Shown here piece by piece: positions 1 through 60,483 of a DNA stretch of 60,483 bases (position 1 is its first letter; every line of letters begins with the position of its first letter). The stretch is taken from positions 1 to 60,483 of the forward strand of contig JAFYAC010000006.1 of the NCBI GenBank assembly GCA_017540905.1, given 5' to 3'. The position numbers and the translations under genes were made by a program. Source of the stretch: Kiritimatiellia bacterium. GTDB lineage: Bacteria > Verrucomicrobiota > Kiritimatiellia > CAIQIC01 > Lenti-01. The notes beneath the pieces were generated by a model. The model had not been told where the DNA came from and did not search any database. It was given only the letters and a program-made list of their open reading frames with translations.

Positions 1-1404
1 CCATACGGGCTTGAAGCGCACCCGCGCGTCCGCCGTCTTGGGGAGCAGCCGGCGTTCGGTCCGGCGGTTCGCGGCGTTGCTGTAGGTGCAGAACTCGTCC
101 GCCGCCTCTTCCACGATTTCCCAGTCCGCGGCGCCGTCGGAATAATAGGCGCGGAAGGTCGTCCCCTTCCAGACCCCGCGGACGCGCTCCGTCCGGCTCC
201 GCCAGCGCCGGTCGCCCATCACGGGCCATTCCCGCGCGTCGGCGGGGGCATACGACGTTTCGACCACGCGCGTGTCCAGCGCGTTCGTGGTGCCGAACGG
301 CGCGTCGCCCCAGCCCGTGGTCTCCCGGACGACGCGGCCTTCCACGTCGTAGTCCCAGCGCGTCCACGCGCCGTCCCCGTCGCGGCGGGCGACCACCCGG
401 CCGAAGGAACCCTGCTCGTTGCGGTTCGTCCCGTACTCCAGCGCGCGGACGAGAATCGCCGCGTTGGTGGCCCCCGCCCATTCCTCCACCAGCTTGTCGC
501 CGAAGAAGAAGCGTCCGACCTTCTCCACCCGCCGCTCCACCACCACGCCGTCCGGCCCCGACACCTCATGGACGTCCACGCGCTGGAAGCCGCTCTCCGT
601 CCCCACCGTGATCCGCTCCGTGCGCAGGCCGCCGCCTTCCGTCACGGCCAGGCCGTTGCCGTCGGCCGCCGCCGCGTACTCCGTCACCGAGTTCGTCGCC
701 CCGTCGGCGAACTTCGTGAACCGCACCCACGCCCCGTCTTCCGCCGCCTCGACGCGCCACGACACCGGCGGCGTCCCCTGGCCGTACTCTCCCCGGGGCC
801 AGCACCGCAGCTCGAAGTTCCAACCCCCGGCGTCCGCCACCACGCCCGCGTCCATTTCCGGCGCGTATATCCGTTCCACGCCGTTGCTCCCCCGCACCAC
901 CGCGATTTCCGCCCGCCCGTGCCGCAGCACCTGCAATCCGGCGGCTCCCGCCCAGTTCGTCGCCGGAAGCTCCGTCCGCACGCGCGCGATTGCCGCGAAC
1001 ACATCTTCCCCCGGCAACGTCCCCAGCTTGATCTGGAAATCCACCACCCCCTGCGCCCCGCCGCCGCCCGCACGCGTCCCCGACGGACCGCTCCCGCTCC
1101 CTTTCGCCGTGCCCTTGCCGCCGCCGAAGGTGCAATTGCCTTTGCCCCCGCACTCCACACAGCACTCTTCCTCGCTTTCCACGATTTTGCATTCATCCCC
1201 GACTTCGCAGCAGTATTTCCCCGGCAACGCATCCGGGCAAAACACCCACACGCAATCCTCTTCGTCCCATTCCCAGCACGGTCCGGGCTGCGGATCGTCC
1301 GGCGTGCACGGATTGTTCAGCGTGTCCGCCCCCGCCGTCCACGCCAGCGCCGCCAGCGCCGCGAGGCCCAATGTCCGTTTCCATCCTGTGTGAGTGCGTT
1401 TCAT
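1..1404 (-). CDS. Secreted YD-repeat (RHS-like) protein, N-terminal part
   Basis: The frame stays open from the ATG at 1404-1402 to the left window edge, giving at least 468 residues with the C-terminus missing. A signal peptide is visible (KR-rich start, then LGLAALAALAWTAGA). A Cys-rich stretch follows at about residues 30-95 and a Gly-rich linker near residue 100. The distal part has short strand repeats of the YD/RHS kind, such as WDYDVEGRVVRETTGWG. RHS-type proteins are usually large surface or secreted polymorphic proteins; the role here is inferred. The start overlaps the stop of the upstream gene (ATGA at 1404-1401), so this is the third gene of a minus-strand operon. The antisense frame is also open, but only because of the high GC content. 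Confidence 0.75.
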   Translation of the reverse strand, partial: MKRTHTGWKRTLGLAALAALAWTAGADTLNNPCTPDDPQPGPCWEWDEEDCVWVFCPDALPGKYCCEVGDECKIVESEEECCVECGGKGNCTFGGGKGTAKGSGSGPSGTRAGGGGAQGVVDFQIKLGTLPGEDVFAAIARVRTELPATNWAGAAGLQVLRHGRAEIAVVRGSNGVERIYAPEMDAGVVADAGGWNFELRCWPRGEYGQGTPPVSWRVEAAEDGAWVRFTKFADGATNSVTEYAAAADGNGLAVTEGGGLRTERITVGTESGFQRVDVHEVSGPDGVVVERRVEKVGRFFFGDKLVEEWAGATNAAILVRALEYGTNRNEQGSFGRVVARRDGDGAWTRWDYDVEGRVVRETTGWGDAPFGTTNALDTRVVETSYAPADAREWPVMGDRRWRSRTERVRGVWKGTTFRAYYSDGAADWEIVEEAADEFCTYSNAANRRTERRLLPKTADARVRFKPVW

Positions 1405-2081
1405 GGTATCGGTCCTTCCGCCAGCCGGCGTCGTGCTTTTTTCCACGTTTCCGTTGCTTCGCCAAGAGGTTTTTCTTCCGCCATCCGGTCGAGGAAGGCG
1501 ACATCGGCGCGCGAGCCGAGGCGGCCGACGGTCTGGAGGGCGCACCGCAGGAGCACGATGTCGGAGGTGGCCGCGGCCCAGTCGCGGGCGTGCGGGAGGG
1601 CGGCGGGGACGCCGCTTTCGGCGGCCACGAGCAGGAGGGTCGCCTTCTCCGCGTTGCGCAGGCCGTCCCGGTCCATGCGCCGCGCCAGCAGGTCCGCCCA
1701 GGCGCGGCCGCCCCGCAGCGAGGGGCCGCCCGCGTGGTGGAGTTGCAGGATGGCGGCGGTTCCGGCGACCGGGTCGTCCGCCAGCTCCCAGAGCATCTGC
1801 TCGACGCGCGCCGCGTCGTGGCCCGCGCGCATCCAGGCACCGAGATGCTGGACGGCGTATTCGCGGACGCCGCCATCGCGCGCGGCATCCCGCGCGACCG
1901 CGAGGAGGGCGTCGGGGACGGACGCATCCCCGGCGGCGGCGGCCTGGCGCAAGGCGTTCATGGCGTCGTTGGCCTGCGCACGTTCCCGCACGGCGTCACC
2001 GCCGCGCGCGGCGCCGGGCAGGGCGAGGAGGAGGGCAAGAAGGGAGAAGAGCATCCCCCAGATCTTGCACCGCGCATCCAC
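1401..2081 (-). CDS. Exported alpha-helical (HEAT-like) repeat protein
   Basis: 226 residues. A signal peptide occupies about residues 1-27 (MLFSLLALLLALPGAARG). The rest is Ala/Leu/Arg-rich helices in a repeating pattern (for example DALLAVARDAARDGGVREYA and MLWELADDPVAGTAAI), typical of HEAT/armadillo-type scaffolds. No catalytic motif is visible. The gene starts 10 bp after the large LamG/TSP3 gene and overlaps the YD-repeat gene by an ATGA. It is therefore probably co-produced with two secreted surface proteins and may act as a periplasmic partner. That role is inference; the fold call is moderately safe. Confidence 0.65.
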   Translation of the reverse strand: MDARCKIWGMLFSLLALLLALPGAARGGDAVRERAQANDAMNALRQAAAAGDASVPDALLAVARDAARDGGVREYAVQHLGAWMRAGHDAARVEQMLWELADDPVAGTAAILQLHHAGGPSLRGGRAWADLLARRMDRDGLRNAEKATLLLVAAESGVPAALPHARDWAAATSDIVLLRCALQTVGRLGSRADVAFLDRMAEEKPLGEATETWKKARRRLAEGPIP

Positions 2082-2091
2082 CGGACGTTCC

Positions 2092-5000
2092 TCAGCGGCT
2101 TCCGACCCGCTCGCCAGCCTGTTCGACCCAGAGCGAATTGCAGATGGCGGACCACGAGTCGGCCGCGATCCAGTACACGATGGAGCCGCCGTTCCAGTCG
2201 GCGCTCGCGACGGTCACGGCGTTGGAGAGATTGCCGTCCACTTCGATGAACACGCCGGTGCCGACGGCTTCGACATGGACTTCCATGTCGTCGGGCAGCG
2301 CCTCCGCGGCCTCGGCGAGGAACAGCGTGGCCTCGCGGTGGGCGCCGCCGTCGAGGAACCACACCTCGCGGGGGAAGTCCGTGGAGGAATAGGTGGTGAA
2401 GCCGTGCACGCGCGTGCTGTCCGCAGGCACGCCGTTCGTGCCGCCGAGGCGCGCGACGGCGGTGCGGCTCTCGGTCCGCTCCATGCGCAGGGAGAAGACC
2501 GCGCCGGTCGCCGTATCCGTGCGCACCGCGGCAACGCCGGCCTCGAAGTCCACCTGCACGTTGGTGCCGATGCCGGGACATCTCCACGTCCGCTCCTGCC
2601 CCGTCCACACCACGGGCTGGTCCGGGAACGAGGCTTCCGCGACCGTCACCTCCACCGTCTCCGAATGCACGGTGCCCGCCGCCGCGTTGCTCCACGCGCC
2701 CCATACGGCGAAGGTGCCCGCGTTCGTGAACACCGCAAGCCACGCGCCGTTCGTCTCCGACGCCCAGACGGGCACCCCGTCCTGCCACACCGCGACCGCG
2801 CCCTCCCCCGCCCCGCCGTCCGGGTGCAGGTTCCAGCGCATCGCATCCCCGGCGAGGAGATCCAGCGCGGGGGCGGGCGGATGCAGCAGATCGAACTCCG
2901 TCCACGCCACGGTCCCCGTCACGACGGCGTTCCCGCCGTCGCCGGTGACCGCGACCTCCGTCGCACCCGTCGGCGAAAGCCATGCTTCCACCCACCATCC
3001 GTCCCAGAGGCCGCGGTGCAGGACCGGCGGAGCCTCCCAGTCCTCCGCCGGAACGTGGCCGGAACGGACCGAAAGCCCTTCGTATGCCGCGAGGCCGTGC
3101 CCCTCCAGGCGGACCGGCGAGACGCAGCTCTCCGCCGGCCACCCGTCCGCCACCAGCAATTGGTCCTTGCGGAACTCCTGCCACTGCGGCACGCCGTCGC
3201 CGTTCGTGTCGTCGCCGCCCCACGCCTCCGCGCGCACGGACGCGATCCGCAGGGCCCCTCCGGCCCCCTCCCGCCAGCGCCAGCGGATGGCCACCTCGTT
3301 CGTCGCGCCGCCCGGCACCCACGGCATCATCCAGTGCGCCGTGCCCGGGACCGCGTTGGAGGTCTCCAGCACCGCCGCGCCCGACGGCACCCCGTTGACT
3401 TCCAGCTGGAGGGCATAGCGCCGCGGGGGCGCATCCGGGTCGTACGAGGCCCCTTCCACCACCAGCGCGTACACCCCGCCCGTCGCCACCGCCATCGGGT
3501 ATGCCACCGTCCCGCCCGGTCCCACGCAGCACGCCGACGTCCCCAGCTTCTCCCACGTGCCGACCGCGTGGACATACGCCGAACCGTCCGCACGCCACAC
3601 CTCCGTCGTGGTCCCGTTGAAATCCCGCACCGACGGGTCCGACCCCGCTTCCAGCACCTCCACGCCGTCCAAAACCCCGTCGTCGTCCGTGTCCGGGTCG
3701 TTCGGATTCGTCCCCGCCAGCTGCTCCTCCCAGTCGGTCAGTCCGTCCCCGTCCGTGTCCGCCAGCAGGTATTCCGTCCCGCCGGTGATCTCCTCCGCGT
3801 CGCTCAGCCCGTCCCCGTCGCTGTCCACCCGGTCCGCCGCGACGTGGGGCGTCCGGTTCGAGGACGCGATCCAGTCGTCCGTGCTGTCCGTGTCCAGACC
3901 GCAGAAGCGGCGCGCGATGGTTTCCCCGTGGCGGTTCGCGTAGGGCGGGCGGTGGTCCGCATCCACCCATCCGAACTCGTTCGTCCGCAACCCGTACGAA
4001 TTCGGGTACCCGTACAGCACCGCATCCACCACCGTCCCGTTCGTGGCGGCGAGGAACACCCCCGCCGTCTTGTCGCGGCTGCCCCCGTCGCGGTTCACCA
4101 ACAGGAAATTCGTCACCACGTCCGGCGTCGGGACCACATTGCTCCCTCCCACCAGCAGATGCCTCCCCGCCTCAATGATGTTCGTCCCGAACGTGTACAG
4201 CGTCGTCAAATTCGACGGCGCCGACCCCACCGTCCCCTTCAGCACCAGCCCCTCCAGACTCACCGGGTGCGGTGCCGAACAGTACAGCTCAACCCATTCC
4301 TTTTCATCATCCTCCCCGTCCGGATTGTACAGCACCTCGTTGATGACCACCCCGCGCGCGATGGCCCCGCCCGGCGCGCTCCAGCGGTCATCGGGAAACG
4401 TCCCCGCTTCCACTTCCTCCAAATCCGACCACCCGTCGCCGTCGCAGTCCTCCTTGTTGCTCGGCTTGACCACCACCCGCTGCGTCGCCGTCGCCGGATT
4501 CCCCGCCGCGTCGTGCACCGTCCAGACGACCACGTTCGTCCCTACCGGGAACGCCGCGGGGGCATCGTTCGTCACGCCCGTCACGGCGCAGTTGTCCCAG
4601 ACCGACGGAACGCCGAGGTCCAGCGCCACCGGGGCGAGGCAGGGACCGGCGTCGCGTTCGATGTCGTCCGGGGGCGCGAGGGTCGGCGGGAAGATGTCGT
4701 CGTTCCAGTTCATGAAGCAGCGGATGGCATCGTTCGTGTTGCCGTTCCCCGACGGGTCCGGTGCCCAACCCGGCAGAACGAGCACGTCATCCACATTGCC
4801 CGCCAGCACATACGACAGAAGGCGAGAAGGTGAAGCGTTGCCCACGACCGCGGGGGAGGCATTGCTTGCCACTACCGTTTGCAATACGTTGCCGGAACCG
4901 CGCTGCACCCCGTCCACGTAGAAATGGGCATTACGCGTCGCGTAATTCGTCGCCGGCCGCGTCCCGTCCCACGCCACCGCGACGTGGTGCCACATGCCGT

Positions 5001-5523
5001 TCGTCGCCGGTATGGTCGCCGCCGTCGATTTCACTTCAGCCCCATTGATTCGGAGCGCCAGCTTCCCGTCCCCCTCAGCAAAGCGGAACTCCACGCCGCA
5101 GGCGTTCGAGGACACCGAATCCGCGTCGCTGAAAATCCTCGCTGCGGTATTCGCCCCCGGCGCGCTGTCGCGCCGCACCCAAGCCATGACCGTGAACTTC
5201 TCCGACTCCGCCAGTGGGTCGTAGGCACTGTTCGTCGACACCGCCGCCTCCGCCGCATTCGTCCCCGGGAAGACCAGACTGTGCCCGCATCCCCCGTTCA
5301 CGTCCGGCACGTTCGTGGAAAATCCCGCCCCGCCCGCCAGCACCAGATTCCCGGCATCCCCGTCCCCACCGGAATTGACCACCAGACCTCTGTCCTCCTC
5401 CTCGCAAACCCATTCCCCGGCCACCCACTCATTCCCGCTGCAAGCCCCCCAAGCCCGCGCGCCACACACGCCAACCGCAACAAGCAGCGCGGCGGTCAAG
5501 AAAGGTTTCAATTTGAGTGACAT
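2092..5523 (-). CDS. Large secreted LamG / HYR / lamin-tail / TSP3-repeat protein
   Basis: 1143 residues from the ATG at 5523; this start was chosen because a signal peptide follows at once (MSLKLKPFLTAALLVAVGV...). In order: a LamG/concanavalin-like domain at about 30-240, an HYR-like segment (PVGTNVVVWTVHDAAGNPAT) near 310, a lamin-tail domain (GVVINEVLYNPDG) near 385, and thrombospondin type-3 calcium-binding repeats (DSDGDGLSDAEE, DTDGDGLTDWEE, DTDDDGVLDGVE) near 565-640. A beta-rich C-terminal half follows. Such proteins are surface or secreted adhesion or matrix proteins in PVC bacteria. It heads the operon with the next two genes. The ligand is unknown. Confidence 0.8.
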   Translation of the reverse strand: MSLKLKPFLTAALLVAVGVCGARAWGACSGNEWVAGEWVCEEEDRGLVVNSGGDGDAGNLVLAGGAGFSTNVPDVNGGCGHSLVFPGTNAAEAAVSTNSAYDPLAESEKFTVMAWVRRDSAPGANTAARIFSDADSVSSNACGVEFRFAEGDGKLALRINGAEVKSTAATIPATNGMWHHVAVAWDGTRPATNYATRNAHFYVDGVQRGSGNVLQTVVASNASPAVVGNASPSRLLSYVLAGNVDDVLVLPGWAPDPSGNGNTNDAIRCFMNWNDDIFPPTLAPPDDIERDAGPCLAPVALDLGVPSVWDNCAVTGVTNDAPAAFPVGTNVVVWTVHDAAGNPATATQRVVVKPSNKEDCDGDGWSDLEEVEAGTFPDDRWSAPGGAIARGVVINEVLYNPDGEDDEKEWVELYCSAPHPVSLEGLVLKGTVGSAPSNLTTLYTFGTNIIEAGRHLLVGGSNVVPTPDVVTNFLLVNRDGGSRDKTAGVFLAATNGTVVDAVLYGYPNSYGLRTNEFGWVDADHRPPYANRHGETIARRFCGLDTDSTDDWIASSNRTPHVAADRVDSDGDGLSDAEEITGGTEYLLADTDGDGLTDWEEQLAGTNPNDPDTDDDGVLDGVEVLEAGSDPSVRDFNGTTTEVWRADGSAYVHAVGTWEKLGTSACCVGPGGTVAYPMAVATGGVYALVVEGASYDPDAPPRRYALQLEVNGVPSGAAVLETSNAVPGTAHWMMPWVPGGATNEVAIRWRWREGAGGALRIASVRAEAWGGDDTNGDGVPQWQEFRKDQLLVADGWPAESCVSPVRLEGHGLAAYEGLSVRSGHVPAEDWEAPPVLHRGLWDGWWVEAWLSPTGATEVAVTGDGGNAVVTGTVAWTEFDLLHPPAPALDLLAGDAMRWNLHPDGGAGEGAVAVWQDGVPVWASETNGAWLAVFTNAGTFAVWGAWSNAAAGTVHSETVEVTVAEASFPDQPVVWTGQERTWRCPGIGTNVQVDFEAGVAAVRTDTATGAVFSLRMERTESRTAVARLGGTNGVPADSTRVHGFTTYSSTDFPREVWFLDGGAHREATLFLAEAAEALPDDMEVHVEAVGTGVFIEVDGNLSNAVTVASADWNGGSIVYWIAADSWSAICNSLWVEQAGERVGSR

Positions 5524-6204
5524 CCTGGAGTTCCCTTCGGGGTGCAATCTTTCTTTGATTTTCAACTTACGGGAGTGCGCATCGGGCGTCAACTGTTTTT
5601 TCGGGAAAGGTCGAAATCACTGGATTTCATGGAAAAGATTGGTGTTTTATCGCGGCCGGAGTGTGATTCACCTTGAAAACAAAGGGGAAAACAAGCGTGC
5701 GGGCCGGGTGGCGCAACGAAAGAGGGAGGTAGACGGGAGGAGAGAGGAGCGTGCTGCCGGGGCCTGGCCCCTTTTCAGCCCCTTGTCGTTGATTTCGACG
5801 CCCTGGAGGCGGTAGACTTCCTGCGTGCTGCCGGGGCCTGGCCCCTTTTCAGCCCTTCCTCCCGCCACCCTCCCGTTTTCCTCCCGCGGTTTGTCCGCCC
5901 GCAGGGCGCTCCCCTCCCGCAATGTGTCCGCCCGTAGGGCACGCCGCCCACTTGTCACTCGCCACTTGTCACTGCGCTCCCATCCGCGGTCCAAGCGCGT
6001 TCCTGTCCGCGAAGCGGTTTTCTTGGTTTTCAATGCAGCCATCCCTCCCGTCGCCCAGCGGTGTTGCCGGGGTCTGGCTCCTTTTCTGCTGTCCCATTCA
6101 CTGGAAAGGCGTGGTTTCCGCCCCAGCCAGTCGCCAGAGCGTCGCCCAAAACAAAGTATAGCTTGGAAATGTCGCGACGAATCCAAAGTAGTATTTGGTT
6201 TTGC
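5524..6204. repeat. Gap with module-A repeat and GC-rich direct repeats
   Basis: No gene is seen here. The phrase GTGCTGCCGGGGCCTGGCCC occurs at about 5750 and again at 5824, and a variant lies at 6060. From about 5870 the block becomes module A. Its core runs 5953-6050: two CACTTGTCACT motifs, CCATCCGCGGTCCAAGCGCG, then the mini-hairpin CCGCGAAGCGG followed by TTTTCAATG and a CCCTCCC end. The same core recurs at 9271-9371, 11010-11102 and 25140-25243. Confidence 0.7.
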
Positions 6205-6233
6205 TTGACAATTCACGGGCCGGCGTGCAGAGT
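6205..6233 (+). promoter_or_regulatory. Promoter with predicted start at the ATG
   Basis: TTGACA at 6205-6210, a 17-base spacer, then CAGAGT at 6228-6233. The start codon lies 7 bases beyond the -10, so transcription should begin at or next to the ATG. The -10 match is weak; the call rests on the same layout before five other genes. Confidence 0.45.
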
Positions 6234-6240
6234 TTCCGGC

Positions 6241-7440
6241 ATGAACGGCATTCCCAGATCCTATTCGGACATCGTGCGGCGGCATCTTGCGAAAGAGAGG
6301 CAGATGCTTTTTCTTTCCGGCCCGAGGCAGGTGGGGAAAACGACGCTCTGCCGGGCGATGTCGCCCGCGTACCTGAACTGGGACATCGCGCGCGACCGGG
6401 AACTGATTCTTTCCGGCGAGGAGGCGGTTGCCGCCAAGGCGGGGGCGGAGGTGGCGCGGCCGGACAAGGCGGTCCTCGTCCTGGACGAAATCCACCGGTT
6501 CCCCGGATGGAAGCGGTTTTTGAAAGGGCTTTTCGACGGATGGGAGGACCGACTCAAGATCATCGTGACCGGCTCCGCGCGCCTGGACGTCTACAAGCGC
6601 GGCGGCGACAGCCTGATGGGGCGCTACTTTCCCCACCGCATGCATCCGCTTTCCGTCGGCGAGCTGTTGCGGCCCGTCTGCCCGGAGGAGGTTTTGTCCC
6701 CGCCGCGGGAGCTTGGGCGGTCCGAATGGGAGGCGCTGTGGACGCTCGGCGGATTCCCGGAACCTTTTTCCCGCGGGGAAGCGGCGTTTCTCGCGCGGTG
6801 GAGGCGTTTGCGGTTCGAGCAACTTGTCCGCGAGGACATCCGCAAGGAAACGGCGGTCCGCGAACTGGACCAGATCGAGGCGCTGGCGCGCATCCTGTCC
6901 GTCCGCTCGGGCGAACAGCTCACGTGGGCGTCGCTCGGCAAGGAGGTCCAGGCAAGCGAAGTGACGGCGCGGGCGTGGGTGGCCGTGCTGCAATCGTTTT
7001 TCTTCGGATTCCTCGTCAAGCCGTGGTCGAGGAATGTCGCGTCCGCCATCCGCAAAACGCCGAAATGGTATCTCCGCGATTGGTCGGGCATCGCGGACGG
7101 CGGCAAGCGGGCCGAAACGATGCTGGCGTGCCACCTGCTCAAGGCCGTCCACATGTGGACCGACTTGGGGCTGGGCGAATTCGACCTTTTCTACGTGCGG
7201 ACCCGCTACGGCCGGGAAGTCGATTTCCTGGTGTCGAGGGACGGCGAACCCTGGTTCCTGGCCGAATGCAAGAGCGCCGACACGTCCATTTCCCCCGCGA
7301 TGAAGAGTCTCCAGAAAGAAATCGGTGTGCCGCACGCCTTCCAAGTCGTGTTCGACCTTCCATACGCGGAAACCGACGTTTTCGGGTTGGACCGCCCCGT
7401 GGCGGTATCGGCCCGCACCTTCCTTTCGCAACTGCCATGA
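6241..7440 (+). CDS. AAA+ ATPase, DUF4143 family (copy 1)
   Basis: 399 residues. Walker A GPRQVGKTT is at 27-35, Walker B VLVLDEIHR is near 85, and a sensor-like IIVTGSARLDVY is near 105. The C-terminal DUF4143 half ends in a PDDEXK-like pattern (EVDFLV...LAECK). This is the ATPase_AAA_14 + DUF4143 family, a widespread accessory group of unproven cellular role. It is a close paralogue of the gene at 13406-14608: both share the N-terminal ...YTDVVRRHL-type start, VTGSARLDVYKRGGDSLMG and KTPKWYLRDW. No Shine-Dalgarno sequence precedes the ATG, which fits leaderless translation. Repeat blocks lie on both sides. Confidence 0.85.
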   Translation: MNGIPRSYSDIVRRHLAKERQMLFLSGPRQVGKTTLCRAMSPAYLNWDIARDRELILSGEEAVAAKAGAEVARPDKAVLVLDEIHRFPGWKRFLKGLFDGWEDRLKIIVTGSARLDVYKRGGDSLMGRYFPHRMHPLSVGELLRPVCPEEVLSPPRELGRSEWEALWTLGGFPEPFSRGEAAFLARWRRLRFEQLVREDIRKETAVRELDQIEALARILSVRSGEQLTWASLGKEVQASEVTARAWVAVLQSFFFGFLVKPWSRNVASAIRKTPKWYLRDWSGIADGGKRAETMLACHLLKAVHMWTDLGLGEFDLFYVRTRYGREVDFLVSRDGEPWFLAECKSADTSISPAMKSLQKEIGVPHAFQVVFDLPYAETDVFGLDRPVAVSARTFLSQLP

Positions 7441-7514
7441 TGCCCCCCCCAATCTCTCTCCCGCAATTTGTCCGTAGTGACAAGGGAGCTGCCGGGGTCT
7501 GGGCTGCGGGGGGC

Positions 7515-7559
7515 CAGCGGCCGGGGTCTCAGCGGCCGGGGTCTCAGCGGCCGGGGTCT
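7515..7559. repeat. Three tandem 15-bp repeats
   Basis: CAGCGGCCGGGGTCT occurs three times without spacers (7515, 7530, 7545), followed by GGCCCCTTTTCTGCCCC. Related phrases occur at 5750-5850 and 6060. The surrounding gap 7441-7769 also holds degenerate module-A text (CCTCCCGCAATTTGTCC) and no gene. Confidence 0.85.
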
Positions 7560-7769
7560 GGCCCCTTTTCTGCCCCGTTTTCCTCCCGCTTTCCCCCCCC
7601 GTTTTCCTCCCGCAATTTGTCCTCCTGCAGGGCGCGCCGCATCTTGTCACTCATCACCGCAGGGCGCTCCCCTCCCGCTATTTGTCCGCCCCCAGGGCGC
7701 GCCGCCCTTCGTGGCCGGAAAAACAAGTCCAAAAAGCAATGGATTATCCCACCTGATTTGGAATCGACA

Positions 7770-7798
7770 TTGACGAGGGCACGGCCTTGTGGCATCGT
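7770..7798 (+). promoter_or_regulatory. Promoter with predicted start at the ATG
   Basis: TTGACG at 7770-7775, a 17-base spacer and CATCGT at 7793-7798. The ATG at 7805 follows 6 bases later. The layout matches 6205-6233 and 13371-13399. Confidence 0.4.
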
Positions 7799-7804
7799 CC
7801 GGGC

Positions 7805-9127
7805 ATGACCAAGACCATCAAGCGCGACTTCTATCTCGACCGGTTGATCCAGGCCCGGGGCGACGGATTCGTCAAGATCGTAACGGGCATCCGGCGCTGC
7901 GGCAAGAGCTTCCTGCTCTTCAACCTGTTCAAGGCCCACCTCCTCAAGGACGGCGTGCGGCGGGAGGACATCGTCGAGGTCGCCCTCGACCGGAAGAAGG
8001 ACGCACGGCTCCGCGACCCCGACGCCCTGTACGCATTCCTCGCATCGAAAACCGCGAAGCGCCGCGGCCGCGTGTACGTCTTCCTCGACGAAATCCAGGA
8101 ATGCAAGCGCCCCGCCCCCGGCGGCCGGGAGCCGGCGGAACGGAAGGCCGGGCGCGAACAGGAATTCTACGACATCCTCAACGAGTTCCGTGAAAAGCGG
8201 AACGTCGACCTCTACGTGACCGGTTCGAACTCCCGCCTCCTCGCCACCGACGTCGCGACGCAGTTCCGCGGGCGCGGCGAGACGATCCAGGTCAACCCGC
8301 TGACCTTTTCGGAATACCATGCCGCCGTCGGCGGGGACAAAACCGACGCCTGGTCGGACTACCTCCTCCACGGCGGGATGCCCGAACTGCTGTCGCTGAA
8401 GACCGGCGAGGCGAAAAAAGCCTATCTGGACGGCCTGTTCAAGACCATCTACTTCCGGGACATCGCCGAACGCAACGACCTGCCGGACGAACTCTTCCTC
8501 GCGAACGTCAACGACGTGCTGATGAGTTCAGCCGGGAGCCTGACCAATCCCAACCGCCTGGCCAACCACATCGCTTCCGCGACGGGGCGGCAGCCCGACC
8601 CCCGCACGGTCGGCCGCTACATCGACCTGCTCATGGACGCCTACCTCTTCCGCAAGGCCGAGCGCTACGACATCAAGGGCCACCGCTACCTTGAATCCCC
8701 GTCGAAGTACTACCCCACCGACATCGGCCTGCGCAACGCCCGCCTGAACTTCCGCCAGGTGGACCCCGGCCACCTCATGGAATGCGCCATCTACTCGGAA
8801 CTGGTGGCCCGGGGCGCCAGCGTGAACGTGGGGATGCTCGAAACCGAGACCCGGGCGGGCGGCATCCGGGAGCGCAAGCGGCTCGAAATCGACTTCGTCG
8901 TCAACTACGGCCACGAACGGCTCTACATCCAGTCCGCCTACCGGCTCCCCGACGGTGCCAAACGCGAACAGGAAACCCGCGGACTCCGCAAAACGGGTGA
9001 TTCCTTCCGCAAAATGGTCATCGTCGACGGCGTCCAGCCGTTCTACACCGACGAAACGGGGATTTCCTACGTCGGACTCATGGAGTTCCTCCTCAACCCC
9101 GCCATCCTGTCCAGAGGCCGCCCCTGA
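7805..9127 (+). CDS. AAA+ ATPase, DUF4143 family (copy 2)
   Basis: 440 residues. Walker A GIRRCGKS is at 28-35 and Walker B VYVFLDEIQE is near 100. Sensor motif VTGSNSRLL lies near 140, and the C-terminal DUF4143 part includes LEIDFVVNYGHERLYIQSAY. The nuclease-like E-x-K is replaced by QSA, as in many members of this subgroup, so nuclease activity is doubtful. It is a different subfamily from copies 1 and 4, because GIRRCGKS replaces GPRQVGKTT. The start was chosen at the first ATG of the conserved domain, which also sits right behind the promoter. Confidence 0.85.
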   Translation: MTKTIKRDFYLDRLIQARGDGFVKIVTGIRRCGKSFLLFNLFKAHLLKDGVRREDIVEVALDRKKDARLRDPDALYAFLASKTAKRRGRVYVFLDEIQECKRPAPGGREPAERKAGREQEFYDILNEFREKRNVDLYVTGSNSRLLATDVATQFRGRGETIQVNPLTFSEYHAAVGGDKTDAWSDYLLHGGMPELLSLKTGEAKKAYLDGLFKTIYFRDIAERNDLPDELFLANVNDVLMSSAGSLTNPNRLANHIASATGRQPDPRTVGRYIDLLMDAYLFRKAERYDIKGHRYLESPSKYYPTDIGLRNARLNFRQVDPGHLMECAIYSELVARGASVNVGMLETETRAGGIRERKRLEIDFVVNYGHERLYIQSAYRLPDGAKREQETRGLRKTGDSFRKMVIVDGVQPFYTDETGISYVGLMEFLLNPAILSRGRP

Positions 9128-9179
9128 CACCTTGGCATGGGTGGACTCTCCCTCCCTTTGATTCCCGCTCCAATCCATT

Positions 9180-9485
9180 TGACTCCGCGAAGCGGCTTTC
9201 GCGGCAGCCGTGCAACTTCCCTCCTCCCACATCCCTCCCGCAATTTGTCCGCCCGCAGGGCACGCCGCCCACTTGTCACTCGCCACTTGTCACTGCGCTC
9301 CCATCCGCGGTCCAAGCGCGTTCCTGTCCGCGAAGCGGTTTTCTTGGTTTTCAATGCAGACATCCCTCCCGCACTCCCAGCCCTTTCGTAGTCCGCGCAA
9401 CGGCTTTCGGGATATTCTTGTAGCTTCCCTCCCCCCGCCACCCTCCCGTGGCCCTCCCACAATGATCCGCCCGCAGGGCAACCCG
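9180..9485. repeat. Module-A repeat array in a convergent gap
   Basis: Three hairpin submodules are seen: CCGCGAAGCGG at about 9187, the full core 9271-9371 with CCGCGAAGCGG, and a degenerate CCGCGCAACGG at about 9396. Each is followed by a short spacer and a TTCCCTCC or CATCCCTCCC end. It lies between a plus-strand and a minus-strand ATPase gene, so it cannot simply be an upstream regulatory element. No gene is seen. Confidence 0.75.
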
Positions 9486-9493
9486 CCCAGGGC

Positions 9494-10708
9494 TCAGGCG
9501 AGGGCGCCGAAGGGGACGGCCCAGAAGCCTTCGCCGAAGCGGAGTGTCTGGTTTCCCGAATGGAGGACAATGCCGGTGAAGGGAATGCCGGACGTGTTCG
9601 TGGCGAACCACTTGAGGTGCCGGAAATCGCCCGGGGAGACCTGTCCGGCCTTCACCTCGATTCCGAGCACCGCGCCGTCGGGACGCTCCACCATGAAATC
9701 GATTTCGTGGCCGCGCCCGTCCCGGTAATGCGAGAGGACGATGCCGTCGGCGGCATCGGCTTCGGCGGCAATTTGCTGGTACACCCACGTTTCGGCGAGT
9801 TTGCCGCCGCGGTTCGGGTCCATGTACACCTGCTCCTCGTCCCAGCCGAGGACGCCGGCCACGAGCGCGGTGTCCGTCGCCAGCCACTTTCCGCGGCGTC
9901 CCAGGAGGGGATAGTCGCCGCGCGACCAGGCGGGGAGTTCGTCGAACAGGTAGAGGGCCTTCAGCGCCTCGGTGTAGTTGCGGGCGGTCGCCTTGGAAAC
10001 TGCCGTCCGGGCGGCCAGTTCGTCGATGGTCACGAACTGCGCCGTGTGGGCGAGCAGCCACCGGGCCGTTGCGCGCAGGACGGGCAGCTTGCGGATTTCC
10101 GTGACGTCGCGGACGTCCTTTTCCAGCAGATCGCCGAGGTAGTCCCTCATCCAACGGGAACGGTCGGCCTGCGGGTACCCGAGCGGCTCCGGGTAGCCGC
10201 CCAGGAAGGCCAGGTGGATGACGCCCCGCTTGTCCAGCTCCGGGTAGGAGTCCCGGAAACCGCGCGCGAAAGCCGTCTCCAGGAATCCCGGCCCACGTCC
10301 GGCGATTTCGCCCTGCGCCAAGGTCCGCAACCGGATGCGCCCCAACCGCCCGGCGAGCGAATCCCGCACGGCCTTGGCGAAGCGGAGGTTGGAGCTGCCG
10401 GTCAGCAGGTACTGGCCGGGAGAATTGTCCGCATCCACGACCATCTTGATGGCGTCGAGGATGTCGGGGACCTTCTGTGCCTCGTCGATGACCAGCGACT
10501 CGCCGGGGCGGTGCCGGACGAATCCGTGCGGATCGCTTTCCGCAACGGCCCGCACCGCCTTGTCGTCGAACGTGTAGCGCCGCGCTTGGGGCAACTCCAC
10601 CACCGTCGCCAGCGTGGACTTCCCGGTCTGGCGGGCCCCGGTCAGATTCACCCCGCGCCGGAGCCGCATCATGGCTTCCAGCCGGGCCGTTTGCCATCTC
10701 TTGATCAT
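9494..10708 (-). CDS. AAA+ ATPase, DUF4143 family (copy 3)
   Basis: 404 residues from the ATG at 10708, which has GAGGAAC just upstream as Shine-Dalgarno. Walker A GARQTGKST is at 24-32, Walker B SLVIDEAQK near 85, and LLTGSSNLRF near 115. A winged-helix-like stretch (TIDELAARTAVSKATARNY) comes at about 240. The C-terminal DUF4143 domain has HEIDFMVERPDG and GIEVKAG, an intact D/E-x-K pattern. It is the only one of the six ATPases on the minus strand. Confidence 0.85.
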   Translation of the reverse strand: MIKRWQTARLEAMMRLRRGVNLTGARQTGKSTLATVVELPQARRYTFDDKAVRAVAESDPHGFVRHRPGESLVIDEAQKVPDILDAIKMVVDADNSPGQYLLTGSSNLRFAKAVRDSLAGRLGRIRLRTLAQGEIAGRGPGFLETAFARGFRDSYPELDKRGVIHLAFLGGYPEPLGYPQADRSRWMRDYLGDLLEKDVRDVTEIRKLPVLRATARWLLAHTAQFVTIDELAARTAVSKATARNYTEALKALYLFDELPAWSRGDYPLLGRRGKWLATDTALVAGVLGWDEEQVYMDPNRGGKLAETWVYQQIAAEADAADGIVLSHYRDGRGHEIDFMVERPDGAVLGIEVKAGQVSPGDFRHLKWFATNTSGIPFTGIVLHSGNQTLRFGEGFWAVPFGALA

Positions 10709-11135
10709 CCGTTCCTCTTTTTCATTCCGGCGACATCCTGCCACAAGACGGTAAAAAAGGCCAGCACAAAATCGAAAAAAAGCAAATTAGGAATCCGAAA
10801 AAAGATCATGTTCCATCTTCGGTCAACTTGGAATCTCCCCTTTGGAAAGCCTGGAAACATTGGAAAAATCCTTGCCATCCCGGCTTCCACGCCCCTCCCT
10901 CCCATATCCCTCCCGCAATCTTGCCTCCCTTTTTGGCTGAAATACCTCCCGCTCTCCTCCCGCGTTCCTCCCGCTTGTCCGCCCGCAGGGCGCACCGCCC
11001 ACTTGGCACTCGGCACTTGTCACTGCGCTCCCATCCGCGGTCCAAGCGCGTTCCTGTCCGCGAAGCGGTTTTCATGCTTTTCAATGTAGACATCCCTCCC
11101 GTCGCCCAGCCATCCGCGTCCTCGCAGCGGCATTT
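10709..11135. repeat. AT-rich leader and module-A repeat ending in the nuclease gene
   Basis: 10740-10880 is AT-rich for this genome and may hold the promoter of the minus-strand ATPase. From about 10905 it is module A: core 11010-11102, then a second submodule (CATCCGCGTCCTCGCAGCGGCATTT, 11111-11135). At 11135-11136 it passes abruptly into conserved coding sequence of the DUF1016-type gene. Confidence 0.7.
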
Positions 11136-11195
11136 GATGCAGCCGACTACATCAAGCGCAACCAGCCGGAGCTCCGGGGGTACGGGAAAAGCAAC

Positions 11196-12095
11196 TTGTA
11201 TAACATGGCACGGTTCTTCGACACGTTTTCTGCAGAACCGTTCCTGGACGAACTACACCGCCACGGCGACAGTCTTCCGAAGCCGCAGGACTTTTTCCAG
11301 TTGGCAACTGGAAAAAGTGGAAGGGGGGCGGAACCGGAGAGCTATTTCCAGTCGCCGACTGGAAAATCCTTGCCGCCGGTGCTCTGCCTGACAACGTTCA
11401 CGAATCTTGTCCTGATTGCCAACCGTTGCACGGACGCCAGGGAAAGGCTCTTTTACATCGTTTATGCCTGGCGGGAGAACTTGACGGCCAAGGAGCTCGA
11501 ACAATGCCTCTCCCACGACGCCTATGCCTCGCTGCTCGGCGGAGACAAGAAGAACTACTCGAAGAAACTGCGGGTGCTCCACCCTTCGGCCCCCATCGTC
11601 CTCAAGGACCGCGCGTTCCTGGACTACCTCGCGCTGCCGGCGAAACACAAGGAAGCGACGTTGCGCAGCGAAATCGTCACCCACATCCGCGACTTCATCC
11701 TCGAGATGGGCAAGGATTTCCTGTTCGTGGACCAGGAATACACGCTGCCCGTCGGCGGAGAGGATTTCCGTGCCGACCTCCTCTTCTACCACAGGGGCCT
11801 TCAGTGCCTTGTCGCCTTCGAATTGAAGACGCGGAAGTTCCGTCCTTCCGACCTGGGGCAACTGGAGTTCTACCTCGAAGCGCTGGATTGGGACGTCAAA
11901 AAGGAGAACGAGAATCCGTCCATCGGCATCATCCTGTGCCGCGAAGCCAACCGCATCGTGGTGGAATACGCGATGTCGCGAGCCCTGAGCCCCGTCATGG
12001 TGGCCCAATACAAGCGGATGCTGATACCGAAAGAAGTCCTGCAACAGACCTTTGAAGAATACCTCTCCCTTCCCGCCCGTCACCCCAAGGCCTGA
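11196..12095 (+). pseudogene. PDDEXK nuclease, DUF1016/YhcG type, 5'-truncated
   Basis: 299 residues if translation starts at the TTG at 11196. Conserved sequence continues upstream in the same frame (DAADYIKRNQPELRGYGKSN, from 11136), but there is no ATG before an in-frame stop inside the module-A repeat near 11090. The normal N-terminal DUF1016_N start is missing. The catalytic domain looks intact: RADLLFYH, then VAFELKTRKF gives the D...E-x-K set, followed by LGQLEFYLEALD. The linker carries two DNA palindromes translated as DFFQLATGKS and YFQSPTGKS. It may be a remnant or be expressed from the TTG. No SD is seen. Confidence 0.7.
11292..11365. repeat. Two palindromes inside the nuclease linker
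   Basis: 11292-11316 has 11-bp perfect arms (TTTTTCCAGTT / AACTGGAAAAA) around GGC. 11345-11365 has 9-bp arms (TTTCCAGTC / GACTGGAAA) around GCC. Both keep the reading frame. Confidence 0.85.
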
Positions 12096-12173
12096 AAAGC
12101 GGCCGGAGAGTCCGTCGGGACTTTTTGTCCGGCCTTTTGTCCCTCCGGATTTGTTCTTTTTATTTCCCTTTTT

Positions 12174-12310
12174 CCATGTCCGCGAAGCGGTTTTCTTGGT
12201 TTTCAATGTAGACATCCCTCCCGAACTCCCAGCCATCCGCGTCCGCTCAGCGGCATTCGAGATATTCTTGTCGATTCCCTCCTCCTTCAAACCTCCCATG
12301 TCTCTCCCGC
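12174..12310. repeat. Module-A doublet (partial)
   Basis: Two submodules: TCCGCGAAGCGGTTTTC at about 12178, ending in CATCCCTCCC, and a degenerate CCGCTCAGCGGCATTC at about 12244, ending near 12290. The long core found in other copies is missing. No gene is seen between 12096 and 12385. Confidence 0.65.
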
Positions 12311-12385
12311 ATTTTGTCCCCCCGCAGGGGGTGCCGCCCACTTGTCACTGCGCCCACAGGGTGCTCCTGCCCCTCCCGCAATCGC

Positions 12386-12420
12386 TTGACTTTGTAGCCT
12401 GTATGGGCCACAATGTAGCC
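12386..12420 (+). promoter_or_regulatory. Promoter and likely operator of the toxin-antitoxin pair
   Basis: TTGACT at 12386-12391, a 17-base spacer and CACAAT at 12409-12414. TGTAGCC occurs at 12393-12399 and again at 12414-12420, 21 bp apart (two helical turns). One copy is in the spacer and the other overlaps the -10 and the start region. This is a good arrangement for autorepression by the antitoxin, which is known for RelB-type systems and inferred here. Confidence 0.55.
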
Positions 12421-12437
12421 ATTCATTGGAGGAAACC

Positions 12438-12764
12438 ATGTCTGTCACAAGAACCGCAACCGTACGCGCAAGGATGTCGCCCGAGCTGAAAGAGTCGGTC
12501 GAAGAAGTGTTTTCCTTGCTGGGTCTGACCTCCTCCCAAGCCATCGTGCTTTTCTACAAGCAAATCCAACTGCACAAAGGCCTTCCGTTCGCGGTGCGGT
12601 TGCCGCACCCGCCGATTCCCGACATGGCGACGATGGGTGGGGACGAATTCGATGCCGAACTCTCGAAAGGCTATGCCGCCGCAATGGCTGGCGATGTCCG
12701 TCCGGCATCCGAGGCACGTGCGGCCTTGCACGGAAAGCAGGCGTCATGGACTGCCTTGTCCTGA
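12438..12764 (+). CDS. RelB/DinJ-family antitoxin
   Basis: 108 residues from the ATG at 12438, which follows a strong GGAGG. The ribbon-helix-helix core (TVRARMSPELKESVEEVFSL, then LTSSQAIVLFYKQI) is typical of RelB/DinJ. The C-terminal part should wrap the toxin. It overlaps the toxin gene by 19 bases, so the two are co-translated. Confidence 0.85.
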   Translation: MSVTRTATVRARMSPELKESVEEVFSLLGLTSSQAIVLFYKQIQLHKGLPFAVRLPHPPIPDMATMGGDEFDAELSKGYAAAMAGDVRPASEARAALHGKQASWTALS

Positions 12765-13045
12765 TTACGCCGCAAGCGGAGACCGACATCGAAGCGGTCT
12801 GCCGCTACATTGCGGTGGACTTGCACAATCCGCAGGCGGCAACCGACTTGGCCGATGCCCTCTACGGGGCCATCGAGACCCTTTCGACGATGCCCCTCCG
12901 GCATCCGGTTTGGCGCCGCGAACCTTGGAAATCCCGAGGCGTCCGTTCGATGGATGTGAAAAACTACCGCCTGTTCTACCTTGCCGACGAGTCCCTGCAC
13001 CGAGTCGTGGTCCTCCGCATCTTCTACAACCGCAGAGACGTATAA
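12746..13045 (+). CDS. ParE/RelE-superfamily toxin
   Basis: 99 residues. It opens with the RelE/ParE pattern TPQAETDIEAVCRYIA and continues with ALYGAIETLSTMP; the C-terminal strand is YRLFYLADESLHRVVVLRIF. RelE members cut ribosome-bound mRNA and ParE members poison gyrase. The sequence alone does not settle which; the YRLFY...VVVLRIFY end is seen in both. It is paired with the RelB-type antitoxin just upstream. Confidence 0.85.
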   Translation: MDCLVLITPQAETDIEAVCRYIAVDLHNPQAATDLADALYGAIETLSTMPLRHPVWRREPWKSRGVRSMDVKNYRLFYLADESLHRVVVLRIFYNRRDV

Positions 13046-13077
13046 GCCCCCCCGGCCACCGTCCATTCCCCCACCGG

Positions 13078-13213
13078 CGCGGCAGGATGCCGCACCTCCG
13101 GAAGTGGTGCGGGACCTTCTGAACGAACATCGCGGGACTTCCGGAGGTGCGGCTTCCAGCCGCGACGCTTGGCGTGAGATTACAGAAAACATTGGCCTTT
13201 TCGCTTGTTTTCC
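13078..13213. repeat. Module-B repeat with 17-bp hairpin
   Basis: Perfect 17-bp arms lie at 13089-13105 (GCCGCACCTCCGGAAGT) and 13137-13153, with a 31-base loop. The unit then runs through CTTGGCGTGAGATTACAG to the small near-palindrome GAAAACATTGGCCTTTTC. Other copies are at 14746, 16187, 17815, 24710 (short), 26964 and, reversed, 37672. The gap 13046-13370 contains no gene. Confidence 0.85.
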
Positions 13214-13370
13214 TTGGGCCTCTCGGGCGTGCCGCCTGCGCCCCGGCAGCCCACCCGCGTGGGGCCGCCAACAGGGGACACCTCCATTCTTGCCTCCGCC
13301 TTCTTTCTTCGCATTCCAGACTGCATTATGGTTTGGTTCTGCCCATTGCAGATTTATATATGGAATGGTG

Positions 13371-13399
13371 TTGACTGTGGAGGGAAGGCGGGGCACGAT
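13371..13399 (+). promoter_or_regulatory. Promoter with predicted start at the ATG
   Basis: TTGACT at 13371-13376, 17 bases, then CACGAT at 13394-13399. The ATG at 13406 is 6 bases further on. Confidence 0.4.
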
Positions 13400-13405
13400 G
13401 TGGAC

Positions 13406-14608
13406 ATGCAAGAGATTCCAAGATTGTACACGGATGTGGTGAGGCGGCATTTGGAGCGGGACCGGCAGATGGTTTTCCTGTCGGGGCCCCGCCAGGTGGG
13501 CAAGACGACGCTTTGCGGAAAGGTGGGAACGGTGCGGCTCAACTGGGACAACGGGACGCAGCGGCGGATCATCCTGGGCGGGGAGGAGAAGGTGGCAGCG
13601 TTCGCGGAACTGGACCGGGAGCGGGCCAAGACGCCGGTGCTGGTGTTGGACGAGTTGCACCACCATCCGGGATGGAAGCGGTTTTTGAAGGGGTTTTTCG
13701 ACGAATACGGGGAGCGGGTGAAGGTGGTGGTGACCGGATCGGCTCGGCTGGACGTGTACAAGCGGGGGGGAGACAGTTTGATGGGGCGGTATTTCCCGTA
13801 CCGGATGCATCCGCTGTCGGTGGGGGAGCTGGCGCGGCCCGTGCAGCCGGAGGCTGTAACGGCGCCGCCGGGGTATCCCGGGGAAGAGGCTTGGGAGGGG
13901 TTGTGGCGGTTCGGGGGCTTTCCCGAGCCGTTCGCAAAGGGGGAGGCGGGGTTTTACGGGCGGTGGCAACGGCTACGCTTCGAGCAGCTCGTCCGGGAGG
14001 ACATCCGGAAGGACACGGCCATACGGGGACTGGACCAGATGGAGACGTTCGCGCGAATCCTCGCGGAGCGTTCCGGGGAGCAACTGGTGTGGGCGTCGCT
14101 GGGGGCGGAGGTCCAGGCGAACGAGGTCACGGCCAAGAATTGGACGGCGGTGCTGGAATCGTTCTTTTTCGGGTTCCGGGTGCCGCCGTGGGCGCGGGGC
14201 GTGGCGGGGGCGTTGCGCAAGACGCCGAAATGGTATCTCCGCGACTGGGCGCGGGTGGCGGACCGGGGCAAGCGCTGCGAAACGATGCTGGCGTGCCATC
14301 TGCTCAAGGCCGTGCAGTTGTGGACGGATTTGGGGTTTGGGGAGTATTCGCTGCATTACGTGAGGGACAAGGGGGGGCGCCACGAGGTGGATTTCCTGGT
14401 CGCGAAGGACGGGAAGCCCTGGTTGCTTGCCGAATGCAAGGCCTCCGACACGACGTTGACCCCGGCCTTGGCGGAGTTCGGACGCACGCTGGGGGCGAGA
14501 CATGTCCTGCAGACAGTGTTCGATTTACCCTACGAGGAGATTGATTGTTTCGGCTTGGAGCGCCCCGCTGTCGTGCCGGCCAGGACATTCCTGGCACAAC
14601 TGCCATGA
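13406..14608 (+). CDS. AAA+ ATPase, DUF4143 family (copy 4)
   Basis: 400 residues. Walker A GPRQVGKTT is at 27-35, Walker B VLVLDELHH near 85, and VVTGSARLDVYKRGGDS near 110. The DUF4143 C-terminus has HEVDFLVAKDGKPWLLAECK. It is collinear with copy 1 from start to stop, including identical stretches, so it is a recent duplicate or a second arrival of the same element. Codon use is more G-ending than copy 1, so the copies have diverged for a while. Confidence 0.85.
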   Translation: MQEIPRLYTDVVRRHLERDRQMVFLSGPRQVGKTTLCGKVGTVRLNWDNGTQRRIILGGEEKVAAFAELDRERAKTPVLVLDELHHHPGWKRFLKGFFDEYGERVKVVVTGSARLDVYKRGGDSLMGRYFPYRMHPLSVGELARPVQPEAVTAPPGYPGEEAWEGLWRFGGFPEPFAKGEAGFYGRWQRLRFEQLVREDIRKDTAIRGLDQMETFARILAERSGEQLVWASLGAEVQANEVTAKNWTAVLESFFFGFRVPPWARGVAGALRKTPKWYLRDWARVADRGKRCETMLACHLLKAVQLWTDLGFGEYSLHYVRDKGGRHEVDFLVAKDGKPWLLAECKASDTTLTPALAEFGRTLGARHVLQTVFDLPYEEIDCFGLERPAVVPARTFLAQLP

Positions 14609-14699
14609 CCCGGAGGGGCATGGTGGGGGGCGCGCCGCTTGGCGTGAGATTACTGCCCAACAACCCGCGTCTGGCGCATAGGAGGGGGCGGAGAGGGGG

Positions 14700-14890
14700 T
14701 GACGAGTTTGCGGTGCGGCCTGTCGGCCGGGCATTCCACCCACCTCGGCAGGATGCCGCACCCCCGGAAGTGGCGCGGGACCTTCTGAACAAGTAGCGCG
14801 GGACTTCCGGAGGTCCGGCTTCCGGGCGCGCCGCTTGGCGTGAGATTACGGAAAACATTGATGTTTTCGCTTGTTTTCCGCTTCCCTGAC
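14700..14890. repeat. Module-B repeat
   Basis: It begins with GACGAGTTTGCGGTGCGGCC at about 14700, then the hairpin unit from 14746. It ends in the perfect palindrome GAAAACATTGATGTTTTC at about 14853-14870. The gap 14609-14962 has no gene. Confidence 0.8.
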
Positions 14891-14962
14891 ACCTCGCGGG
14901 CGGGACGCCCGCGAGATGACAACTGCGGGGAAGGAGGGGCGGGATGCCTTTCAAAAAACCAT

Positions 14963-14989
14963 CCGATTGAAGATTGGACTTTCAATCGG
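14963..14989. promoter_or_regulatory. Inverted repeat upstream of ATPase copy 5
   Basis: CCGATTGAA at 14963-14971 pairs with TTCAATCGG at 14981-14989 around a 9-base spacer. It sits 38 bases before the start codon, so it could be an operator or an mRNA hairpin. Confidence 0.5.
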
Positions 14990-15027
14990 TCGAATATTTG
15001 TTAGGTTGCCCTGCGAAAGGAAGAACC

Positions 15028-16188
15028 ATGATTGCCCGGCAAATCGAAGAGCGAATCCGAACGTTGTGGACTCAATATCCCATCGTCACCTTGACCGGAC
15101 CGCGCCAATCGGGGAAAACCACGTTGGCACGGGAATTGCTGCCGGACGCCGATTACGTGAACCTGGAGGCGCCGGATGTCCTGTCCGAGGCCATCCACGA
15201 CGCCCGCGGCTTTTTGCGGAGGCATCCCGCGCCGGCGATTTTCGACGAAGTGCACCGCTGTCCTGGATTGACCAGTTATTTGCAGGTGGCGGTGGACGAA
15301 GCGGGGCGCAACGGGATGTATTTTCTCACGGGAAGCCACCAGCCCGCCCTCCTGGGGGCCGTCTCGCAATCCCTCGCCGGGCGCACCGCGCTGGTGGACC
15401 TGTATCCGCTGTCCATCCGGGAACTGCGGCGGGCGGGTGTCTCCAAAACGCGCGAAGGATGGCTTCTGGAAGGTTTCCTGCCTCGGCTCCACGACACCCG
15501 GCGGCCCGCCCCGACGTTCGACCAGCTCTACCGGGACTACTTCCGCACATACGTCGAACGCGACGTCCGCCAGCTTGCCAACCTCCGCGACGCCGGCCTG
15601 TTCGAAACTTTCCTCGCCCTCCTCGCGGGACGCGTGGGGCAGGAAGTGAACGCGCTCGACCTTGCCGGGTCGGTCGGGGTCTCCGCGCCGACCATCCGCG
15701 CGTGGATCACCCTTTTGGAGGCCTCCTTCATCGTGTACGTCCTGCGCCCCTACCACCGGAACTTCGGCAAACGCCGCATCAAGGCCCCCAAAATCTACTT
15801 TGCCGAGCCGGGACTCGCCGCGTGGCTGCTGGGCATCCGCACCGAGTCCCAGATGGCCGTCCATCCCTTGATGGGCAACCTGTTCGAAAACATGGTCGTC
15901 ATGGAAGCCGTCAAGGCCCGTTGCAACGCCGTACGCGACCCGGATCTCCACTTCTTCCGGGCCCCCGACGGTCTCGAGGTGGATTTGCTCATGGAAGACG
16001 CCGGGAAACTGCGTCCCGTGGAAATCAAGGCCGCGCAGACCTACCACCCCTCCATGGGCCGAAATCTCCGCCGCTTCGCCCGGATTGCGGGGGATGTCGA
16101 GCGTCCCACCGTCGTCTACGCGGGCCGTTCCGTCCCATCCTCCACCGATGTTTCCACTCTTTCTTTCGAAGACGATTGGATGGATTGA
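15028..16188 (+). CDS. AAA+ ATPase, DUF4143 family (copy 5)
   Basis: 386 residues from an ATG preceded by AAAGGAAGAA. Walker A GPRQSGKTT is at 24-32, Walker B APAIFDEVHR near 75, and FLTGSHQPAL near 100. A winged-helix-like stretch (LDLAGSVGVSAPTIRAW) is near 220, and the C-terminus has LEVDLLMEDAGKLRPVEIKAA. This resembles the common 'AAA_14/DUF4143, YRxYxxTYVERDVR' subgroup. Unlike copies 1, 2 and 4 it has a normal ribosome binding site. Confidence 0.87.
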   Translation: MIARQIEERIRTLWTQYPIVTLTGPRQSGKTTLARELLPDADYVNLEAPDVLSEAIHDARGFLRRHPAPAIFDEVHRCPGLTSYLQVAVDEAGRNGMYFLTGSHQPALLGAVSQSLAGRTALVDLYPLSIRELRRAGVSKTREGWLLEGFLPRLHDTRRPAPTFDQLYRDYFRTYVERDVRQLANLRDAGLFETFLALLAGRVGQEVNALDLAGSVGVSAPTIRAWITLLEASFIVYVLRPYHRNFGKRRIKAPKIYFAEPGLAAWLLGIRTESQMAVHPLMGNLFENMVVMEAVKARCNAVRDPDLHFFRAPDGLEVDLLMEDAGKLRPVEIKAAQTYHPSMGRNLRRFARIAGDVERPTVVYAGRSVPSSTDVSTLSFEDDWMD

Positions 16189-16430
16189 CGAGTGACGAGA
16201 GACGAGTGACGAGTTTGCGGTGCGGCCTGTCGGCCGCGCATTCTCCCACCGGCGCGGCGGGATGTCGCACCCCCGGAAGTGGCGCGGGACCTTCTGAACA
16301 AGTAGCGCGGGGCTGCTGGAGGTTCGGCTTCCGGGCGCGACGCTTGGCGTGAGATTACGGAAAACATTGATGTTTTCACTTGTTTGCCGTTTTCCTGACA
16401 TCTCGCGGGCGGGACGCCCGCGTTCCCAGT
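16187..16430. repeat. Module-B repeat
   Basis: GACGAGTGACGAGAGACGAG lead-in, then the hairpin unit from about 16250 and the palindrome GAAAACATTGATGTTTTC. It ends with CTCGCGGGCGGGACGCCCGCG (hairpin GCGGGC-GGGAC-GCCCGC). The gap 16431-16647 has no gene. Confidence 0.8.
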
Positions 16431-16647
16431 CGCCGCCCCGTTGGGGCGGCGCACGGTGACAAGGTGGCCCCGGGTTGTCCAAGTTGTCTCTTTATCTCTC
16501 GCCCGCCATGCGCCAAAGCGGGCAAGAGACATTGAATTCGAGAAGTCAAGTTCTCGTATTTGGTCTAATTCGGAAACTTGAATGTTGCCATTCAAGGTGA
16601 TTTCCGGTAGATTCAAGGGCGCAGGAAGTCCAAAAGGAGACCTTTTC

Positions 16648-17787
16648 ATGTTCATTGAGCGGAAAGCGATGGCGCAATTGGCCGAATCCGTCAAGCCCGG
16701 GAGGGTCGTGGCGGTATACGGCCCCCGGCAGAGCGGCAAGACGACGCTCGTGCGGAAATATCTGAAGACCTTCCGGGGCAGGGTGTTCGCCACCACGGGC
16801 GAGGATGTCGCGACGGCGGACGCGCTCCGCTCTTCGTCGGTCGAAACCCTGCGGCAGCGGTTCGGAGATCTGGACCTGCTGTTCATCGACGAAGCGCAGA
16901 CGGTGCATGGAATCGGCCAGGCCCTCAAGCTGCTCGTCGATTCCCTTCCGGACTTGCGGGTCGTCGTCTCCGGGTCGTCGTCCTTCGAGCTGGCCGGACA
17001 GGTGGGCGAGCCGCTTGTGGGGCGCAAGCGGACCATCGTGCTGTATCCGCTGGCGTTCGCGGAAATCGCGGGGGCGGACAGCGTGGCTGCGGCCTCCGCG
17101 CGCTTGGGCGAAATGCTCCGGTGGGGAATGTATCCCGAAATCTGGCTCGCGAAGAACGAACGGGAAAGGCGCGAGGCGCTCCGGGAACTCGTCGAGGGCT
17201 ATCTGTTCAAGGATGTCGTCGCATTCGAGTCGTTGCGCAACTCCGAGAAGATCCGCCGGCTCCTGATGCTGGTCGCCTTCCAGATCGGCAAGGAGGTGTC
17301 CCTTTCGGAACTGGCGGCCAACCTCGGCATCGCGCGCCAGACGGTGGAGCGCTACCTCGACCTCCTCGAAAAGACGTTCGTCATCTACCGAGTGAACGGC
17401 TTTTCGCGCAATCTCCGCAGCGAGGTCGTCAAGATGTCGCGCTGGTATTTCAACGACAACGGCGTGCTCAACGCCGTCACGGGAAACCTGGGCGCGCCGG
17501 AAGACCGTGCGGACGCCGGGGCGCTCTGGGAGAACTGGGCCATGGCCGAACGCCGCAAGCTGCTGGCGTGGACGGGCAGCGGTGCCCGGCGCTGGTTCTG
17601 GCGAACGTATACCCAGGCGGAAATCGACAGCGTGGAGGAAGAAGACGGCCGCCTCCGGGCCTGGGAGTTCAAGTGGGGGCGCAAGACGCCCAAGGCCCCT
17701 CTTTCATGGCGCGAGGCCTATCCTGACGCCACCTTCGGCATCGTCAGTCCCGAAACCATGATTCCCTTCGTGTGCGGGGACAAGTGA
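16648..17787 (+). CDS. AAA+ ATPase, DUF4143 family (copy 6)
   Basis: 379 residues from the ATG at 16648 behind AAAGGAGA. Walker A GPRQSGKTT is at 25-33, Walker B DLLFIDEAQT near 80, and VVSGSSSFEL near 105. A helix-turn-helix (LSELAANLGIARQTVERYLD) is near 220. The C-terminal part carries AEIDSVEEEDGRLRAWEFK, a nuclease-like D...E-x-K. It ends a run of three ATPase genes each separated by a module-B block. Confidence 0.85.
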   Translation: MFIERKAMAQLAESVKPGRVVAVYGPRQSGKTTLVRKYLKTFRGRVFATTGEDVATADALRSSSVETLRQRFGDLDLLFIDEAQTVHGIGQALKLLVDSLPDLRVVVSGSSSFELAGQVGEPLVGRKRTIVLYPLAFAEIAGADSVAAASARLGEMLRWGMYPEIWLAKNERERREALRELVEGYLFKDVVAFESLRNSEKIRRLLMLVAFQIGKEVSLSELAANLGIARQTVERYLDLLEKTFVIYRVNGFSRNLRSEVVKMSRWYFNDNGVLNAVTGNLGAPEDRADAGALWENWAMAERRKLLAWTGSGARRWFWRTYTQAEIDSVEEEDGRLRAWEFKWGRKTPKAPLSWREAYPDATFGIVSPETMIPFVCGDK

Positions 17788-17814
17788 GAAGATGCGGGGG
17801 CGCGCCTTCCGGCG

Positions 17815-18062
17815 CGCAGTGACGAGAGACGAGTGACGAGTGGCGAGTTTGCGGTGCGGCCTGTCGGCCGGGCATTTTCCCCACCGGCAGGATGCCGCAC
17901 CCCCGGAAGTGGCGCGGGACGTTCTGAACAAGTAGCGCGGGGCTGCCGGAGGTGCGGCTTCCAGCCGCGACGCTTGGCGTGAGATTACGGAAAACATTGG
18001 TGTTTTCGCTTGTTTGCCGCTTTCCTGATATCTCGCGGGCGGGACGCCCGCGCTCCCAGGCA
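17815..18062. repeat. Module-B repeat
   Basis: Same order as at 16187: GACGAG-rich lead, hairpin unit from about 17885, GAAAACATTGGTGTTTTC, then CTCGCGGGCGGGACGCCCGCG. Confidence 0.8.
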
Positions 18063-18145
18063 CCGCCCGGTTGGGGGGGGCGCACGGTGAAAGGGGGGGG
18101 CCGTGTTGTCCAAGTTGTCTCCTCCAAAATTTTTTTTGGGGGAGG

Positions 18146-18216
18146 TGAAAGATTCTATGGGAGGGGCCCGAGTATCGAGGTGAAGGGCGGCGTGTGGACA
18201 GGGTGTCCGGCCGCGG
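18146..18216. repeat. Module-D repeat
   Basis: GTGAAAGATTCTATGGGAGG...CGAGTATCGAGGTGAAGGGCGG...GGTGTCCGGCCGCG. Relatives lie at 19276-19346, 19888-19955 (partial, just before the DGR target gene) and 27262-27332 (before the zinc-motif gene). 18217-18376 shows no other clear element. Confidence 0.75.
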
Positions 18217-18376
18217 ATGAAAAGGATGAAACTCGATACCAACGGATTCGACGGACGGAAGCGGACAACGGTTTGCGGAAAAGCGGGGCGGAAAACGGGC
18301 GGTTTTTGCTTGGCGCGGCCATGGGGTGCAAACGTCCGCGTTGCTTGACCGCGGAGTCCCTTTCCAGGGGGCTGAG

Positions 18377-18667
18377 ATGGTACCGCCGCTCCAGCCGCCC
18401 GACGGGGCCTTGACGCCGGAACGCCTACAGGAGGCCTACGCCGCGATGCGCCGCACGTTCGCCGCGAACCTCCGCCGCATCCGCAAGGAACGGGGATTCA
18501 AATGCTACGGCGCCGCCCTCGGGCTTGGGGTGTCCACCAGCACCTGGGGGCGCTGGGAGTCCGCCCAACGCTTTCCCACGCCCCCTCTCCTCGCTGGCAT
18601 CGCCCTCCTCCTCCAGACGCCGGTCGCCGACTTCTTCGCCGACATCCCTCCCGAGGAGCCAGAATGA
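18377..18667 (+). CDS. Small XRE-type helix-turn-helix protein
   Basis: 96 residues from an ATG behind AGGGGGCTGAG. The core FAANLRRIRKERGFKCYG, then LGVSTSTWGRWESAQRFP is a Cro/CI-type HTH, with LLAGIALLLQTPVADFFAD as the last helices. It is a likely transcriptional regulator of unknown target. A second XRE protein on the other strand lies 0.75 kb away, and the DGR begins 1.3 kb away; a link to either is only positional. Confidence 0.7.
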   Translation: MVPPLQPPDGALTPERLQEAYAAMRRTFAANLRRIRKERGFKCYGAALGLGVSTSTWGRWESAQRFPTPPLLAGIALLLQTPVADFFADIPPEEPE

Positions 18668-18824
18668 TGCCCGCCGTTTGCCTGGAGCGGTCCAAGAAAC
18701 AGTTCAGCTTCTGCTTGGCCTTCTTGAGTGGTGGGGCGAGCTCTCCGAGCGAGCCGTTCCAACCGTTTGAGCGGCTCGCACGGAGTGCTCGCCCCACCAA
18801 GGGGCCCATGCCACGGGGCCCTGA

Positions 18825-19346
18825 GGACGCGCAGAAGCGCGTCCCTCCCCGTGGAGAGCGCACCGGGAGGGTCGCGCTTCCGCGCGACCTTGTGGGAGAA
18901 CACGTCTGGGAAGCTACAGAAAAACGCAAGCCGCTGTAGGTTCCGGCTTGTTGCCACGGTGGCAACCCGAATGCATTGCGTTGGGGCCGAGCCAGCGCCA
19001 GTATGGCGCCATCAGACGGTGTTGGACATTCGGAACTTCAATCAAGTGAAACGGAAGGAACTACTTCATTGCCAACGAGCCGTGGAATGAAAATGCCGGA
19101 TAGAGCGGTTTCAAAAACAGTGTGGCCGAAAGCCGTTGTCCCACCAGCCATTTCCCACTGCGGACGCGCAGAAGCGCGTCCCTCCCCGTGGAGAGCGCAA
19201 CGGGAGGGTCGCGCTTCCGCGCGACCTTGTGGTGGAAAAACGGCTGGGAAGCTACAGAAAAACTTAAACCGCTCCAGAAATGAAAGATTTCGTGGGAGGG
19301 GCTCGAGTATCGAGGTGAAGGGCGGCGTGGGCTTGGTGTCCGGCCG
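18825..19346. repeat. Composite repeat block (modules C, H and D)
   Basis: Module C at 18825-18902 and again near 19155-19232 is a double hairpin (GGACGCG-CAGAAG-CGCGTCC and GGTCGCG-CTTC-CGCGACC types). Reversed copies are at 30608 and 37795. Module H at 18937-19110, with the palindrome TTGCCACGGTGGCAA, matches 27095-27262. Module D follows at 19276-19346. The whole 755-base stretch 18668-19422 contains no supportable gene. Confidence 0.7.
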
Positions 19347-19422
19347 CGCGACGAAAGGAGGTATTTCGAAAGAGGAAGGCGAAGGACGGATGGAACGCGG
19401 CTGGTTGGCGGGCCTTGGTGGG

Positions 19423-19662
19423 TCAAGCCCTGTCCAGGGGGATCCCCGGCACAAGGTCGGCGGGTTGGCAGCCGAAGGCGCGGCACAGTTTCACCAGCGT
19501 CTCCAGCGTGATGTTCTGCTGCCCGCGCTCGATCAGGCCCACGTAGTTGCGGTGTACGTCCAGACGCTCCGCAAACGCTTCCTGGGAAAGCTTCATCGCT
19601 TTCCGGCGCTGGCGGACGGCTTTGCCGAGCTGCAATCTGAAATCTTGGATGACCCGCTCCAT
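19423..19662 (-). CDS. XRE-family repressor-like regulator
   Basis: 79 residues from the ATG at 19662; an ATG at 19668 or a TTG at 19698 is also possible. Classic Cro/CI HTH: LGKAVRQRRKAMKLSQEAF, AERLDVHRNYVGLIERGQQN, then LVKLCRAFGCQPADLV. Upstream lies the perfect inverted repeat ACACTA-AAA-TAGTGT, a natural autoregulatory operator. It is divergent from the DGR target gene, so the protein might also act on that side; this is inference. Confidence 0.75.
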   Translation of the reverse strand: MERVIQDFRLQLGKAVRQRRKAMKLSQEAFAERLDVHRNYVGLIERGQQNITLETLVKLCRAFGCQPADLVPGIPLDRA

Positions 19663-19704
19663 TGGCATGGACGGAGTGTGGAACGGGGCGCCCGGCAATT
19701 CTAC

Positions 19705-19719
19705 ACACTAAAATAGTGT
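19705..19719. promoter_or_regulatory. Operator-like inverted repeat
   Basis: Perfect 6-bp arms (ACACTA / TAGTGT) around AAA, 43 bases upstream of the XRE gene start and inside an AT-rich pocket of a GC-rich region. It could be bound by the XRE protein. Confidence 0.55.
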
Positions 19720-19887
19720 ATTTTTGCTTGCCGAGGGGCTGGCCGGAATCTATCTTCCCGTGTGTCGCCTCACTTTGGCCTGCCGCCGGATGGGGCGGAA
19801 ATGGAACGGAAAATCGTGAAAGTCTGCCTTTGCCATTCCAAACCGCGCGAACCCCGAACGGGGGACGGGCCGCAGCGACGACAATAT

Positions 19888-19955
19888 TTCCCGGGGGGAG
19901 GTGAAAGATTGGCGGGAGGGACGCGAGTATTGGAGGGAAGGGCGGATGGAGTGCA
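19888..19955. repeat. Partial module-D copy before the DGR target
   Basis: GAGGTGAAAGATTGGCGGGAGG...CGAGTATTGGAGGGAAGGGCGG. It ends about 50 bases before the ATG of the target gene. No clear sigma-70 promoter was found between 19720 and 20007. Confidence 0.6.
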
Positions 19956-20007
19956 GACCCCATCCTGGCACAATGGTTTAAAAATCCAAACAAACAGGAG
20001 ACAATCC

Positions 20008-21351
20008 ATGGAAAATGAAACTCAAGGACAAGCGACACCTCCGGCAATCAATCCCAAGAAACCCGGCATCTTCGGAAAAATCGGAGCGCTCTGGAAGAGC
20101 GGCATCAAAGGCAAGGCCATCTGCATCGTCGGCGTGCTGGTGATTCTGGGAATCATCGGATCGTGCGGCGACGACGAGGAGAGCGGAGGAGGCGGCGGAA
20201 GCGACTGGAAATACACCGGGGAGTATTTCGACAGCGTGTTCTCCGGTTTTCCAAAGGACGAAGGGGTCATTTACCAACATTTTCCACGTGATGTCATCTT
20301 CCTCGGGAAGGTGCTTATACCCATCAAGGTCATGCAAGCCACGAAGAAAGGCAACTTGGTTGAACTCGGAGACAACGATCGGGTCATCTGGGTGGAGACG
20401 AAAAGACGCTACGAGGACGACGAGCCGCTGGATGAGGGATACTACATCCGCCGCGGTTCCATGGAATATGAAACCGCGCTCGGAGCCGAAAAACGGGTGC
20501 CGCGCTACGTCGAAGTGACCAGCAAAGGCATTTTGGCAAAAATCCAGAAGCAAATCGAGGAAGAGAAAGCGGCTGCGGCAGCAAAAGCAAAGGCCGAGGC
20601 GGAAGCGAAAGCGGAAGCCGAGGCGGCCATGGCGAAAGCGAAAGCGGAAATCGAGGCCATGCAGACCGGGTCGCGACCTGGCGAGACAAAGACCATCACG
20701 TTGCCCGGAGGCGTGACGCTGGAGATGGTGTGGTGCCCGCCGGGAACGTTCACGATGGGAAGCAACGATGGCGATTCTGACGAGCGGCCGGTGCATCAAG
20801 TGACCTTGACGAAGGGCTTCTGGATTGGGAAAACGGAAGTGACGCAGGCGCAATGGAAGAGCGTGATGGGGAACAATCCGTCGGACCACGAGGGGGACGA
20901 CCTGCCGGTGGAATGCGTGAGTTGGGACGATTGCATGGAGTTTTGCAAGAAAACGGGCTTGGAGTTGCCGACGGAAGCCCAGTGGGAGTACGCGTGCCGT
21001 GCGGGAAGCACGGGGCCGTACGCGGGAACGGGGAACTTGGATGACATGGGGTGGTATGGCGGCAACAGCGGACGCCAGACGCATCCGGTGGGGACGAAGC
21101 AACCCAATGCGTGGGGACTCTACGACATGCACGGGAACGTGTGGGAATGGTGCGCGGATTGGTACGGTGACTACCCCAGCGGGGCTGTGACGGATCCGAA
21201 GGGGGGTTCGTCCGGGTCGTACCGCGTGGGACGGGGCGGGAGCTGGTACGACGACGCGGCCTACTGCCGCTCGGCGTCCCGCAGCTACAACTACCCGTCC
21301 TACCGGGACAACAGCCTGGGCTTCCGCCTCTCCAGGACCCTGTCGGAATGA
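20008..21351 (+). CDS. DGR target: anchored FGE/C-type-lectin-fold variable protein
   Basis: 447 residues from the ATG at 20008 behind CAGGAG. The Lys-rich N-terminus precedes a hydrophobic stretch (AICIVGVLVILGIIG, 37-51) ending in I-G-S-C53, which could be a transmembrane anchor or a lipobox. A charged region and an Ala/Lys/Glu coiled coil (about 170-215) follow. Then comes a formylglycine-generating-enzyme (SUMF1, PF03781) domain from about 227: MVWCPPGTFTMGS, IGKTEVTQAQW, LPTEAQWEYACRAG, WGLYDMHGNVWEW, and the closing GRGGSW...LGFRLSR. The last 45 residues are the variable repeat. FGE/CLec folds are the standard DGR scaffold for ligand binding. Export and surface display are inferred from the anchor and positive-inside charge. 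Confidence 0.92.
   Translation: MENETQGQATPPAINPKKPGIFGKIGALWKSGIKGKAICIVGVLVILGIIGSCGDDEESGGGGGSDWKYTGEYFDSVFSGFPKDEGVIYQHFPRDVIFLGKVLIPIKVMQATKKGNLVELGDNDRVIWVETKRRYEDDEPLDEGYYIRRGSMEYETALGAEKRVPRYVEVTSKGILAKIQKQIEEEKAAAAAKAKAEAEAKAEAEAAMAKAKAEIEAMQTGSRPGETKTITLPGGVTLEMVWCPPGTFTMGSNDGDSDERPVHQVTLTKGFWIGKTEVTQAQWKSVMGNNPSDHEGDDLPVECVSWDDCMEFCKKTGLELPTEAQWEYACRAGSTGPYAGTGNLDDMGWYGGNSGRQTHPVGTKQPNAWGLYDMHGNVWEWCADWYGDYPSGAVTDPKGGSSGSYRVGRGGSWYDDAAYCRSASRSYNYPSYRDNSLGFRLSRTLSE
21207..21335 (+). repeat. DGR variable repeat (VR)
   Basis: 129 bp that align without gaps to 23118-23246. There are 14 differences, all where the template has A: A-to-T at 21220, 21247, 21262, 21277, 21286, 21292, 21301; A-to-G at 21229, 21230, 21250, 21284, 21307, 21314; A-to-C at 21278. 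They change target residues 405, 408, 414, 415, 419, 424, 426, 427, 429, 432, 434 and 436. The last 21 bp (21315-21335) are identical and nearly A-free, the likely homing-initiation (IMH) zone. Confidence 0.95.
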
Positions 21352-21380
21352 AAACAAGTATGAACAACAAACAACCAAAG

Positions 21381-21480
21381 CGCGCGCGGTAGCGCGCGGG
21401 GCCGCCTGAGCCCCGCCGCGCCGCCGCGGCAGCGGCGCGCGCGGCGGGGCGAAGGCGGCCCGAAGGGCCGAAAATTTTCC
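21381..21480 (+). terminator. Hairpin cluster after the VR gene
   Basis: Three stems lie in 100 bases: CGCGCGC-GGTA-GCGCGCG at 21381-21398, a long GC-rich imperfect stem at 21410-21450 (GCCCCGCCGCGCCGC against GCGGCGCG...CGGCGGGGC), and GGCCC-GAA-GGGCC at 21457-21469 followed by GAAAATTTT. They could terminate the target transcript. Some DGRs also use a hairpin or cruciform just downstream of VR for efficient homing. Confidence 0.5.
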
Positions 21481-21493
21481 GACACACAACGCC

Positions 21494-22057
21494 ATGCAAA
21501 TCCGGGTCATCACGATGCGCTACAGCGAAGGCCTCCAAGGCTTCAGCGAGGACGCTTTGCGGCGGGCGACGTTCGGGCGGGAGGTGCTGGCGGTGCAGGA
21601 ACACTTCTTCACGTATGGCAACGTGCCGCATCTGGCGTTGGTGCTGACCTTGGGGGACGTGCCGGGGGAAGCGACGGGGAGCGGGGGCTTCAAGCCGCGC
21701 GACCCGAACGCCCCGAACCCGGAGGAAACCCTGCCGGAAGAGTGCCGCGGCATCTATCGCTCTCTCAAGGCGTGGCGCAACGAGACGGCGAAGGCGGAGG
21801 GCCGTCCGGCGTACGCGATTGCGCGGAACGCGCAACTGGCGGAACTGGTGCGTGCGGCACCGAAGACGCTCGCCGCTCTCAAGGAGATTCCGGGCTTCGG
21901 GGATGGTTTTTGCGAAAAGTACGGGAAGGCGGTGCTTTCGATGCTGGCGGAGGTCCCGGCAGGGGATGGTGGGAATAATGAGGGAGGGAGATGTGGGGGG
22001 GATGGAGTGGACTCCCCCGCGGGCGGGCCGCCCGCGCCCCCGGAAGAGGTGCCATGA
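21494..22057 (+). CDS. HRDC-domain DGR accessory protein
   Basis: 187 residues. The middle (about 80-153) is an HRDC domain: YRSLKAWRNETAKAEGRPAY, AIARNAQLAELV, then LAALKEIPGFGDGFCEKYG. HRDC domains bind nucleic acid, and HRDC proteins are one of the known accessory types in DGRs that lack Avd. The N-terminal 70 residues (MQIRVITMRYSEGLQGF...) are not recognised. The Gly/Pro-rich tail after 155 looks disordered. It overlaps the RT gene by an ATGA (22054-22057), so the two are translationally coupled. Confidence 0.85.
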   Translation: MQIRVITMRYSEGLQGFSEDALRRATFGREVLAVQEHFFTYGNVPHLALVLTLGDVPGEATGSGGFKPRDPNAPNPEETLPEECRGIYRSLKAWRNETAKAEGRPAYAIARNAQLAELVRAAPKTLAALKEIPGFGDGFCEKYGKAVLSMLAEVPAGDGGNNEGGRCGGDGVDSPAGGPPAPPEEVP

Positions 22058-23412
22058 GGTCTTACGGCGGGCTTTGGGAGCGGATCGTCTCGGAGGAAAA
22101 CCTCCGGGCGGCGTGGAAGCGCGTGCGGCGGGGGCACGTGCGGTCGCCGGAGGTGCTGGCGTATGGCGGGGCGGTGGAGGCCAATTTGGCGGGATTGCGG
22201 GAAGCGTTGCTGGGCGGGACTTGGCGGCCCGGTGCGTTCCGGCAATTCAAGATCCGGGACCCGAAGCCGCGCGTGATTTCCTGCGCCCCGGTCGGAGACC
22301 GGGTGGTGCACCACGCGCTTTGCGGGGTGGTGGCCCCGTTGCTGGAAAAGGGCTTCATCGCCCGCTCGTTCGCCTGCCGCGAGGGCAAGGGGGCGCACCG
22401 GGCCTGCCGTCTCGCGCGGGAAGAGGCGAAACGGCACGGGTGGTTTCTCAAGATGGACGTGCGGCGCTATTTCGACAGCATTCCGCACGGGCGGCTGCTG
22501 GACGTGTTGCTCCCGAAGTTCCGCGAGAGTCGGGTGCGCGATTTGGTGGAGCGCATCGTGCGCCATCCGGTTCCAGGGCTTCCGGAGGGGTTCGGGCTGC
22601 CCATCGGGAACCTGACGAGCCAGTGGTTCGCGAATGCATATCTGGACGGGCTGGACCACCTGCTGGCGGAAGGGGGAGGGCGGTCGTCCCCGGCCGCCGC
22701 GGCGCGCGGGGACGCGCGCCCTCCCGCCGTGCCGCCGCTGGGGGCGGGCTATTTGCGCTACATGGACGACATGCTGGTTTTCGCGGATTCCAAGGCCGCG
22801 TGCTGGGCGGTCCGCGACGCCGCCAGCGAGTGGCTTGTTCGGGAACGGGGGCTGGTGCTGAAAGACGAGGCGACCATCGTCGCGCCGGTGACGGAAGGGG
22901 TGCCGTTCCTGGGGTTGCGCATCTTCCCCGGAGCGTGGCGCTTGCGGAGATCGCGTTTCGTGCGGACGCGCCGGAAGGCGGCGGGGCGCGTCGCCGCCTT
23001 CGGGGCAGGGCGCATTGGCGGGGGGCGGCTCGCGCAGTCGCTGGCGTCGGCGGACGGGGCGGCCCGCTGGTTCGGATTCAAGGGGATTTTGAACAACGTG
23101 GCAGCGGGAGAAGGGGCTTCGTCCGGGTCGAACCGCGTGAAACGGGGCGGGAGCTGGAACAACGACGCGGCCAACTGCCGCTCGGCGAACCGCAACAACA
23201 ACAACCCGTCCAACCGGAACAACAACCTGGGCTTCCGCCTCTCCAGCATCCGGCCGGGGAAATCCCCCCCGCCTCCGACAGGATCCCATCCCGCCACGCC
23301 CGCGCCCCGCGACGTCGGGGACGAACATGCCAGACCCCGCGCGGCCAGTAGCGGAAGCGAACGCCGCGGCGGGGGAGTTTTCCGGGAAATGGAAGAGGAG
23401 CGCAAAATATGA
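22054..23412 (+). CDS. DGR reverse transcriptase with TR-encoded C-terminus
   Basis: 452 residues. Motifs in order: FKIRDPKPRVIS, RSFACREGKGAHRA, WFLKMDVRRYFDSI, LPIGNLTSQWFANAYLDGLD (182 on; the G-N-L-T-S-Q form is the DGR signature in place of the usual QG motif), YLRYMDDMLVF (catalytic YMDD at 236-239) and a motif-6-like FLGLRIFPG. Residues 356-398 are the translated template repeat (GGSWNNDAANCRSANRNNNN...), followed by a 54-residue Pro/Gly/Arg-rich tail. RT makes adenine-mutated cDNA from TR RNA. The start is fixed by the ATGA overlap with the HRDC gene; the stop overlaps the next gene the same way. Confidence 0.95.
   Translation: MRSYGGLWERIVSEENLRAAWKRVRRGHVRSPEVLAYGGAVEANLAGLREALLGGTWRPGAFRQFKIRDPKPRVISCAPVGDRVVHHALCGVVAPLLEKGFIARSFACREGKGAHRACRLAREEAKRHGWFLKMDVRRYFDSIPHGRLLDVLLPKFRESRVRDLVERIVRHPVPGLPEGFGLPIGNLTSQWFANAYLDGLDHLLAEGGGRSSPAAAARGDARPPAVPPLGAGYLRYMDDMLVFADSKAACWAVRDAASEWLVRERGLVLKDEATIVAPVTEGVPFLGLRIFPGAWRLRRSRFVRTRRKAAGRVAAFGAGRIGGGRLAQSLASADGAARWFGFKGILNNVAAGEGASSGSNRVKRGGSWNNDAANCRSANRNNNNPSNRNNNLGFRLSSIRPGKSPPPPTGSHPATPAPRDVGDEHARPRAASSGSERRGGGVFREMEEERKI
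23118..23246 (+). repeat. DGR template repeat (TR)
   Basis: 129 bp with 32 adenines, 14 of which are changed in the VR; no non-adenine position differs. Homology ends sharply on both sides (C versus G at 23117; divergence after 23246). Fourteen codons are AAC (13) or AAA (1) in the VR frame. AAC codons can mutate to 15 amino acids but never to a stop. The repeat lies inside the RT gene and is read there in the same frame as in the target. Confidence 0.95.
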
Positions 23413-23927
23413 CTGATGAAGAATTGAAGAGAACCATTAAAGAAATAGAAAAAGCGATTCTTGAACGCATAAAAAATTGGAGTATGCCATTCTCCGAGTG
23501 GACGCTCGAACGCAAGGAGAAAACCTCCTCCGGGGATTACATCGTGACGTTTTCGGGGCACTGGAAACGCGAACCCAGCAAGGCAATCCATGCCATTGGC
23601 GATGTGCTGATCCGTTTGCTCTTGGCCGGGGGGCTTGTGTTCGCGGCAAACAAGTTGTGTGGCAGCATAAAGCCCTGTCTTGAGCATGAACGCGCCCTTT
23701 CGGCACGCAACGAGCGATTGGAAGAGATTGGAACAAAGATAGAGGCGGGATTTTCCAATTTGTCCGACAAGAATGAAGAAGTCGCGGGTGCCGTCCGAGA
23801 ATGCGGGGATGGTTTGAAACAACTGTCCGCAACCGACAACGGACCTCGTGGAGTCATGGAGGTGGGGTTGTTCATGTATCCATGCCGACGGGGATGGCAT
23901 CCATACTGCCTCGGGAGGAATGAATGA
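23409..23927 (+). CDS. Single-pass membrane protein coupled to the DGR RT
   Basis: 172 residues, family not recognised. A soluble N-terminal part (KRTIKEIEKAILERIKNW...) is followed by one predicted membrane helix (about 60-80: VLIRLLLAGGLVFAANKL). A coiled-coil-like stretch comes next (ERALSARNERLEEIGTKIEAG), then a Cys-containing tail. The start overlaps the RT stop (ATGA at 23409-23412), and the stop overlaps the next gene. This implies coordinated production with the RT. Local sequence is more AT-rich than the RT gene, so it may have a separate origin. Confidence 0.75.
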   Translation: MTDEELKRTIKEIEKAILERIKNWSMPFSEWTLERKEKTSSGDYIVTFSGHWKREPSKAIHAIGDVLIRLLLAGGLVFAANKLCGSIKPCLEHERALSARNERLEEIGTKIEAGFSNLSDKNEEVAGAVRECGDGLKQLSATDNGPRGVMEVGLFMYPCRRGWHPYCLGRNE

Positions 23928-24610
23928 CCGGCCAGACCCAATCGAACGGGAAGGCTCCTGAAGACACGGAGATTGCCCTGGTGTCCATCTACAAGGGTTT
24001 TTGGAAATGCCGGGATCTGGAAATCAAGATGCTGTGGACGCGGCTGACGATGCTCGGTACATTCATGGCATTGACCTACACTGGCTATGGCGTGTTTCTC
24101 ATGAAGATTGGCGACAAGATGCCGGACTGGAACGTGTTCCATCTCCTAGCCGTGGGCATGGGGTGTTTCGGGATGCTGTTTTCCGCATTGTGGATCATGA
24201 TGGCGAAGGGGTCGAAGGCGTGGTTTGAGCAATACGAGGCGGCGCTCAAGTATTTCCAGAAGGCGCACAGGGACATCTTCGAGCAGAAAGAAGGGGAAGA
24301 AGTGGTCCTTTCGTACCTGAATTTCGACAATCACAAGGTTGCCGCCGAGCGCGAGCCGGTGGATTCTTCGCTTTTCACGGTCAAGGCGGGGCGGTTTTCG
24401 GTCTCCAAGATTCCAATCGTGATGGGGCAGATCTCCCTGGGGGGGTGGGGGCTTGTGGTGGCGGGGCATTTCTGGTGCCTGGTCGCGGGGGAGAAGTACA
24501 TGAGGGCGGTGGTGGGACATTTGGGTGTGCAAATCGCGGTCGTGGCGGTGTTGGGAACGCTTTTCACGATCTCGACAATGTGCCGCAAGGCACGGAGCGG
24601 CTTTCTATGA
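23924..24610 (+). CDS. Multi-pass membrane protein, last gene of the DGR unit
   Basis: 228 residues. Two membrane helices lie in the first half (about 38-60, LGTFMALTYTGYGVFLM; and 72-95, LLAVGMGCFGMLFSALWIMM). A cytoplasmic-looking section with WFEQYEAALKYFQKAHRDIF follows, then two C-terminal helices (about 168-188 and 198-218). The layout (paired helices, then a W...YE helix) recalls small RipA-like octameric membrane proteins, but that is only a topological resemblance. It overlaps the preceding gene by an ATGA. Its role in the retroelement is unknown. Confidence 0.75.
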   Translation: MTGQTQSNGKAPEDTEIALVSIYKGFWKCRDLEIKMLWTRLTMLGTFMALTYTGYGVFLMKIGDKMPDWNVFHLLAVGMGCFGMLFSALWIMMAKGSKAWFEQYEAALKYFQKAHRDIFEQKEGEEVVLSYLNFDNHKVAAEREPVDSSLFTVKAGRFSVSKIPIVMGQISLGGWGLVVAGHFWCLVAGEKYMRAVVGHLGVQIAVVAVLGTLFTISTMCRKARSGFL

Positions 24611-24709
24611 TGGAGAAAAAGAGGCCAGGCCCCAAGTGCCCGCCCGCATTCCCTTCCGCCCTCCATCCGCGAGGGCGCGGCAGGATGCCGAAGCGCCCTT
24701 CGGGCGCAG

Positions 24710-25345
24710 TGACAAGTGAACAGTGACAAGTGACAAGATGAGGTGCGGCCTGGCGACCGCGCATCCTCACACCGGCGCGGCGGGATGCCGCACCCCCTGG
24801 AAGGAGGGGCACCGGTGGAGTGAGATTACAGAAAACATTGGCATTTTCCCTTGTTTTGTGTGTTGAGGGGGGATACGACGGGGGAGGTGCCAGATATTTC
24901 CCTTTCGTTCCGTGCGGCACCCAATGCGGTGGGTTATGTCCGGGAGAAGCGGGCGGGCCGCCCGCGCTCCGACAGTTTTCCATGTCCGCGGAGCGGTTTT
25001 CACGCTTTCCATGTAGCTTTCTCTCCCTTCCATCCATTCGCGTCCGCGAAGCGGCATTCGAGCCATTCATGTAGCTTCTCTCCTCCCGCTCTCCTCCCTC
25101 GTTCCTCCCGCAATGTGTCCGCCCGCAGGGCGCGCCGCCCACTTGTCACCCGCCACTTGTCACTGCGATCCCATCCGCGGTCCAAGCGCGTTCCCGTCCG
25201 CGACGCGGTTTTCATGCTTTTCAATGCAGACATCCCTCCCGCACTCCCAGCCATCGAAGTCCGCGCAACGGCATTCGGGATATTCTTGTCGATTCCCTCC
25301 TCCCGCCACCCTCCCGTTTTCCTCCCGCGGGACTCCACGATCGGA
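24710..25345. repeat. Module-B fragment followed by module-A array
   Basis: A short module B at about 24715-24860 lacks the second hairpin arm and ends in GAAAACATTGGCATTTTC. Module-A submodules start at about 24978, 25034, the core 25140-25243, and 25255. The gap 24611-25375 has no gene. These repeats separate the DGR from the AbiE pair. Confidence 0.75.
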
Positions 25346-25375
25346 TGACCGTGTCCGGGAAAACGCACAGCCGTA

Positions 25376-25405
25376 TTGACGGAATGCTTTCATTATTGAT
25401 AGTGT
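25376..25405 (+). promoter_or_regulatory. Promoter with predicted start at the ATG (AbiE pair)
   Basis: TTGACG at 25376-25381, an 18-base spacer and TAGTGT at 25400-25405. The ATG at 25413 is 7 bases later, as in the ATPase promoters. Confidence 0.4.
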
Positions 25406-25412
25406 TCCGGCA

Positions 25413-25952
25413 ATGACAGCTTACCAAACCATCTACGAAGATTCCATCGATCGGCACGGGCTCGTGACGACCGCCCGGGCGCGGGAGTTGGGGCTTGCGC
25501 CCAACACGCTCGCGTTGCTGGCCCACCGGGGGCGGCTTGTACACGTCGGGAGAGGTGTTTACCGGCTGGCCGTGCCCCTGCCGTTTGCCGGGGAAATCCC
25601 GGCGTATGCGCTCGCCGTGGAGCAGGTTGGAACGGATGCCGTCTTGTGGGGCGAATCCGTCTTGGCGATGCTCGGACTTTTGGCGGCTTCCGACCCCTCC
25701 CGCATCCACGTGGGCTTGCCGGGGCGTCTCCGCCGATGCGTTCCCGAAGGCATCGTGGTGCATCCGTTCCCCGTGGATGCTGCCGTGGCGGAATACGAAG
25801 GCGTTCGCGCCCAACCGGTGGCCGATGCCCTTCTCGCATGCCGTGGGGCTGTCATGCCCGACCGCCTCCTCGGCGCGGCGAAAAAGGCGCGGGAACAAGG
25901 TTACTTGACCGGGCGGGAATACGCCGCCGCGAGAAAGGCCGTGACGCCATGA
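25413..25952 (+). CDS. Type IV antitoxin, AbiEi family
   Basis: 179 residues. The N-terminal winged helix (RHGLVTTARARELGLAPNTLA, then RGRLVHVGRGVYRL) is the AbiEi DNA-binding domain. The C-terminal domain includes VLWGESVLAMLGL and RAQPVADALLACRG. AbiEi antitoxins repress their own promoter and counter AbiEii without direct binding. The ATGA overlap with the next gene supports the pair. Confidence 0.85.
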   Translation: MTAYQTIYEDSIDRHGLVTTARARELGLAPNTLALLAHRGRLVHVGRGVYRLAVPLPFAGEIPAYALAVEQVGTDAVLWGESVLAMLGLLAASDPSRIHVGLPGRLRRCVPEGIVVHPFPVDAAVAEYEGVRAQPVADALLACRGAVMPDRLLGAAKKAREQGYLTGREYAAARKAVTP

Positions 25953-26776
25953 ACAAGCCCCCCAACAGCCGCGTCAACCTCGACAAGGCCATAGAGCGCC
26001 TTTACGGAACGGGCGCAAAGTTCGTCGAGGCGCGCTCGCTTGTCGCAAACGCGGTCGTAGGGCAGTTCCTGCCGGATGGCGTGGCCAAGGGCGGGACGGC
26101 CCTCAAACTGCGGTTTGGCCCCGTCGGGTTCCGGGCAACCCGCGATCTCGATGCCGCACGCCGGGGCGATGTCGGGGAATTCGAGCGCATTCTGGGCGAC
26201 CGTCTCAAGGTGGGTTGGTGCGGCTTCACCGGCTCGATCGCTCCTGGCCGTCCGGCCCGTCCGCGCGGAGTCCCCCACGAATATGTCATGCGGCCGTTCG
26301 AGGTTCGCCTTGCCTATCGCGGCAGGCCTTGGTGCACGGTCGCCCTGGAAGTCGGCCACAACGAAATCGGCGACGCTGACGAACCGGAACGCATTTTGTC
26401 GCCCGGCGTCGTGGCCATGTTCGAAGCGTTGGGATTTCCCGCTCCGGGCCCGGTTCCGCTCATGCCGATTCCTTACCAGATTGCGCAAAAGCTCCACGGG
26501 GCGACGGAGCCCAGCAGCCGTCGCGTCCACGACCTTGTCGACTTGCAGCTGATTCTCGCCCAAGGCGAGCCGGATTGGCCGAAGACGCGGGCGGTGTGCA
26601 TCCGCCTCTTCGACTACCGACGCCTCCAGCCGTGGCCACCGGTGTTGGCGCCCGCCGCCGATTGGCCTGCGCTTTACGCGGAGCACGCGCAAAGGTTGTC
26701 CGTGTTGCCGACTCTCGAAGAAGCCGTTGCGTGGACAGAGCGCCTGATTGCCCGCATCGACGCGGCCCAAGGGTGA
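25949..26776 (+). CDS. AbiEii-type nucleotidyltransferase toxin
   Basis: 275 residues. The nucleotidyltransferase signature is present: KGGTALKLRFG followed by FRATRDLD. The middle shows MRPFEVRLAYRGRPWCTVALEVG, and IPYQIAQKLHGATEPSSRRVHDLVD gives the conserved K...H...R.HDLVD block of AbiEii/AbiGii toxins. These toxins use GTP or another NTP and block growth during phage infection in known AbiE systems. The start is fixed by the overlap with AbiEi. Confidence 0.85.
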   Translation: MNKPPNSRVNLDKAIERLYGTGAKFVEARSLVANAVVGQFLPDGVAKGGTALKLRFGPVGFRATRDLDAARRGDVGEFERILGDRLKVGWCGFTGSIAPGRPARPRGVPHEYVMRPFEVRLAYRGRPWCTVALEVGHNEIGDADEPERILSPGVVAMFEALGFPAPGPVPLMPIPYQIAQKLHGATEPSSRRVHDLVDLQLILAQGEPDWPKTRAVCIRLFDYRRLQPWPPVLAPAADWPALYAEHAQRLSVLPTLEEAVAWTERLIARIDAAQG

Positions 26777-26799
26777 GACGGGGAAATCCCTGGCATAGC

Positions 26800-27063
26800 G
26801 GGCGGGCCGCCCGCGCTCCGACAGCCTTCCGAGTCCGCGGAGCGGTTTTCATGCTTTTCAATGTTGCTTCCTCTCCCTCAAAACCATTTGAGTCCCCGAA
26901 GCGGCATTCGAGATATTCATGTAGTTTCCCTCCTCCCGCCTCCCTTCCTCCCTCCCTCCGCCATGGCGCGGCAGGATGCCGCACCCCCGGAAGTGGCGCG
27001 GGGGCTTCTGGAGAAGCATCGCGGGATTGCCGGATGTGCGGCTTCCGGGTGCGACGCTGGGCG
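26800..27063. repeat. Module-A doublet and module-B fragment
   Basis: Module-A submodules start at about 26831 (GAGTCCGCGGAGCGGTTTTC) and 26889 (degenerate GAGTCCCCGAAGCGGCATTC). Module B is at 26964-27063, without the ATTACGGAAAACATTG end. Confidence 0.7.
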
Positions 27064-27094
27064 GGGCTCCAGATGATGCCCAGGCGTTTGCCCG

Positions 27095-27332
27095 GGTTCC
27101 GGCTGGTTGCCGCGGTGGCAACCTGAATGCATTGCATCGGGACCCCGCCATCGCCAGTATGGTTCCATCAGAGGATGTTGAATGTTCGGAATCCCAACCA
27201 ATTGGTACGGAAAGAAATCCATCATTTCCGACGAGCCGCGGGATGAAAAATGCCAGATCGAGGTGAAAGATTATGTGGGAGGAGGGCGAGTATGGGAGTG
27301 AAGGGTGGTGTGTGGACATGGTGTCCGACCGC
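27095..27332. repeat. Second copy of composite repeat (modules H and D)
   Basis: Module H at 27095-27262 (TTGCCGCGGTGGCAA hairpin, GAATGCATTGC, GTTCGGAA) matches 18937-19110. Module D at 27262-27332 matches 19276-19346, here without the module-C insertion. Orientation is the same in both copies, and the DGR plus AbiE genes lie between them. Confidence 0.7.
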
Positions 27333-27428
27333 CCGGGAAAACCATTTTGCCGTTGGATGCCGGCGGGTGCCGGCGACGGCGGCGAGGAAGAAGGAAGCAT
27401 GAGGCAAAAGCCTCGGAAAGGAAGCGAA

Positions 27429-27677
27429 ATGAGTTCGAAATGCCGATTCTGCGGATCGACGTCCTACGGAAGCTGTTCGTACAGCCCGTCGGGCAAGCAC
27501 GAGCACCGGGACGACGAGAGGCACTGCGAATTCTGCGGATCGACGTCTTACGGGAGCTGTTCGTACAGTCCGAGCGGGAAGCACCGCCACGGGCCGGGGG
27601 GCGGCAAGTGCATCTGGTGCGGTTCGACTTCGATGGGGAGCTGTTCGTACAGTCCGTCGGGGAAGCACGAGCACTAG
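27429..27677 (+). CDS. Triple zinc-motif repeat protein
   Basis: 82 residues from an ATG behind AAAGGAAG. The protein is three near-identical units of about 25-26 residues, each C-x-x-C-G-S-T-S followed by [Y/M]GSCSYSPSGKH-x-H. Two Cys at the start and Cys plus two His at the end could bind one zinc per unit. The DNA is repetitive too, so the units arose by tandem duplication. Similar single or double units occur in small proteins of several phyla, but I know no assigned function. It might form a compact metal-stabilised rod. Confidence 0.75.
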   Translation: MSSKCRFCGSTSYGSCSYSPSGKHEHRDDERHCEFCGSTSYGSCSYSPSGKHRHGPGGGKCIWCGSTSMGSCSYSPSGKHEH

Positions 27678-27715
27678 AACAGCGCAACGTCAAAACAACC
27701 GTCTTTGTCGTGCCC

Positions 27716-27833
27716 GGGTAGGGCGGGCAGTCCCCTGCCCGCCGTGTCGAAAGGGATGAGGCATGAAGGCAAGATGGAAGCTTGCCAGGCGCTTGCCAGG
27801 CACACGGCGGCGAAGGGACTCGCCGCCCTACCC
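27716..27833. repeat. Module-E inverted-repeat element (copy 1)
   Basis: 118 bp starting GGGTAGGGCGGGCAGTCCC and ending GGGACTCGCCGCCCTACCC, i.e. imperfect terminal inverted repeats, with an internal GGCAAG...CTTGCC stem. An inverted copy lies at 30776-30892. It resembles a MITE. Confidence 0.8.
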
Positions 27834-27939
27834 AGCATTCGACAGAACAAGCTCTACAATGTACCAGAGGCCGGGTGTTTGGAAGCCGCGATGCAGGGGA
27901 ATTACAGGCGGTTTCCCGGGAAAAGCGGGAGCTGATGAA

Positions 27940-28317
27940 ATGGGTGCGAGGCGAATGGTCGATGCCCGGCGCAAAGGGCAAAAAGGACATGACGGGAAGG
28001 CACGGAGGGGGCCGCTGGGATGCGTCGATGGCTTCACGGTGGTGGAGTGGCGGGAGTTCCTGCTGAGGACCAATGACGTTCCTGCGGAACTGCTGGAGAA
28101 ATGTCCGTGGGACAAGTTCACGGGTTTCGATTGGGCGGGGCTGCTGTTCGGGAAAAAGAAGTTGGGACGCTATTGCCCCTGGAAAACGTTCGACAAGGAC
28201 GATTGGAGAATCCTCCTGTTTTTCCACCCGGAGTACCGGAAGGAATTCGAGGTCCATTCCGGGCTGAAAGACGAGGACCTCCATGTGGAAGACCCGGGGC
28301 CGATCGGGTGGCTTTGA
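27940..28317 (+). CDS. Small Trp-motif repeat protein
   Basis: 125 residues from the ATG at 27940 (GGGAG about 10 bases upstream); starts at 27859 or 27955 are possible. The C-terminal part repeats a motif: AELLEKCPWDKFTGFDWAGL, then RYCPWKTFDKDDWRILLFFH, that is C-x-W-x-x-[FL]-x-x-x-[DW]W-x-x-LL. This resembles longer tandem 'CxWxKLxGxDWxxLL' repeat proteins of PVC and gut bacteria, which have no assigned function. The 5' end lies just after the module-E element. Confidence 0.6.
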   Translation: MGARRMVDARRKGQKGHDGKARRGPLGCVDGFTVVEWREFLLRTNDVPAELLEKCPWDKFTGFDWAGLLFGKKKLGRYCPWKTFDKDDWRILLFFHPEYRKEFEVHSGLKDEDLHVEDPGPIGWL

Positions 28318-28337
28318 TTGGCGGTGGAGAGGTGCAG

Positions 28338-29165
28338 ATGAAGACGTCGGCGGACAGAGGCAGGATGACGGATAAGGGGCCGGGCAGGACGGACTGGCAC
28401 GTGCACATCGGTGCGTTCGCCGATGCCTACTACCGGGCGGAAGACGTGTTCGGCGCATTGCGGGCGGCAGGGACGACGGAGGTGTGGTTTTCTTCCACGA
28501 CATCCGGGTTCGGGTTGCAAATCGGGGGGAAACCGGCGGGCGCGGGTGCCGTTTACCGGTACATCCGGGGGGAGATGGGCGATGCGCTGGCGGCGGCGGA
28601 AAGAACGGGAATGAAGGCCCATGCCCTGTATTGGGTGATGCCGGAGGTGCATTGCGCCCCCGACGCGCCCGTCCGCCTCGCACGGGCCATGGAGGAACTG
28701 CCCTACGAGGGGTTCAAGCTCCATCCGAGCGGCAATGCCTGGGATTGGGACGATCCGGCGGTCGAGCGGCTGGCCGATGAGGTGTTCGCGTTCGCCGGGG
28801 AACGCGGAATGCGGGTGGTGGTCCATTGCGGCCCGGACCCCACCGAGCGGCCGGCGGTGTTCGAGCGGTTCGTGGCACGTCATCCCGGCGCGACGGTCCA
28901 GCTCGCGCATTGCCGTCCGCTGAAAGAGACGTGCCAGATGCTGAGGAAACATCCCAACACGGTCTGCGACACGGCATTTGCTGCCAAGGCGACGCAGGTG
29001 GCCATCCGCGCGTTCGGGTTGGGGAACAGGATGGTGCACGGCACGGACTTCCCGGCGACGCATTGGTACGCGAACCGCGAAACCCCTCCGACGGGGACGG
29101 TGCCGGCGATGGATTTGGCGGAATTCGCGTTGCGGACGGGCGGCGGCGGATGGGAGGAAGAATGA
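28338..29165 (+). CDS. Amidohydrolase-superfamily metal-dependent hydrolase
   Basis: 275 residues from an ATG behind GGAGAGG. TIM-barrel amidohydrolase markers: DWHVHIG (metal-binding H-x-H), YEGFKLHP (candidate Lys), MRVVVHCG, VQLAHCRPL and MVHGTDFPA (late Asp). This fits the TatD/amidohydrolase-2 group. The substrate cannot be read from the sequence. It overlaps the next gene by an ATGA, so it shares an operon with a GT9 glycosyltransferase. Confidence 0.75.
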   Translation: MKTSADRGRMTDKGPGRTDWHVHIGAFADAYYRAEDVFGALRAAGTTEVWFSSTTSGFGLQIGGKPAGAGAVYRYIRGEMGDALAAAERTGMKAHALYWVMPEVHCAPDAPVRLARAMEELPYEGFKLHPSGNAWDWDDPAVERLADEVFAFAGERGMRVVVHCGPDPTERPAVFERFVARHPGATVQLAHCRPLKETCQMLRKHPNTVCDTAFAAKATQVAIRAFGLGNRMVHGTDFPATHWYANRETPPTGTVPAMDLAEFALRTGGGGWEEE

Positions 29166-30226
29166 GGAGAGTGGCCTATTTTCCGCACGACCGGCCGGGG
29201 GACGCGCTGGTGGACGTCGGGCAGTTGCCGGCGTTGCGGCGGATTTACGGGCCGTGCGAAATCGTCGCGTTCTGCACGGAGGCGAACCGGGAGCTGTTCG
29301 GGTGTCTGGCGTGGTGCGACGCGGTGGAGGTTTACGAGCCGGGGCGGGATTGGACGGAGGAAGAACGTGCGGCGTTCGGGAGGTTCGAAGCCGTGTTCAA
29401 CACGCGGCACGACGCCGACGCGTTCCGGCGGGCTTGCGCGCTGGAGTCGAAGGCCCGCTACGGGTACGAGACGAGCGAGGTGTCGGGGAAGGCGTGCCGG
29501 GAGGGCTACACGGCGCATCTGCCGCTGTCGATGTGGGACGACGAGGACCTGCGCTGGAAGACGGGCGTGTGCGAGCAGGGGGCGGCGCTGGTGCGGTTGG
29601 TGGAGCCGGGGTTCCATATCGGTTTTCCGCGGCTGGGAGAGGGGGATTTCCGTGTGGACGAGCCGGAGGGGTGGTCGGGGGCGTGGCGGGAGCCGGGGAA
29701 AACGGTGTTGGTTTTGCCGGGGGCCGGTTCGGAAGGAAAGCGATGGCCGATGGAGCGGTTTCTGGAGCTGGCCCGGGAGGTGCGGGCGCAGGGCTTGGAG
29801 GCGGTGTTCCAGGTCGGGCCGTGCGAGCGGTCGTTGGGACAAGAGGCGGCGGCGGCGGGATTCGAGGTCGCCGACACGCCGAGTTGGGGGCGGATGGCCG
29901 CGATGATGCGGCGGGCCCGGTGCGTGGTCGGGAACGACACGGGGCCGATGCACTTGGCGGCGATGCTGGGGTGTCCGACGTTGACGCTGTATTTCCACGG
30001 GCACGAGGGAACGTGGTTCCCCTACGGGGAAGACGGGCGGGCGGTCCACATCGCCTTGAGCCCCAGGTGTTCGAGGACCCGTTGCCTGGAAAACTGTCCG
30101 GAGGCGGCAGCATGCAGGAGGGCCATCGCGTACGAAACGGTGGCGACGGTGTGGAAGACGATGTGGGGAGGGAAAGAAGCAATCGAAAACAAACAAAAGG
30201 AGAAAATCCATGCTGACGAGAGATGA
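29162..30226 (+). CDS. GT9-family glycosyltransferase (heptosyltransferase-like)
   Basis: 354 residues. The N-terminal part opens with MRRVAYFPHDRPGDALVDVG (usual family form: GD.l...P.l..l). The C-terminal nucleotide-sugar domain has VLVLPGAGSEGKRWP and CVVGNDTGPMHLAAMLGCP. The second is the hallmark of ADP-heptose:LPS heptosyltransferases. The CSRTRCLENCPEAAAC near the end matches the Cys-rich loop seen in such enzymes. It probably modifies a surface glycan; acceptor unknown. Confidence 0.8.
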   Translation: MRRVAYFPHDRPGDALVDVGQLPALRRIYGPCEIVAFCTEANRELFGCLAWCDAVEVYEPGRDWTEEERAAFGRFEAVFNTRHDADAFRRACALESKARYGYETSEVSGKACREGYTAHLPLSMWDDEDLRWKTGVCEQGAALVRLVEPGFHIGFPRLGEGDFRVDEPEGWSGAWREPGKTVLVLPGAGSEGKRWPMERFLELAREVRAQGLEAVFQVGPCERSLGQEAAAAGFEVADTPSWGRMAAMMRRARCVVGNDTGPMHLAAMLGCPTLTLYFHGHEGTWFPYGEDGRAVHIALSPRCSRTRCLENCPEAAACRRAIAYETVATVWKTMWGGKEAIENKQKEKIHADER

Positions 30227-30587
30227 AAAAGAACTGCTGGAAGCCATGAAGGAGCAGATGGACGACGAGCAGAAAGAGGCCTTGAGCGAAATGCCCGAGG
30301 AGGAGCTCAAGGAGTTTCTGCGAGAGGCGAAGAAAGAAATGGAGAAGGAAATGCGCCGCCAGGGCGTCTCCCCGGAGGCGGAAGGGTGCATGGGGAAAAT
30401 CCGTGATCTGCGGGATTGTCCATGGGGGGAAGTGATCCGTGACAGTGGAAAGTACAATTTTGGAAACCCCCTTCCTGCACTTATCCTCAAGATACTGCTG
30501 AAAATAGGATCCACCAAGGTTGGGTGCGGCTTCATGATTGTCGTCGCCATCGTGATCGCGATTGCCATTGCGGTGGGCAATTCATGA
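30210..30587 (+). CDS. Small tail-anchored membrane protein
   Basis: 125 residues from an ATG behind AAAAGGAGA, overlapping the GT9 gene by 17 bases. The N-terminal 50 residues are a highly charged helix (KEQMDDEQKEALSEMPEEEL). The C-terminus is one hydrophobic helix (GFMIVVAIVIAIAIAVGN). It is probably a cytoplasmic coiled coil tethered to the membrane. Family not recognised. Confidence 0.65.
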   Translation: MLTRDEKELLEAMKEQMDDEQKEALSEMPEEELKEFLREAKKEMEKEMRRQGVSPEAEGCMGKIRDLRDCPWGEVIRDSGKYNFGNPLPALILKILLKIGSTKVGCGFMIVVAIVIAIAIAVGNS

Positions 30588-30607
30588 TTTGGCCTCTCAG
30601 AAGTTTT

Positions 30608-30892
30608 CCACCCACATGGTCGCGCGGGAGCGCGACCCTCCCGTGCGCTCTCCACGGGGAGGGACGCGCTTCTGCGCGTCCGCGAAAGAAAAGGTGAAGA
30701 CACAATGGACGGCGGCCACGCTGTTTCCGAGCCCGCTCTCGTACAGCGCAAGGCTTGTTCTTCCGCGTGTTTCCGGGGTAGGGCGGCGAGTCCCTTCGCC
30801 GCCGTGTGCCGGTCAGGCGCATGGGAAGATTCCCATTTGCCTTCGTGCCGCGTCCCTTTCGCGCGGCGGGCAGGGGACTGCCCGCCCTACCC
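30608..30892. repeat. Module C (reversed) and module E (inverted copy 2)
   Basis: Module C at about 30612-30682 (GGTCGCGCGGGAGCGCGACC, then GGACGCGCTTCTGCGCGTCC). Module E at 30776-30892 is the reverse complement of 27716-27833 with about 85% identity by eye. The gap 30588-31029 has no gene. Confidence 0.8.
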
Positions 30893-31029
30893 GCCCGGGC
30901 CCGGCAAACACGAATGTTTTGACTTTGCGCGGTACTGGAATGGCTTTCCCAAAGCAAGCAAAACCCTTGCTTCGGGGGCTCGCCCCGATATAGTTGCCAA
31001 GTCGGCTCATGCCAGAAAGGAAGGAAACG

Positions 31030-31779
31030 ATGGATACCATGCTTGATTTTTCGGCCAGCGAGGAAAACAAGGCGAAGAACGAGGTGTACGTGGCGCAGCG
31101 GTCGATCCCGATCGAACGGGACGGGAGCGCGGTTGCACTGTACTGGGGCGTCGGGGTGGCCGGGGTGGCGGCGCTGGCGTACCTGCTGGCCAAGAGGCCG
31201 CTGGATGCGGGGCTGGTTCCCAACCTGCTCGCGGGGCTGGGGGCGCTGGTGCCCTTCGCGCTGCTGTTCTGGCGGAAGAAGGCGACGGCGAGCCACTTCC
31301 AGGGGCTGATGCAGAAGATCAACGGGCTGGCGTCCGAAATCGACAACTACATCGACCAGCAGATCGACATCCTGAAGAACGTGGCGCCGCTCGTGGAGAA
31401 GTCGGTGGAGCTGGACAAGGACGTGATGAAGAGCGTGGCGGCGTTCCGCGGCGGGGTGGACATCACCAACGAGAACCGCAACGCGGTCGCGGGCCAGGTT
31501 TCGGCGACGTACCGGGCGCTGGTGCCGCACATGGAGGCGTATCCCGAGCTGAAGGCGCACGCCGTCATCGCCGAGGCCATGCAGAAGGCGGAACACCTGC
31601 GCAAGGAAATCACGGCGGCCCGGACGCTCTACAACGACCGGGTGACGCAGTGGAACCGGGAGGTCTTCGAGTGGCCGGTCAAGCGGATGGTCGCGGCGGA
31701 GGAGCGGTACCGGACGCTGGTGCCCTTCGCCATCGACGCGGGGCGCAAGGAGGGGGCGCACCAGGTGTTCTTCCAGTGA
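31030..31779 (+). CDS. lemA: LemA-family membrane protein
   Basis: 249 residues from an ATG behind GAAAGGAAGGAAA. Two N-terminal membrane helices (about 35-50 and 57-80) are followed by a long helical domain typical of LemA (ENRNAVAGQVSATYRALVPH, AYPELKAHAVIAEAMQKAEH, ARTLYNDRVTQWNREVFEWP). LemA proteins sit in the inner membrane with a helical domain outside or in the periplasm; their role is not settled. The next gene is the kind of large membrane protein that often accompanies LemA. Confidence 0.85.
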   Translation: MDTMLDFSASEENKAKNEVYVAQRSIPIERDGSAVALYWGVGVAGVAALAYLLAKRPLDAGLVPNLLAGLGALVPFALLFWRKKATASHFQGLMQKINGLASEIDNYIDQQIDILKNVAPLVEKSVELDKDVMKSVAAFRGGVDITNENRNAVAGQVSATYRALVPHMEAYPELKAHAVIAEAMQKAEHLRKEITAARTLYNDRVTQWNREVFEWPVKRMVAAEERYRTLVPFAIDAGRKEGAHQVFFQ

Positions 31780-31887
31780 GGGGAAAAGCCTGGACAATCC
31801 GGGAAAACAAGAAAACTCCGATTTGTCCGATGCCTGCGCTAACGCTCCGGCAAAGCCTCCCCATGGTTTTCCCAAGCGCAACCCAAC

Positions 31888-31935
31888 GTGCGCAGCGACG
31901 GATGCCCCGGCCGCGGGGCATCCATCGCTGCGCAC
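31888..31935. terminator. Strong 21-bp hairpin between lemA and its partner
   Basis: Arms 31888-31908 and 31915-31935 pair over 21 bp with one mismatch around GGCCGC. There is no T-run right after it, so it may be a repeat or mRNA processing stem rather than a simple terminator. Confidence 0.6.
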
Positions 31936-32000
31936 ACTTTGACAATTTCCCAAAACCGGGCGGGCGGAACGGTCGCGAAGCCATCGGATGAACCGTTGCC

Positions 32001-33791
32001 ATGGTGGAAGACGTCTTTGAGCCTTTGGCGGAGTACCGGGAGCGGTTCCGGGAGGCGTTCGACAAGAACGCGAAGGAGATGTTCGAGCGGCTGCTGGCCG
32101 AGTCGGGCGTGGACGCGGAGGCCAATGCGGCCACCATGCGGGAGCTCGCCAAGCTGGAAAAGGAGAAGAGGGGGATTGAAAAACAGCTCTCCCGGTGCCG
32201 CTGGCTGGCGGGGGCGTTGTGGGGAGGGGTTGCGGTCGCGGTCGTGCTTGCGGTGGTGCAGTTCGCCGCGGTACGGGACGGGCGCGGGGGGGATTGGGGC
32301 GCGCTGATTCCGGTTTGGCTTGCGCTGGCCGCCGGGGCCGCCTGGGTGGCGCTGGGGCGGGTGCATCCGAGGATGCGCGAGCTCAAGGCCGGCATCGGGG
32401 ATTTGGCGTCGCGGTGCCAGGCCAAGCGCGACGAGGGATGGCAGCAGATGGCGCCGCTCAACGCGCTGTTCGACTGGGATGTGGTGGCGCAGCTCACGGA
32501 GCGGACCGTGCCGCGCATCGCCATGGATCGGCGCTTCACCCGGGGGCGGCTGAGGGAGCTGCGGGAGTGCTTCGGGTGGGACGACGGGTTCCACGAGGAC
32601 AAATCCATCGTCAACGCGCAGAGCGGGGAGATCAACGGAAATCCGTTCGTGCTGGCCAGCACGCTCGAACGGACCGACGGCACGAAGACGTACCGGGGGC
32701 ATCTGGACATCTCCTGGAGGGAATACGTCACCGGCAACAACGGCAACGGCCGTTGGGAGACCAAGCACGAGCGGCTCCACGCGTCCGTCACGAAGTTCTG
32801 CCCCGTCTACAGCGACCACCATTACCTGATCTACGGGTGCGAGGCGGCGCCGGGGCTCTCGTTCTCGCGCAAGCCCCGCCGCCTCTCGGGCATGGAGGAC
32901 AACGCCGCCACCCGGTTCTTCAAGAAGCAGTCCCTCAGGCGGCTGGAGCGCAAGGCCGCGAAGCTGGGGGCGGGCGACTTCACGGTGATGGCGAACGAGG
33001 AGTTCGACATCCTCTTCCACGCCATCGACCGGGACGACGAGCACCAGTTCCGGCTGCTCTTCACGCCGCTGGCCCAGCAGCAGATGGTGGCGCTGCTGAA
33101 GGACAAGGAAGTGGGGTTCGGGGACGACTTCACGTTCGGCAAGAAGCGCAAGATCAACATCGTGACGGCCACGCACCTGGACAAGGCCAACCTCGACACC
33201 GACCCGGCGGGATATGCCCATTACGACCTGAAAATGGTGAGGCTGCGCTTCCTGACGTTCGCCAACGGCTACTTCAAGGCGTTCTATTTCGCGATGGCGC
33301 CGCTGCTGACCATTCCGCTCTACCAGCAGACGCGCACCCACGAAGACTTCTGGAAGACGCCGGAGGACCGGCGGCCGAACTTCTGGGAATTCGAGGCGCT
33401 GGCCAATTACGAGGGCGAGAAGCTGTTCCGGCATCCCGACGCCGCGACGCGCAGCATCCTGCGGGCGGGCGGGGTCACGCCCGGCGGAAAGGACAACGAG
33501 TGCACGGTCGACATCACGGCGTACGGCTACGAGGGGATTCCCCATGTCACGCACGTCAAAGTGCACGGCCGGGACGGGCACGACCACGACGTCCCCGTCG
33601 AATGGATCGAATACGTTCCCGTCGAGCGGACCGTCCCCATGGCCGTGACGGAGCGGACGGATTTGACGCTGCCCGGCTTCCGGGCGCTCGTGGCGGAAAA
33701 CGAGGCCATGAGAGAGGCGGTGTTCAGGTCAGGGGTGGCGTCGCCCGACCGGCACTTCAGGAGGAACCTCATTGCGTTCGTGGGAGAGTGA
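32001..33791 (+). CDS. Large LemA-associated membrane protein (DUF3137-like)
   Basis: 596 residues. A charged N-terminal helix is followed by two membrane helices (about 72-92, LAGALWGGVAVAVVLAVVQF; and 100-118), then a large soluble domain. That domain has KTYRGHLDISWREYVTG, NANEEFDILFHA-like and RLLFTPLAQQQMVALLKDK stretches. The 'FDxLFxxxxxDxxxxRxLxTP..q..m..l' section matches the pattern of DUF3137-type proteins that neighbour lemA in many genomes. No enzyme motif is visible. The start is the ATG at 32001; SD is weak. Confidence 0.65.
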   Translation: MVEDVFEPLAEYRERFREAFDKNAKEMFERLLAESGVDAEANAATMRELAKLEKEKRGIEKQLSRCRWLAGALWGGVAVAVVLAVVQFAAVRDGRGGDWGALIPVWLALAAGAAWVALGRVHPRMRELKAGIGDLASRCQAKRDEGWQQMAPLNALFDWDVVAQLTERTVPRIAMDRRFTRGRLRELRECFGWDDGFHEDKSIVNAQSGEINGNPFVLASTLERTDGTKTYRGHLDISWREYVTGNNGNGRWETKHERLHASVTKFCPVYSDHHYLIYGCEAAPGLSFSRKPRRLSGMEDNAATRFFKKQSLRRLERKAAKLGAGDFTVMANEEFDILFHAIDRDDEHQFRLLFTPLAQQQMVALLKDKEVGFGDDFTFGKKRKINIVTATHLDKANLDTDPAGYAHYDLKMVRLRFLTFANGYFKAFYFAMAPLLTIPLYQQTRTHEDFWKTPEDRRPNFWEFEALANYEGEKLFRHPDAATRSILRAGGVTPGGKDNECTVDITAYGYEGIPHVTHVKVHGRDGHDHDVPVEWIEYVPVERTVPMAVTERTDLTLPGFRALVAENEAMREAVFRSGVASPDRHFRRNLIAFVGE

Positions 33792-33835
33792 CGAGGGAGG
33801 AGTGACGGGAGACGAGTGACGAGGGAGGAGATGCG

Positions 33836-34300
33836 GTGCGCCCGCTGCGCGGGCGGGACGTGGACGGGAATGGGCGCGGCTGGAAAGCCGCACCTCCGGA
33901 AGTGGCGCGGAAGTTTTGGCACAAGTGAGGCGTTGCTTCCGGGGGTGCGGCATCTTGCCGCGCCGGGATGGGGATGGCGCGGCCGACAGGCCGCACCGCA
34001 AACTCGTCACTCGTCTCTCGTCACTCGTCACTGCGGCCGAAGGCCGCTGCGGTGCGCCCGCTGCGCGGGCGGGACGTGGAAGGGACGGGCGCGGCTGGAA
34101 GCCGCACCTCCGGAAGTGACGTGGAAGTGGTGCTTCAAGTGGGGCGGGGGGCGCGGCTATGGGCGCGCCAGAGACGAGAGACGAGATGCGGTGCGCCCGC
34201 TGGCGCGGGCGTGAAGTGGAAGGAATGGGCGCGACAGGAAGCCGCACCTCCGGAAGTGGTGTGGAAGTGGTGCCTCAAGTGGGGTGGGGGGCGGCGCGGC
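33836..34300. repeat. Degenerate module-B array
   Basis: At least three copies of GCGGTGCGCCCGCTG...GGCGCGGCTGGAAGCCGCACCTCCGGAAGTG (about 33836, 34050, 34192), with GACGAGTGACGAG-type leads between. The gap 33792-34462 contains no supportable gene. Confidence 0.7.
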
Positions 34301-34462
34301 TTTGGGCGCGCCAGAGACGAGATGCGGTGTGCATGCTGGGCGGGTGGGGAGAGGCAAGGGAACGCGGGGGATGGGGGACGCAGGAGAGAGGAGGGGGGGC
34401 AAAGGACGGGGGCTTGTGTTCCGGGGGGCGGCATGGCATGGTGGGAAGAGAGAGGTGAGTGC

Positions 34463-35728
34463 ATGAACGAGAGCCGCAGAAACGCATCCGAATCCCGTAC
34501 CGGCGCAGGGGGGCGCGCGTGGCGCGTTTGGAGGGTGGTCGGGCGCATCCTCGTCGTGCTCGCGGCGGGGACGAGTTTGATGGTGCTGTTCCTGGTCGGG
34601 GGGATTGCGGTGGCGTTCCACGACGGGCTGGTGCCGCTGGCCGGGGTGTACGTTCCGTGCCTGGCGGCGTTTTGCCTGGGGCTCTTTGGGATGGTCATGG
34701 GGTGGGCGTGCGGGCTGCGGAGATGGGTGCGGCGTGCGGGAGGGGTGGTGGTCGCGGCGGCGGTGGGGGTCGCCTTGGCGGCCGGCGTCCATGACTGGTA
34801 TGCCAGGACGCGGTATCCGGCCGTGGGGGAAACGGGCCGGGTGGATTGGGAGCGGTACCGGCCCTTCGCGGTGTCCAACGCGCTCCCGCGATGCGAGGCC
34901 CCCGGCGAATACCGCTTCCGCGACGGCGGACCGGCCCTGCGCGCCGCGCATGCGCTCTATCCCGTCGCGGCGGCGGCGGTCCAGGCGCTCGGTTCCCCCG
35001 AAGGCTACACCGGGAGCAACGAGTGGCGGCGGCTCTCGCACGGCGGATCGGACGATCTCTTCGAGAGGCTCTACCGCGACGACCCGTGGGGCGGCCTCCG
35101 GTGCGATGCGGTGTTCGGTCTGGCCCCCTCGCCGGAGCAGGAGGGGAAGGCGGCGGAGCGCGGGGTGGCGTTCGTGCGGACGGCGGTGGCGCGGGACGCG
35201 TTCGTGTTCTTCGTGAACGCGGCGAACCCGGCGACGAACCTGACGTCGGGGCAGATCCGCGACATCTATTCCGGCCGCGCCACGGCCTGGCGCGACCTGG
35301 GAATCGACTTCGGCGCGCCGCTGGTCGCCTACCAGCGCAACCGGAACAGCGGCAGCCAGACGATGCTGGAGCGCATCATGGGGGATGTGCCGCCGGCGGC
35401 GGCGCCGAAGGAGCGGCGGAGCGACGGAATGGGCGGGATTTTCTCGGCAGTGGCGGACTACCGCAACCAACCCGGCGCAATCGGCTTCAGCTTCCGCTAC
35501 TACGCGACGGAGTTGGTGGCGGCGGGCGAGACGCGGCTGCTCTCGATCGACGGGGTCGCGCCGACGCCGGACAACATCCGCTCCGGGAGATACCCCTTCA
35601 TCGCCGACGCCTACCTCGTGACGGCGGGGGAGCGCAGCCCGGACACGCGGCGGCTGGCGGAGTTCCTGGTCTCCCCGGAAGGGCGCGCGCTCGTGGAAGC
35701 GGTGGGGTATGTGGCGCCGGGTCCGTAG
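34463..35728 (+). CDS. Membrane-anchored PstS-like substrate-binding protein
   Basis: 421 residues. Three hydrophobic helices at the N-terminus (about 25-45, 55-75, 90-110) precede a PBP-II/PstS-like domain: AHALYPVAAAAVQAL, SHGGSDDLF, RDAFVFFVNAANPATNLTSG (family form: D.i.v.vN..Np...lt..ql..if.G), YSGRATAWRDLGIDFGAPLV and NRNSGSQTMLE. The N-R-x-S-G-x-x-x-x-F/M loop is that of phosphate-binding proteins. An exported binding domain fixed to a multi-helix anchor is unusual. No pst transporter genes are nearby. Confidence 0.75.
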   Translation: MNESRRNASESRTGAGGRAWRVWRVVGRILVVLAAGTSLMVLFLVGGIAVAFHDGLVPLAGVYVPCLAAFCLGLFGMVMGWACGLRRWVRRAGGVVVAAAVGVALAAGVHDWYARTRYPAVGETGRVDWERYRPFAVSNALPRCEAPGEYRFRDGGPALRAAHALYPVAAAAVQALGSPEGYTGSNEWRRLSHGGSDDLFERLYRDDPWGGLRCDAVFGLAPSPEQEGKAAERGVAFVRTAVARDAFVFFVNAANPATNLTSGQIRDIYSGRATAWRDLGIDFGAPLVAYQRNRNSGSQTMLERIMGDVPPAAAPKERRSDGMGGIFSAVADYRNQPGAIGFSFRYYATELVAAGETRLLSIDGVAPTPDNIRSGRYPFIADAYLVTAGERSPDTRRLAEFLVSPEGRALVEAVGYVAPGP

Positions 35729-35844
35729 GGGGGGCGGCGGCTTGGGGGTGGCTAGATTTCTAGATATTTGGATGCCTAGATGTCTAGCGTTCCCCCCCAT
35801 GCCACGCGCATGCCCGCCGCTCCATCCAAGCCGCCCGCGCGATT

Positions 35845-37392
35845 CTAGCGGGTCCCGGTCCAGGAGAGATTGGCGGGCAGCATGCCGGCTTGCATGAGGC
35901 CGGCCAGGAAGTCGAAGATTTCCGCGAGCGTTTCCGGATCGCCGCCGGGGAAGTAGGTGGAAAGCACCCGTCCGACGCGGATGGGCCCTGCGGCCAGCGC
36001 ATTCCCCCCGCCCTCCACCCGCTCGACGCGGCCGTTGAACAGCACCGCCAGGCGTCCGTCCGGGCCGACGGACGCCGAGAGCGCGGCCAGCGCCTCGCGG
36101 TCCGCGGGTTCGGGCTCGACGCAGAGGGCGGGGCGTCCATCCCCATCCCTCTCCGTGCGCACGGATGCCACGCGGTCGAACCGGACCCCGCCCCCGCGCA
36201 CGAGGCACCACGGCCGCCACGCCCGCCGTCCCTCCCCGTCCTCCACGGGTTCCAGGGCCGCGGCGTACCCGTCGGGGACCGCCAGACCGTCCAGACTCGG
36301 GATGTCATCGCCGGTATCGGCCGGTCCGCCGGGGATGGCGGCCCAGGCGCGGCCGGATGGGGTGTCGACGGTCTGGTATCCCTCGTCCGGCGCCGGGCCG
36401 TCGAGCCAATCCGCCACCCGCTGCGCGCTGTCCACAGCGACCGCCCGGAAGGTCAGTTCCTGCGGAACTTGGAGCCGGACGAGGAGGTACTGCTGCCCGA
36501 TCGGACGCATGGGGAACAGGGTGACCGCGATGGCGTCTTCCCCCTCGGGACGGATCTCGATCGGCAGCGCCTTGGGCCCGATGACATGCCGGTACCGCCG
36601 CTCCATGTCCGCCATCGCCCGTTCCCGGGCCTCGGCCACGGTGAGGTCGGACCCGGGCAGCGGCTTGACGGAGTACAGATGGGTGGGGGCGGTCGGGTGC
36701 AGGGCATCCGCGACGGCCTTGGCCTGCTCTTCGTCGGCGCTGCAGGGGATGCGGAGGGTGCCCGGCGGGAACAGCAGGCTCGTCCGCCCCAGCGTCGCCA
36801 CGCCCAGCAGCCGGCCGTCGGCGACCGCGGCGAGGCGTCCCCAGGACTTGCCCCCGCGCGCGGCCAGGGGCTTGCCGGGCGCGAACCGGCGGAACCACTT
36901 CGCCGCGCGGCGCACCCCGTCGGAGCCCAGCGAGAACGACAGGCGCGGACGGTCCCCGAACCAGGGCTTTTCGAGGCGGACGTCGAGCACGTCGCCGTCA
37001 TCGAACCCCGCCTTGCGGAAAACGTACAGCGGCGCGAAGACCTCGGCGTCCCCGACCACGCGCCGTTCGAGCAGCAGATCGCACCGCGGGCGGTCGCCGA
37101 AGGTGCGCAACCGCGCGAGCTCCTCCTCGCCGGGCGCCTCCCCGGTCCGCCGCCAGAGGGGCGCCGCGCCCTCCCCGCCTGCGACCGCCTCGTACCCTTC
37201 GGGGAGCGGCCGGCCCGCCCCGAAAATCGCCCCGAGGTCCGCCGACTCGTCCACGGCGCGGAACTCGACATGCACGCGCTCCGCCCCGGCATACGCGACC
37301 TCGTCGCCGCCTGCCGTCCGTCCGCCCGCGAAGAGCAGCAGCGCGGCCAGCGCCGCCCGTCCGCCGGAAACCGTGAACCGATGATTCTCCAT
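35845..37392 (-). CDS. Exported protein with SecD P1-head-like domain
   Basis: 515 residues from the ATG at 37392 (37401 also possible), with a signal peptide (ALAALLLFAGGRTAGG). Two parts resemble the periplasmic P1 region of SecD: an early ERRYRHVIGPKALPIEIRPEG (SecD has 'I..Rvn..Gv.e..I...G..rI.V'). The end reads LAVLFNGRVERVEGGGNAL...LAGLMQAGMLPANLS, close to SecD's 'AI.LDG.v.saP...a..La..L..GaLP..l'. No SecD membrane helices follow. It may be an orphan relative; function unknown. Confidence 0.55.
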   Translation of the reverse strand: MENHRFTVSGGRAALAALLLFAGGRTAGGDEVAYAGAERVHVEFRAVDESADLGAIFGAGRPLPEGYEAVAGGEGAAPLWRRTGEAPGEEELARLRTFGDRPRCDLLLERRVVGDAEVFAPLYVFRKAGFDDGDVLDVRLEKPWFGDRPRLSFSLGSDGVRRAAKWFRRFAPGKPLAARGGKSWGRLAAVADGRLLGVATLGRTSLLFPPGTLRIPCSADEEQAKAVADALHPTAPTHLYSVKPLPGSDLTVAEARERAMADMERRYRHVIGPKALPIEIRPEGEDAIAVTLFPMRPIGQQYLLVRLQVPQELTFRAVAVDSAQRVADWLDGPAPDEGYQTVDTPSGRAWAAIPGGPADTGDDIPSLDGLAVPDGYAAALEPVEDGEGRRAWRPWCLVRGGGVRFDRVASVRTERDGDGRPALCVEPEPADREALAALSASVGPDGRLAVLFNGRVERVEGGGNALAAGPIRVGRVLSTYFPGGDPETLAEIFDFLAGLMQAGMLPANLSWTGTR

Positions 37393-37503
37393 GCCGCGCA
37401 TCCTACCGCAGTCCCCGCCCCCGCCGCAAGACGCAAAATCCACCGCCGGCACAATCCGCGATACCATGGAAAACCCCATGCGGAAGCCATCGTTTCCGCT
37501 TCG

Positions 37504-37545
37504 GTTTTCCAACCATTGGAAACTTTTTTTCCAATCATTGGAAAA
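37504..37545. repeat. Module-F palindromes
   Basis: GTTTTCCAACCATTGGAAAC (37504-37523) and TTTTCCAATCATTGGAAAA (37527-37545). The second is a perfect 9+1+9 palindrome. The same pair plus a third copy sits inside the coding sequence at 49594-49665. Confidence 0.85.
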
Positions 37546-37671
37546 CTCCCGCGCGGCGCGACCTCGGCCACTATCCCCCGGGCGTGCTCCCCGTACTCTC
37601 CCCCGTCGATTACCTCGCCGCCTCCGGCGCCATCGGATGGGGGGTAGAGCGGTTCCAGAAATACTGTGGCT

Positions 37672-37866
37672 GACCCCGGAAGTCGCGCGATGCTTGTTCA
37701 GAAGGTCTTGCGCCACTTCCGGGGGTGCGGCATCCTGCCGCGCCGCTTGTCCAAGTCCATGGCGCGGCTGAAAGCCGCACCTCCCAGGGGGGGGCACCCA
37801 CCAGGTCGCGCGGAAGCGCGACCCTCCCGGTGCGCTCTCCACGGGGACGCGCTTCTGCGCGTCCGC
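37672..37866. repeat. Reversed module B and module C
   Basis: 37672-37745 is the reverse complement of the module-B hairpin unit (CCACTTCCGGGGGTGCGGCA...). 37800-37866 is module C (GGTCGCGCGGAAGCGCGACC and GGACGCGCTTCTGCGCGTCC type). The gap 37393-37987 holds no gene. Confidence 0.75.
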
Positions 37867-37987
37867 GAAAGAAAAGGTGGCGACAGAATGGACGGCGGCC
37901 ACACCATTTCTGGAAACGCTCCAGGTGCGGACGCCATGTGGGGGGGGGCGGGGAGGCCACGGGGGCCGGCCCCGCCCCGGGCGGGGC

Positions 37988-39112
37988 TCACTTGATGGAG
38001 AACTGGAGGCCGAGGTGGATGTTGATGGCGTTGTCGGCGAAGCGGTCCTCCGGTGCGAAGGTCTTCTGGGCGGCGGGGAGTTTGTTGGTGGCCGTCTTGT
38101 CGGCCATGACTTCGTTCGCGGCGGTGTCGTCGAAGCGGGTGTAGTCGAGGGAGGCCAGGCGGTCGAGTTCGTTCGCGTTGATCTCCAACGTCAGGTGCGA
38201 TTCGGCGGTGCTGCCGAGGCCGGTCTGGAGGACGGTGAGGTTCTGGACGCCGTCGAACTGCATCGTCAGGCGGCCGATTTCGTCGAAGGACAGGGCGATG
38301 GTGCGGGTGTCGGCGTCCTGGTCGGACAGGGTGACGACGGGCGGACGGCGTTGTCGATGAGGTCCTTGGGCTCGTAGGATTCGGGGCCGATGCGGTGGGC
38401 GTAGACCTTGCGGAGGGCGTCCGCCCCCTCGGAGTCGCCCCGCACGGCGAGCTTGAGGAATTCGTCGTGGCAGCGGACGGCCTCGGCCTGGCCGGCGTTG
38501 ATGAGGTTGGTGGAGATCCGGTCGGCGTGGAAGGCGTCGAAGTCGATGTCCCCTTCGTAGTCCTCGAGCGGTGATCAGGCCGTCCGGGACGCTCTTGCCT
38601 TCGAGCTGCGCGAGGAAGATCTTGCCGGCGGCGAGGATGGCGGGGTCGCCATTGGCGGCCTGCTTGAGCTCGGCGAGGTTCGCGAGGATGGCCTCGGCCT
38701 TCGCGGCGGCTTTGGCGGCGGTGACCTTCGCGGAGAAGTCCCCGACGAGGCGGTCGATGGCTTCCTTGACCATGACGATGCGCCGCGCCGTGAGCGGCTT
38801 GCCCTGGTTGTAGTCCTCCATGAGCATCGCCTTCCGGACGGACTCGGGAATCCGGTCCTCGCCGCCGAAGACGCGGGCGACGGCCTGCTTGAAGAGGGAG
38901 CGGGTGCGGTCGTTGACCGCCCAGTCGGTTTCGTCGCGGAATCAGTTGTGGATGAAATCCCTCTTCGTGGTGTCGACCTTCAGGATCTTGCGGCCGTCGA
39001 GGGGCTTGTCGACGCTGGCGGAAATGACCGCCTTACCCTCCCCGGCGTCGACGCGCTGCTGGGCGAAAGAGGCGAAGGCGTTGAAATGGACGTTGTCGAA
39101 ATTGACTGGCAT
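37988..39112 (-). pseudogene. Disrupted conserved protein (in-frame stop, two frameshifts)
   Basis: Begins MPVNFDNVHFNAFASFAQQR at 39112. An in-frame TGA at 38944-38942 interrupts it. Reading continues in the same frame (FRDETDWAVNDRTRSLFKQ...). Near 38570 the frame shifts by one, so that LEDYEGDIDFDAFHADRI... is restored only in another frame, and near 38340 it shifts back to VVTLSDQDADTRTIALSF. The end is intact (...NIHLGLQFSIK). Repaired, it would be about 374 residues, a soluble protein of unknown family. Three lesions suggest decay or a badly sequenced stretch. Confidence 0.7.
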
Positions 39113-39251
39113 GGCGTGGTCTCCTTGGGTTCGTTCTCTGCCCATTCTACACGAAAAGCGGGGGAGGTTACAAAAAACATGCGCGCCGGGGGATGGGGCG
39201 AACCGTGCAAGGTTGCGGAGAAGCTTTCCCGTGCCGCGAACGGCCGCAATG

Positions 39252-39280
39252 TTGACTTGGGGGGCGGGGAGCCGTACTCT
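39252..39280 (+). promoter_or_regulatory. Promoter of the 39308 gene
   Basis: TTGACT at 39252-39257, 17 bases, TACTCT at 39275-39280. The gene starts 27 bases later with an SD (ACGAGGA). Confidence 0.5.
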
Positions 39281-39307
39281 GGCGGGCGCAAAACAACGAG
39301 GACGCAA

Positions 39308-40396
39308 ATGAGAAAACGCTTTTCCATCCTTCACGCCGCCATCGTCCTGGCGCTGGCCGCCACCGCGGGCCGGCCGGGGCTCGCCGACGAGGGCGCCGCC
39401 CATCCGCTTTTCTCGGCGGAGCCGCCGTCGCCAGAGGCGCTCGCGTTCCTGCGGGACGCGTACCTGCCGGCGCTCGCCGCCAACGACATCCAGCAGGCGC
39501 TCGCGCTGACCGACATGCGGGGCTTCCGGCAATACCTGCTCGACGTGCGCATGCGCGAGGTGAAGGCCAACATGCCCGACATGACCCCCGAGCAGGAACG
39601 GGAGCTCTCCGCTTTCTACCAGACCAACAACCTCGCGCCCGCCAACCTCGCCGCCATCGTCGGCGACAGCCTCGTGCAGGGGCGCTACACCGGCCTGAAG
39701 TGGGAGTCCGCCTCCTTCGCGCCCGCCCCCGAGCCGCTCCAGGGCTACGCGGTGCAGGTCGGCGCGACCGATCCCTCCGGGCGGCACCAGAGCGTGCTCG
39801 TCGGCATCAAGCAGCTCGGCGACCAGTGGGCCGTCGCCCCGGAAATCCCGATGGACATCTCGTTCCGCGTCGCCGCCGCCCGGAAGGCCGGGATGGCGGA
39901 CATCCCGATGCCGGAACCGGTGGCCGCGCTCGCGACCGCCTTCTGGAACGCCTGCAAGGAGGGGGACCCCGAGACGGCGTACTCCCTGTTCGGGCCCGAC
40001 TACCGCTCGCGCATCCCGCTGCTCGGCTTCCTCGGCATCTACCAGGAGCTCGTCGACCGCATCGGGCTGCCCGAGAACTGGACCCCGGGACCCTGCCGGC
40101 CGCTGCCCGGCGACCGCATCGGGATCGGGTTGGACGTGTCCGGCGCCAAGGGCAAGACCGCCGCCATCATGACGTTCCGCAAGATGGGGCAGACGTGGGT
40201 GCTCGACGAGGCGCAGTTCCGTCCGCCTTCCGCCGCCAACCGCAGCGCCGCGGCGCAATCGCGCGCCCACGCGGCGGCCAACGCCGCGGCCGCGCCGGGC
40301 GGCGCGCCCGTCGTCGAGGCGCCGGCCGGGGCGGACGACCCGGAGTCGGCCTTCCCCGCCTTTTCGGGACCGGAGCAACCCGTCGGGCCGGAATGA
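39308..40396 (+). CDS. Exported protein of unknown function
   Basis: 362 residues. A signal peptide is clear (MRKRFSILHAAIVLALAATA). The mature part alternates helical and strand segments. Two related halves are suggested by ALAANDIQQALALTDMRGF and FWNACKEGDPETAYSLFGPDY, an 'NTF2/DUF4019-like' look. Each is followed by a residue-rich beta section ending in GDQWAVAPE and GQTWVLDEA. The C-terminus is Ala/Pro-rich. The fold suggestion is tentative. It overlaps the next gene by an ATGA. Confidence 0.6.
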   Translation: MRKRFSILHAAIVLALAATAGRPGLADEGAAHPLFSAEPPSPEALAFLRDAYLPALAANDIQQALALTDMRGFRQYLLDVRMREVKANMPDMTPEQERELSAFYQTNNLAPANLAAIVGDSLVQGRYTGLKWESASFAPAPEPLQGYAVQVGATDPSGRHQSVLVGIKQLGDQWAVAPEIPMDISFRVAAARKAGMADIPMPEPVAALATAFWNACKEGDPETAYSLFGPDYRSRIPLLGFLGIYQELVDRIGLPENWTPGPCRPLPGDRIGIGLDVSGAKGKTAAIMTFRKMGQTWVLDEAQFRPPSAANRSAAAQSRAHAAANAAAAPGGAPVVEAPAGADDPESAFPAFSGPEQPVGPE

Positions 40397-40767
40397 AATA
40401 CCCGCGGCTGGAACAGTGGGCCGAAAGCGAGGTTCGGGCCCTCAAGCGCAGGCTGGGGCCCGAGGTCGCACGGCATGCGGAGGGGGTGCCGGTGGTGTGC
40501 TTTCCGGCCCCCACGCGCGAGATGGTGGAGGAAGAGGGGCTGGAACCCGACCTGCTGGGGCTTTTCGTGGGGCCCGCGCTCGACGAGGCGGAGGGGCTCG
40601 ACGATCCGCTGCCGCCGGAGATCCTCCTTTTCCTGGAAAACATCTGGGACTACGCCGAGGGGGACTCGGAGGTTTTCCGCGAGGAGGTCCGGCGGACCTA
40701 CCTGCACGAGCTGGGGCACTATCTGGGGCTGGAAGAGGGGGATATGGAGGAGAGGGACTTGGACTGA
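40393..40767 (+). CDS. Small zincin-like metallopeptidase
   Basis: 124 residues. Carries the metal site HELGHYLG near residue 105, preceded by FREEVRRTYL. The upstream DPLPPEILLFLENIW matches the 'metallopeptidase family / DUF1025 (PF06262)' proteins, which have the same size and an HExxHxxG at the end. Substrates of the family are not well known. It is coupled to the exported protein upstream by an ATGA overlap and runs convergently towards truB. Confidence 0.82.
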   Translation: MKYPRLEQWAESEVRALKRRLGPEVARHAEGVPVVCFPAPTREMVEEEGLEPDLLGLFVGPALDEAEGLDDPLPPEILLFLENIWDYAEGDSEVFREEVRRTYLHELGHYLGLEEGDMEERDLD

Positions 40768-40776
40768 GGAGGACGG

Positions 40777-41520
40777 TCAGGGAAGCATGGCCAGGGCGGC
40801 GGGGAGGGGGATTACGCGGGGGGCCAGGGCGGAGGCGTCGGGGAGGGCGAGGAGGGTTTCGAGGGGCGTGGCGGCGTCGAGGGTGAAGGGGCCGGACTGG
40901 AGGCGGCGCAGGCTGGCAAGGTGGGCGCCGCAGCCTAGGGATTGGCCGATGTCGTGGACCAGGGTGCGGATGTAGGTGCCCTTGGTGCATTCGACGCGGA
41001 AGCGGGCGGTCGGCGGGGTGTAGTCGAGGAGGTCGAAGCGGTAGATGTGGATGAAGCGGGGCTTGCGGTCGACGGTCTCGCCCTGGTGGTGGAGTTTGTA
41101 GAGGGGGACGCCGCCCACCTTGATGGCCGAGACCATCGGCGGGGTCTGCATCTGGTCGCCCAGGCGGGCCTCCATCTGTGCGCGGAGGGCGTCGGCGGTG
41201 ACCGCGGCGACGGTCTCGGGCGGGGCTTCGGAGACGATGCGGCCTTCGGCGTCCTGGGTGTCGGTCTCGATGCCCAGGCAGAGGGTGCCTTCGTAGGTTT
41301 TGTCGTGGCCCATGACGCGGTCGGATATCTTGGTCGCCTTGCCCAGCAGGATGACGAGCAGGCCCGTGGCCGAGGGATCGAGGGTGCCACCGTGGCCGAC
41401 TTTCGGGATGCGGAAGCGTTTACGTATGCGCGCGACGACGTCGTGGGAGGTGTGGTCGGCGGGTTTGTCCACCAGGAGGACGCCGTCGAGGGGGGTGAGG
41501 GGGGGGGCGGATGTGTTCAT
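40777..41520 (-). CDS. truB: tRNA pseudouridine-55 synthase
   Basis: 247 residues from the ATG at 41520. TruB signatures: LLVDKPADHTSHDVV, VGHGGTLDPSATGLL with catalytic Asp48, and KTYEGTLCLGIETDTQDAEG. Further: QTPPMVSAIKVGGVPLYKL (the Q.PP..SA.k..G..ly motif), and KGTYIRTLVHDIGQSLGCGAHL. It makes pseudouridine 55 in the T-loop of tRNAs. Shorter than E. coli TruB (about 314) because the C-terminal PUA-like extension is absent, which is common. Confidence 0.95.
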   Translation of the reverse strand: MNTSAPPLTPLDGVLLVDKPADHTSHDVVARIRKRFRIPKVGHGGTLDPSATGLLVILLGKATKISDRVMGHDKTYEGTLCLGIETDTQDAEGRIVSEAPPETVAAVTADALRAQMEARLGDQMQTPPMVSAIKVGGVPLYKLHHQGETVDRKPRFIHIYRFDLLDYTPPTARFRVECTKGTYIRTLVHDIGQSLGCGAHLASLRRLQSGPFTLDAATPLETLLALPDASALAPRVIPLPAALAMLP

Positions 41521-42048
41521 GGCCGGAGAGGATGCCGAAAGGGAAGTGAAAAGGGAAGAGTGAAAAGTGAGAGAGCAGTGACAAGTGAAAAGTGAAAAGT
41601 GAAAAGATGCGGTGCGCCCGCTGACGCGGGCGGGAAGTGGAAAAGAATGCGGGCGGGGCGCCCGCGCTCCGACAGAGGTGAGGAAGCGTGGGAGGTGCGC
41701 GCTCGGGGGGGGGCAGTTGGCCTTGCGCCGGGCGCTACGGGAGGAAGGCGGGAGGAGTTTCCATGAGGGGGAACATGGGAAAAAGACGTGGGGAAGGCAT
41801 GTGTTTTCCTTGATATCGCGAGTGGGAGGGGACGGGGGGAGGGATGCGGGAGGGAGGGCAACCGGGGCGCCGCCAGAAGACTGGGCCGCAACTGGGCAGT
41901 GCAAGGGAGGGGGGCTCCCCACGTGCCGTCGCCGGGAGCGGGGAGTTGACCGGGCAAAGGTCCCAGCGGGTGGCCGCGGGATGGGGGGCTCGGGGGGCGG
42001 AGCCACCCGTCGTTTGCACCATGCGCGGCCGGTGCCGGCGTGGCGGGA
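41521..42048. other. Gap between truB and aroB
   Basis: About 530 bases with no supportable gene. It contains GTGAAAAGTGAAAAGTGAAAAG tandem text at about 41582-41606, a GCGGTGCGCCCGCTGACGCGG phrase related to the 33.8-34.3 kb array, a GCGGGCG-GGGC-GCCCGC stem at about 41650, and G-rich sequence with no clear structure. Confidence 0.6.
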
Positions 42049-42077
42049 TTGACTTTGGCGGGGAATGGGGTTATGGA
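42049..42077 (+). promoter_or_regulatory. aroB promoter
   Basis: TTGACT at 42049-42054, 17 bases, TATGGA at 42072-42077, ATG at 42089. The predicted leader is only about 5 bases. Confidence 0.55.
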
Positions 42078-42088
42078 TTGACCCCGCT

Positions 42089-43183
42089 ATGTTGATTGAA
42101 CGAACAGTGGAGTTGGGCGCGCGGGCGTACCCGGTGTGGATCGGGGACGGGGCGTACGGGGCCATGGCCGGGTTGCTGGAGGGGAAGCGCGGGGTGGTGG
42201 TCACGGACCGGAAGGTGTTGGAGGCGCAAGGGGGGCGGTTGGCGGAGCTGGGGGTGGAGGGGTGGCCGAGGTGGGTGCTGGAGGGCGGGGAGGGGTCGAA
42301 GGCTTGGGGGGAAGTGGGCGAGTTGCTGGAGTTTTGCGCGGAGGCGGGGTTGGACCGGGGGAGTTGGCTGGTGGCGTTCGGGGGGGGCGTGGTGGGGGAT
42401 GTTACGGGGTTCGCGGCGGCTTGCTGGATGAGGGGCGTCCAGTTCGTGCAGGTGCCGACGACGCTGCTGGCGATGGTGGACAGTTCGGTGGGGGGAAAAA
42501 CGGGGGTGAATCTGCGCGCGGGGAAGAATCTGGCGGGGGCGTTCTGGCAGCCGCAGGCGGTGGCGGCGGACCCGGCGGTGCTGGGGTCGCTGGTGGAGCG
42601 GGAGTACCGGTCGGGGCTCGCGGAGGCGGTCAAGATGGCGCTCGGGCTGGATGCGGGGTTCTTTTCGTGGCTGGAGGGGCACGCGGAGGAGGTGGCGGCG
42701 CGGGAGGCGGGGGCGGTGGCGCACGTGGTTTCGGAATCGGTGCGGCTGAAGGCGGGGGTGGTCGCGGAGGACGAGCGGGAGCGGTGCGGGCGGCGGGCGC
42801 TGCTGAATCTGGGGCATACGGTGGGGCACGGACTGGAGGCGGGGTCGGGGTACGCGCTGGCGCACGGGGAGGCGGTGGCGCTGGGGCTGCTGCCGGTGCT
42901 GGAGCTGTCGGTGGAGCGGTGCGGGATGCCGCGGGAGGAGGCGGAGCGGGCGCGGGCGTTGCTGGAGAGGCTGCATCTGGTGGAGGCGCGGGTTCCGGCT
43001 GGGACGCGCGGGGCGGCGGTGTGGGAGGCGATGCGGCGGGACAAGAAGTCGGCGGGCGGGGAGGTGCGGTATGTGCTGCTGCGGGGGATCGGGGAGGCGC
43101 TGGCGCCGGCGGCGGTGGAGGGGGCGGGAGAAAAGTGGGTGGAGGGGTGGGTGGAACGGCTTTCGGCGGGGGAAGGAGCGTGA
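42089..43183 (+). CDS. aroB: 3-dehydroquinate synthase
   Basis: 364 residues. Family motifs: FGGGVVGDVTGFAA (NAD binding), VQVPTTLLAMVDSSVGGKTG, VNLRAGKNLAGAFWQP, GLAEAVKMAL, LLNLGHTVGHGLE (metal-binding His) and ALAHGEAVALG. It converts DAHP to 3-dehydroquinate in the shikimate pathway, using NAD+ and a divalent metal. Start chosen at MLIERTVELG, just behind the promoter. GC at third positions is extreme. It is followed 1 base later by the next gene. Confidence 0.95.
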   Translation: MLIERTVELGARAYPVWIGDGAYGAMAGLLEGKRGVVVTDRKVLEAQGGRLAELGVEGWPRWVLEGGEGSKAWGEVGELLEFCAEAGLDRGSWLVAFGGGVVGDVTGFAAACWMRGVQFVQVPTTLLAMVDSSVGGKTGVNLRAGKNLAGAFWQPQAVAADPAVLGSLVEREYRSGLAEAVKMALGLDAGFFSWLEGHAEEVAAREAGAVAHVVSESVRLKAGVVAEDERERCGRRALLNLGHTVGHGLEAGSGYALAHGEAVALGLLPVLELSVERCGMPREEAERARALLERLHLVEARVPAGTRGAAVWEAMRRDKKSAGGEVRYVLLRGIGEALAPAAVEGAGEKWVEGWVERLSAGEGA

Positions 43184-43184
43184 C

Positions 43185-43949
43185 ATGGCGTCGGTGAACG
43201 AACAGATCGTGCGGGATTATCTGGAGATGCAGGGGTTCCTTGTCCGCCAGCCGCGGAAGTACCAGATCGTGGCGCGCGCGAAGGGGGCGAACGAGGAGGT
43301 GGATTTTCTGGCGGTGAATCCGTCGGCGGGCGCGGGCGGGGAGCTGCCGGAGGCCGGGGTGTGGGGCGCGCGGGAGCTGTCGCGGGTGGGCGCGGCGCTG
43401 GTCGCGGTGCGGGGGTGGCACTCGGAGCGGTTCACGGCGCAGATGCTGGCGAAGTCGCCGGACGTGTACCGGTTCGCGGAGGCGGAGTCGGCGCGCGCGG
43501 CGGAGGCGGAGCTGGGGGGTCGGTCGGCGGCGCGCGTGCTGTGCCTCGGGTCGCTGCCGGGGGATGCGGCGCAGCGGGCGGAGGCGGTCGCGTTTTTGAA
43601 GTCGCGGGGCGTGGACGGGGTACTGCTGTTCCGGCCGATGCTGCTGGAGCTGGCGGCGAGGATCGACGGGAAAAAGAGTTACGAGAAGTCGGATGTGCTG
43701 CAGCTGCTGCGGATCCTGAAGGCGCACGGGATGCTGCGGACGGGGCAGATGGATTTGTTTGCGGGGAGGCGGCGGTGGGGGACGGGGGTGGGGAAAGCGG
43801 GCGGGACGAGCGAGAGCACCGGGGTGGCCGAGACAACCGGGACCACCGGGACCACCGGGACGGACGGGACGACCGGGACGGTCGAGGCCGTTGCCGTCGA
43901 GGAGGCTGTTGCCGAGCAAGCGCCCTTGGAGCCGGAGGCCGCCGAATGA
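43185..43949 (+). CDS. Unrecognised protein with PDDEXK-like N-terminus
   Basis: 254 residues from an ATG behind GGAAGGAG. The N-terminal 110 residues (NEQIVRDYLEMQGFLVRQPR, YQIVARAKGANEEVDFLAVN, LVAVRGWHSERFT) look like a restriction-endonuclease-like fold with an E-V-D in the right place. The middle (ARVLCLGSLP...VDGVLLFRPMLLEL) continues alpha/beta. A Thr/Gly run (TTGTTGTTGTDGTTGT) is encoded by a GGGACCACC/GACGGGACG tandem repeat near the end. Position between aroB and dprA suggests DNA processing, but function is unknown. Confidence 0.6.
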   Translation: MASVNEQIVRDYLEMQGFLVRQPRKYQIVARAKGANEEVDFLAVNPSAGAGGELPEAGVWGARELSRVGAALVAVRGWHSERFTAQMLAKSPDVYRFAEAESARAAEAELGGRSAARVLCLGSLPGDAAQRAEAVAFLKSRGVDGVLLFRPMLLELAARIDGKKSYEKSDVLQLLRILKAHGMLRTGQMDLFAGRRRWGTGVGKAGGTSESTGVAETTGTTGTTGTDGTTGTVEAVAVEEAVAEQAPLEPEAAE

Positions 43950-45103
43950 CGGCCTCCCGCGACGCCTACATCGTGCTCAACCGCATCGAGGGCATCGGCC
44001 CGGTGCGGGTGAAGGCGCTTTGCGAGGCGCTGGGGTCGCCGGAGGCGGTGCTGGGGGCGCCGGCGGACGTGCTGTCGCGGGTGCGGGGCATCGGGCCGAA
44101 GATCGCGGAATCGCTGGCGGAGCAGGCGGGGCGGCTGGACGCGGCGTCGGAGGAGGAGAAGGCGGCGCGATTGGGGGCGAAGTTGGTGACGCCGCTGGAC
44201 GGGGGGTACCCGGAGCCGCTGCGGAACATCTACGATCCGCCGCTGTGTTTGTACGTGGCGGGGGAGTGGCGGGCGTCGGACGCGCGGGCGCTGGCGGTGG
44301 TGGGGACGCGGCGGATGTCGAAGTACGGGGAGGCGCAGACGGAGCGGCTGGCGGCGGGCATCGCGAAGGCCGGGTTCACGGTGGTGAGCGGTCTCGCGCG
44401 CGGGGTGGACACGGTGGCGCACCGGGCGGCGCTGTCGGCCGGCGGGCGCACGGTCGCGGTGCTGGGCGGGGCGCTGGACAAGCTGTATCCGCCGGAGAAC
44501 CGGGACCTGGCGCGCGCCATCGCCGCGGGGCGCGGGGCGGTGATGAGCGAGTACCCGATGGGGCGGTCGCCGGACCGCACGACGTTCCCCTGCCGGAACC
44601 GCATCGTGGCCGGGCTCTCGCGCGGCGTGGTCGTGACGGAGGCGCCGGTGGACAGCGGCGCGATGAACACGGCGTCGCAGGCGCTGGAGCAGGGCCGCAG
44701 CGTGCTGGCCGTCCCGGGGCGCGTGGACATGGAGGGGGCGCGCGGGCCGAACAAGCTGATACGCGAGGGGGCGGTGCTGGTGCAGGAGGTCGCGGACGTG
44801 CTGGAGGAGTTCGAGGGGCTGTTCCCGGCGTCGGCCATCGCGCGGGAGAACCAGCGGCAGGACATCCGGCAGCGGCTGCCCCTCTCGCCCGAGGAGGAGC
44901 GCGTGGTGCGCGCCCTCTGGCGCGAGCCGGAGATGGACCTCGACGAGCTCGCCCGCCGCGCGGAGCTCCCCGTCCAGCGGCTGCTCACGCTCTCGCTCCA
45001 GATGGAGATGAAGCGGATCCTCCGCCGCCTCCCGGGGCGGCGCGTCGCGCTCGCGGACGGGGTGCGGGGGTGGACGTTCGGGGGAAGCGGAGGGGAGCCG
45101 TGA
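43946..45103 (+). CDS. dprA: DNA processing protein DprA
   Basis: 385 residues. An N-terminal helix-hairpin-helix pair (LNRIEGIGPVRVKAL, LSRVRGIGPKIAESL) is followed by the Rossmann DprA core: ALAVVGTRRMSKYG, VVSGLARGVDTVAH, TVAVLGGALDKLYPPEN, VMSEYPMG and FPCRNRIVAGLS. A winged-helix C-terminus lies near 310-375. DprA loads RecA on incoming single-stranded DNA during transformation. The ATGA overlap couples it to the preceding gene. topA follows, a common arrangement. Confidence 0.93.
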   Translation: MTASRDAYIVLNRIEGIGPVRVKALCEALGSPEAVLGAPADVLSRVRGIGPKIAESLAEQAGRLDAASEEEKAARLGAKLVTPLDGGYPEPLRNIYDPPLCLYVAGEWRASDARALAVVGTRRMSKYGEAQTERLAAGIAKAGFTVVSGLARGVDTVAHRAALSAGGRTVAVLGGALDKLYPPENRDLARAIAAGRGAVMSEYPMGRSPDRTTFPCRNRIVAGLSRGVVVTEAPVDSGAMNTASQALEQGRSVLAVPGRVDMEGARGPNKLIREGAVLVQEVADVLEEFEGLFPASAIARENQRQDIRQRLPLSPEEERVVRALWREPEMDLDELARRAELPVQRLLTLSLQMEMKRILRRLPGRRVALADGVRGWTFGGSGGEP

Positions 45104-45623
45104 GCGCGCCCCTCACGCCCCTCTCCCGAAGGCGCGGCAGGATGCCGCACCTCCAGGGATGCCGATGGGTTGTGGACGGGGGGCCAGCCCCCCTCCGAGA
45201 GGGGGGTGGCGCTTCAGCGCCGGGGGGAGTATTGCGCGTCGCCGCCGGATTGGGCTTTTGCAACGGCCACCCGCCCCGGGGCGCGCTCCTGGGAGGTGCG
45301 GCTTCCAGCCGCGCCAACGAACGGAATGCGGATGGAACACGATTGGGACAACGGGACGGCTTTCCTCGACGGCCACCCGCAGTACTCCCCCCGACGCGGC
45401 CCCTTGCATTTCCCTTGCATGCCCATGCACGCTCCCTGCATGGCCGCGCCACCCCCCTCTCGGAGGGGGGCGGATGCAGGCACGCTCTTTGCGCTTTCCG
45501 GGCGCAACTTCCGACAGGGCCACGACAGGGCCAACCCATCCCGTGGCCCTGTCGAACCGGCGCTCCGTTTCCGATCCACCAAGCCAACCACCACCCCCTT
45601 GAATTGAAGAAAGGACCCCCAAC
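45104..45623. repeat. Repeat-rich gap between dprA and topA
   Basis: No gene is seen. GCGCGGCAGGATGCCGCACC opens it (module-B start). CCCCCTCCGAGAGGGGGGTGGCGCTT at about 45190 and its inverse CGCCACCCCCCTCTCGGAGGGGG at about 45450 form a long inverted pair. GGAGGTGCGGCTTCCAGCCGCG recurs at about 45290. TopA's ATG at 45624 follows GAAAGGACC. Confidence 0.7.
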
Positions 45624-48293
45624 ATGGCAAAGAACCTCGTAATCGTCGAATCCCCGGCCAAGGCCAAGACCATCAACAAGATGCTCGGCAAGGACTACAT
45701 CGTGCTCGCCTCCATGGGCCACATCCGGGACCTGCCGGAACACGCGCTGGGCGTGGACGTCGAGAAGGGCTTCGAGCCCCGCTACGAACCCATCGCCTCC
45801 CGCGCGAAGACAATCGCCAACCTCTCCTCGCAGGCCGCCAAGGCCGAGACCGTGTACCTCGCCCCCGACCCGGACCGCGAAGGGGAGGCCATCGCCTGGC
45901 ACCTGCGCGAGCTGCTCCGCAAGAAGGGCGACAAGCCGGACAAGTTCCGCCGCGTGACCTACAACGAAATCACCGCCTCCGCCATCCGCAAGGCGTTCTC
46001 GCAGCCGGGCGAAATCAACATGCCCCGCGTGGACAGTCAGCAGGCGCGCCGCATCCTGGACCGCATCGTCGGCTACAAGGTGAGCCCCTCCCTGCGCCGC
46101 GCGATCGCCGGGGCGTCGAGCGCCGGCCGCGTGCAGTCGGTGGCGCTGCGCCTGGTGTGCGAGCGGGAGAAGGAAATCCGGGATTTCAAGCCGGAGCCCT
46201 ACTGGATCATCGGGGTGCGGGCCGCGAAGCGGGTGGACCCGCGCGACCCCTTCACCGCCAAGCTCGCGCGCCTCAACGGCAAGAAGGCCGACATCCGCGA
46301 CGCGGCCGAGGCGGAACGCCTCTCCGCCGAGCTCAAGGCGCGCGGCCTGCGCGTGGCCGCGGTGCTCAACAAGGAGGTGACGCGGCGCGCGCCGCCGCCC
46401 TTCATCACGAGCACGCTGCAACAGGCGGCGAGCGGGGCGCTTGGCTTCGCGCCGGCGCGCACGATGAAGATCGCGCAGAAGCTGTACGAGGGCATCGACC
46501 TCGGGGGTACGGGCGGCGCGACGGGCCTCATCACCTACATGCGTACCGACTCGGTCGCGGTGGCCGCGGAGGCGGCCGCGGCGGCGCGCGGCGTCGTCGA
46601 GCGCCTCTACGGCAAGGATTTCCTCCCCGAGAAGCCGCCGGTGTACCGGTCGCGCTCGTCGGCCCAGGAGGCCCACGAGGCGATCCGCCCGACGGACCCC
46701 GCGCGCACGCCGGATTCGCTGAAGGACGTCCTGGAGCGCGACGACTGGCGCCTCTACGACCTGGTCTGGCGCCGCTTCACCGCCAGCCAGATGGCCCCCG
46801 CGCGCATCGCGCAGCGCACGGCGGAAATCGAGGCGGTGCCGCAGGCGGGCGCGCCGGCGTCGGGGGACGAGTTCCTGTTCCGCGCGACGGTCTCGGAGAT
46901 CGCCTTTCCCGGCTACATGCGCGCCAGCGGCCAGGAGGAGCGCAAGAAGGCCGCCGCCGCCAAGGCCGAGGGCGGCAAGGAGGACGACGACGAGGTGGAG
47001 AGCCTTCCGCCGCTCGCCGAGGGCGAGGCGCTCGACCCCGTGGAGTGGCTCAACGACCGCAAGGAAACGCAGCCCCCGCCGCGCTACAACGACGCCTCGC
47101 TCGTCAAGGCGCTCGAAGAAAACGGCGTCGGCCGCCCCTCCACCTACGCGCAGACGATCTCGACCCTGCTCGACCGCAAGTACGCCGACCACGACAAGCG
47201 GGCGCTGGTGCCCACCGAGGTTGGCATGAAGGCGTGCGACTTCCTGGTCCAGCACCTGCCGGACCTCTTTGACGTGCAGTTCACCGCCGCCATGGAGGCC
47301 GAGCTGGACCGCGTCGAGGAGAAGCAGGTGTCGTGGCGCGACATGCTCTCCGGCTTCTATGGCAAGTTCCAGGGCTGGCTCGCCGGGCTGCGCGGGCCCG
47401 CGGCCGACACCGCCGCCGTGGACCGCCTGCTCGCCGGCTTCGCCCACGTCACCCAATGGCGCCCCGCCACCAAGCGCGGCAACCGCACCTACAGCGACGA
47501 AAAATTCGTCCGCTCCATCCGCGAACAGCGCGAGGCCGGCGAGCGGCCCCTGACGGCGCGGCAGCAGGCGGCGCTCGGGAGCGTCTTCCAGCGCTACCGC
47601 GCGCAGATCCCCGACGCCGACGCCATCGCCGCCGAGCTCGGTCTCGGCGAGGCCCCCGCCGAAGGCTCGCCGGAGGCCGGCGGAGCCGCCGCCGCGGGCG
47701 GCGCGGGCGCGGTCCCGGACGCCGCGTCGGCGGCCAAGCTGGCGATGCTCGCGGGCGTCACCTTCGCCCCGCCGCGCAAGGTCGGCAAGCGCACCTACGA
47801 CGACAAGGCCTTCTGCGAATCCCTGCGCGAACAGGCCGAGGGCGGCAAGCCCCTCTCCCCGGCGCAGGTGGCGGCGCTCGACAAGCTGCTCGCCAAGTAC
47901 GCCGCCCAGATCCCCGGCTTCGAGGCCAAGCGCGCCGAACTGGGCATCGCCGCCGCGGCGCCCGCCGGCGGCGCCGCGCAGGCCGGGGCCCTGCTCGACC
48001 TCTTCGGAACCGTCTCCGAGTGGCGCCCGCCCACCGCCGGGCTCCGGGGGCGCACCTGGAACGACCGCGAATTCTTCGAGTCGCTGCAGGCCCAGTACCG
48101 GCAAAGCAAGACCCTCTCCTTCAAGCAGGTCGCGGCCTTGAAGCGCCTCGCCTCCTCCTACGCCTCCCAGATCCCCGGCTACGCCGAAAAGGCCCGGCAG
48201 CTCGGCCTGCCGCCCCCGCGCGCCCCGCGCGAAAAGGCCGCCGCCGGCGCCAAGGCTGCGCCCGCCCCCGCCGCTCCGGGAGGAGAGCCGTGA
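45624..48293 (+). CDS. topA: DNA topoisomerase I with unusual C-terminal repeats
   Basis: 889 residues. The Toprim domain opens NLVIVESPAKAKTINKMLG with DPDREGEAIAWH. The type IA core includes DSQQARRILDRIVGY, SSAGRVQSVALRL and the active-site tyrosine Tyr305 in GLITYMRTDS. It relaxes negative supercoils. Instead of the usual C-terminal zinc ribbons there are three tandem repeats of about 65 residues (near 605, 707 and 792), each of the form W/FxPPxxx-G-x-RTYxDxxFxxSLxxQ...Q-x-AAL-x-L...YxxQIPG. They contain no C-x-x-C pairs. Low-complexity Ala/Gly linkers join them. Confidence 0.94.
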   Translation: MAKNLVIVESPAKAKTINKMLGKDYIVLASMGHIRDLPEHALGVDVEKGFEPRYEPIASRAKTIANLSSQAAKAETVYLAPDPDREGEAIAWHLRELLRKKGDKPDKFRRVTYNEITASAIRKAFSQPGEINMPRVDSQQARRILDRIVGYKVSPSLRRAIAGASSAGRVQSVALRLVCEREKEIRDFKPEPYWIIGVRAAKRVDPRDPFTAKLARLNGKKADIRDAAEAERLSAELKARGLRVAAVLNKEVTRRAPPPFITSTLQQAASGALGFAPARTMKIAQKLYEGIDLGGTGGATGLITYMRTDSVAVAAEAAAAARGVVERLYGKDFLPEKPPVYRSRSSAQEAHEAIRPTDPARTPDSLKDVLERDDWRLYDLVWRRFTASQMAPARIAQRTAEIEAVPQAGAPASGDEFLFRATVSEIAFPGYMRASGQEERKKAAAAKAEGGKEDDDEVESLPPLAEGEALDPVEWLNDRKETQPPPRYNDASLVKALEENGVGRPSTYAQTISTLLDRKYADHDKRALVPTEVGMKACDFLVQHLPDLFDVQFTAAMEAELDRVEEKQVSWRDMLSGFYGKFQGWLAGLRGPAADTAAVDRLLAGFAHVTQWRPATKRGNRTYSDEKFVRSIREQREAGERPLTARQQAALGSVFQRYRAQIPDADAIAAELGLGEAPAEGSPEAGGAAAAGGAGAVPDAASAAKLAMLAGVTFAPPRKVGKRTYDDKAFCESLREQAEGGKPLSPAQVAALDKLLAKYAAQIPGFEAKRAELGIAAAAPAGGAAQAGALLDLFGTVSEWRPPTAGLRGRTWNDREFFESLQAQYRQSKTLSFKQVAALKRLASSYASQIPGYAEKARQLGLPPPRAPREKAAAGAKAAPAPAAPGGEP

Positions 48294-49723
48294 GCCCCTG
48301 GCCGACCCTGCCGCAGTCCGGCGACGGCGACATCTTCATCCCCGGCGCCGGCCGCCCCCCGGAGGACCTCCCCCCGCCGGAGCCCGCGCGGGAAGCCCCC
48401 GACCCGGCCGACCTCTGGGTCCCCGACCCGCCCGCCCCGCCGCCCGCCCCGCCGCCCCCCCCGCCGCCCCCCCCGCCGCCCGAGCCGCCGCTCGTCCTCC
48501 CGCTCGTCCCCGCCGAGCTCGAATGGGTCGTGCCGTGCGACGCCGACCGCATCGACCGCCTCCTCTCCGCCCTCCACCGCGAATTCTCCCGCGTGCGCTG
48601 GCAGAAACTCATCGAAGAAGGCCACGCCATCACCCTCAACGGCAAGCCCGTCACCGCCAACACCACCAAGGTCAAGGCCGGCGACCGCATCCACTGCGTC
48701 ATCCCCCCCGCGCCCCTCCAGAACGTCTCCCCGCAGGACATCCCCCTCGACGTCCAGTACGAGGACGACGACATCCTCATCCTCGCCAAGCCGCCCGGGC
48801 TCGTCGTCCACCCCGCGCCGGGCCACGAGGACGGCACCCTCGCCAACGCCCTCATGAACTACCTCGGCCCCGAGTTCGGCCAGATGGACGCCGCCGACCG
48901 CCCCGGCCTCGTCCACCGCCTCGACAAGGACACCAGCGGACTCATCGTCATCGCCAAGACCGCGCCCGCCATGCGCTCGCTGAAGGAGCAATTCTCCGAG
49001 CACACCGTGCACAAGGAATACCTGGCGCTCGTCTGGGGCTCTCCCGTCCCGGCGCGCGGCGTCTACGACGACCCCATCGCCCGCCACCCCGTCTCGCGCA
49101 AGAAGATGGCCGTCCGCTCCGACGGCCGCCCCGCGCGCACCCTCCACACCACGCTCCTCGCCGGCCCCCTCGCCAGCCTCCAGCGCGTGCGCATCGAGAC
49201 CGGCCGCACCCACCAGATCCGCGTCCACTTCGCGCACGCCGGGCACCCCGTCTGCGGCGACACCACCTACGGCAAATTCCGCGGCGACATCCCGCGCGAA
49301 TACACCGCCCGCCAGATGCTCCACGCCTGCCGCGTGCGGTTCGTCCACCCGCGCAGCGGCGACCCAGTCGAGTTCACCTTGCAGCCGCCGGCCGACTTCC
49401 TGGCGGCGGCCGACGCCCTCCTCGGGCCGCCGGGGAGCGTCCTGCCGAACCCGGCGGGCGACCCCGAGACCGCGGCCGCCGAAGCCGCCGCCGCCAACGC
49501 CGCCGCGGCGGCCGACCCCGACCTCGCGCCCCTGCGGGCCGCCTGGCGGCGCAACCTCGAAGTCCTCTTCCCCGACGCCGCGCAGCAACCCGATTTTCCA
49601 ACCATTGGAAACATTTTTTCCAATCATTGGAAAACCCGGCGCGGATTTTTCCAATCATTGGAAAACGCGCCGGTGGCCGGCCCCGAGCCCGTCGCGGACG
49701 CCTTTCCCGAGGTGCGCCGGTGA
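48290..49723 (+). CDS. RluD-like 23S rRNA pseudouridine synthase, Pro-rich N-terminus
   Basis: 477 residues from a GTG at 48290 (GTGA overlap with topA, AGGAG upstream). A poly-proline stretch (PPAPPPAPP...PEPP, about 40-65) precedes the S4 RNA-binding domain (DRIDRLLSALHREFSRVRWQ...) and the RluA/RluD catalytic core: GLVHRLDKDTSGLIVIAKT with the catalytic Asp, RVRIETGRTHQIRVHF and HPVCGDTTYG. The C-terminal extension is Ala-rich and ends in residues encoded by three module-F palindromes (FSNHWKT...FFQSLEN). Family length is about 320, so both ends are extra. Confidence 0.88.
   Translation: MSPWPTLPQSGDGDIFIPGAGRPPEDLPPPEPAREAPDPADLWVPDPPAPPPAPPPPPPPPPPPEPPLVLPLVPAELEWVVPCDADRIDRLLSALHREFSRVRWQKLIEEGHAITLNGKPVTANTTKVKAGDRIHCVIPPAPLQNVSPQDIPLDVQYEDDDILILAKPPGLVVHPAPGHEDGTLANALMNYLGPEFGQMDAADRPGLVHRLDKDTSGLIVIAKTAPAMRSLKEQFSEHTVHKEYLALVWGSPVPARGVYDDPIARHPVSRKKMAVRSDGRPARTLHTTLLAGPLASLQRVRIETGRTHQIRVHFAHAGHPVCGDTTYGKFRGDIPREYTARQMLHACRVRFVHPRSGDPVEFTLQPPADFLAAADALLGPPGSVLPNPAGDPETAAAEAAAANAAAAADPDLAPLRAAWRRNLEVLFPDAAQQPDFPTIGNIFSNHWKTRRGFFQSLENAPVAGPEPVADAFPEVRR
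49594..49665. repeat. Three module-F palindromes inside a coding sequence
   Basis: TTTTCCAACCATTGGAAA at 49594-49611, then TTTTCCAATCATTGGAAAA at 49616-49634 and again at 49647-49665. The reading frame stays open through all three. Confidence 0.9.
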
Positions 49724-50466
49724 ACGGCGGCGAGGGCGGGGGGGAGCGGCTGCAGAAAGTGCTCGCGGCGGCGGGCGCGGCGTCGCGCCGCGGCGCGGTG
49801 CCGCTGATTGCGTCCGGCCGCGTCGCCGTCAACGGCGTGGTCGTCACCGAGCCCGGCGCGCGGGTCGATCCCGCGCGCGACCGCATCACCCTCGACGGCC
49901 GCCCGTTGCGCGCCGAACCCCGCCGCACCTACCTCGCCGACAAACCCCGTGGCATCCTCTGCACCTCCCGCGACCCGCAGGGCCGCCCGACCATCACCGA
50001 CTGGGCCAAGACCGTCGGCGCCGACCCGTCGCTGCGCCTCTACACCGTCGGCCGCCTCGACTACGACAGCGAAGGCCTGATCCTGCTGACCAACGACGGC
50101 GACCTCGCCCAGCGCCTGGGCCACCCCTCGCACCACGCCGAGAAAGAATACCGCGTCTGGCTCGACCGCCTACCCGACGCCGCCCGCAGCCGCGCCATTT
50201 TGCGCGGCGTCGAAGACCGCGGCGAACTTCTCCGCGCCCTCCGCATCCTGGACGACCCGCCCCCTTCCCCCAAGCATCCCCCATCCCTCCGCCTGGTCCT
50301 GGGCGAAGGCCGCAACCGCCACATCCGCCGCCTGATGACCGCCCTGGGCCTCCGCGTCCTCCGTCTCCGCCGCCTCCGCATCGGCCCCCTCACCGAGGCC
50401 CACCTCCACCACCGCCCCCTCGTCGAACTCCCCCCCGACCTCCTCGCCCCGCTCCTGGACCACTGA
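49720..50466 (+). CDS. RsuA/RluB-family rRNA pseudouridine synthase
   Basis: 248 residues from a GTG at 49720 (GTGA overlap with the preceding gene). S4 domain RLQKVLAAAGAASRRGAV...GRVAVNGVVV, then YLADKPRGILCTSRDPQGRP and the catalytic GRLDYDSEGLILLTNDG, then EKEYRVWLD and LGEGRNRHIRRLMTALGLRV. This fits RluB/RsuA enzymes of 23S or 16S rRNA. Two pseudouridine synthases of different families in tandem behind topA form a tightly coupled housekeeping operon. Confidence 0.92.
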   Translation: MNGGEGGGERLQKVLAAAGAASRRGAVPLIASGRVAVNGVVVTEPGARVDPARDRITLDGRPLRAEPRRTYLADKPRGILCTSRDPQGRPTITDWAKTVGADPSLRLYTVGRLDYDSEGLILLTNDGDLAQRLGHPSHHAEKEYRVWLDRLPDAARSRAILRGVEDRGELLRALRILDDPPPSPKHPPSLRLVLGEGRNRHIRRLMTALGLRVLRLRRLRIGPLTEAHLHHRPLVELPPDLLAPLLDH

Positions 50467-50548
50467 GCCCTGGCTCCCCCGCCCCTCCCACACACGGCTC
50501 GCAGAAATGCACCCCCAAAAAAGTCTCCACCCGGATTTATTCGCATGT

Positions 50549-50587
50549 CGTGAGATTATGGAAAATACTCGTATTTTCCCATAATCC
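50549..50587. terminator. AT-rich hairpin after the pseudouridine synthase genes
   Basis: GATTATGGAAAATAC-TC-GTATTTTCC(C)ATAATC forms a stem of 15 bp with one bulge. The TGAGATTATGGAAAA start links it to the ATTACGGAAAACATTG end of module B. It could act as the operon terminator. Confidence 0.6.
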
Positions 50588-50690
50588 GGCCATATCCATC
50601 TCCATGAAAACACAGCAGGGGAGATGCGAATGCCGATCAGACAAGCTCCGTCTTCACAGGGACAAGCCCGCTCGCTTTCCTTTCTCTTTT

Positions 50691-50888
50691 GCCTGCGGCG
50701 CAAAACACGGAGCGCGCGGAGAACGGAGACACGGAGATTTTGCAGGGAGGAGCTTCGCGCGTTTAAAACGTCCCGTTCAAGCGTTTGTCCGGCGTTTCCG
50801 AGGTGCGAAGGCTCCTCCAACAAACGCTCCATCCAAAATCTCTCCGTGTCTCCGTGCCTCCGTTTCCTCCGTGTTTTGTGCCGCAGGC
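50691..50888. repeat. 198-bp element with 18-bp terminal inverted repeats
   Basis: Ends GCCTGCGGCGCAAAACAC (50691-50708) and GTGTTTTGTGCCGCAGGC (50871-50888) pair with one mismatch. Inside are GGAGAACGGAGACACGGAG and its inverse CTCCGTGTCTCCGTGCCTCC. 'GGAGACACGGAG' elements of this kind are common in many phyla. No gene lies in 50467-51025. Confidence 0.8.
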
Positions 50889-51025
50889 CCCGAAAAAAAC
50901 TTGTCTGGTCAGCATTCGGCAGAGATGCCCCGCCCGCGCCATCTGCCCGTGCGCCGGACGCCCCACGGCCGGAAAGCGCAGTCGCGGGAGGAATCGGCTT
51001 GATTCGCGGACGGGGCAGGGGGAAA

Positions 51026-52768
51026 ATGAAAGGGTTTTCCGCAGATGAAAGGAAGGTTGTTGTCATGCTGGCATTGATGTTGATCGCGATTGGCGTGCTG
51101 TTCTGGCTCGGATACCGGTTTTACGGCGGGTGGCTGGAGAAGCAGCTCGACGTCATGGAGGAGCGCATCACCCCCGCCCACGCGCTCAAGGACGGCGTGG
51201 ATTACATGCCGACGCCGACGCCCATCGTCTTCGGCCACCACTTCAGCTCCATCGCGGGCGCGGGGCCCATCGTCGGGCCCATCAGCGCGGCGCTCGTGTT
51301 CGGGTGGGGGCCGGCGTTGCTGTGGATCGCCATCGGCGCGGTGTTCATCGGCGGGGTCCAGGATTTCTCGTCGCTGGTCGCCAGCCTCCGCCACCGCGGC
51401 GAAGGGTTGGCGCAGATCGGCCGCCGCCGCATGAGTCCGCTGACGTACCGGCTGTTCCTGCTGTTCCTCATCCTGACGCTGGACTACATCCTGATCGTGT
51501 TCCTCGACATGACGGCGGCGACCTTCGCGCCCGCGACGGTGGCCTGGGGCATGGAGAATCCGCCGGCGGCGCTGACGGGCGGCACGGTGGCGACGGCGTC
51601 GCTGTCGATCATCGCGATCGCGGTCGCCTTCGGCCAGGTGCTGCACCGCGGCGTGATGGGCCTGAAGGGCGCGACGTTCGTCATGGTCCCGCTGGTCTTC
51701 CTGGCGCTGGCGCTGGGGCAGTGGCTGCCGCTGGCGCCGTCGGTGGTCCCGGCGTGCTTCGGCATGGACAAGTACTTCTGGTCGATCGTCCTGATGGCCT
51801 ACTGCCTGGCGGCCTCGGTGCTCCCGGTCTGGACGCTGCTGCAGCCGCGCGACTACCTCTCCAGCTTCCTCCTCTACGCGTGCCTCGCGGCGGGCGTGGT
51901 CGGCATGCTCTGCTCCGGCTTCACGGGCACGGGCGCGGTTTCTTGGCCGGCGTTCAAGGCGTTCTCGACCCCCACCGAGGGCACGCTCTGGCCGGCGCTG
52001 CTGGTGACGATCGCGTGCGGCGCGGTGAGCGGCTTCCACGCGCTGGTCTCGAGCGGCACCACGTCCAAACAGCTCGACAACGAGTGCGCGGCGCGCCCCG
52101 TCGGCATGGGCGCGATGCTGGTCGAAGGCGTCCTCGCGGTGATGGCCCTCGCGACCGTCATGACGATGGCCCCCGACGCCAAGGCGGCCGGCGCGCCGCC
52201 GGCGGTGTTCGCGGCGGGCATCGAGGCGTTCTTCCGCCCGATGGGGGTGCCGCAGGGATGGATCGAGTCGTTCGTGCTGCTGGCGGTGAGCACGTTCCTG
52301 CTGACGACCCTCGACTCCTGCACGCGGCTCGCCCGCATGCTCTTCCAGGAAATGACCGGCATGCCCAACCGCACCACCGGGCAGCGCGTCGCCGCGACGG
52401 CCGTCATCCTGCTGCCCGTCCTCCTCGCCTTCCGGCAGGTCCAGACCCCGAACGGCCTGATCCCGATGTGGAAGGCCATCTGGCCGGCCTTCGGCGCGAC
52501 CAACCAGCTGCTGGCGGCGCTGGCGCTGCTGATGGTATGGAGCTGGCTGCGCTCGCAGGGCAAGAAGGCGTGGTTCGTGGCCATTCCGATGGTCTTCATG
52601 GCCATCACCAGCATGGCCGCGCTCGTGCAGCTCGTCGGCATCTACGGCAGGCAGGGTAACTGGGAAATCGCGTCGCTGAGCATCCTCCTGCTCGGCCTCG
52701 CCGTGCTCGTGCTGGCCGACGTCGTGCGGCACATCCGCCGCGGCCCGCCGGAAGGATACCCCGCCTGA
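51026..52768 (+). CDS. cstA: Carbon starvation protein CstA-type peptide/pyruvate transporter
   Basis: 580 residues from an ATG behind CAGGGGGAAA. Family signatures: PTPIVFGHHFSSIAGAGPIV, GPALLWIAIGAVFIGGVQDF, LQPRDYLSSFLLY, SGFHALVSSGTTSKQL, TLDSCTRLARMLFQE and WPAFGATNQLLAALALL. About 14 membrane helices are expected. CstA-family carriers import peptides or pyruvate. An ATG at 51065 would remove the short charged N-terminus and is an alternative. Confidence 0.92.
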   Translation: MKGFSADERKVVVMLALMLIAIGVLFWLGYRFYGGWLEKQLDVMEERITPAHALKDGVDYMPTPTPIVFGHHFSSIAGAGPIVGPISAALVFGWGPALLWIAIGAVFIGGVQDFSSLVASLRHRGEGLAQIGRRRMSPLTYRLFLLFLILTLDYILIVFLDMTAATFAPATVAWGMENPPAALTGGTVATASLSIIAIAVAFGQVLHRGVMGLKGATFVMVPLVFLALALGQWLPLAPSVVPACFGMDKYFWSIVLMAYCLAASVLPVWTLLQPRDYLSSFLLYACLAAGVVGMLCSGFTGTGAVSWPAFKAFSTPTEGTLWPALLVTIACGAVSGFHALVSSGTTSKQLDNECAARPVGMGAMLVEGVLAVMALATVMTMAPDAKAAGAPPAVFAAGIEAFFRPMGVPQGWIESFVLLAVSTFLLTTLDSCTRLARMLFQEMTGMPNRTTGQRVAATAVILLPVLLAFRQVQTPNGLIPMWKAIWPAFGATNQLLAALALLMVWSWLRSQGKKAWFVAIPMVFMAITSMAALVQLVGIYGRQGNWEIASLSILLLGLAVLVLADVVRHIRRGPPEGYPA

Positions 52769-52778
52769 GCCGCGCGCG

Positions 52779-53717
52779 ATGACGGCCCCCCGCCACCTCT
52801 TCGGCCCCGTGCCCTCGCGCCGCCTCGGGCGGTCGCTGGGCATCGACCTCACCCCGCGCAAGCTCTGCTGCGAGGACTGCGTGTTCTGCCAGATCGGCCC
52901 CACCACCACCCACACCCTGGAGCGGCGCGAGTGGGTCGATACCGCCGCCGTCCTCGCCGAGTTCGACGCGTGGGCGGCGGGCGGCGGCGAAGCCGACTAC
53001 GCCACCCTCTCCGGCTACGGCGAGCCCACCCTGCACACCCGCTTCGGCGACGTCCTGCGGCACGCCCGCGACCGCGGATTCAAGACCGCCCTCCTCAGCA
53101 ACGGCGGCCTCATGCACCTGCCCGAAGTCCGCCGCGACGCCGCCGCGTCCGCCGACATCGTAAAGGTCACCCTCTCCGCGTGGGACGAAGACTCCTTCCG
53201 GCGCCTCCACCGCCCCGCCCTCGGCCTCACCTTCGAACGCCTCCTCGAAGGCGAACAGGCCCTCCGCGACATCCACCCCGGCAAACTCTGGGTCGAAGTC
53301 ATGCTCGTGCGCGGCGTCAACGACGCCCCCGAGCAGGTCGAAGCCATCGCGGACGCCGTCGCCACCCTGCGCGCCGACGCCGTGCACCTCAACACCCTCA
53401 CCCGCCCCTCCCTCTCCCAGGATGGCCTCCACCGGGTGTCCGAGGCATGGCTCCACACCATCGCCCCGTGGTTCACCCCCGTCGCCGAAGTCCCCGCATT
53501 CAAGGGCAAGGCCGAGTCCCCCCTCGACATGACCGACGACGCCCTCATGGAACTCCTCGTCCGCCATCCCCTCTCCGTCGCCGCCTGGGCCAAGGCCGCC
53601 GGAATCGCCCCCGACGCCCTCGAATCGCGGCTGGCCGCGCTCGCGGAAAGCGGCCGTGTCGCCTATGAAACCGACGACGGCGTGCGGATGGTCCGGGCCA
53701 CGGTGCCGCGGGCGTGA
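52779..53717 (+). CDS. Radical SAM protein
   Basis: 312 residues. The cluster motif is C-x3-C-x2-C in LCCEDCVFCQIG, following HLFGPVPSRRLGRSLGIDL. That opening (PVPSRRLG.SLG.d) is typical of a family of stand-alone radical SAM proteins of unknown reaction. TLSGYGEPTLHTRFGDV (GxGEPT-type SAM contact), VKVTLSAWDEDSFRR and VEVMLVRGVND follow. A winged helix closes the protein (MELLVRHPLSVAAWAKAAG). It overlaps the acylphosphatase gene by a GTGA. Confidence 0.87.
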   Translation: MTAPRHLFGPVPSRRLGRSLGIDLTPRKLCCEDCVFCQIGPTTTHTLERREWVDTAAVLAEFDAWAAGGGEADYATLSGYGEPTLHTRFGDVLRHARDRGFKTALLSNGGLMHLPEVRRDAAASADIVKVTLSAWDEDSFRRLHRPALGLTFERLLEGEQALRDIHPGKLWVEVMLVRGVNDAPEQVEAIADAVATLRADAVHLNTLTRPSLSQDGLHRVSEAWLHTIAPWFTPVAEVPAFKGKAESPLDMTDDALMELLVRHPLSVAAWAKAAGIAPDALESRLAALAESGRVAYETDDGVRMVRATVPRA

Positions 53718-54013
53718 AGCCGCGCGGCGGTCAAGCCGGCGGGGCGCCGCGGATCCGGCGCCATTACCGCGCCGAAGGCGAGGTCCAGGGCGTGGGGTTC
53801 CGTTGGACCGCGCGTCGGCTGGCGGAGGAATGCGGGGTGTGCGGACTCGCGGAAAATGCCTACGACGGGACCGTGCGGCTCGTCGCCGAGGGGCGGCCGG
53901 AGGAGGTCCGGCGGTTCGTGATGCTGCTCGGGATGCAATTCCCTGAAGCGGACATCGCGGAGTCGGGGCCGGAGGAGCGCGCGCGGGGGCTGGAGGGGTT
54001 CGAAATCCGGTGA
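53714..54013 (+). CDS. acyP: Acylphosphatase
   Basis: 99 residues from a GTG at 53714. The signature RAEGEVQGVGFRWTARRLAE contains the catalytic Arg, and GLAENAYDGTVRLVAEG contains the conserved Asn. It hydrolyses acyl phosphates. The N-terminal 15 residues are extra compared with the usual 90, so a later start is possible. Translation is coupled to the radical SAM gene. Confidence 0.9.
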   Translation: MKPRGGQAGGAPRIRRHYRAEGEVQGVGFRWTARRLAEECGVCGLAENAYDGTVRLVAEGRPEEVRRFVMLLGMQFPEADIAESGPEERARGLEGFEIR

Positions 54014-54030
54014 GGGGTGGGGGCGGGAAA

Positions 54031-54429
54031 TCAGTCGCCTTCGAGGAGCAGCGGCAGGGTGGGTATGGCGGAAAAATGGCGGTCGGCGGTTACGAGGGTG
54101 GCCGAGAGTTCGAGGGCGTGGGCGGCAATCCAGATGTCGTTGGCGGGGATGCGGTGGCCGCTGTCGGACAGGAATTGCCAGAGCCGGGCGTAGCGGTCGG
54201 CCGTGGCGGCGGTGAGGGCGGGGATGGAGACGTTTGGGAGAGAGAGGATGCGGAACAGCTTTTCGCGCCGGTTGCGGTCGCGCCGGTTGTCACGCAGGCC
54301 CGCCAGGCATTCGCCAAGCACCACGGGGGAGAAATAGATGGCGTCCGCATCGGCGAAACGGCGGTATTCTTCGCAATCGCCGTTCATGAAACGGATGACG
54401 ATGCTGGAGTCGAGCAAGAGGCGCGTCAT
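54031..54429 (-). CDS. PIN-domain toxin, VapC-like
   Basis: 132 residues from the ATG at 54429 (54435 also possible). PIN-domain acidic residues: LLLDSSIVIRFMNGD, VVLGECLAGL and GHRIPANDIWIAAHALE, then LVTADRHFSAIP. VapC toxins cut tRNA or rRNA. The ATG overlaps the stop of the upstream antitoxin gene (ATGA), giving tight coupling. Confidence 0.87.
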   Translation of the reverse strand: MTRLLLDSSIVIRFMNGDCEEYRRFADADAIYFSPVVLGECLAGLRDNRRDRNRREKLFRILSLPNVSIPALTAATADRYARLWQFLSDSGHRIPANDIWIAAHALELSATLVTADRHFSAIPTLPLLLEGD

Positions 54430-54701
54430 TTCCACATTTCCTCATCAATCTGCTCGAAAGCCACGAGTGTCTTGAGCCAGTCGTCGCCGTCCTCCTTGGA
54501 TATGCATCCGCAAGCCTCCCGCCAGGCGTTGCGACGGGCCTTCTCGTCCGGGGTGGGGAGCCCGAGGGCCGTGCGGAGGAGCTCCTTGGCGGAGGCGTTG
54601 AGGCTCTTTTTCGTGCGGGAGGCGTAGTCGCGGAGGGCTTGCGCGACTTCGGGGTCGAGGCCGTGGACGGTGAAGTTGAGGGGCAGGGCTGTGGGCGGCA
54701 T
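54426..54701 (-). CDS. VapB-like antitoxin
   Basis: 91 residues from an ATG behind AAAGGAGC. LNFTVHGLDPEVAQALRDYA followed by TKKSLNASAKELLRTALGL is a ribbon-helix-helix DNA-binding start. The C-terminal part (WLKTLVAFEQIDEEMW) should fit the toxin groove. Paired with the PIN toxin just downstream. Confidence 0.8.
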   Translation of the reverse strand: MPPTALPLNFTVHGLDPEVAQALRDYASRTKKSLNASAKELLRTALGLPTPDEKARRNAWREACGCISKEDGDDWLKTLVAFEQIDEEMWK

Positions 54702-54914
54702 GGTGGGCTCCTTTGTGGTTCAATCCATGGCAAGTGTGAACCACGGCGGGCGGGGAGTCAAGACGGAAAACGGTGGGGAGGGGGCAAGGTGTTGATGGCG
54801 GAAACGTGGTGCGAAACGGAAGGAAATGCCAATGTTCTCCATAATCTCGCGAACGGGGCGGGCGGGGTGCGGATGGGGCTTGCATGGGGGAGGGGTTGGG
54901 GGCATCATGGGGGC

Positions 54915-55679
54915 ATGAAATTTCTTTTGACGAACGACGACGGGATTGCGGCGGAGGGAATCCGGGTGCTGGCGGACGCGGTGCGGGGGCTTGGGGACGT
55001 GGAGGTCGTGGCGCCGGACGGGGAACGGTCCGCCATCGCCCAGGCCATCACGCTCGACCGCCCGCTCTACGCGGAGCCGTGGCCGGAGAAGGGGGCGGCG
55101 TTCGGCTGGGCCGTGAGCGGCACGCCCGCGGATTGCGTGAAGATCGGCGTCCGCAAGCTGCTGCCCTCCCCGCCGGACCTGGTGCTCAGCGGCATCAACC
55201 TCGGCCCGAACGCCGGCATCAGCGTGCTGTACTCGGGTACGGTGTCGGCGGCGAGCGAGGCGCTGATCCTGGGGTACCCGGCGATTGCGTTTTCGCTGAC
55301 GACCTTCGAGGGACCCATCTGGGACACCGCGGCGCGCGTGGTGCGGCGTGTGGTGGAGCAACTGCTGCGCGGGGAGGTGCGGCTGACGCCGGACACGCTT
55401 TGGAACGTGAACATCCCGAACGTTCCCTGGGAGCAACTCAAGGGTATCCAATTGGCTCGGATGGGGGAATCGCGCTTCGTCGAGACCTACACGGAGATGC
55501 GCGACGCGCAAGGGAGAAAGTGCTACTCGATGAAAGGCGACCTGGTGGAGCTGGGCGACCCGGACGGCACGGACTTGCAGGCGTTGCGGGAAGGCTATGT
55601 CGCGCTGACGCCCGTGCGGCTGGACCGCACCCACCACGCGGCCATGGCGGCGCTGCGGGGGAACATGCCGACGCTGTGA
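54915..55679 (+). CDS. surE: 5'-nucleotidase SurE
   Basis: 254 residues. Begins MKFLLTNDDGIAAEGIRVLA with the metal-binding Asp pair, then VVAPDGERSAIAQAITL, VSGTPADCVKIGV, LVLSGINLGPNAG, YSGTVSAASEALILGYPAIA and LWNVNIPNV. SurE removes phosphate from nucleoside 5'-monophosphates in stress survival. No obvious SD. A module-B end (CCAATGTTCTCCATAATCTCGCG, reversed) lies about 75 bases upstream. Confidence 0.95.
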   Translation: MKFLLTNDDGIAAEGIRVLADAVRGLGDVEVVAPDGERSAIAQAITLDRPLYAEPWPEKGAAFGWAVSGTPADCVKIGVRKLLPSPPDLVLSGINLGPNAGISVLYSGTVSAASEALILGYPAIAFSLTTFEGPIWDTAARVVRRVVEQLLRGEVRLTPDTLWNVNIPNVPWEQLKGIQLARMGESRFVETYTEMRDAQGRKCYSMKGDLVELGDPDGTDLQALREGYVALTPVRLDRTHHAAMAALRGNMPTL

Positions 55680-55691
55680 GGGGCGGGCGGC

Positions 55692-56423
55692 TCAGGGGCG
55701 GGCGGCGAGGTGGAGCCCGGAGTCGAGAAAGAGGATTTGTCCGGTGAGGGAGGGGGTTGCGGCGGCGAACACGGCGGCGCGCGCGACATCGTCCGGTGCC
55801 GGGCGGCGGGGCAGAAGGGCGGGCCGTGCGCGTTCGCGGTGCGTTTCGGGGGGCAGGATGTCGCCGGGGGCGATGCCGTTGACGCGGATGTCCAGGGGGG
55901 CCAGCGCGCGTGCGGAGCCGGGGATGGTCGCGGCGAGGGCGCGCTTGGCGTCGGCGTAGCGGGCGAAGGGGGCGTCGCTGGCGGGCGGGAGGGCGATGCG
56001 GGCGTCGAGGAGGTGGAGTACGCAGGCGGGCCGTCGGGCGGCGGCCAAGGCGTCGAGGAAGGCCAGCGGGGCGTCGCGGTTGACGGCACGCTGTGCGGCC
56101 AATGCGCCGGGGTCGGAGGAGTCGGGGAGAAACAGGGCGGCGTTGTTGACCCAGACATCGATGCCGCCGGACCGCCGCACGGCCTCGGCGAAAAGGGCCT
56201 CGCGCTCCCCGGGATTGGCCAGGTCGGCGGACAGGATCCCGCCGGCGCGCGGGCCGAGCGTGGCGAGCAGGGCTTCGGCGTCGGCGCGGGAGCGGTTGCA
56301 GTGGATCCACACGGTGGCGCCGGCGTCGGCCAGTGCGCGCACGATGGCGGCGCCGATGCGGCGCGCCCCGCCGGTAACCAGCGCCGTTCGTCCTCCGAGG
56401 GGTTTGTCCATAACCGTATCCAT
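55692..56423 (-). CDS. Short-chain dehydrogenase, pteridine-reductase-like
   Basis: 243 residues from the ATG at 56423 (56411 also possible). TALVTGGARRIGAAIVRALA is the T-G-x-x-x-R-[IL]-G cofactor motif. VWIHCNRSRADAEAL and VWVNNAALFLPDS follow, then YADAKRAL gives the Y-x-x-x-K pair and VNGIAPGDILPPE closes the core. The TGGARRIG plus HxNRS pattern indicates NADPH and the pteridine reductase/FolM group, so dihydropteridine reduction is likely. The usual catalytic Ser region reads LLDARIALPP with no obvious Ser. Divergent from the Wzm gene. Confidence 0.85.
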   Translation of the reverse strand: MDTVMDKPLGGRTALVTGGARRIGAAIVRALADAGATVWIHCNRSRADAEALLATLGPRAGGILSADLANPGEREALFAEAVRRSGGIDVWVNNAALFLPDSSDPGALAAQRAVNRDAPLAFLDALAAARRPACVLHLLDARIALPPASDAPFARYADAKRALAATIPGSARALAPLDIRVNGIAPGDILPPETHRERARPALLPRRPAPDDVARAAVFAAATPSLTGQILFLDSGLHLAARP

Positions 56424-56483
56424 GGCCACCGATTCTATGCCGGGGCACCGGCGGGGGCAAGGGGAGACTGGCGGAATCCGTGA

Positions 56484-56512
56484 TTGCGGGGGGGGGCGGA
56501 AAACGGTAGGAT
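56484..56512 (+). promoter_or_regulatory. Wzm gene promoter
   Basis: TTGCGG at 56484-56489, 17 bases, TAGGAT at 56507-56512. The ATG at 56522 follows 9 bases later, again a near-leaderless layout. Confidence 0.45.
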
Positions 56513-56521
56513 GGCCGGGAA

Positions 56522-57382
56522 ATGAAAGAACAGGACCGTACGGAAGCATCGTGGGACATGGTGATTGGGCCGCCGAAAGGGTGGTTCGACCTCCATCTGC
56601 GCGATTTGTGGAGGTACCGGGACCTGGTGGCGCTGTTCGTGCGGCGGGACTTCGTGGCCGTGTACAAGCAGACCATCCTCGGGCCGCTGTGGCACGTCAT
56701 CCAGCCGCTGCTCACGACCGTCATGTTCACGGTGGTTTTCGGGAACATTGCGGGGTTGCCGACCGACGGGGTGCCGGGGTTCATCTTCTACATGGCCGGG
56801 ACCACCATCTGGACCTATTTCGCCAACTGCCTCACGCGCACCTCCGGGACGTTCATCGCCAACGCCGGCATCTTCGGCAAGGTGTACTTCCCCCGCATGG
56901 CGGTGCCCGTCTCGACGGTGGTTTCGCAGCTGATCGCCTTCGCCATCCAGTTCGCGTTCTTCCTGTGCTTCTACGCCGTCTTCTGGGCGAAGGGCGCCGC
57001 CATGCACCCCAACTGGACCCTGGCCCTCCTCCCCGTCCTGCTGGCCATCATGGCCGGCCTCGGGCTGGGATTCGGCATCCTGATTTCCTCGATGACCACG
57101 AAATACCGCGACCTCCAGGTCCTGGTCGGCTTCGGCGTCCAGCTCTGGATGTACGCCACCCCGGTCATCTACCCCCTCTCCTGCGCCCCCGCGAAGTACC
57201 GCTGGATCGTCCTCGCCAACCCCGCCAGCGCGGTCGTGGAAACCTTCCGCCACGGCTTCTTCTCCACCGGCTCCTTCTCCTGGGCCGCCCTGGGCTATTC
57301 GGCCGGCTTCACCCTGGTGCTGCTGCTGATCGGCCTGGCGGTCTTCAACCGCGTGGAACGGACTTTCATGGACACGGTGTAG
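56522..57382 (+). CDS. wzm: ABC-2 type polysaccharide export permease (Wzm-like)
   Basis: 286 residues. Family start: WFDLHLRDLWRYRDLVALFV, RRDFVAVYKQTILGPLWHVI and FTVVFGNIAGLPTDGVPGF. Six membrane helices are expected, with SSMTTKYRDLQVLVGFGVQL and ATPVIYPLSCAPAKYRWIVL near the end. With the ATPase at 58997 it forms an O-antigen/teichoic-acid-type exporter. The two subunits are normally adjacent; here a Fic gene separates them. Confidence 0.93.
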   Translation: MKEQDRTEASWDMVIGPPKGWFDLHLRDLWRYRDLVALFVRRDFVAVYKQTILGPLWHVIQPLLTTVMFTVVFGNIAGLPTDGVPGFIFYMAGTTIWTYFANCLTRTSGTFIANAGIFGKVYFPRMAVPVSTVVSQLIAFAIQFAFFLCFYAVFWAKGAAMHPNWTLALLPVLLAIMAGLGLGFGILISSMTTKYRDLQVLVGFGVQLWMYATPVIYPLSCAPAKYRWIVLANPASAVVETFRHGFFSTGSFSWAALGYSAGFTLVLLLIGLAVFNRVERTFMDTV

Positions 57383-57479
57383 GCATGATGTCCAGGCGTT
57401 TTAACGGAATTGCGGGCTGGTCCCCGATTTTGAACGTTTTTGCAAATCGTTTGACGGAAATGCAACTCGGGGCCGTGGA

Positions 57480-59000
57480 ATGAACGGTTTGCACGAGTTG
57501 GGTTATTTGTGGCTGGTCCGTCGTTATTCATTGAAGGTGTGCGGGTTGCTTTGCCAATCCTACGCAACGGAGCAGTCCGTCAAACGGGTCGTCCGGGAAG
57601 GAATCGTGGAAACCACGCATTATCCCGTCCGGCGCTACCGTCTGGAGGACACATGGCAGGGGCAGTTGACCTTCGCCCTGAAGCGCGAGGGCGTGAATCT
57701 GGAAGTCCTTCGCGCGTTCTTCCGCGTGGTGGACGCATCCGAAATGACCGCATTCGTCGCCGCCCATCCTTTGGGCACGGTGCAAAAACGGGCCTGGTTC
57801 CTGTATGAATTCCTGACGGGGCGGATGCTGGCCATCCCGGACGGCAGGGGGGGCGGATATGTTCCCTTGGTGGACGGCAAATTGCAATACGCCTTGCCCC
57901 CGAAAGAGGGGGAACCATCGCGGCGGCACCATGTCGTCAACAATTTGATCGGGAACCGAGTCTTTTCCCCTTACATCCGCAAGACGCCCGGCTCGGGGAA
58001 AAAACCGTGCGGGGAATTGAAGGCGGCCGCGGAGAAGTTGCTGGCAAACTATCCCGCCGACTTGGTGTACCGGGCCGTCCGCTACTTGTACGTCAAGGAA
58101 ACCAAGAGCTCCTTCTCGCTGGAAAACGAAACTCCCGACCGGAGGCGGACGGAGGCGTTCGTGGACCTCCTGCGGCGGATGGACGGATCGCCCCTGGACA
58201 AAAACACCTTGCTGGGGGTCCAGAACAGCGTGGTCGATCCCCGTTACGCCCAGCGGGATTGGCGGACGGACCAGGTCTATGTGGGCGAAACCATTGCCCC
58301 GGGAAACGAAAAAGTCCATTTTGTCGCCCCGCGTCCGGACGCCATCGGGGAATTGATGCAGGGGTGGCTGGATTGCCTTGACCGCTGGCTGGGTTCCGGC
58401 GAGGAGGACAGCGTGGCGATGGCCGCCGCCATGGGGTTCGCTTTCGTGTTTCTCCACCCGTTCGACGACGGGAACGGACGGGTCCACCGGTATCTGTTGC
58501 ACGCCATCCTGGCACGCAGGGGATTCGTTCCGCGGGGACTGATTTTCCCCGTTTCCGCCGTCATGCTCAAAAACCGCCTTGCCTACGACAAGGCATTGGA
58601 GTCGTTTTCCTCGCGTTTGATGGGGCGGGTGGACTATTCCATGGATGACAATGGAGAACTGTCGGTCCTTTCCGACACCCGTGATCTTTACCGGGCCATC
58701 GACTGCACCCCCGTCGTCGGGTATTTCCGGGAGGTCGTCGCCGAAACCATCCGGACCGAGTGGAAAGCGGAGTTGGATTGGCTGGATGCCTACGACCGGA
58801 TGCGCGGCGCCATGCGGCAAATCGTGGACATGCCGGACAAGAAGGCGGACCAGTTCATCCGCTTCGTCCTCCAAAACGGCGGCCGGCTCTCCGCCCGGAA
58901 ACGCGGCATGTTCCCGGAACTGTCCGATGGCGAAGTGTCCCGCCTGGAAGCCGCCGTCAACGCCGCCCGCACACCGACTGACTTGGAGAATGTCCCATGA
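57480..59000 (+). CDS. Fic-domain protein with internal inhibitory motif
   Basis: 506 residues. The Fic motif HPFDDGNGRVHR starts at His326, the full AMPylation-competent set. S211-F-S-L-E215-N216 matches the inhibitory [S/T]-x-x-x-E-[G/N] helix of class II Fic proteins, whose Glu blocks ATP. The N-terminal third (RRHHVVNNLIGNRVFSPYIR...) is not recognised; the C-terminal part is helical with a possible winged helix. Fic enzymes usually AMPylate proteins. Lower GC and a TTGACG at 57451-57456 suggest a separate origin from its neighbours. It overlaps the Wzt gene by an ATGA. Confidence 0.88.
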   Translation: MNGLHELGYLWLVRRYSLKVCGLLCQSYATEQSVKRVVREGIVETTHYPVRRYRLEDTWQGQLTFALKREGVNLEVLRAFFRVVDASEMTAFVAAHPLGTVQKRAWFLYEFLTGRMLAIPDGRGGGYVPLVDGKLQYALPPKEGEPSRRHHVVNNLIGNRVFSPYIRKTPGSGKKPCGELKAAAEKLLANYPADLVYRAVRYLYVKETKSSFSLENETPDRRRTEAFVDLLRRMDGSPLDKNTLLGVQNSVVDPRYAQRDWRTDQVYVGETIAPGNEKVHFVAPRPDAIGELMQGWLDCLDRWLGSGEEDSVAMAAAMGFAFVFLHPFDDGNGRVHRYLLHAILARRGFVPRGLIFPVSAVMLKNRLAYDKALESFSSRLMGRVDYSMDDNGELSVLSDTRDLYRAIDCTPVVGYFREVVAETIRTEWKAELDWLDAYDRMRGAMRQIVDMPDKKADQFIRFVLQNGGRLSARKRGMFPELSDGEVSRLEAAVNAARTPTDLENVP

Positions 59001-60271
59001 CCACCGCCATTTCCATCCAGAACGTATCCAAGGCGTACCGGCTCGGGGTCATCGGGCACGGAACCCTCCGCGAAGACCTGCAGAGCTGGTGGGCGAGGGT
59101 GAGGGGGAAGGAGGACCCCAACCGGATCATCGGCAGCAAGGAGGCCATCGAGGGGGATACGCTGTGGGCGCTGCGGGACGTGAGTTTCGACGTGGAGCAG
59201 GGGAGCGTCTGGGGCATCATCGGGGCGAACGGGGCAGGGAAGAGCACGTTGCTGAAGATTCTCTCGCGCGTGACGGCACCGACGAGCGGGCAGATCAAGG
59301 TCCGCGGGAGGGTGGCGAGCCTGCTGGAGGTCGGGACCGGGTTCCATCCGGAGCTGACCGGACGCGAGAACATCTTCCTCAACGGTGCCATCTTGGGCAT
59401 GACCAAGGCGGAAGTGCGGAAGAAGTTCGACGAAATCGTCGCCTTCTCCGAAATCGAGAAGTTCATCGACACCCCCGTCAAGCGCTACTCCTCCGGCATG
59501 TACGTCCGCCTCGCCTTCGCCGTCGCCGCCCACCTCGACCCCGAAATCCTCGTGGTCGACGAAGTCCTCGCGGTGGGGGATGCGGCGTTCCAGAAGAAAT
59601 GCCTCGGCAAGATGGGGGCGGTGGCCAAGGAAGGGCGGACGGTCCTGTTCGTGAGCCACAACATGGGGGCGGTGCGGAACCTCTGTGAAAAGGCTGTTCT
59701 GCTTCAACATGGCCAAATCATTCTCAGGGGGACAAGTCGGGATGTTGTTGACTCTTATCAATCTTCGGTACACGCCAGCGGCGGGGTGCTGGAATCGGGA
59801 AAGCCCATTTCGCGAACGGGCTCTGGGGTCGCCCGTATTACCTATGTCCATCCGTTTTCCCGCTCGGATTGCTCAATTACAGGGTTGTCAACCGGAGAGC
59901 CTCTTTATTTGACGGTGGGTTACGAAACGCAACTCGCTCCCATGCGCGTTTTTCTGGAAATCATATGGATCAACTCGCGAGGGGAGCGCTGCATGCATTT
60001 CAACAGCGGGCGCCTCAACCAGCCCATTGCCCTAGAGACATCTCGCGGCGAGATGGTTTGCCAAATGGACAAATGTCCGTTGATGCCGGGTGATTACACC
60101 GTGGAAATCAAGCTCTATGACATTGGCGGCCAGGTCGCCGACCACGTTCGCGATGCTGCCGTGATTACGGTCCATCCAGGCGATTTCTATGGTACCGGTC
60201 GCCTCCCTGCCCCCGACATGTGTTCCGTCTTGGTGGAACATCGTTTTTTCTCGTCCGTCCAGCAAATCTGA
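58997..60271 (+). CDS. wzt: ABC transporter ATPase, Wzt-like, with C-terminal glycan domain
   Basis: 424 residues. Walker A GIIGANGAGKST is at about 73-84; LLEVGTGFHPELTGREN and YSSGMYVRLAFAVAAHLDPE (signature) follow, with Walker B EILVVDEVLAVGD and switch FVSHNMGAV. After 240 comes a beta-rich Wzt C-terminal domain (SCHASGG-like linker, PLYLTVGYETQL, VFLEIIWINSRGERC, MPGDYTVEIKLYDIGG). In O-antigen exporters this domain recognises the modified chain end. From about 59700 the DNA is more AT-rich, so the chain-recognition part may have a different history. Confidence 0.93.
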   Translation: MTTAISIQNVSKAYRLGVIGHGTLREDLQSWWARVRGKEDPNRIIGSKEAIEGDTLWALRDVSFDVEQGSVWGIIGANGAGKSTLLKILSRVTAPTSGQIKVRGRVASLLEVGTGFHPELTGRENIFLNGAILGMTKAEVRKKFDEIVAFSEIEKFIDTPVKRYSSGMYVRLAFAVAAHLDPEILVVDEVLAVGDAAFQKKCLGKMGAVAKEGRTVLFVSHNMGAVRNLCEKAVLLQHGQIILRGTSRDVVDSYQSSVHASGGVLESGKPISRTGSGVARITYVHPFSRSDCSITGLSTGEPLYLTVGYETQLAPMRVFLEIIWINSRGERCMHFNSGRLNQPIALETSRGEMVCQMDKCPLMPGDYTVEIKLYDIGGQVADHVRDAAVITVHPGDFYGTGRLPAPDMCSVLVEHRFFSSVQQI

Positions 60272-60297
60272 ATCATGTAAAAATCCCGAGGAGTGCT

Positions 60298-60483
60298 ATG
60301 AACAGGATATTCATGCCATTGAAAACGAAGATTGCTGTGTGGCGTAGAGCCAGCCAACGCAAGCGCCGTTTGGCAAAGGATGCAGCCGTCATGGGGAGCG
60401 CGGAATGGGCTGAACGGCTTGGTGGATGGTTCGATGATGTGAGTCAATTTCATGTCTTGCGGGGGGGGGGGGGGGGGGGGGAA
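60298..60483 (+). CDS. Start of an unidentified gene, cut by the window end
   Basis: At least 54 residues before the poly-G artefact, from an ATG behind GAGGAG. MNRIFMPLKTKIAVWRRASQ is basic, followed by MGSAEWAERLGGWFDDVSQF. Too short to identify. Position after Wzt suggests a polysaccharide synthesis or modification gene. Confidence 0.5.
   Translation, partial: MNRIFMPLKTKIAVWRRASQRKRRLAKDAAVMGSAEWAERLGGWFDDVSQFHVLRGGGGGGE
60461..60481. other. Poly-G run at contig end
   Basis: 21 consecutive G's, then GAA. This is typical of low-signal base calls at a contig edge and should not be read as genomic sequence. Confidence 0.8.

Follow-up and report, generated by a model that had tools for sequence, protein, structure and literature searches.

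A diversity-generating retroelement of a Kiritimatiellae bacterium with its template in frame inside the reverse transcriptase gene

A stretch of 60,483 nucleotides from the draft genome of an uncultured Kiritimatiellae bacterium, hereafter called the window, contains a near-repeat of which one copy lies in a gene encoding a putative variable protein and the other inside the reading frame of a reverse transcriptase (RT). This raises two questions: is the locus a genuine and complete diversity-generating retroelement (DGR), and does the position of the template repeat (TR) inside the RT gene mean that the template is also kept as coding sequence? The genes concerned are arranged in the order target, HRDC protein and RT, and all features described below are on the + strand.

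The variable repeat (VR, 21207..21335) and the TR (23118..23246) differ at 14 of 129 positions, and every mismatch falls on one of the 32 adenines of the TR (hypergeometric P = 2.4e-10). These changes (A to T in seven cases, A to G in six and A to C in one) affect 12 codons, eleven of which are AAC and one AAA in the template. An earlier note on this DNA had reported the 129-bp repeat, its coordinates and 14 differences that are all at template adenines (32 in the TR), which proved exact to the base; the twelve target residues that it gave as altered correspond to the twelve differing codons. A second, independent repeat search recovered the same pair (a 145-nt family, 87%). In addition, an asymmetric-repeat scan, for which phage BPP-1 with its annotated TR/VR pair served as a successful positive control, was applied to both strands of ten 6-kb blocks of bases 1-60000, considering only pairs within a block. 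The scan returned the 21207-21335/23118-23246 pair alone, with a score of 114, and nothing at or above the threshold of 25 on the other block-strands.

The two repeats might also be a duplicated fragment of an ordinary gene whose copies have drifted apart, as could be imagined from the Pfam match to FGE that the RT carries in its tail (residues 354-396). Drift is, however, at odds with the mutation spectrum, in which 14 out of 14 differences are at template adenines, and also with the DGR-type RT, which is recognized as such by PDB sequence match, tree and fold match. Moreover, the same kind of TR/VR pair is present in 58 of 80 related named loci. We therefore consider a mere duplication extremely improbable.

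The RT reading frame (22054..23412; PF00078, E = 9.5e-16) encodes 452 residues, with a core formed by residues 1-352 that is followed by a tail whose codons span the TR and the RNA element. The motifs LPIGNLTSQ and YMDD, of the SQ and YxDD types, respectively, were both located, as had been claimed. The best PDB match is 8ub7, the RT of a DGR ribonucleoprotein (sequence, 4.5e-42; fold, E = 5.1e-24), and the window RT is 34.9% identical to that of BPP-1. Its placement in the DGR clade was checked by phylogeny: in a quick tree, it groups with 126 others, including BPP-1 Brt, apart from four group II intron RTs (SH-aLRT 100).

The target gene (20008..21351) encodes a protein of 447 residues composed of a hydrophobic stretch near the N-terminus (residues 37-55), an Ala/Lys-rich middle and a C-terminal FGE/C-lectin domain (PF03781, E = 2.9e-52), which was modelled with a pLDDT of 94.7. 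The best PDB match is 2y3c, a DGR variable protein of Treponema denticola (sequence, 3.9e-41; fold, TMq 0.89). The VR is located in the C-terminal part of this C-lectin-fold protein, which agrees with its reported position within the final codons of an FGE/CLec-fold gene.

In between the target and RT genes lies a gene for a 187-residue HRDC-domain protein (21494..22057; PF00570, E = 2.6e-18), and HRDC and MSL are named as DGR accessories in PMC10053308. The stop codon of the HRDC gene overlaps the RT start in an ATGA sequence, and an identical overlap joins the RT stop to the start of a 172-residue frame (23409..23927), which according to its sequence and Pfam has no known domain. The same run of overlapping frames continues with a gene for an 8xMP membrane protein (23924..24610; PF24838, E = 1.4e-18). 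These two downstream frames had no match in PADLOC or NCBIfam. No MoxR/vWA or STAND NTPase domain was named in the 17 window frames scanned with Pfam, which are a part of the genes of the window; an AAA_14/DUF4143 ATPase is encoded at 16582-17787 (Pfam).

With the repeat pair, the DGR-type RT and the C-lectin-fold target each tested and found, the locus is a genuine, complete DGR, and it is of the HRDC-accessory type. The claim of the earlier note that it is a complete DGR is therefore supported in terms of identity, but its account was incomplete, lacking the HRDC gene, the remote VRs, the RNA element and the location of the TR inside the RT frame. A viral origin of the DGR, older transfer aside, was considered and rejected: among 252 IMG/VR relatives, the 80 that were retained show an identity of at most 41%, and 146 phage records are all below 60%, with 35.8% for the best row.

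The TR is followed by a predicted RNA element (23281..23374), which consists of a GGATCCCATCC box (23281-23291), a hairpin (23305-23320) and a long helix around an AGTAG/CGAA internal loop (23335-23374). In an alignment of 23 copies, chosen out of 35 inspected and including 5 of 12 RT-clade members, 90.3% of the cells of the long helix are paired, against 65.1% for shuffles (0/500 as high) and at most 43.1% for slid versions. Judged from these 23 chosen copies, the TR is followed by a structured RNA that covaries. For the longer RNA stretch of the window, folding is not superior to that of its shuffled versions, and the best GTAR-enclosing helix has low scores for the window and for loci L102 and L103. 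No known RNA family was found in the window at gathering score, nor any tRNA, and the post-TR stretch of the window matches no Rfam family at E values up to 1 and does not reach the score of the RT-14 family. The corresponding stretch of a relative (L114, 3725-3868) is RT-14 at gathering score, the only match among 15 loci searched. The covarying RNA provides a handle for locating templates where a contig has no VR.

The genome contains two further VR-like copies, both on another contig. The first, VR1, is in a caspase-FGE gene that adjoins kinase-FGE and Sel1 genes, and 23 of its 26 differences from the TR are at adenines; the second, VR2, is in a broken gene, split between frames, with 18 of 26 differences at adenines. 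Two neighbouring differences from the TR that are not at adenines are common to both copies, and hence these copies have not recently been rewritten over their full length by the window TR. Their 3 and 8 non-adenine differences, together with the broken gene, would fit a DGR that is now inactive, in which the VR retains its last rewriting and homing has ceased. We consider this unlikely, because the VR adjoining the RT departs from the TR at adenines only, and the frames of RT, HRDC and target are all intact. Such a VR fits a recently active DGR, which may still be active.

A hairpin with a GGTA loop and a 7-bp stem lies 3' of the VR (21381..21398) and might form a cruciform at the homing site. 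In phage DGRs, a GRNA-loop hairpin is found 4-34 bp after the VR (PMC3240598); the GGTA sequence fits such a loop, but the spacing of 46 nt exceeds that range. GRNA-loop hairpins are also present 78 and 66 nt 3' of the two other VRs of the genome and at 0 of its 18 other FGE loci. However, the hairpin of VR2 belongs to a dispersed palindrome with 69 copies, and among nine VRs of relatives, eight have no GRNA hairpin and one has a hairpin with a 6-bp stem. For these reasons, the value of the GRNA hairpin as proof of homing sites is weakened.

The RT reading frame extends to 23412 and encloses the entire TR, which is read there in the frame that the target gene uses for the VR; the RT is therefore expected to carry an unmutated version of the variable peptide at its C-terminus. 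For a comparison with relatives, the 49 best places were taken (E up to 5.1e-61), an identical second copy (L219) was dropped, and the named loci L102, L103 and L134 were swapped for the same contigs under G handles. The window RT belongs to a supported clade of 13 rows, 12 of them informative. The TR is in frame in 10 of these 12 members, versus 1 of the 18 loci outside the clade whose TRs are wholly inside the RT frame (Fisher P = 2.2e-5), although clade members are related and the loci are therefore not independent. The frame is broken in the other two members (L212 and L223), and in L078, the closest relative outside the clade for which a distance was measured, the RT ends before the TR. 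In L213, L218 and L222, which are counted among the ten in-frame loci, the contig has no detected VR and the TR was placed by motif. 

It is conceivable, if rather doubtful, that this is an ordinary DGR and that the in-frame TR is accidental: AAC-rich TRs are poor in stop codons in any frame, the G+C content is high, and the ten in-frame loci, which form one clade, may have inherited a single chance event. TRs wholly inside the RT frame are indeed common among the relatives examined, being found at 29 of 108 loci with a TR, with the proviso that background TRs were called at a low threshold, so that some calls may be false (that of L157 was downstream in one analysis and upstream in another). 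Outside the clade, such TRs are mostly off the frame of the target (+1 in 10, +2 in 7 and the target's frame in 1), and an in-frame TR as a general DGR trait was accordingly rejected. The length differences within the clade argue against an accident. The RT-to-TR lengths of the ten in-frame members have nine different values, all of which are multiples of three. The TR-to-element lengths likewise have nine different values, and in 12/12 members they are 1 modulo three (L220 measured 54 with a loose and 40 with a stricter motif, and L211 and L221 were measured in the loose-motif run only), whereas those of 17 loci outside the clade scatter as 7, 4 and 6 over the residues 0, 1 and 2. The 238 junction codons include no in-frame stop, whereas the other frames have 9 and 5 stops, even though openness was partly used to choose the frame. 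By codon-position G+C, the junction resembles coding sequence whereas the stretch that follows the TR does not, which is a point in favour of an accident.

The pattern of lengths modulo three suggests that selection on the reading frame keeps the RT frame open through the TR in this clade. A folded function for the TR-encoded tail (residues 353-452) was not supported, since the tail is predicted to be disordered, with a pLDDT below 50 and only three tail sequences in the alignment. Because of this disorder, our best guess is that selection acts not on the tail itself but on the passage of translating ribosomes through the template, which in several members would take them to the start of the next gene; the RT stop and the next start overlap as ATGA in 5 of 12 members and are at most 9 nt apart in three more. 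The chances are about even that in this one Kiritimatiellae clade the template is a coding part of the RT, with selection holding the target's frame as far as the structured RNA and template translation being part of the working of the element. If the RT frame is kept open through the template, every molecule of RT would bear the parental, undiversified form of the variable peptide. If true, template translation could gate template transcripts, purge frameshift and nonsense changes, or couple to the next gene.

As a whole, the locus is very probably best explained as a complete chromosomal DGR, functional now or recently, with a translated-TR tail and a mechanism whose steps are modelled on BPP-1. 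HRDC protein and RT would apparently be produced from one transcript, and the RT, presumably with HRDC acting in place of Avd, would be recruited to the structured RNA right after the TR. Following priming, it would synthesize a cDNA of the TR that carries errors at adenines. This cDNA would then replace the VR of the membrane-anchored FGE/C-lectin target by homing and, at least formerly, may also have done so with the VRs of caspase-FGE genes at other places in the genome. In the clade, the TR would also be read as protein, forming the C-terminal tail of the RT.

We found no paper on a DGR in Kiritimatiellae in the open-access literature. The locus shares with BPP-1 a related RT, an adenine-specific TR/VR pair and a structured RNA after the TR (PMC12875486), but in BPP-1 the TR is upstream of brt and the accessory is Avd, whereas the window has an HRDC protein and a TR inside the RT. 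Cyanobacterial DGRs have remote targets that combine a C-lectin with a kinase or caspase-like domain (PMC7517822), and the remote caspase-FGE gene and its kinase-FGE neighbours are similar to these; the phylum is different, and just two remote VR-like copies were detected here, one of them in a broken gene. Caspase-fused remote targets have been proposed to sense invaders (PMC10907252), a proposal to which this locus adds a Kiritimatiellae case. The TvpA DGR of T. denticola also has an HRDC accessory gene overlapping the RT and remote targets (PMC4891356), and its target structure, 2y3c, has the same fold. In that DGR, the accessory gene is located between TR and RT, in contrast to the in-frame TR of the window. 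DGR templates are mostly intergenic according to PMC8144416, and overlap of a TR with the RT end is already known (PMC3521204). For the DGRs with such an overlap (group 3 of Schillinger et al. 2012), the section examined gives neither the frame nor its conservation; the window TR is wholly inside the RT, in the frame of the target, and is kept so in 10/12 clade members. A frame-conserved TR-RT fusion was not found described in the open-access literature, judged mostly by titles and the beginnings of abstracts, and is, as far as this search goes, what is new here. In such a clade, a single RNA stretch would serve for translation as well as for reverse transcription, a circumstance relevant to the question of how templates are selected and protected in DGRs.

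Comparison of the VR (21207-21335) with the TR (23118-23246) shows 14 mismatches in 129 positions, and every one falls on one of the 32 template adenines (hypergeometric P 2.4e-10); the coordinates and difference counts that an earlier note had claimed for this pair are correct. The changes, seven A>T, six A>G and one A>C, affect eleven AAC codons and a single AAA codon, 12 in all. When the window was scanned in ten 6-kb blocks (both strands, bases 1-60000), no block held a second adenine-asymmetric repeat pair; as a positive control, the same method picked up the TR/VR pair annotated in phage BPP-1.

The target gene (20008-21351, forward strand) encodes a 447-aa protein that is hydrophobic over residues 37-55 and carries an FGE domain (PF03781) at its C-terminus; the model of the domain has a mean pLDDT of 94.7. 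The nearest solved structure of this domain, by sequence (3.9e-41) as well as by fold (TMq 0.89, rmsd 1.9), is 2y3c, variable protein 1 of Treponema denticola. The stop of an HRDC gene (21494-22057, PF00570) shares an ATGA with the start of the RT. The RT (22054-23412, forward strand) is the sole RVT_1 match in the draft genome (84% complete, 178 contigs), and its best PDB match, by sequence (4.5e-42) and by fold (5.1e-24), is 8ub7, the RT of a DGR ribonucleoprotein. A quick maximum-likelihood tree built from 131 RTs places the four of group II introns apart from the remaining 127, that of BPP-1 among them (SH-aLRT 100). A DGR is also carried by G002, a genome of the same genus. We conclude that the locus is a genuine DGR and a member of the HRDC-type FGE DGRs. 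Downstream of it lie genes for an 8xMP membrane protein (PF24838, 23924-24610) and an AbiEi-type antitoxin-like regulator (PF13338, 25413-25952); a Fic/DOC-family protein (PF02661) is encoded at 57480-59000.

The RT frame has no stop before the TR and stays open across it as far as 23412, reading the TR in the same frame as the target reads the VR; RT residues 354-396 give a Pfam FGE match (26.2 bits, cut-off 23.3). To see whether chance could account for this, we drew a comparison set from 97 relatives, 80 retained loci out of 517 in named genomes, the best 49 places in 346 genomes of the class, and 387 genomes of the phylum. The set holds 126 RT loci including the window, with a TR located by scan or motif in 108 and no TR in 18. 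The window's RT falls in a clade of 13 rows (SH-aLRT 99, quick maximum-likelihood tree), one of which, L215, lies on a contig that ends before the TR. Ten of the other 12 members have a TR that lies wholly within the RT frame and is read in the same frame as in the target; for three of these (L213, L218 and L222) the TR was placed by motif, no VR having been found on the contig. The two remaining members are L223, in which the TR is within the RT frame but in another frame, and L212, in which the RT stop is inside the TR. Outside the clade, 18 TRs are wholly within the RT frame, ten of them in +1, seven in +2 and one in the target's frame. The difference, 10/12 versus 1/18, has a Fisher P of 2.2e-5 in locus counts that ignore kinship. 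The junction of L212 (G190:C479) is one base shorter, in a T run, than that of its near relative L222, which could be a genuine frameshift or a fault of the assembly.

Because the clade members are related, counting loci overstates how independent they are; the number of different lengths is a better measure, if a length change of one, two or three bases can be taken as roughly equally probable. Among the ten in-frame members the RT-to-TR distance has nine values between 60 and 204 nt, each divisible by three, whereas the other two members have 86 nt (87 in the close relative L222) and 119 nt. For the distance from the TR to the conserved RNA element 3' of it there are likewise nine values in the clade, between 40 and 94 nt, and all 12 members have residue 1 modulo 3; ten were measured by a strict motif and two (L211 and L221) by a looser one, which gave a wrong position in L220. 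The 17 loci outside the clade with the strict motif divide into 7 with residue 0, 4 with residue 1 and 6 with residue 2. In the sister locus L078, the only one of five with a measurable RT-to-TR distance, the RT ends before the TR. In five of the 12 members (the window, L211, L214, L217 and L218) the RT stop and a start codon after it share an ATGA, accompanied by a ribosome-binding-like motif, and in L216, L220 and L223 such a start codon is at most 9 nt away; L213, L221, L222 and L212 have neither arrangement. Selection on the RT reading frame through the TR is thus supported, as far as sequence comparison can tell.

The G+C content by codon position of the junction (0.59/0.43/0.61) is like that of the RT core (0.62/0.45/0.75), but after the TR it is unlike the core, being 0.58/0.57/0.55 up to the element and 0.65/0.58/0.63 from the element to the stop. 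In addition, the RT tail (residues 353-452) is predicted to be disordered (three tail sequences). Neither result supports a folded function for the tail.

The RNA element (23281-23374) begins with a GGATCCCATCC box, followed by a hairpin and then by a long helix around an AGTAG/CGAA internal loop, which may resemble a loop E motif. An alignment was made of 23 copies, picked for a visible motif and helix out of 35 inspected and including five of the 12 clade members. For its 13-pair structure, 90.3% of cells pair versus 65.1% in shuffles (0/500 as high) and at most 43.1% when the alignment is slid, and 11 of the 13 pairs have changed on both sides. The best GTAR-enclosing helices of the window and of the related loci L102 and L103 have low scores; in the window the predicted fold of the helix agrees with the drawn one (z -2.0), and a longer stretch does no better than its own shuffles. 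Rfam gave no match to the window's post-TR stretch up to an E of 1, and one of 15 loci searched, L114, contains Rfam RT-14 (3725-3868) directly after the DGR template. A post-TR helix with an NGTAR/CGAA loop seems to be present in many loci, more broadly than the RT-14 family. In BPP-1, according to PMC12875486, the spacer 3' of the TR is a folded RNA to which bRT-Avd is recruited and which primes the synthesis of cDNA; by analogy, the window's post-TR RNA would have the same role in RT recruitment and cDNA priming.

The draft genome contains two further VR-like copies, both on contig C169. VR1 belongs to a 605-aa gene that combines a caspase domain (PF00656) with an FGE domain, and 23 of its 26 differences from the 129-bp TR are at A; VR2, in an FGE gene split between frames, likewise has 26 differences, 18 at A. 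Because they have two adjacent non-adenine differences in common, they would derive from one common copy or have last been rewritten from an older TR. The surrounding genes (L028, G000:C169:25001-45000) form a run of kinase-FGE, caspase-FGE, FGE, kinase-Sel1 and Sel1. Remote kinase- and caspase-fused targets are already known from cyanobacteria (PMC7517822).

GRNA-loop hairpins are present 3' of all three VRs, at 46, 78 and 66 nt, and absent from 18 other FGE loci searched in the same genome. The one 3' of VR2 is a copy of a dispersed palindrome, and the VRs of nine relatives have no such hairpin in eight cases and one with a 6-bp stem in the ninth. As a DGR feature these hairpins are suggestive only. 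The palindrome, REP-like and of 20 nt with a GGAA or GGGA loop, occurs at 69 places in the genome (35 forward, 34 reverse), those in the window being 18870-18889, 19207-19226, 30618-30637 and 37804-37823.

No account of a TR kept in frame within an RT turned up in the open-access literature searched. A TR overlapping either end of the RT ORF defines group 3 of Schillinger et al. (PMC3521204), T. denticola has an HRDC accessory whose gene is located between TR and RT (PMC4891356), HRDC and MSL are named among DGR accessories (PMC10053308), and clade 5 DGRs of multicellular bacteria, some of them Verrucomicrobiota, diversify putative sensors (PMC10907252). The DGR is probably active, or was until recently, and the in-frame template may have a function. 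Compared with these known systems, the retention of the template in frame within the RT gene is, judged from the sequences, a clade-specific variation.
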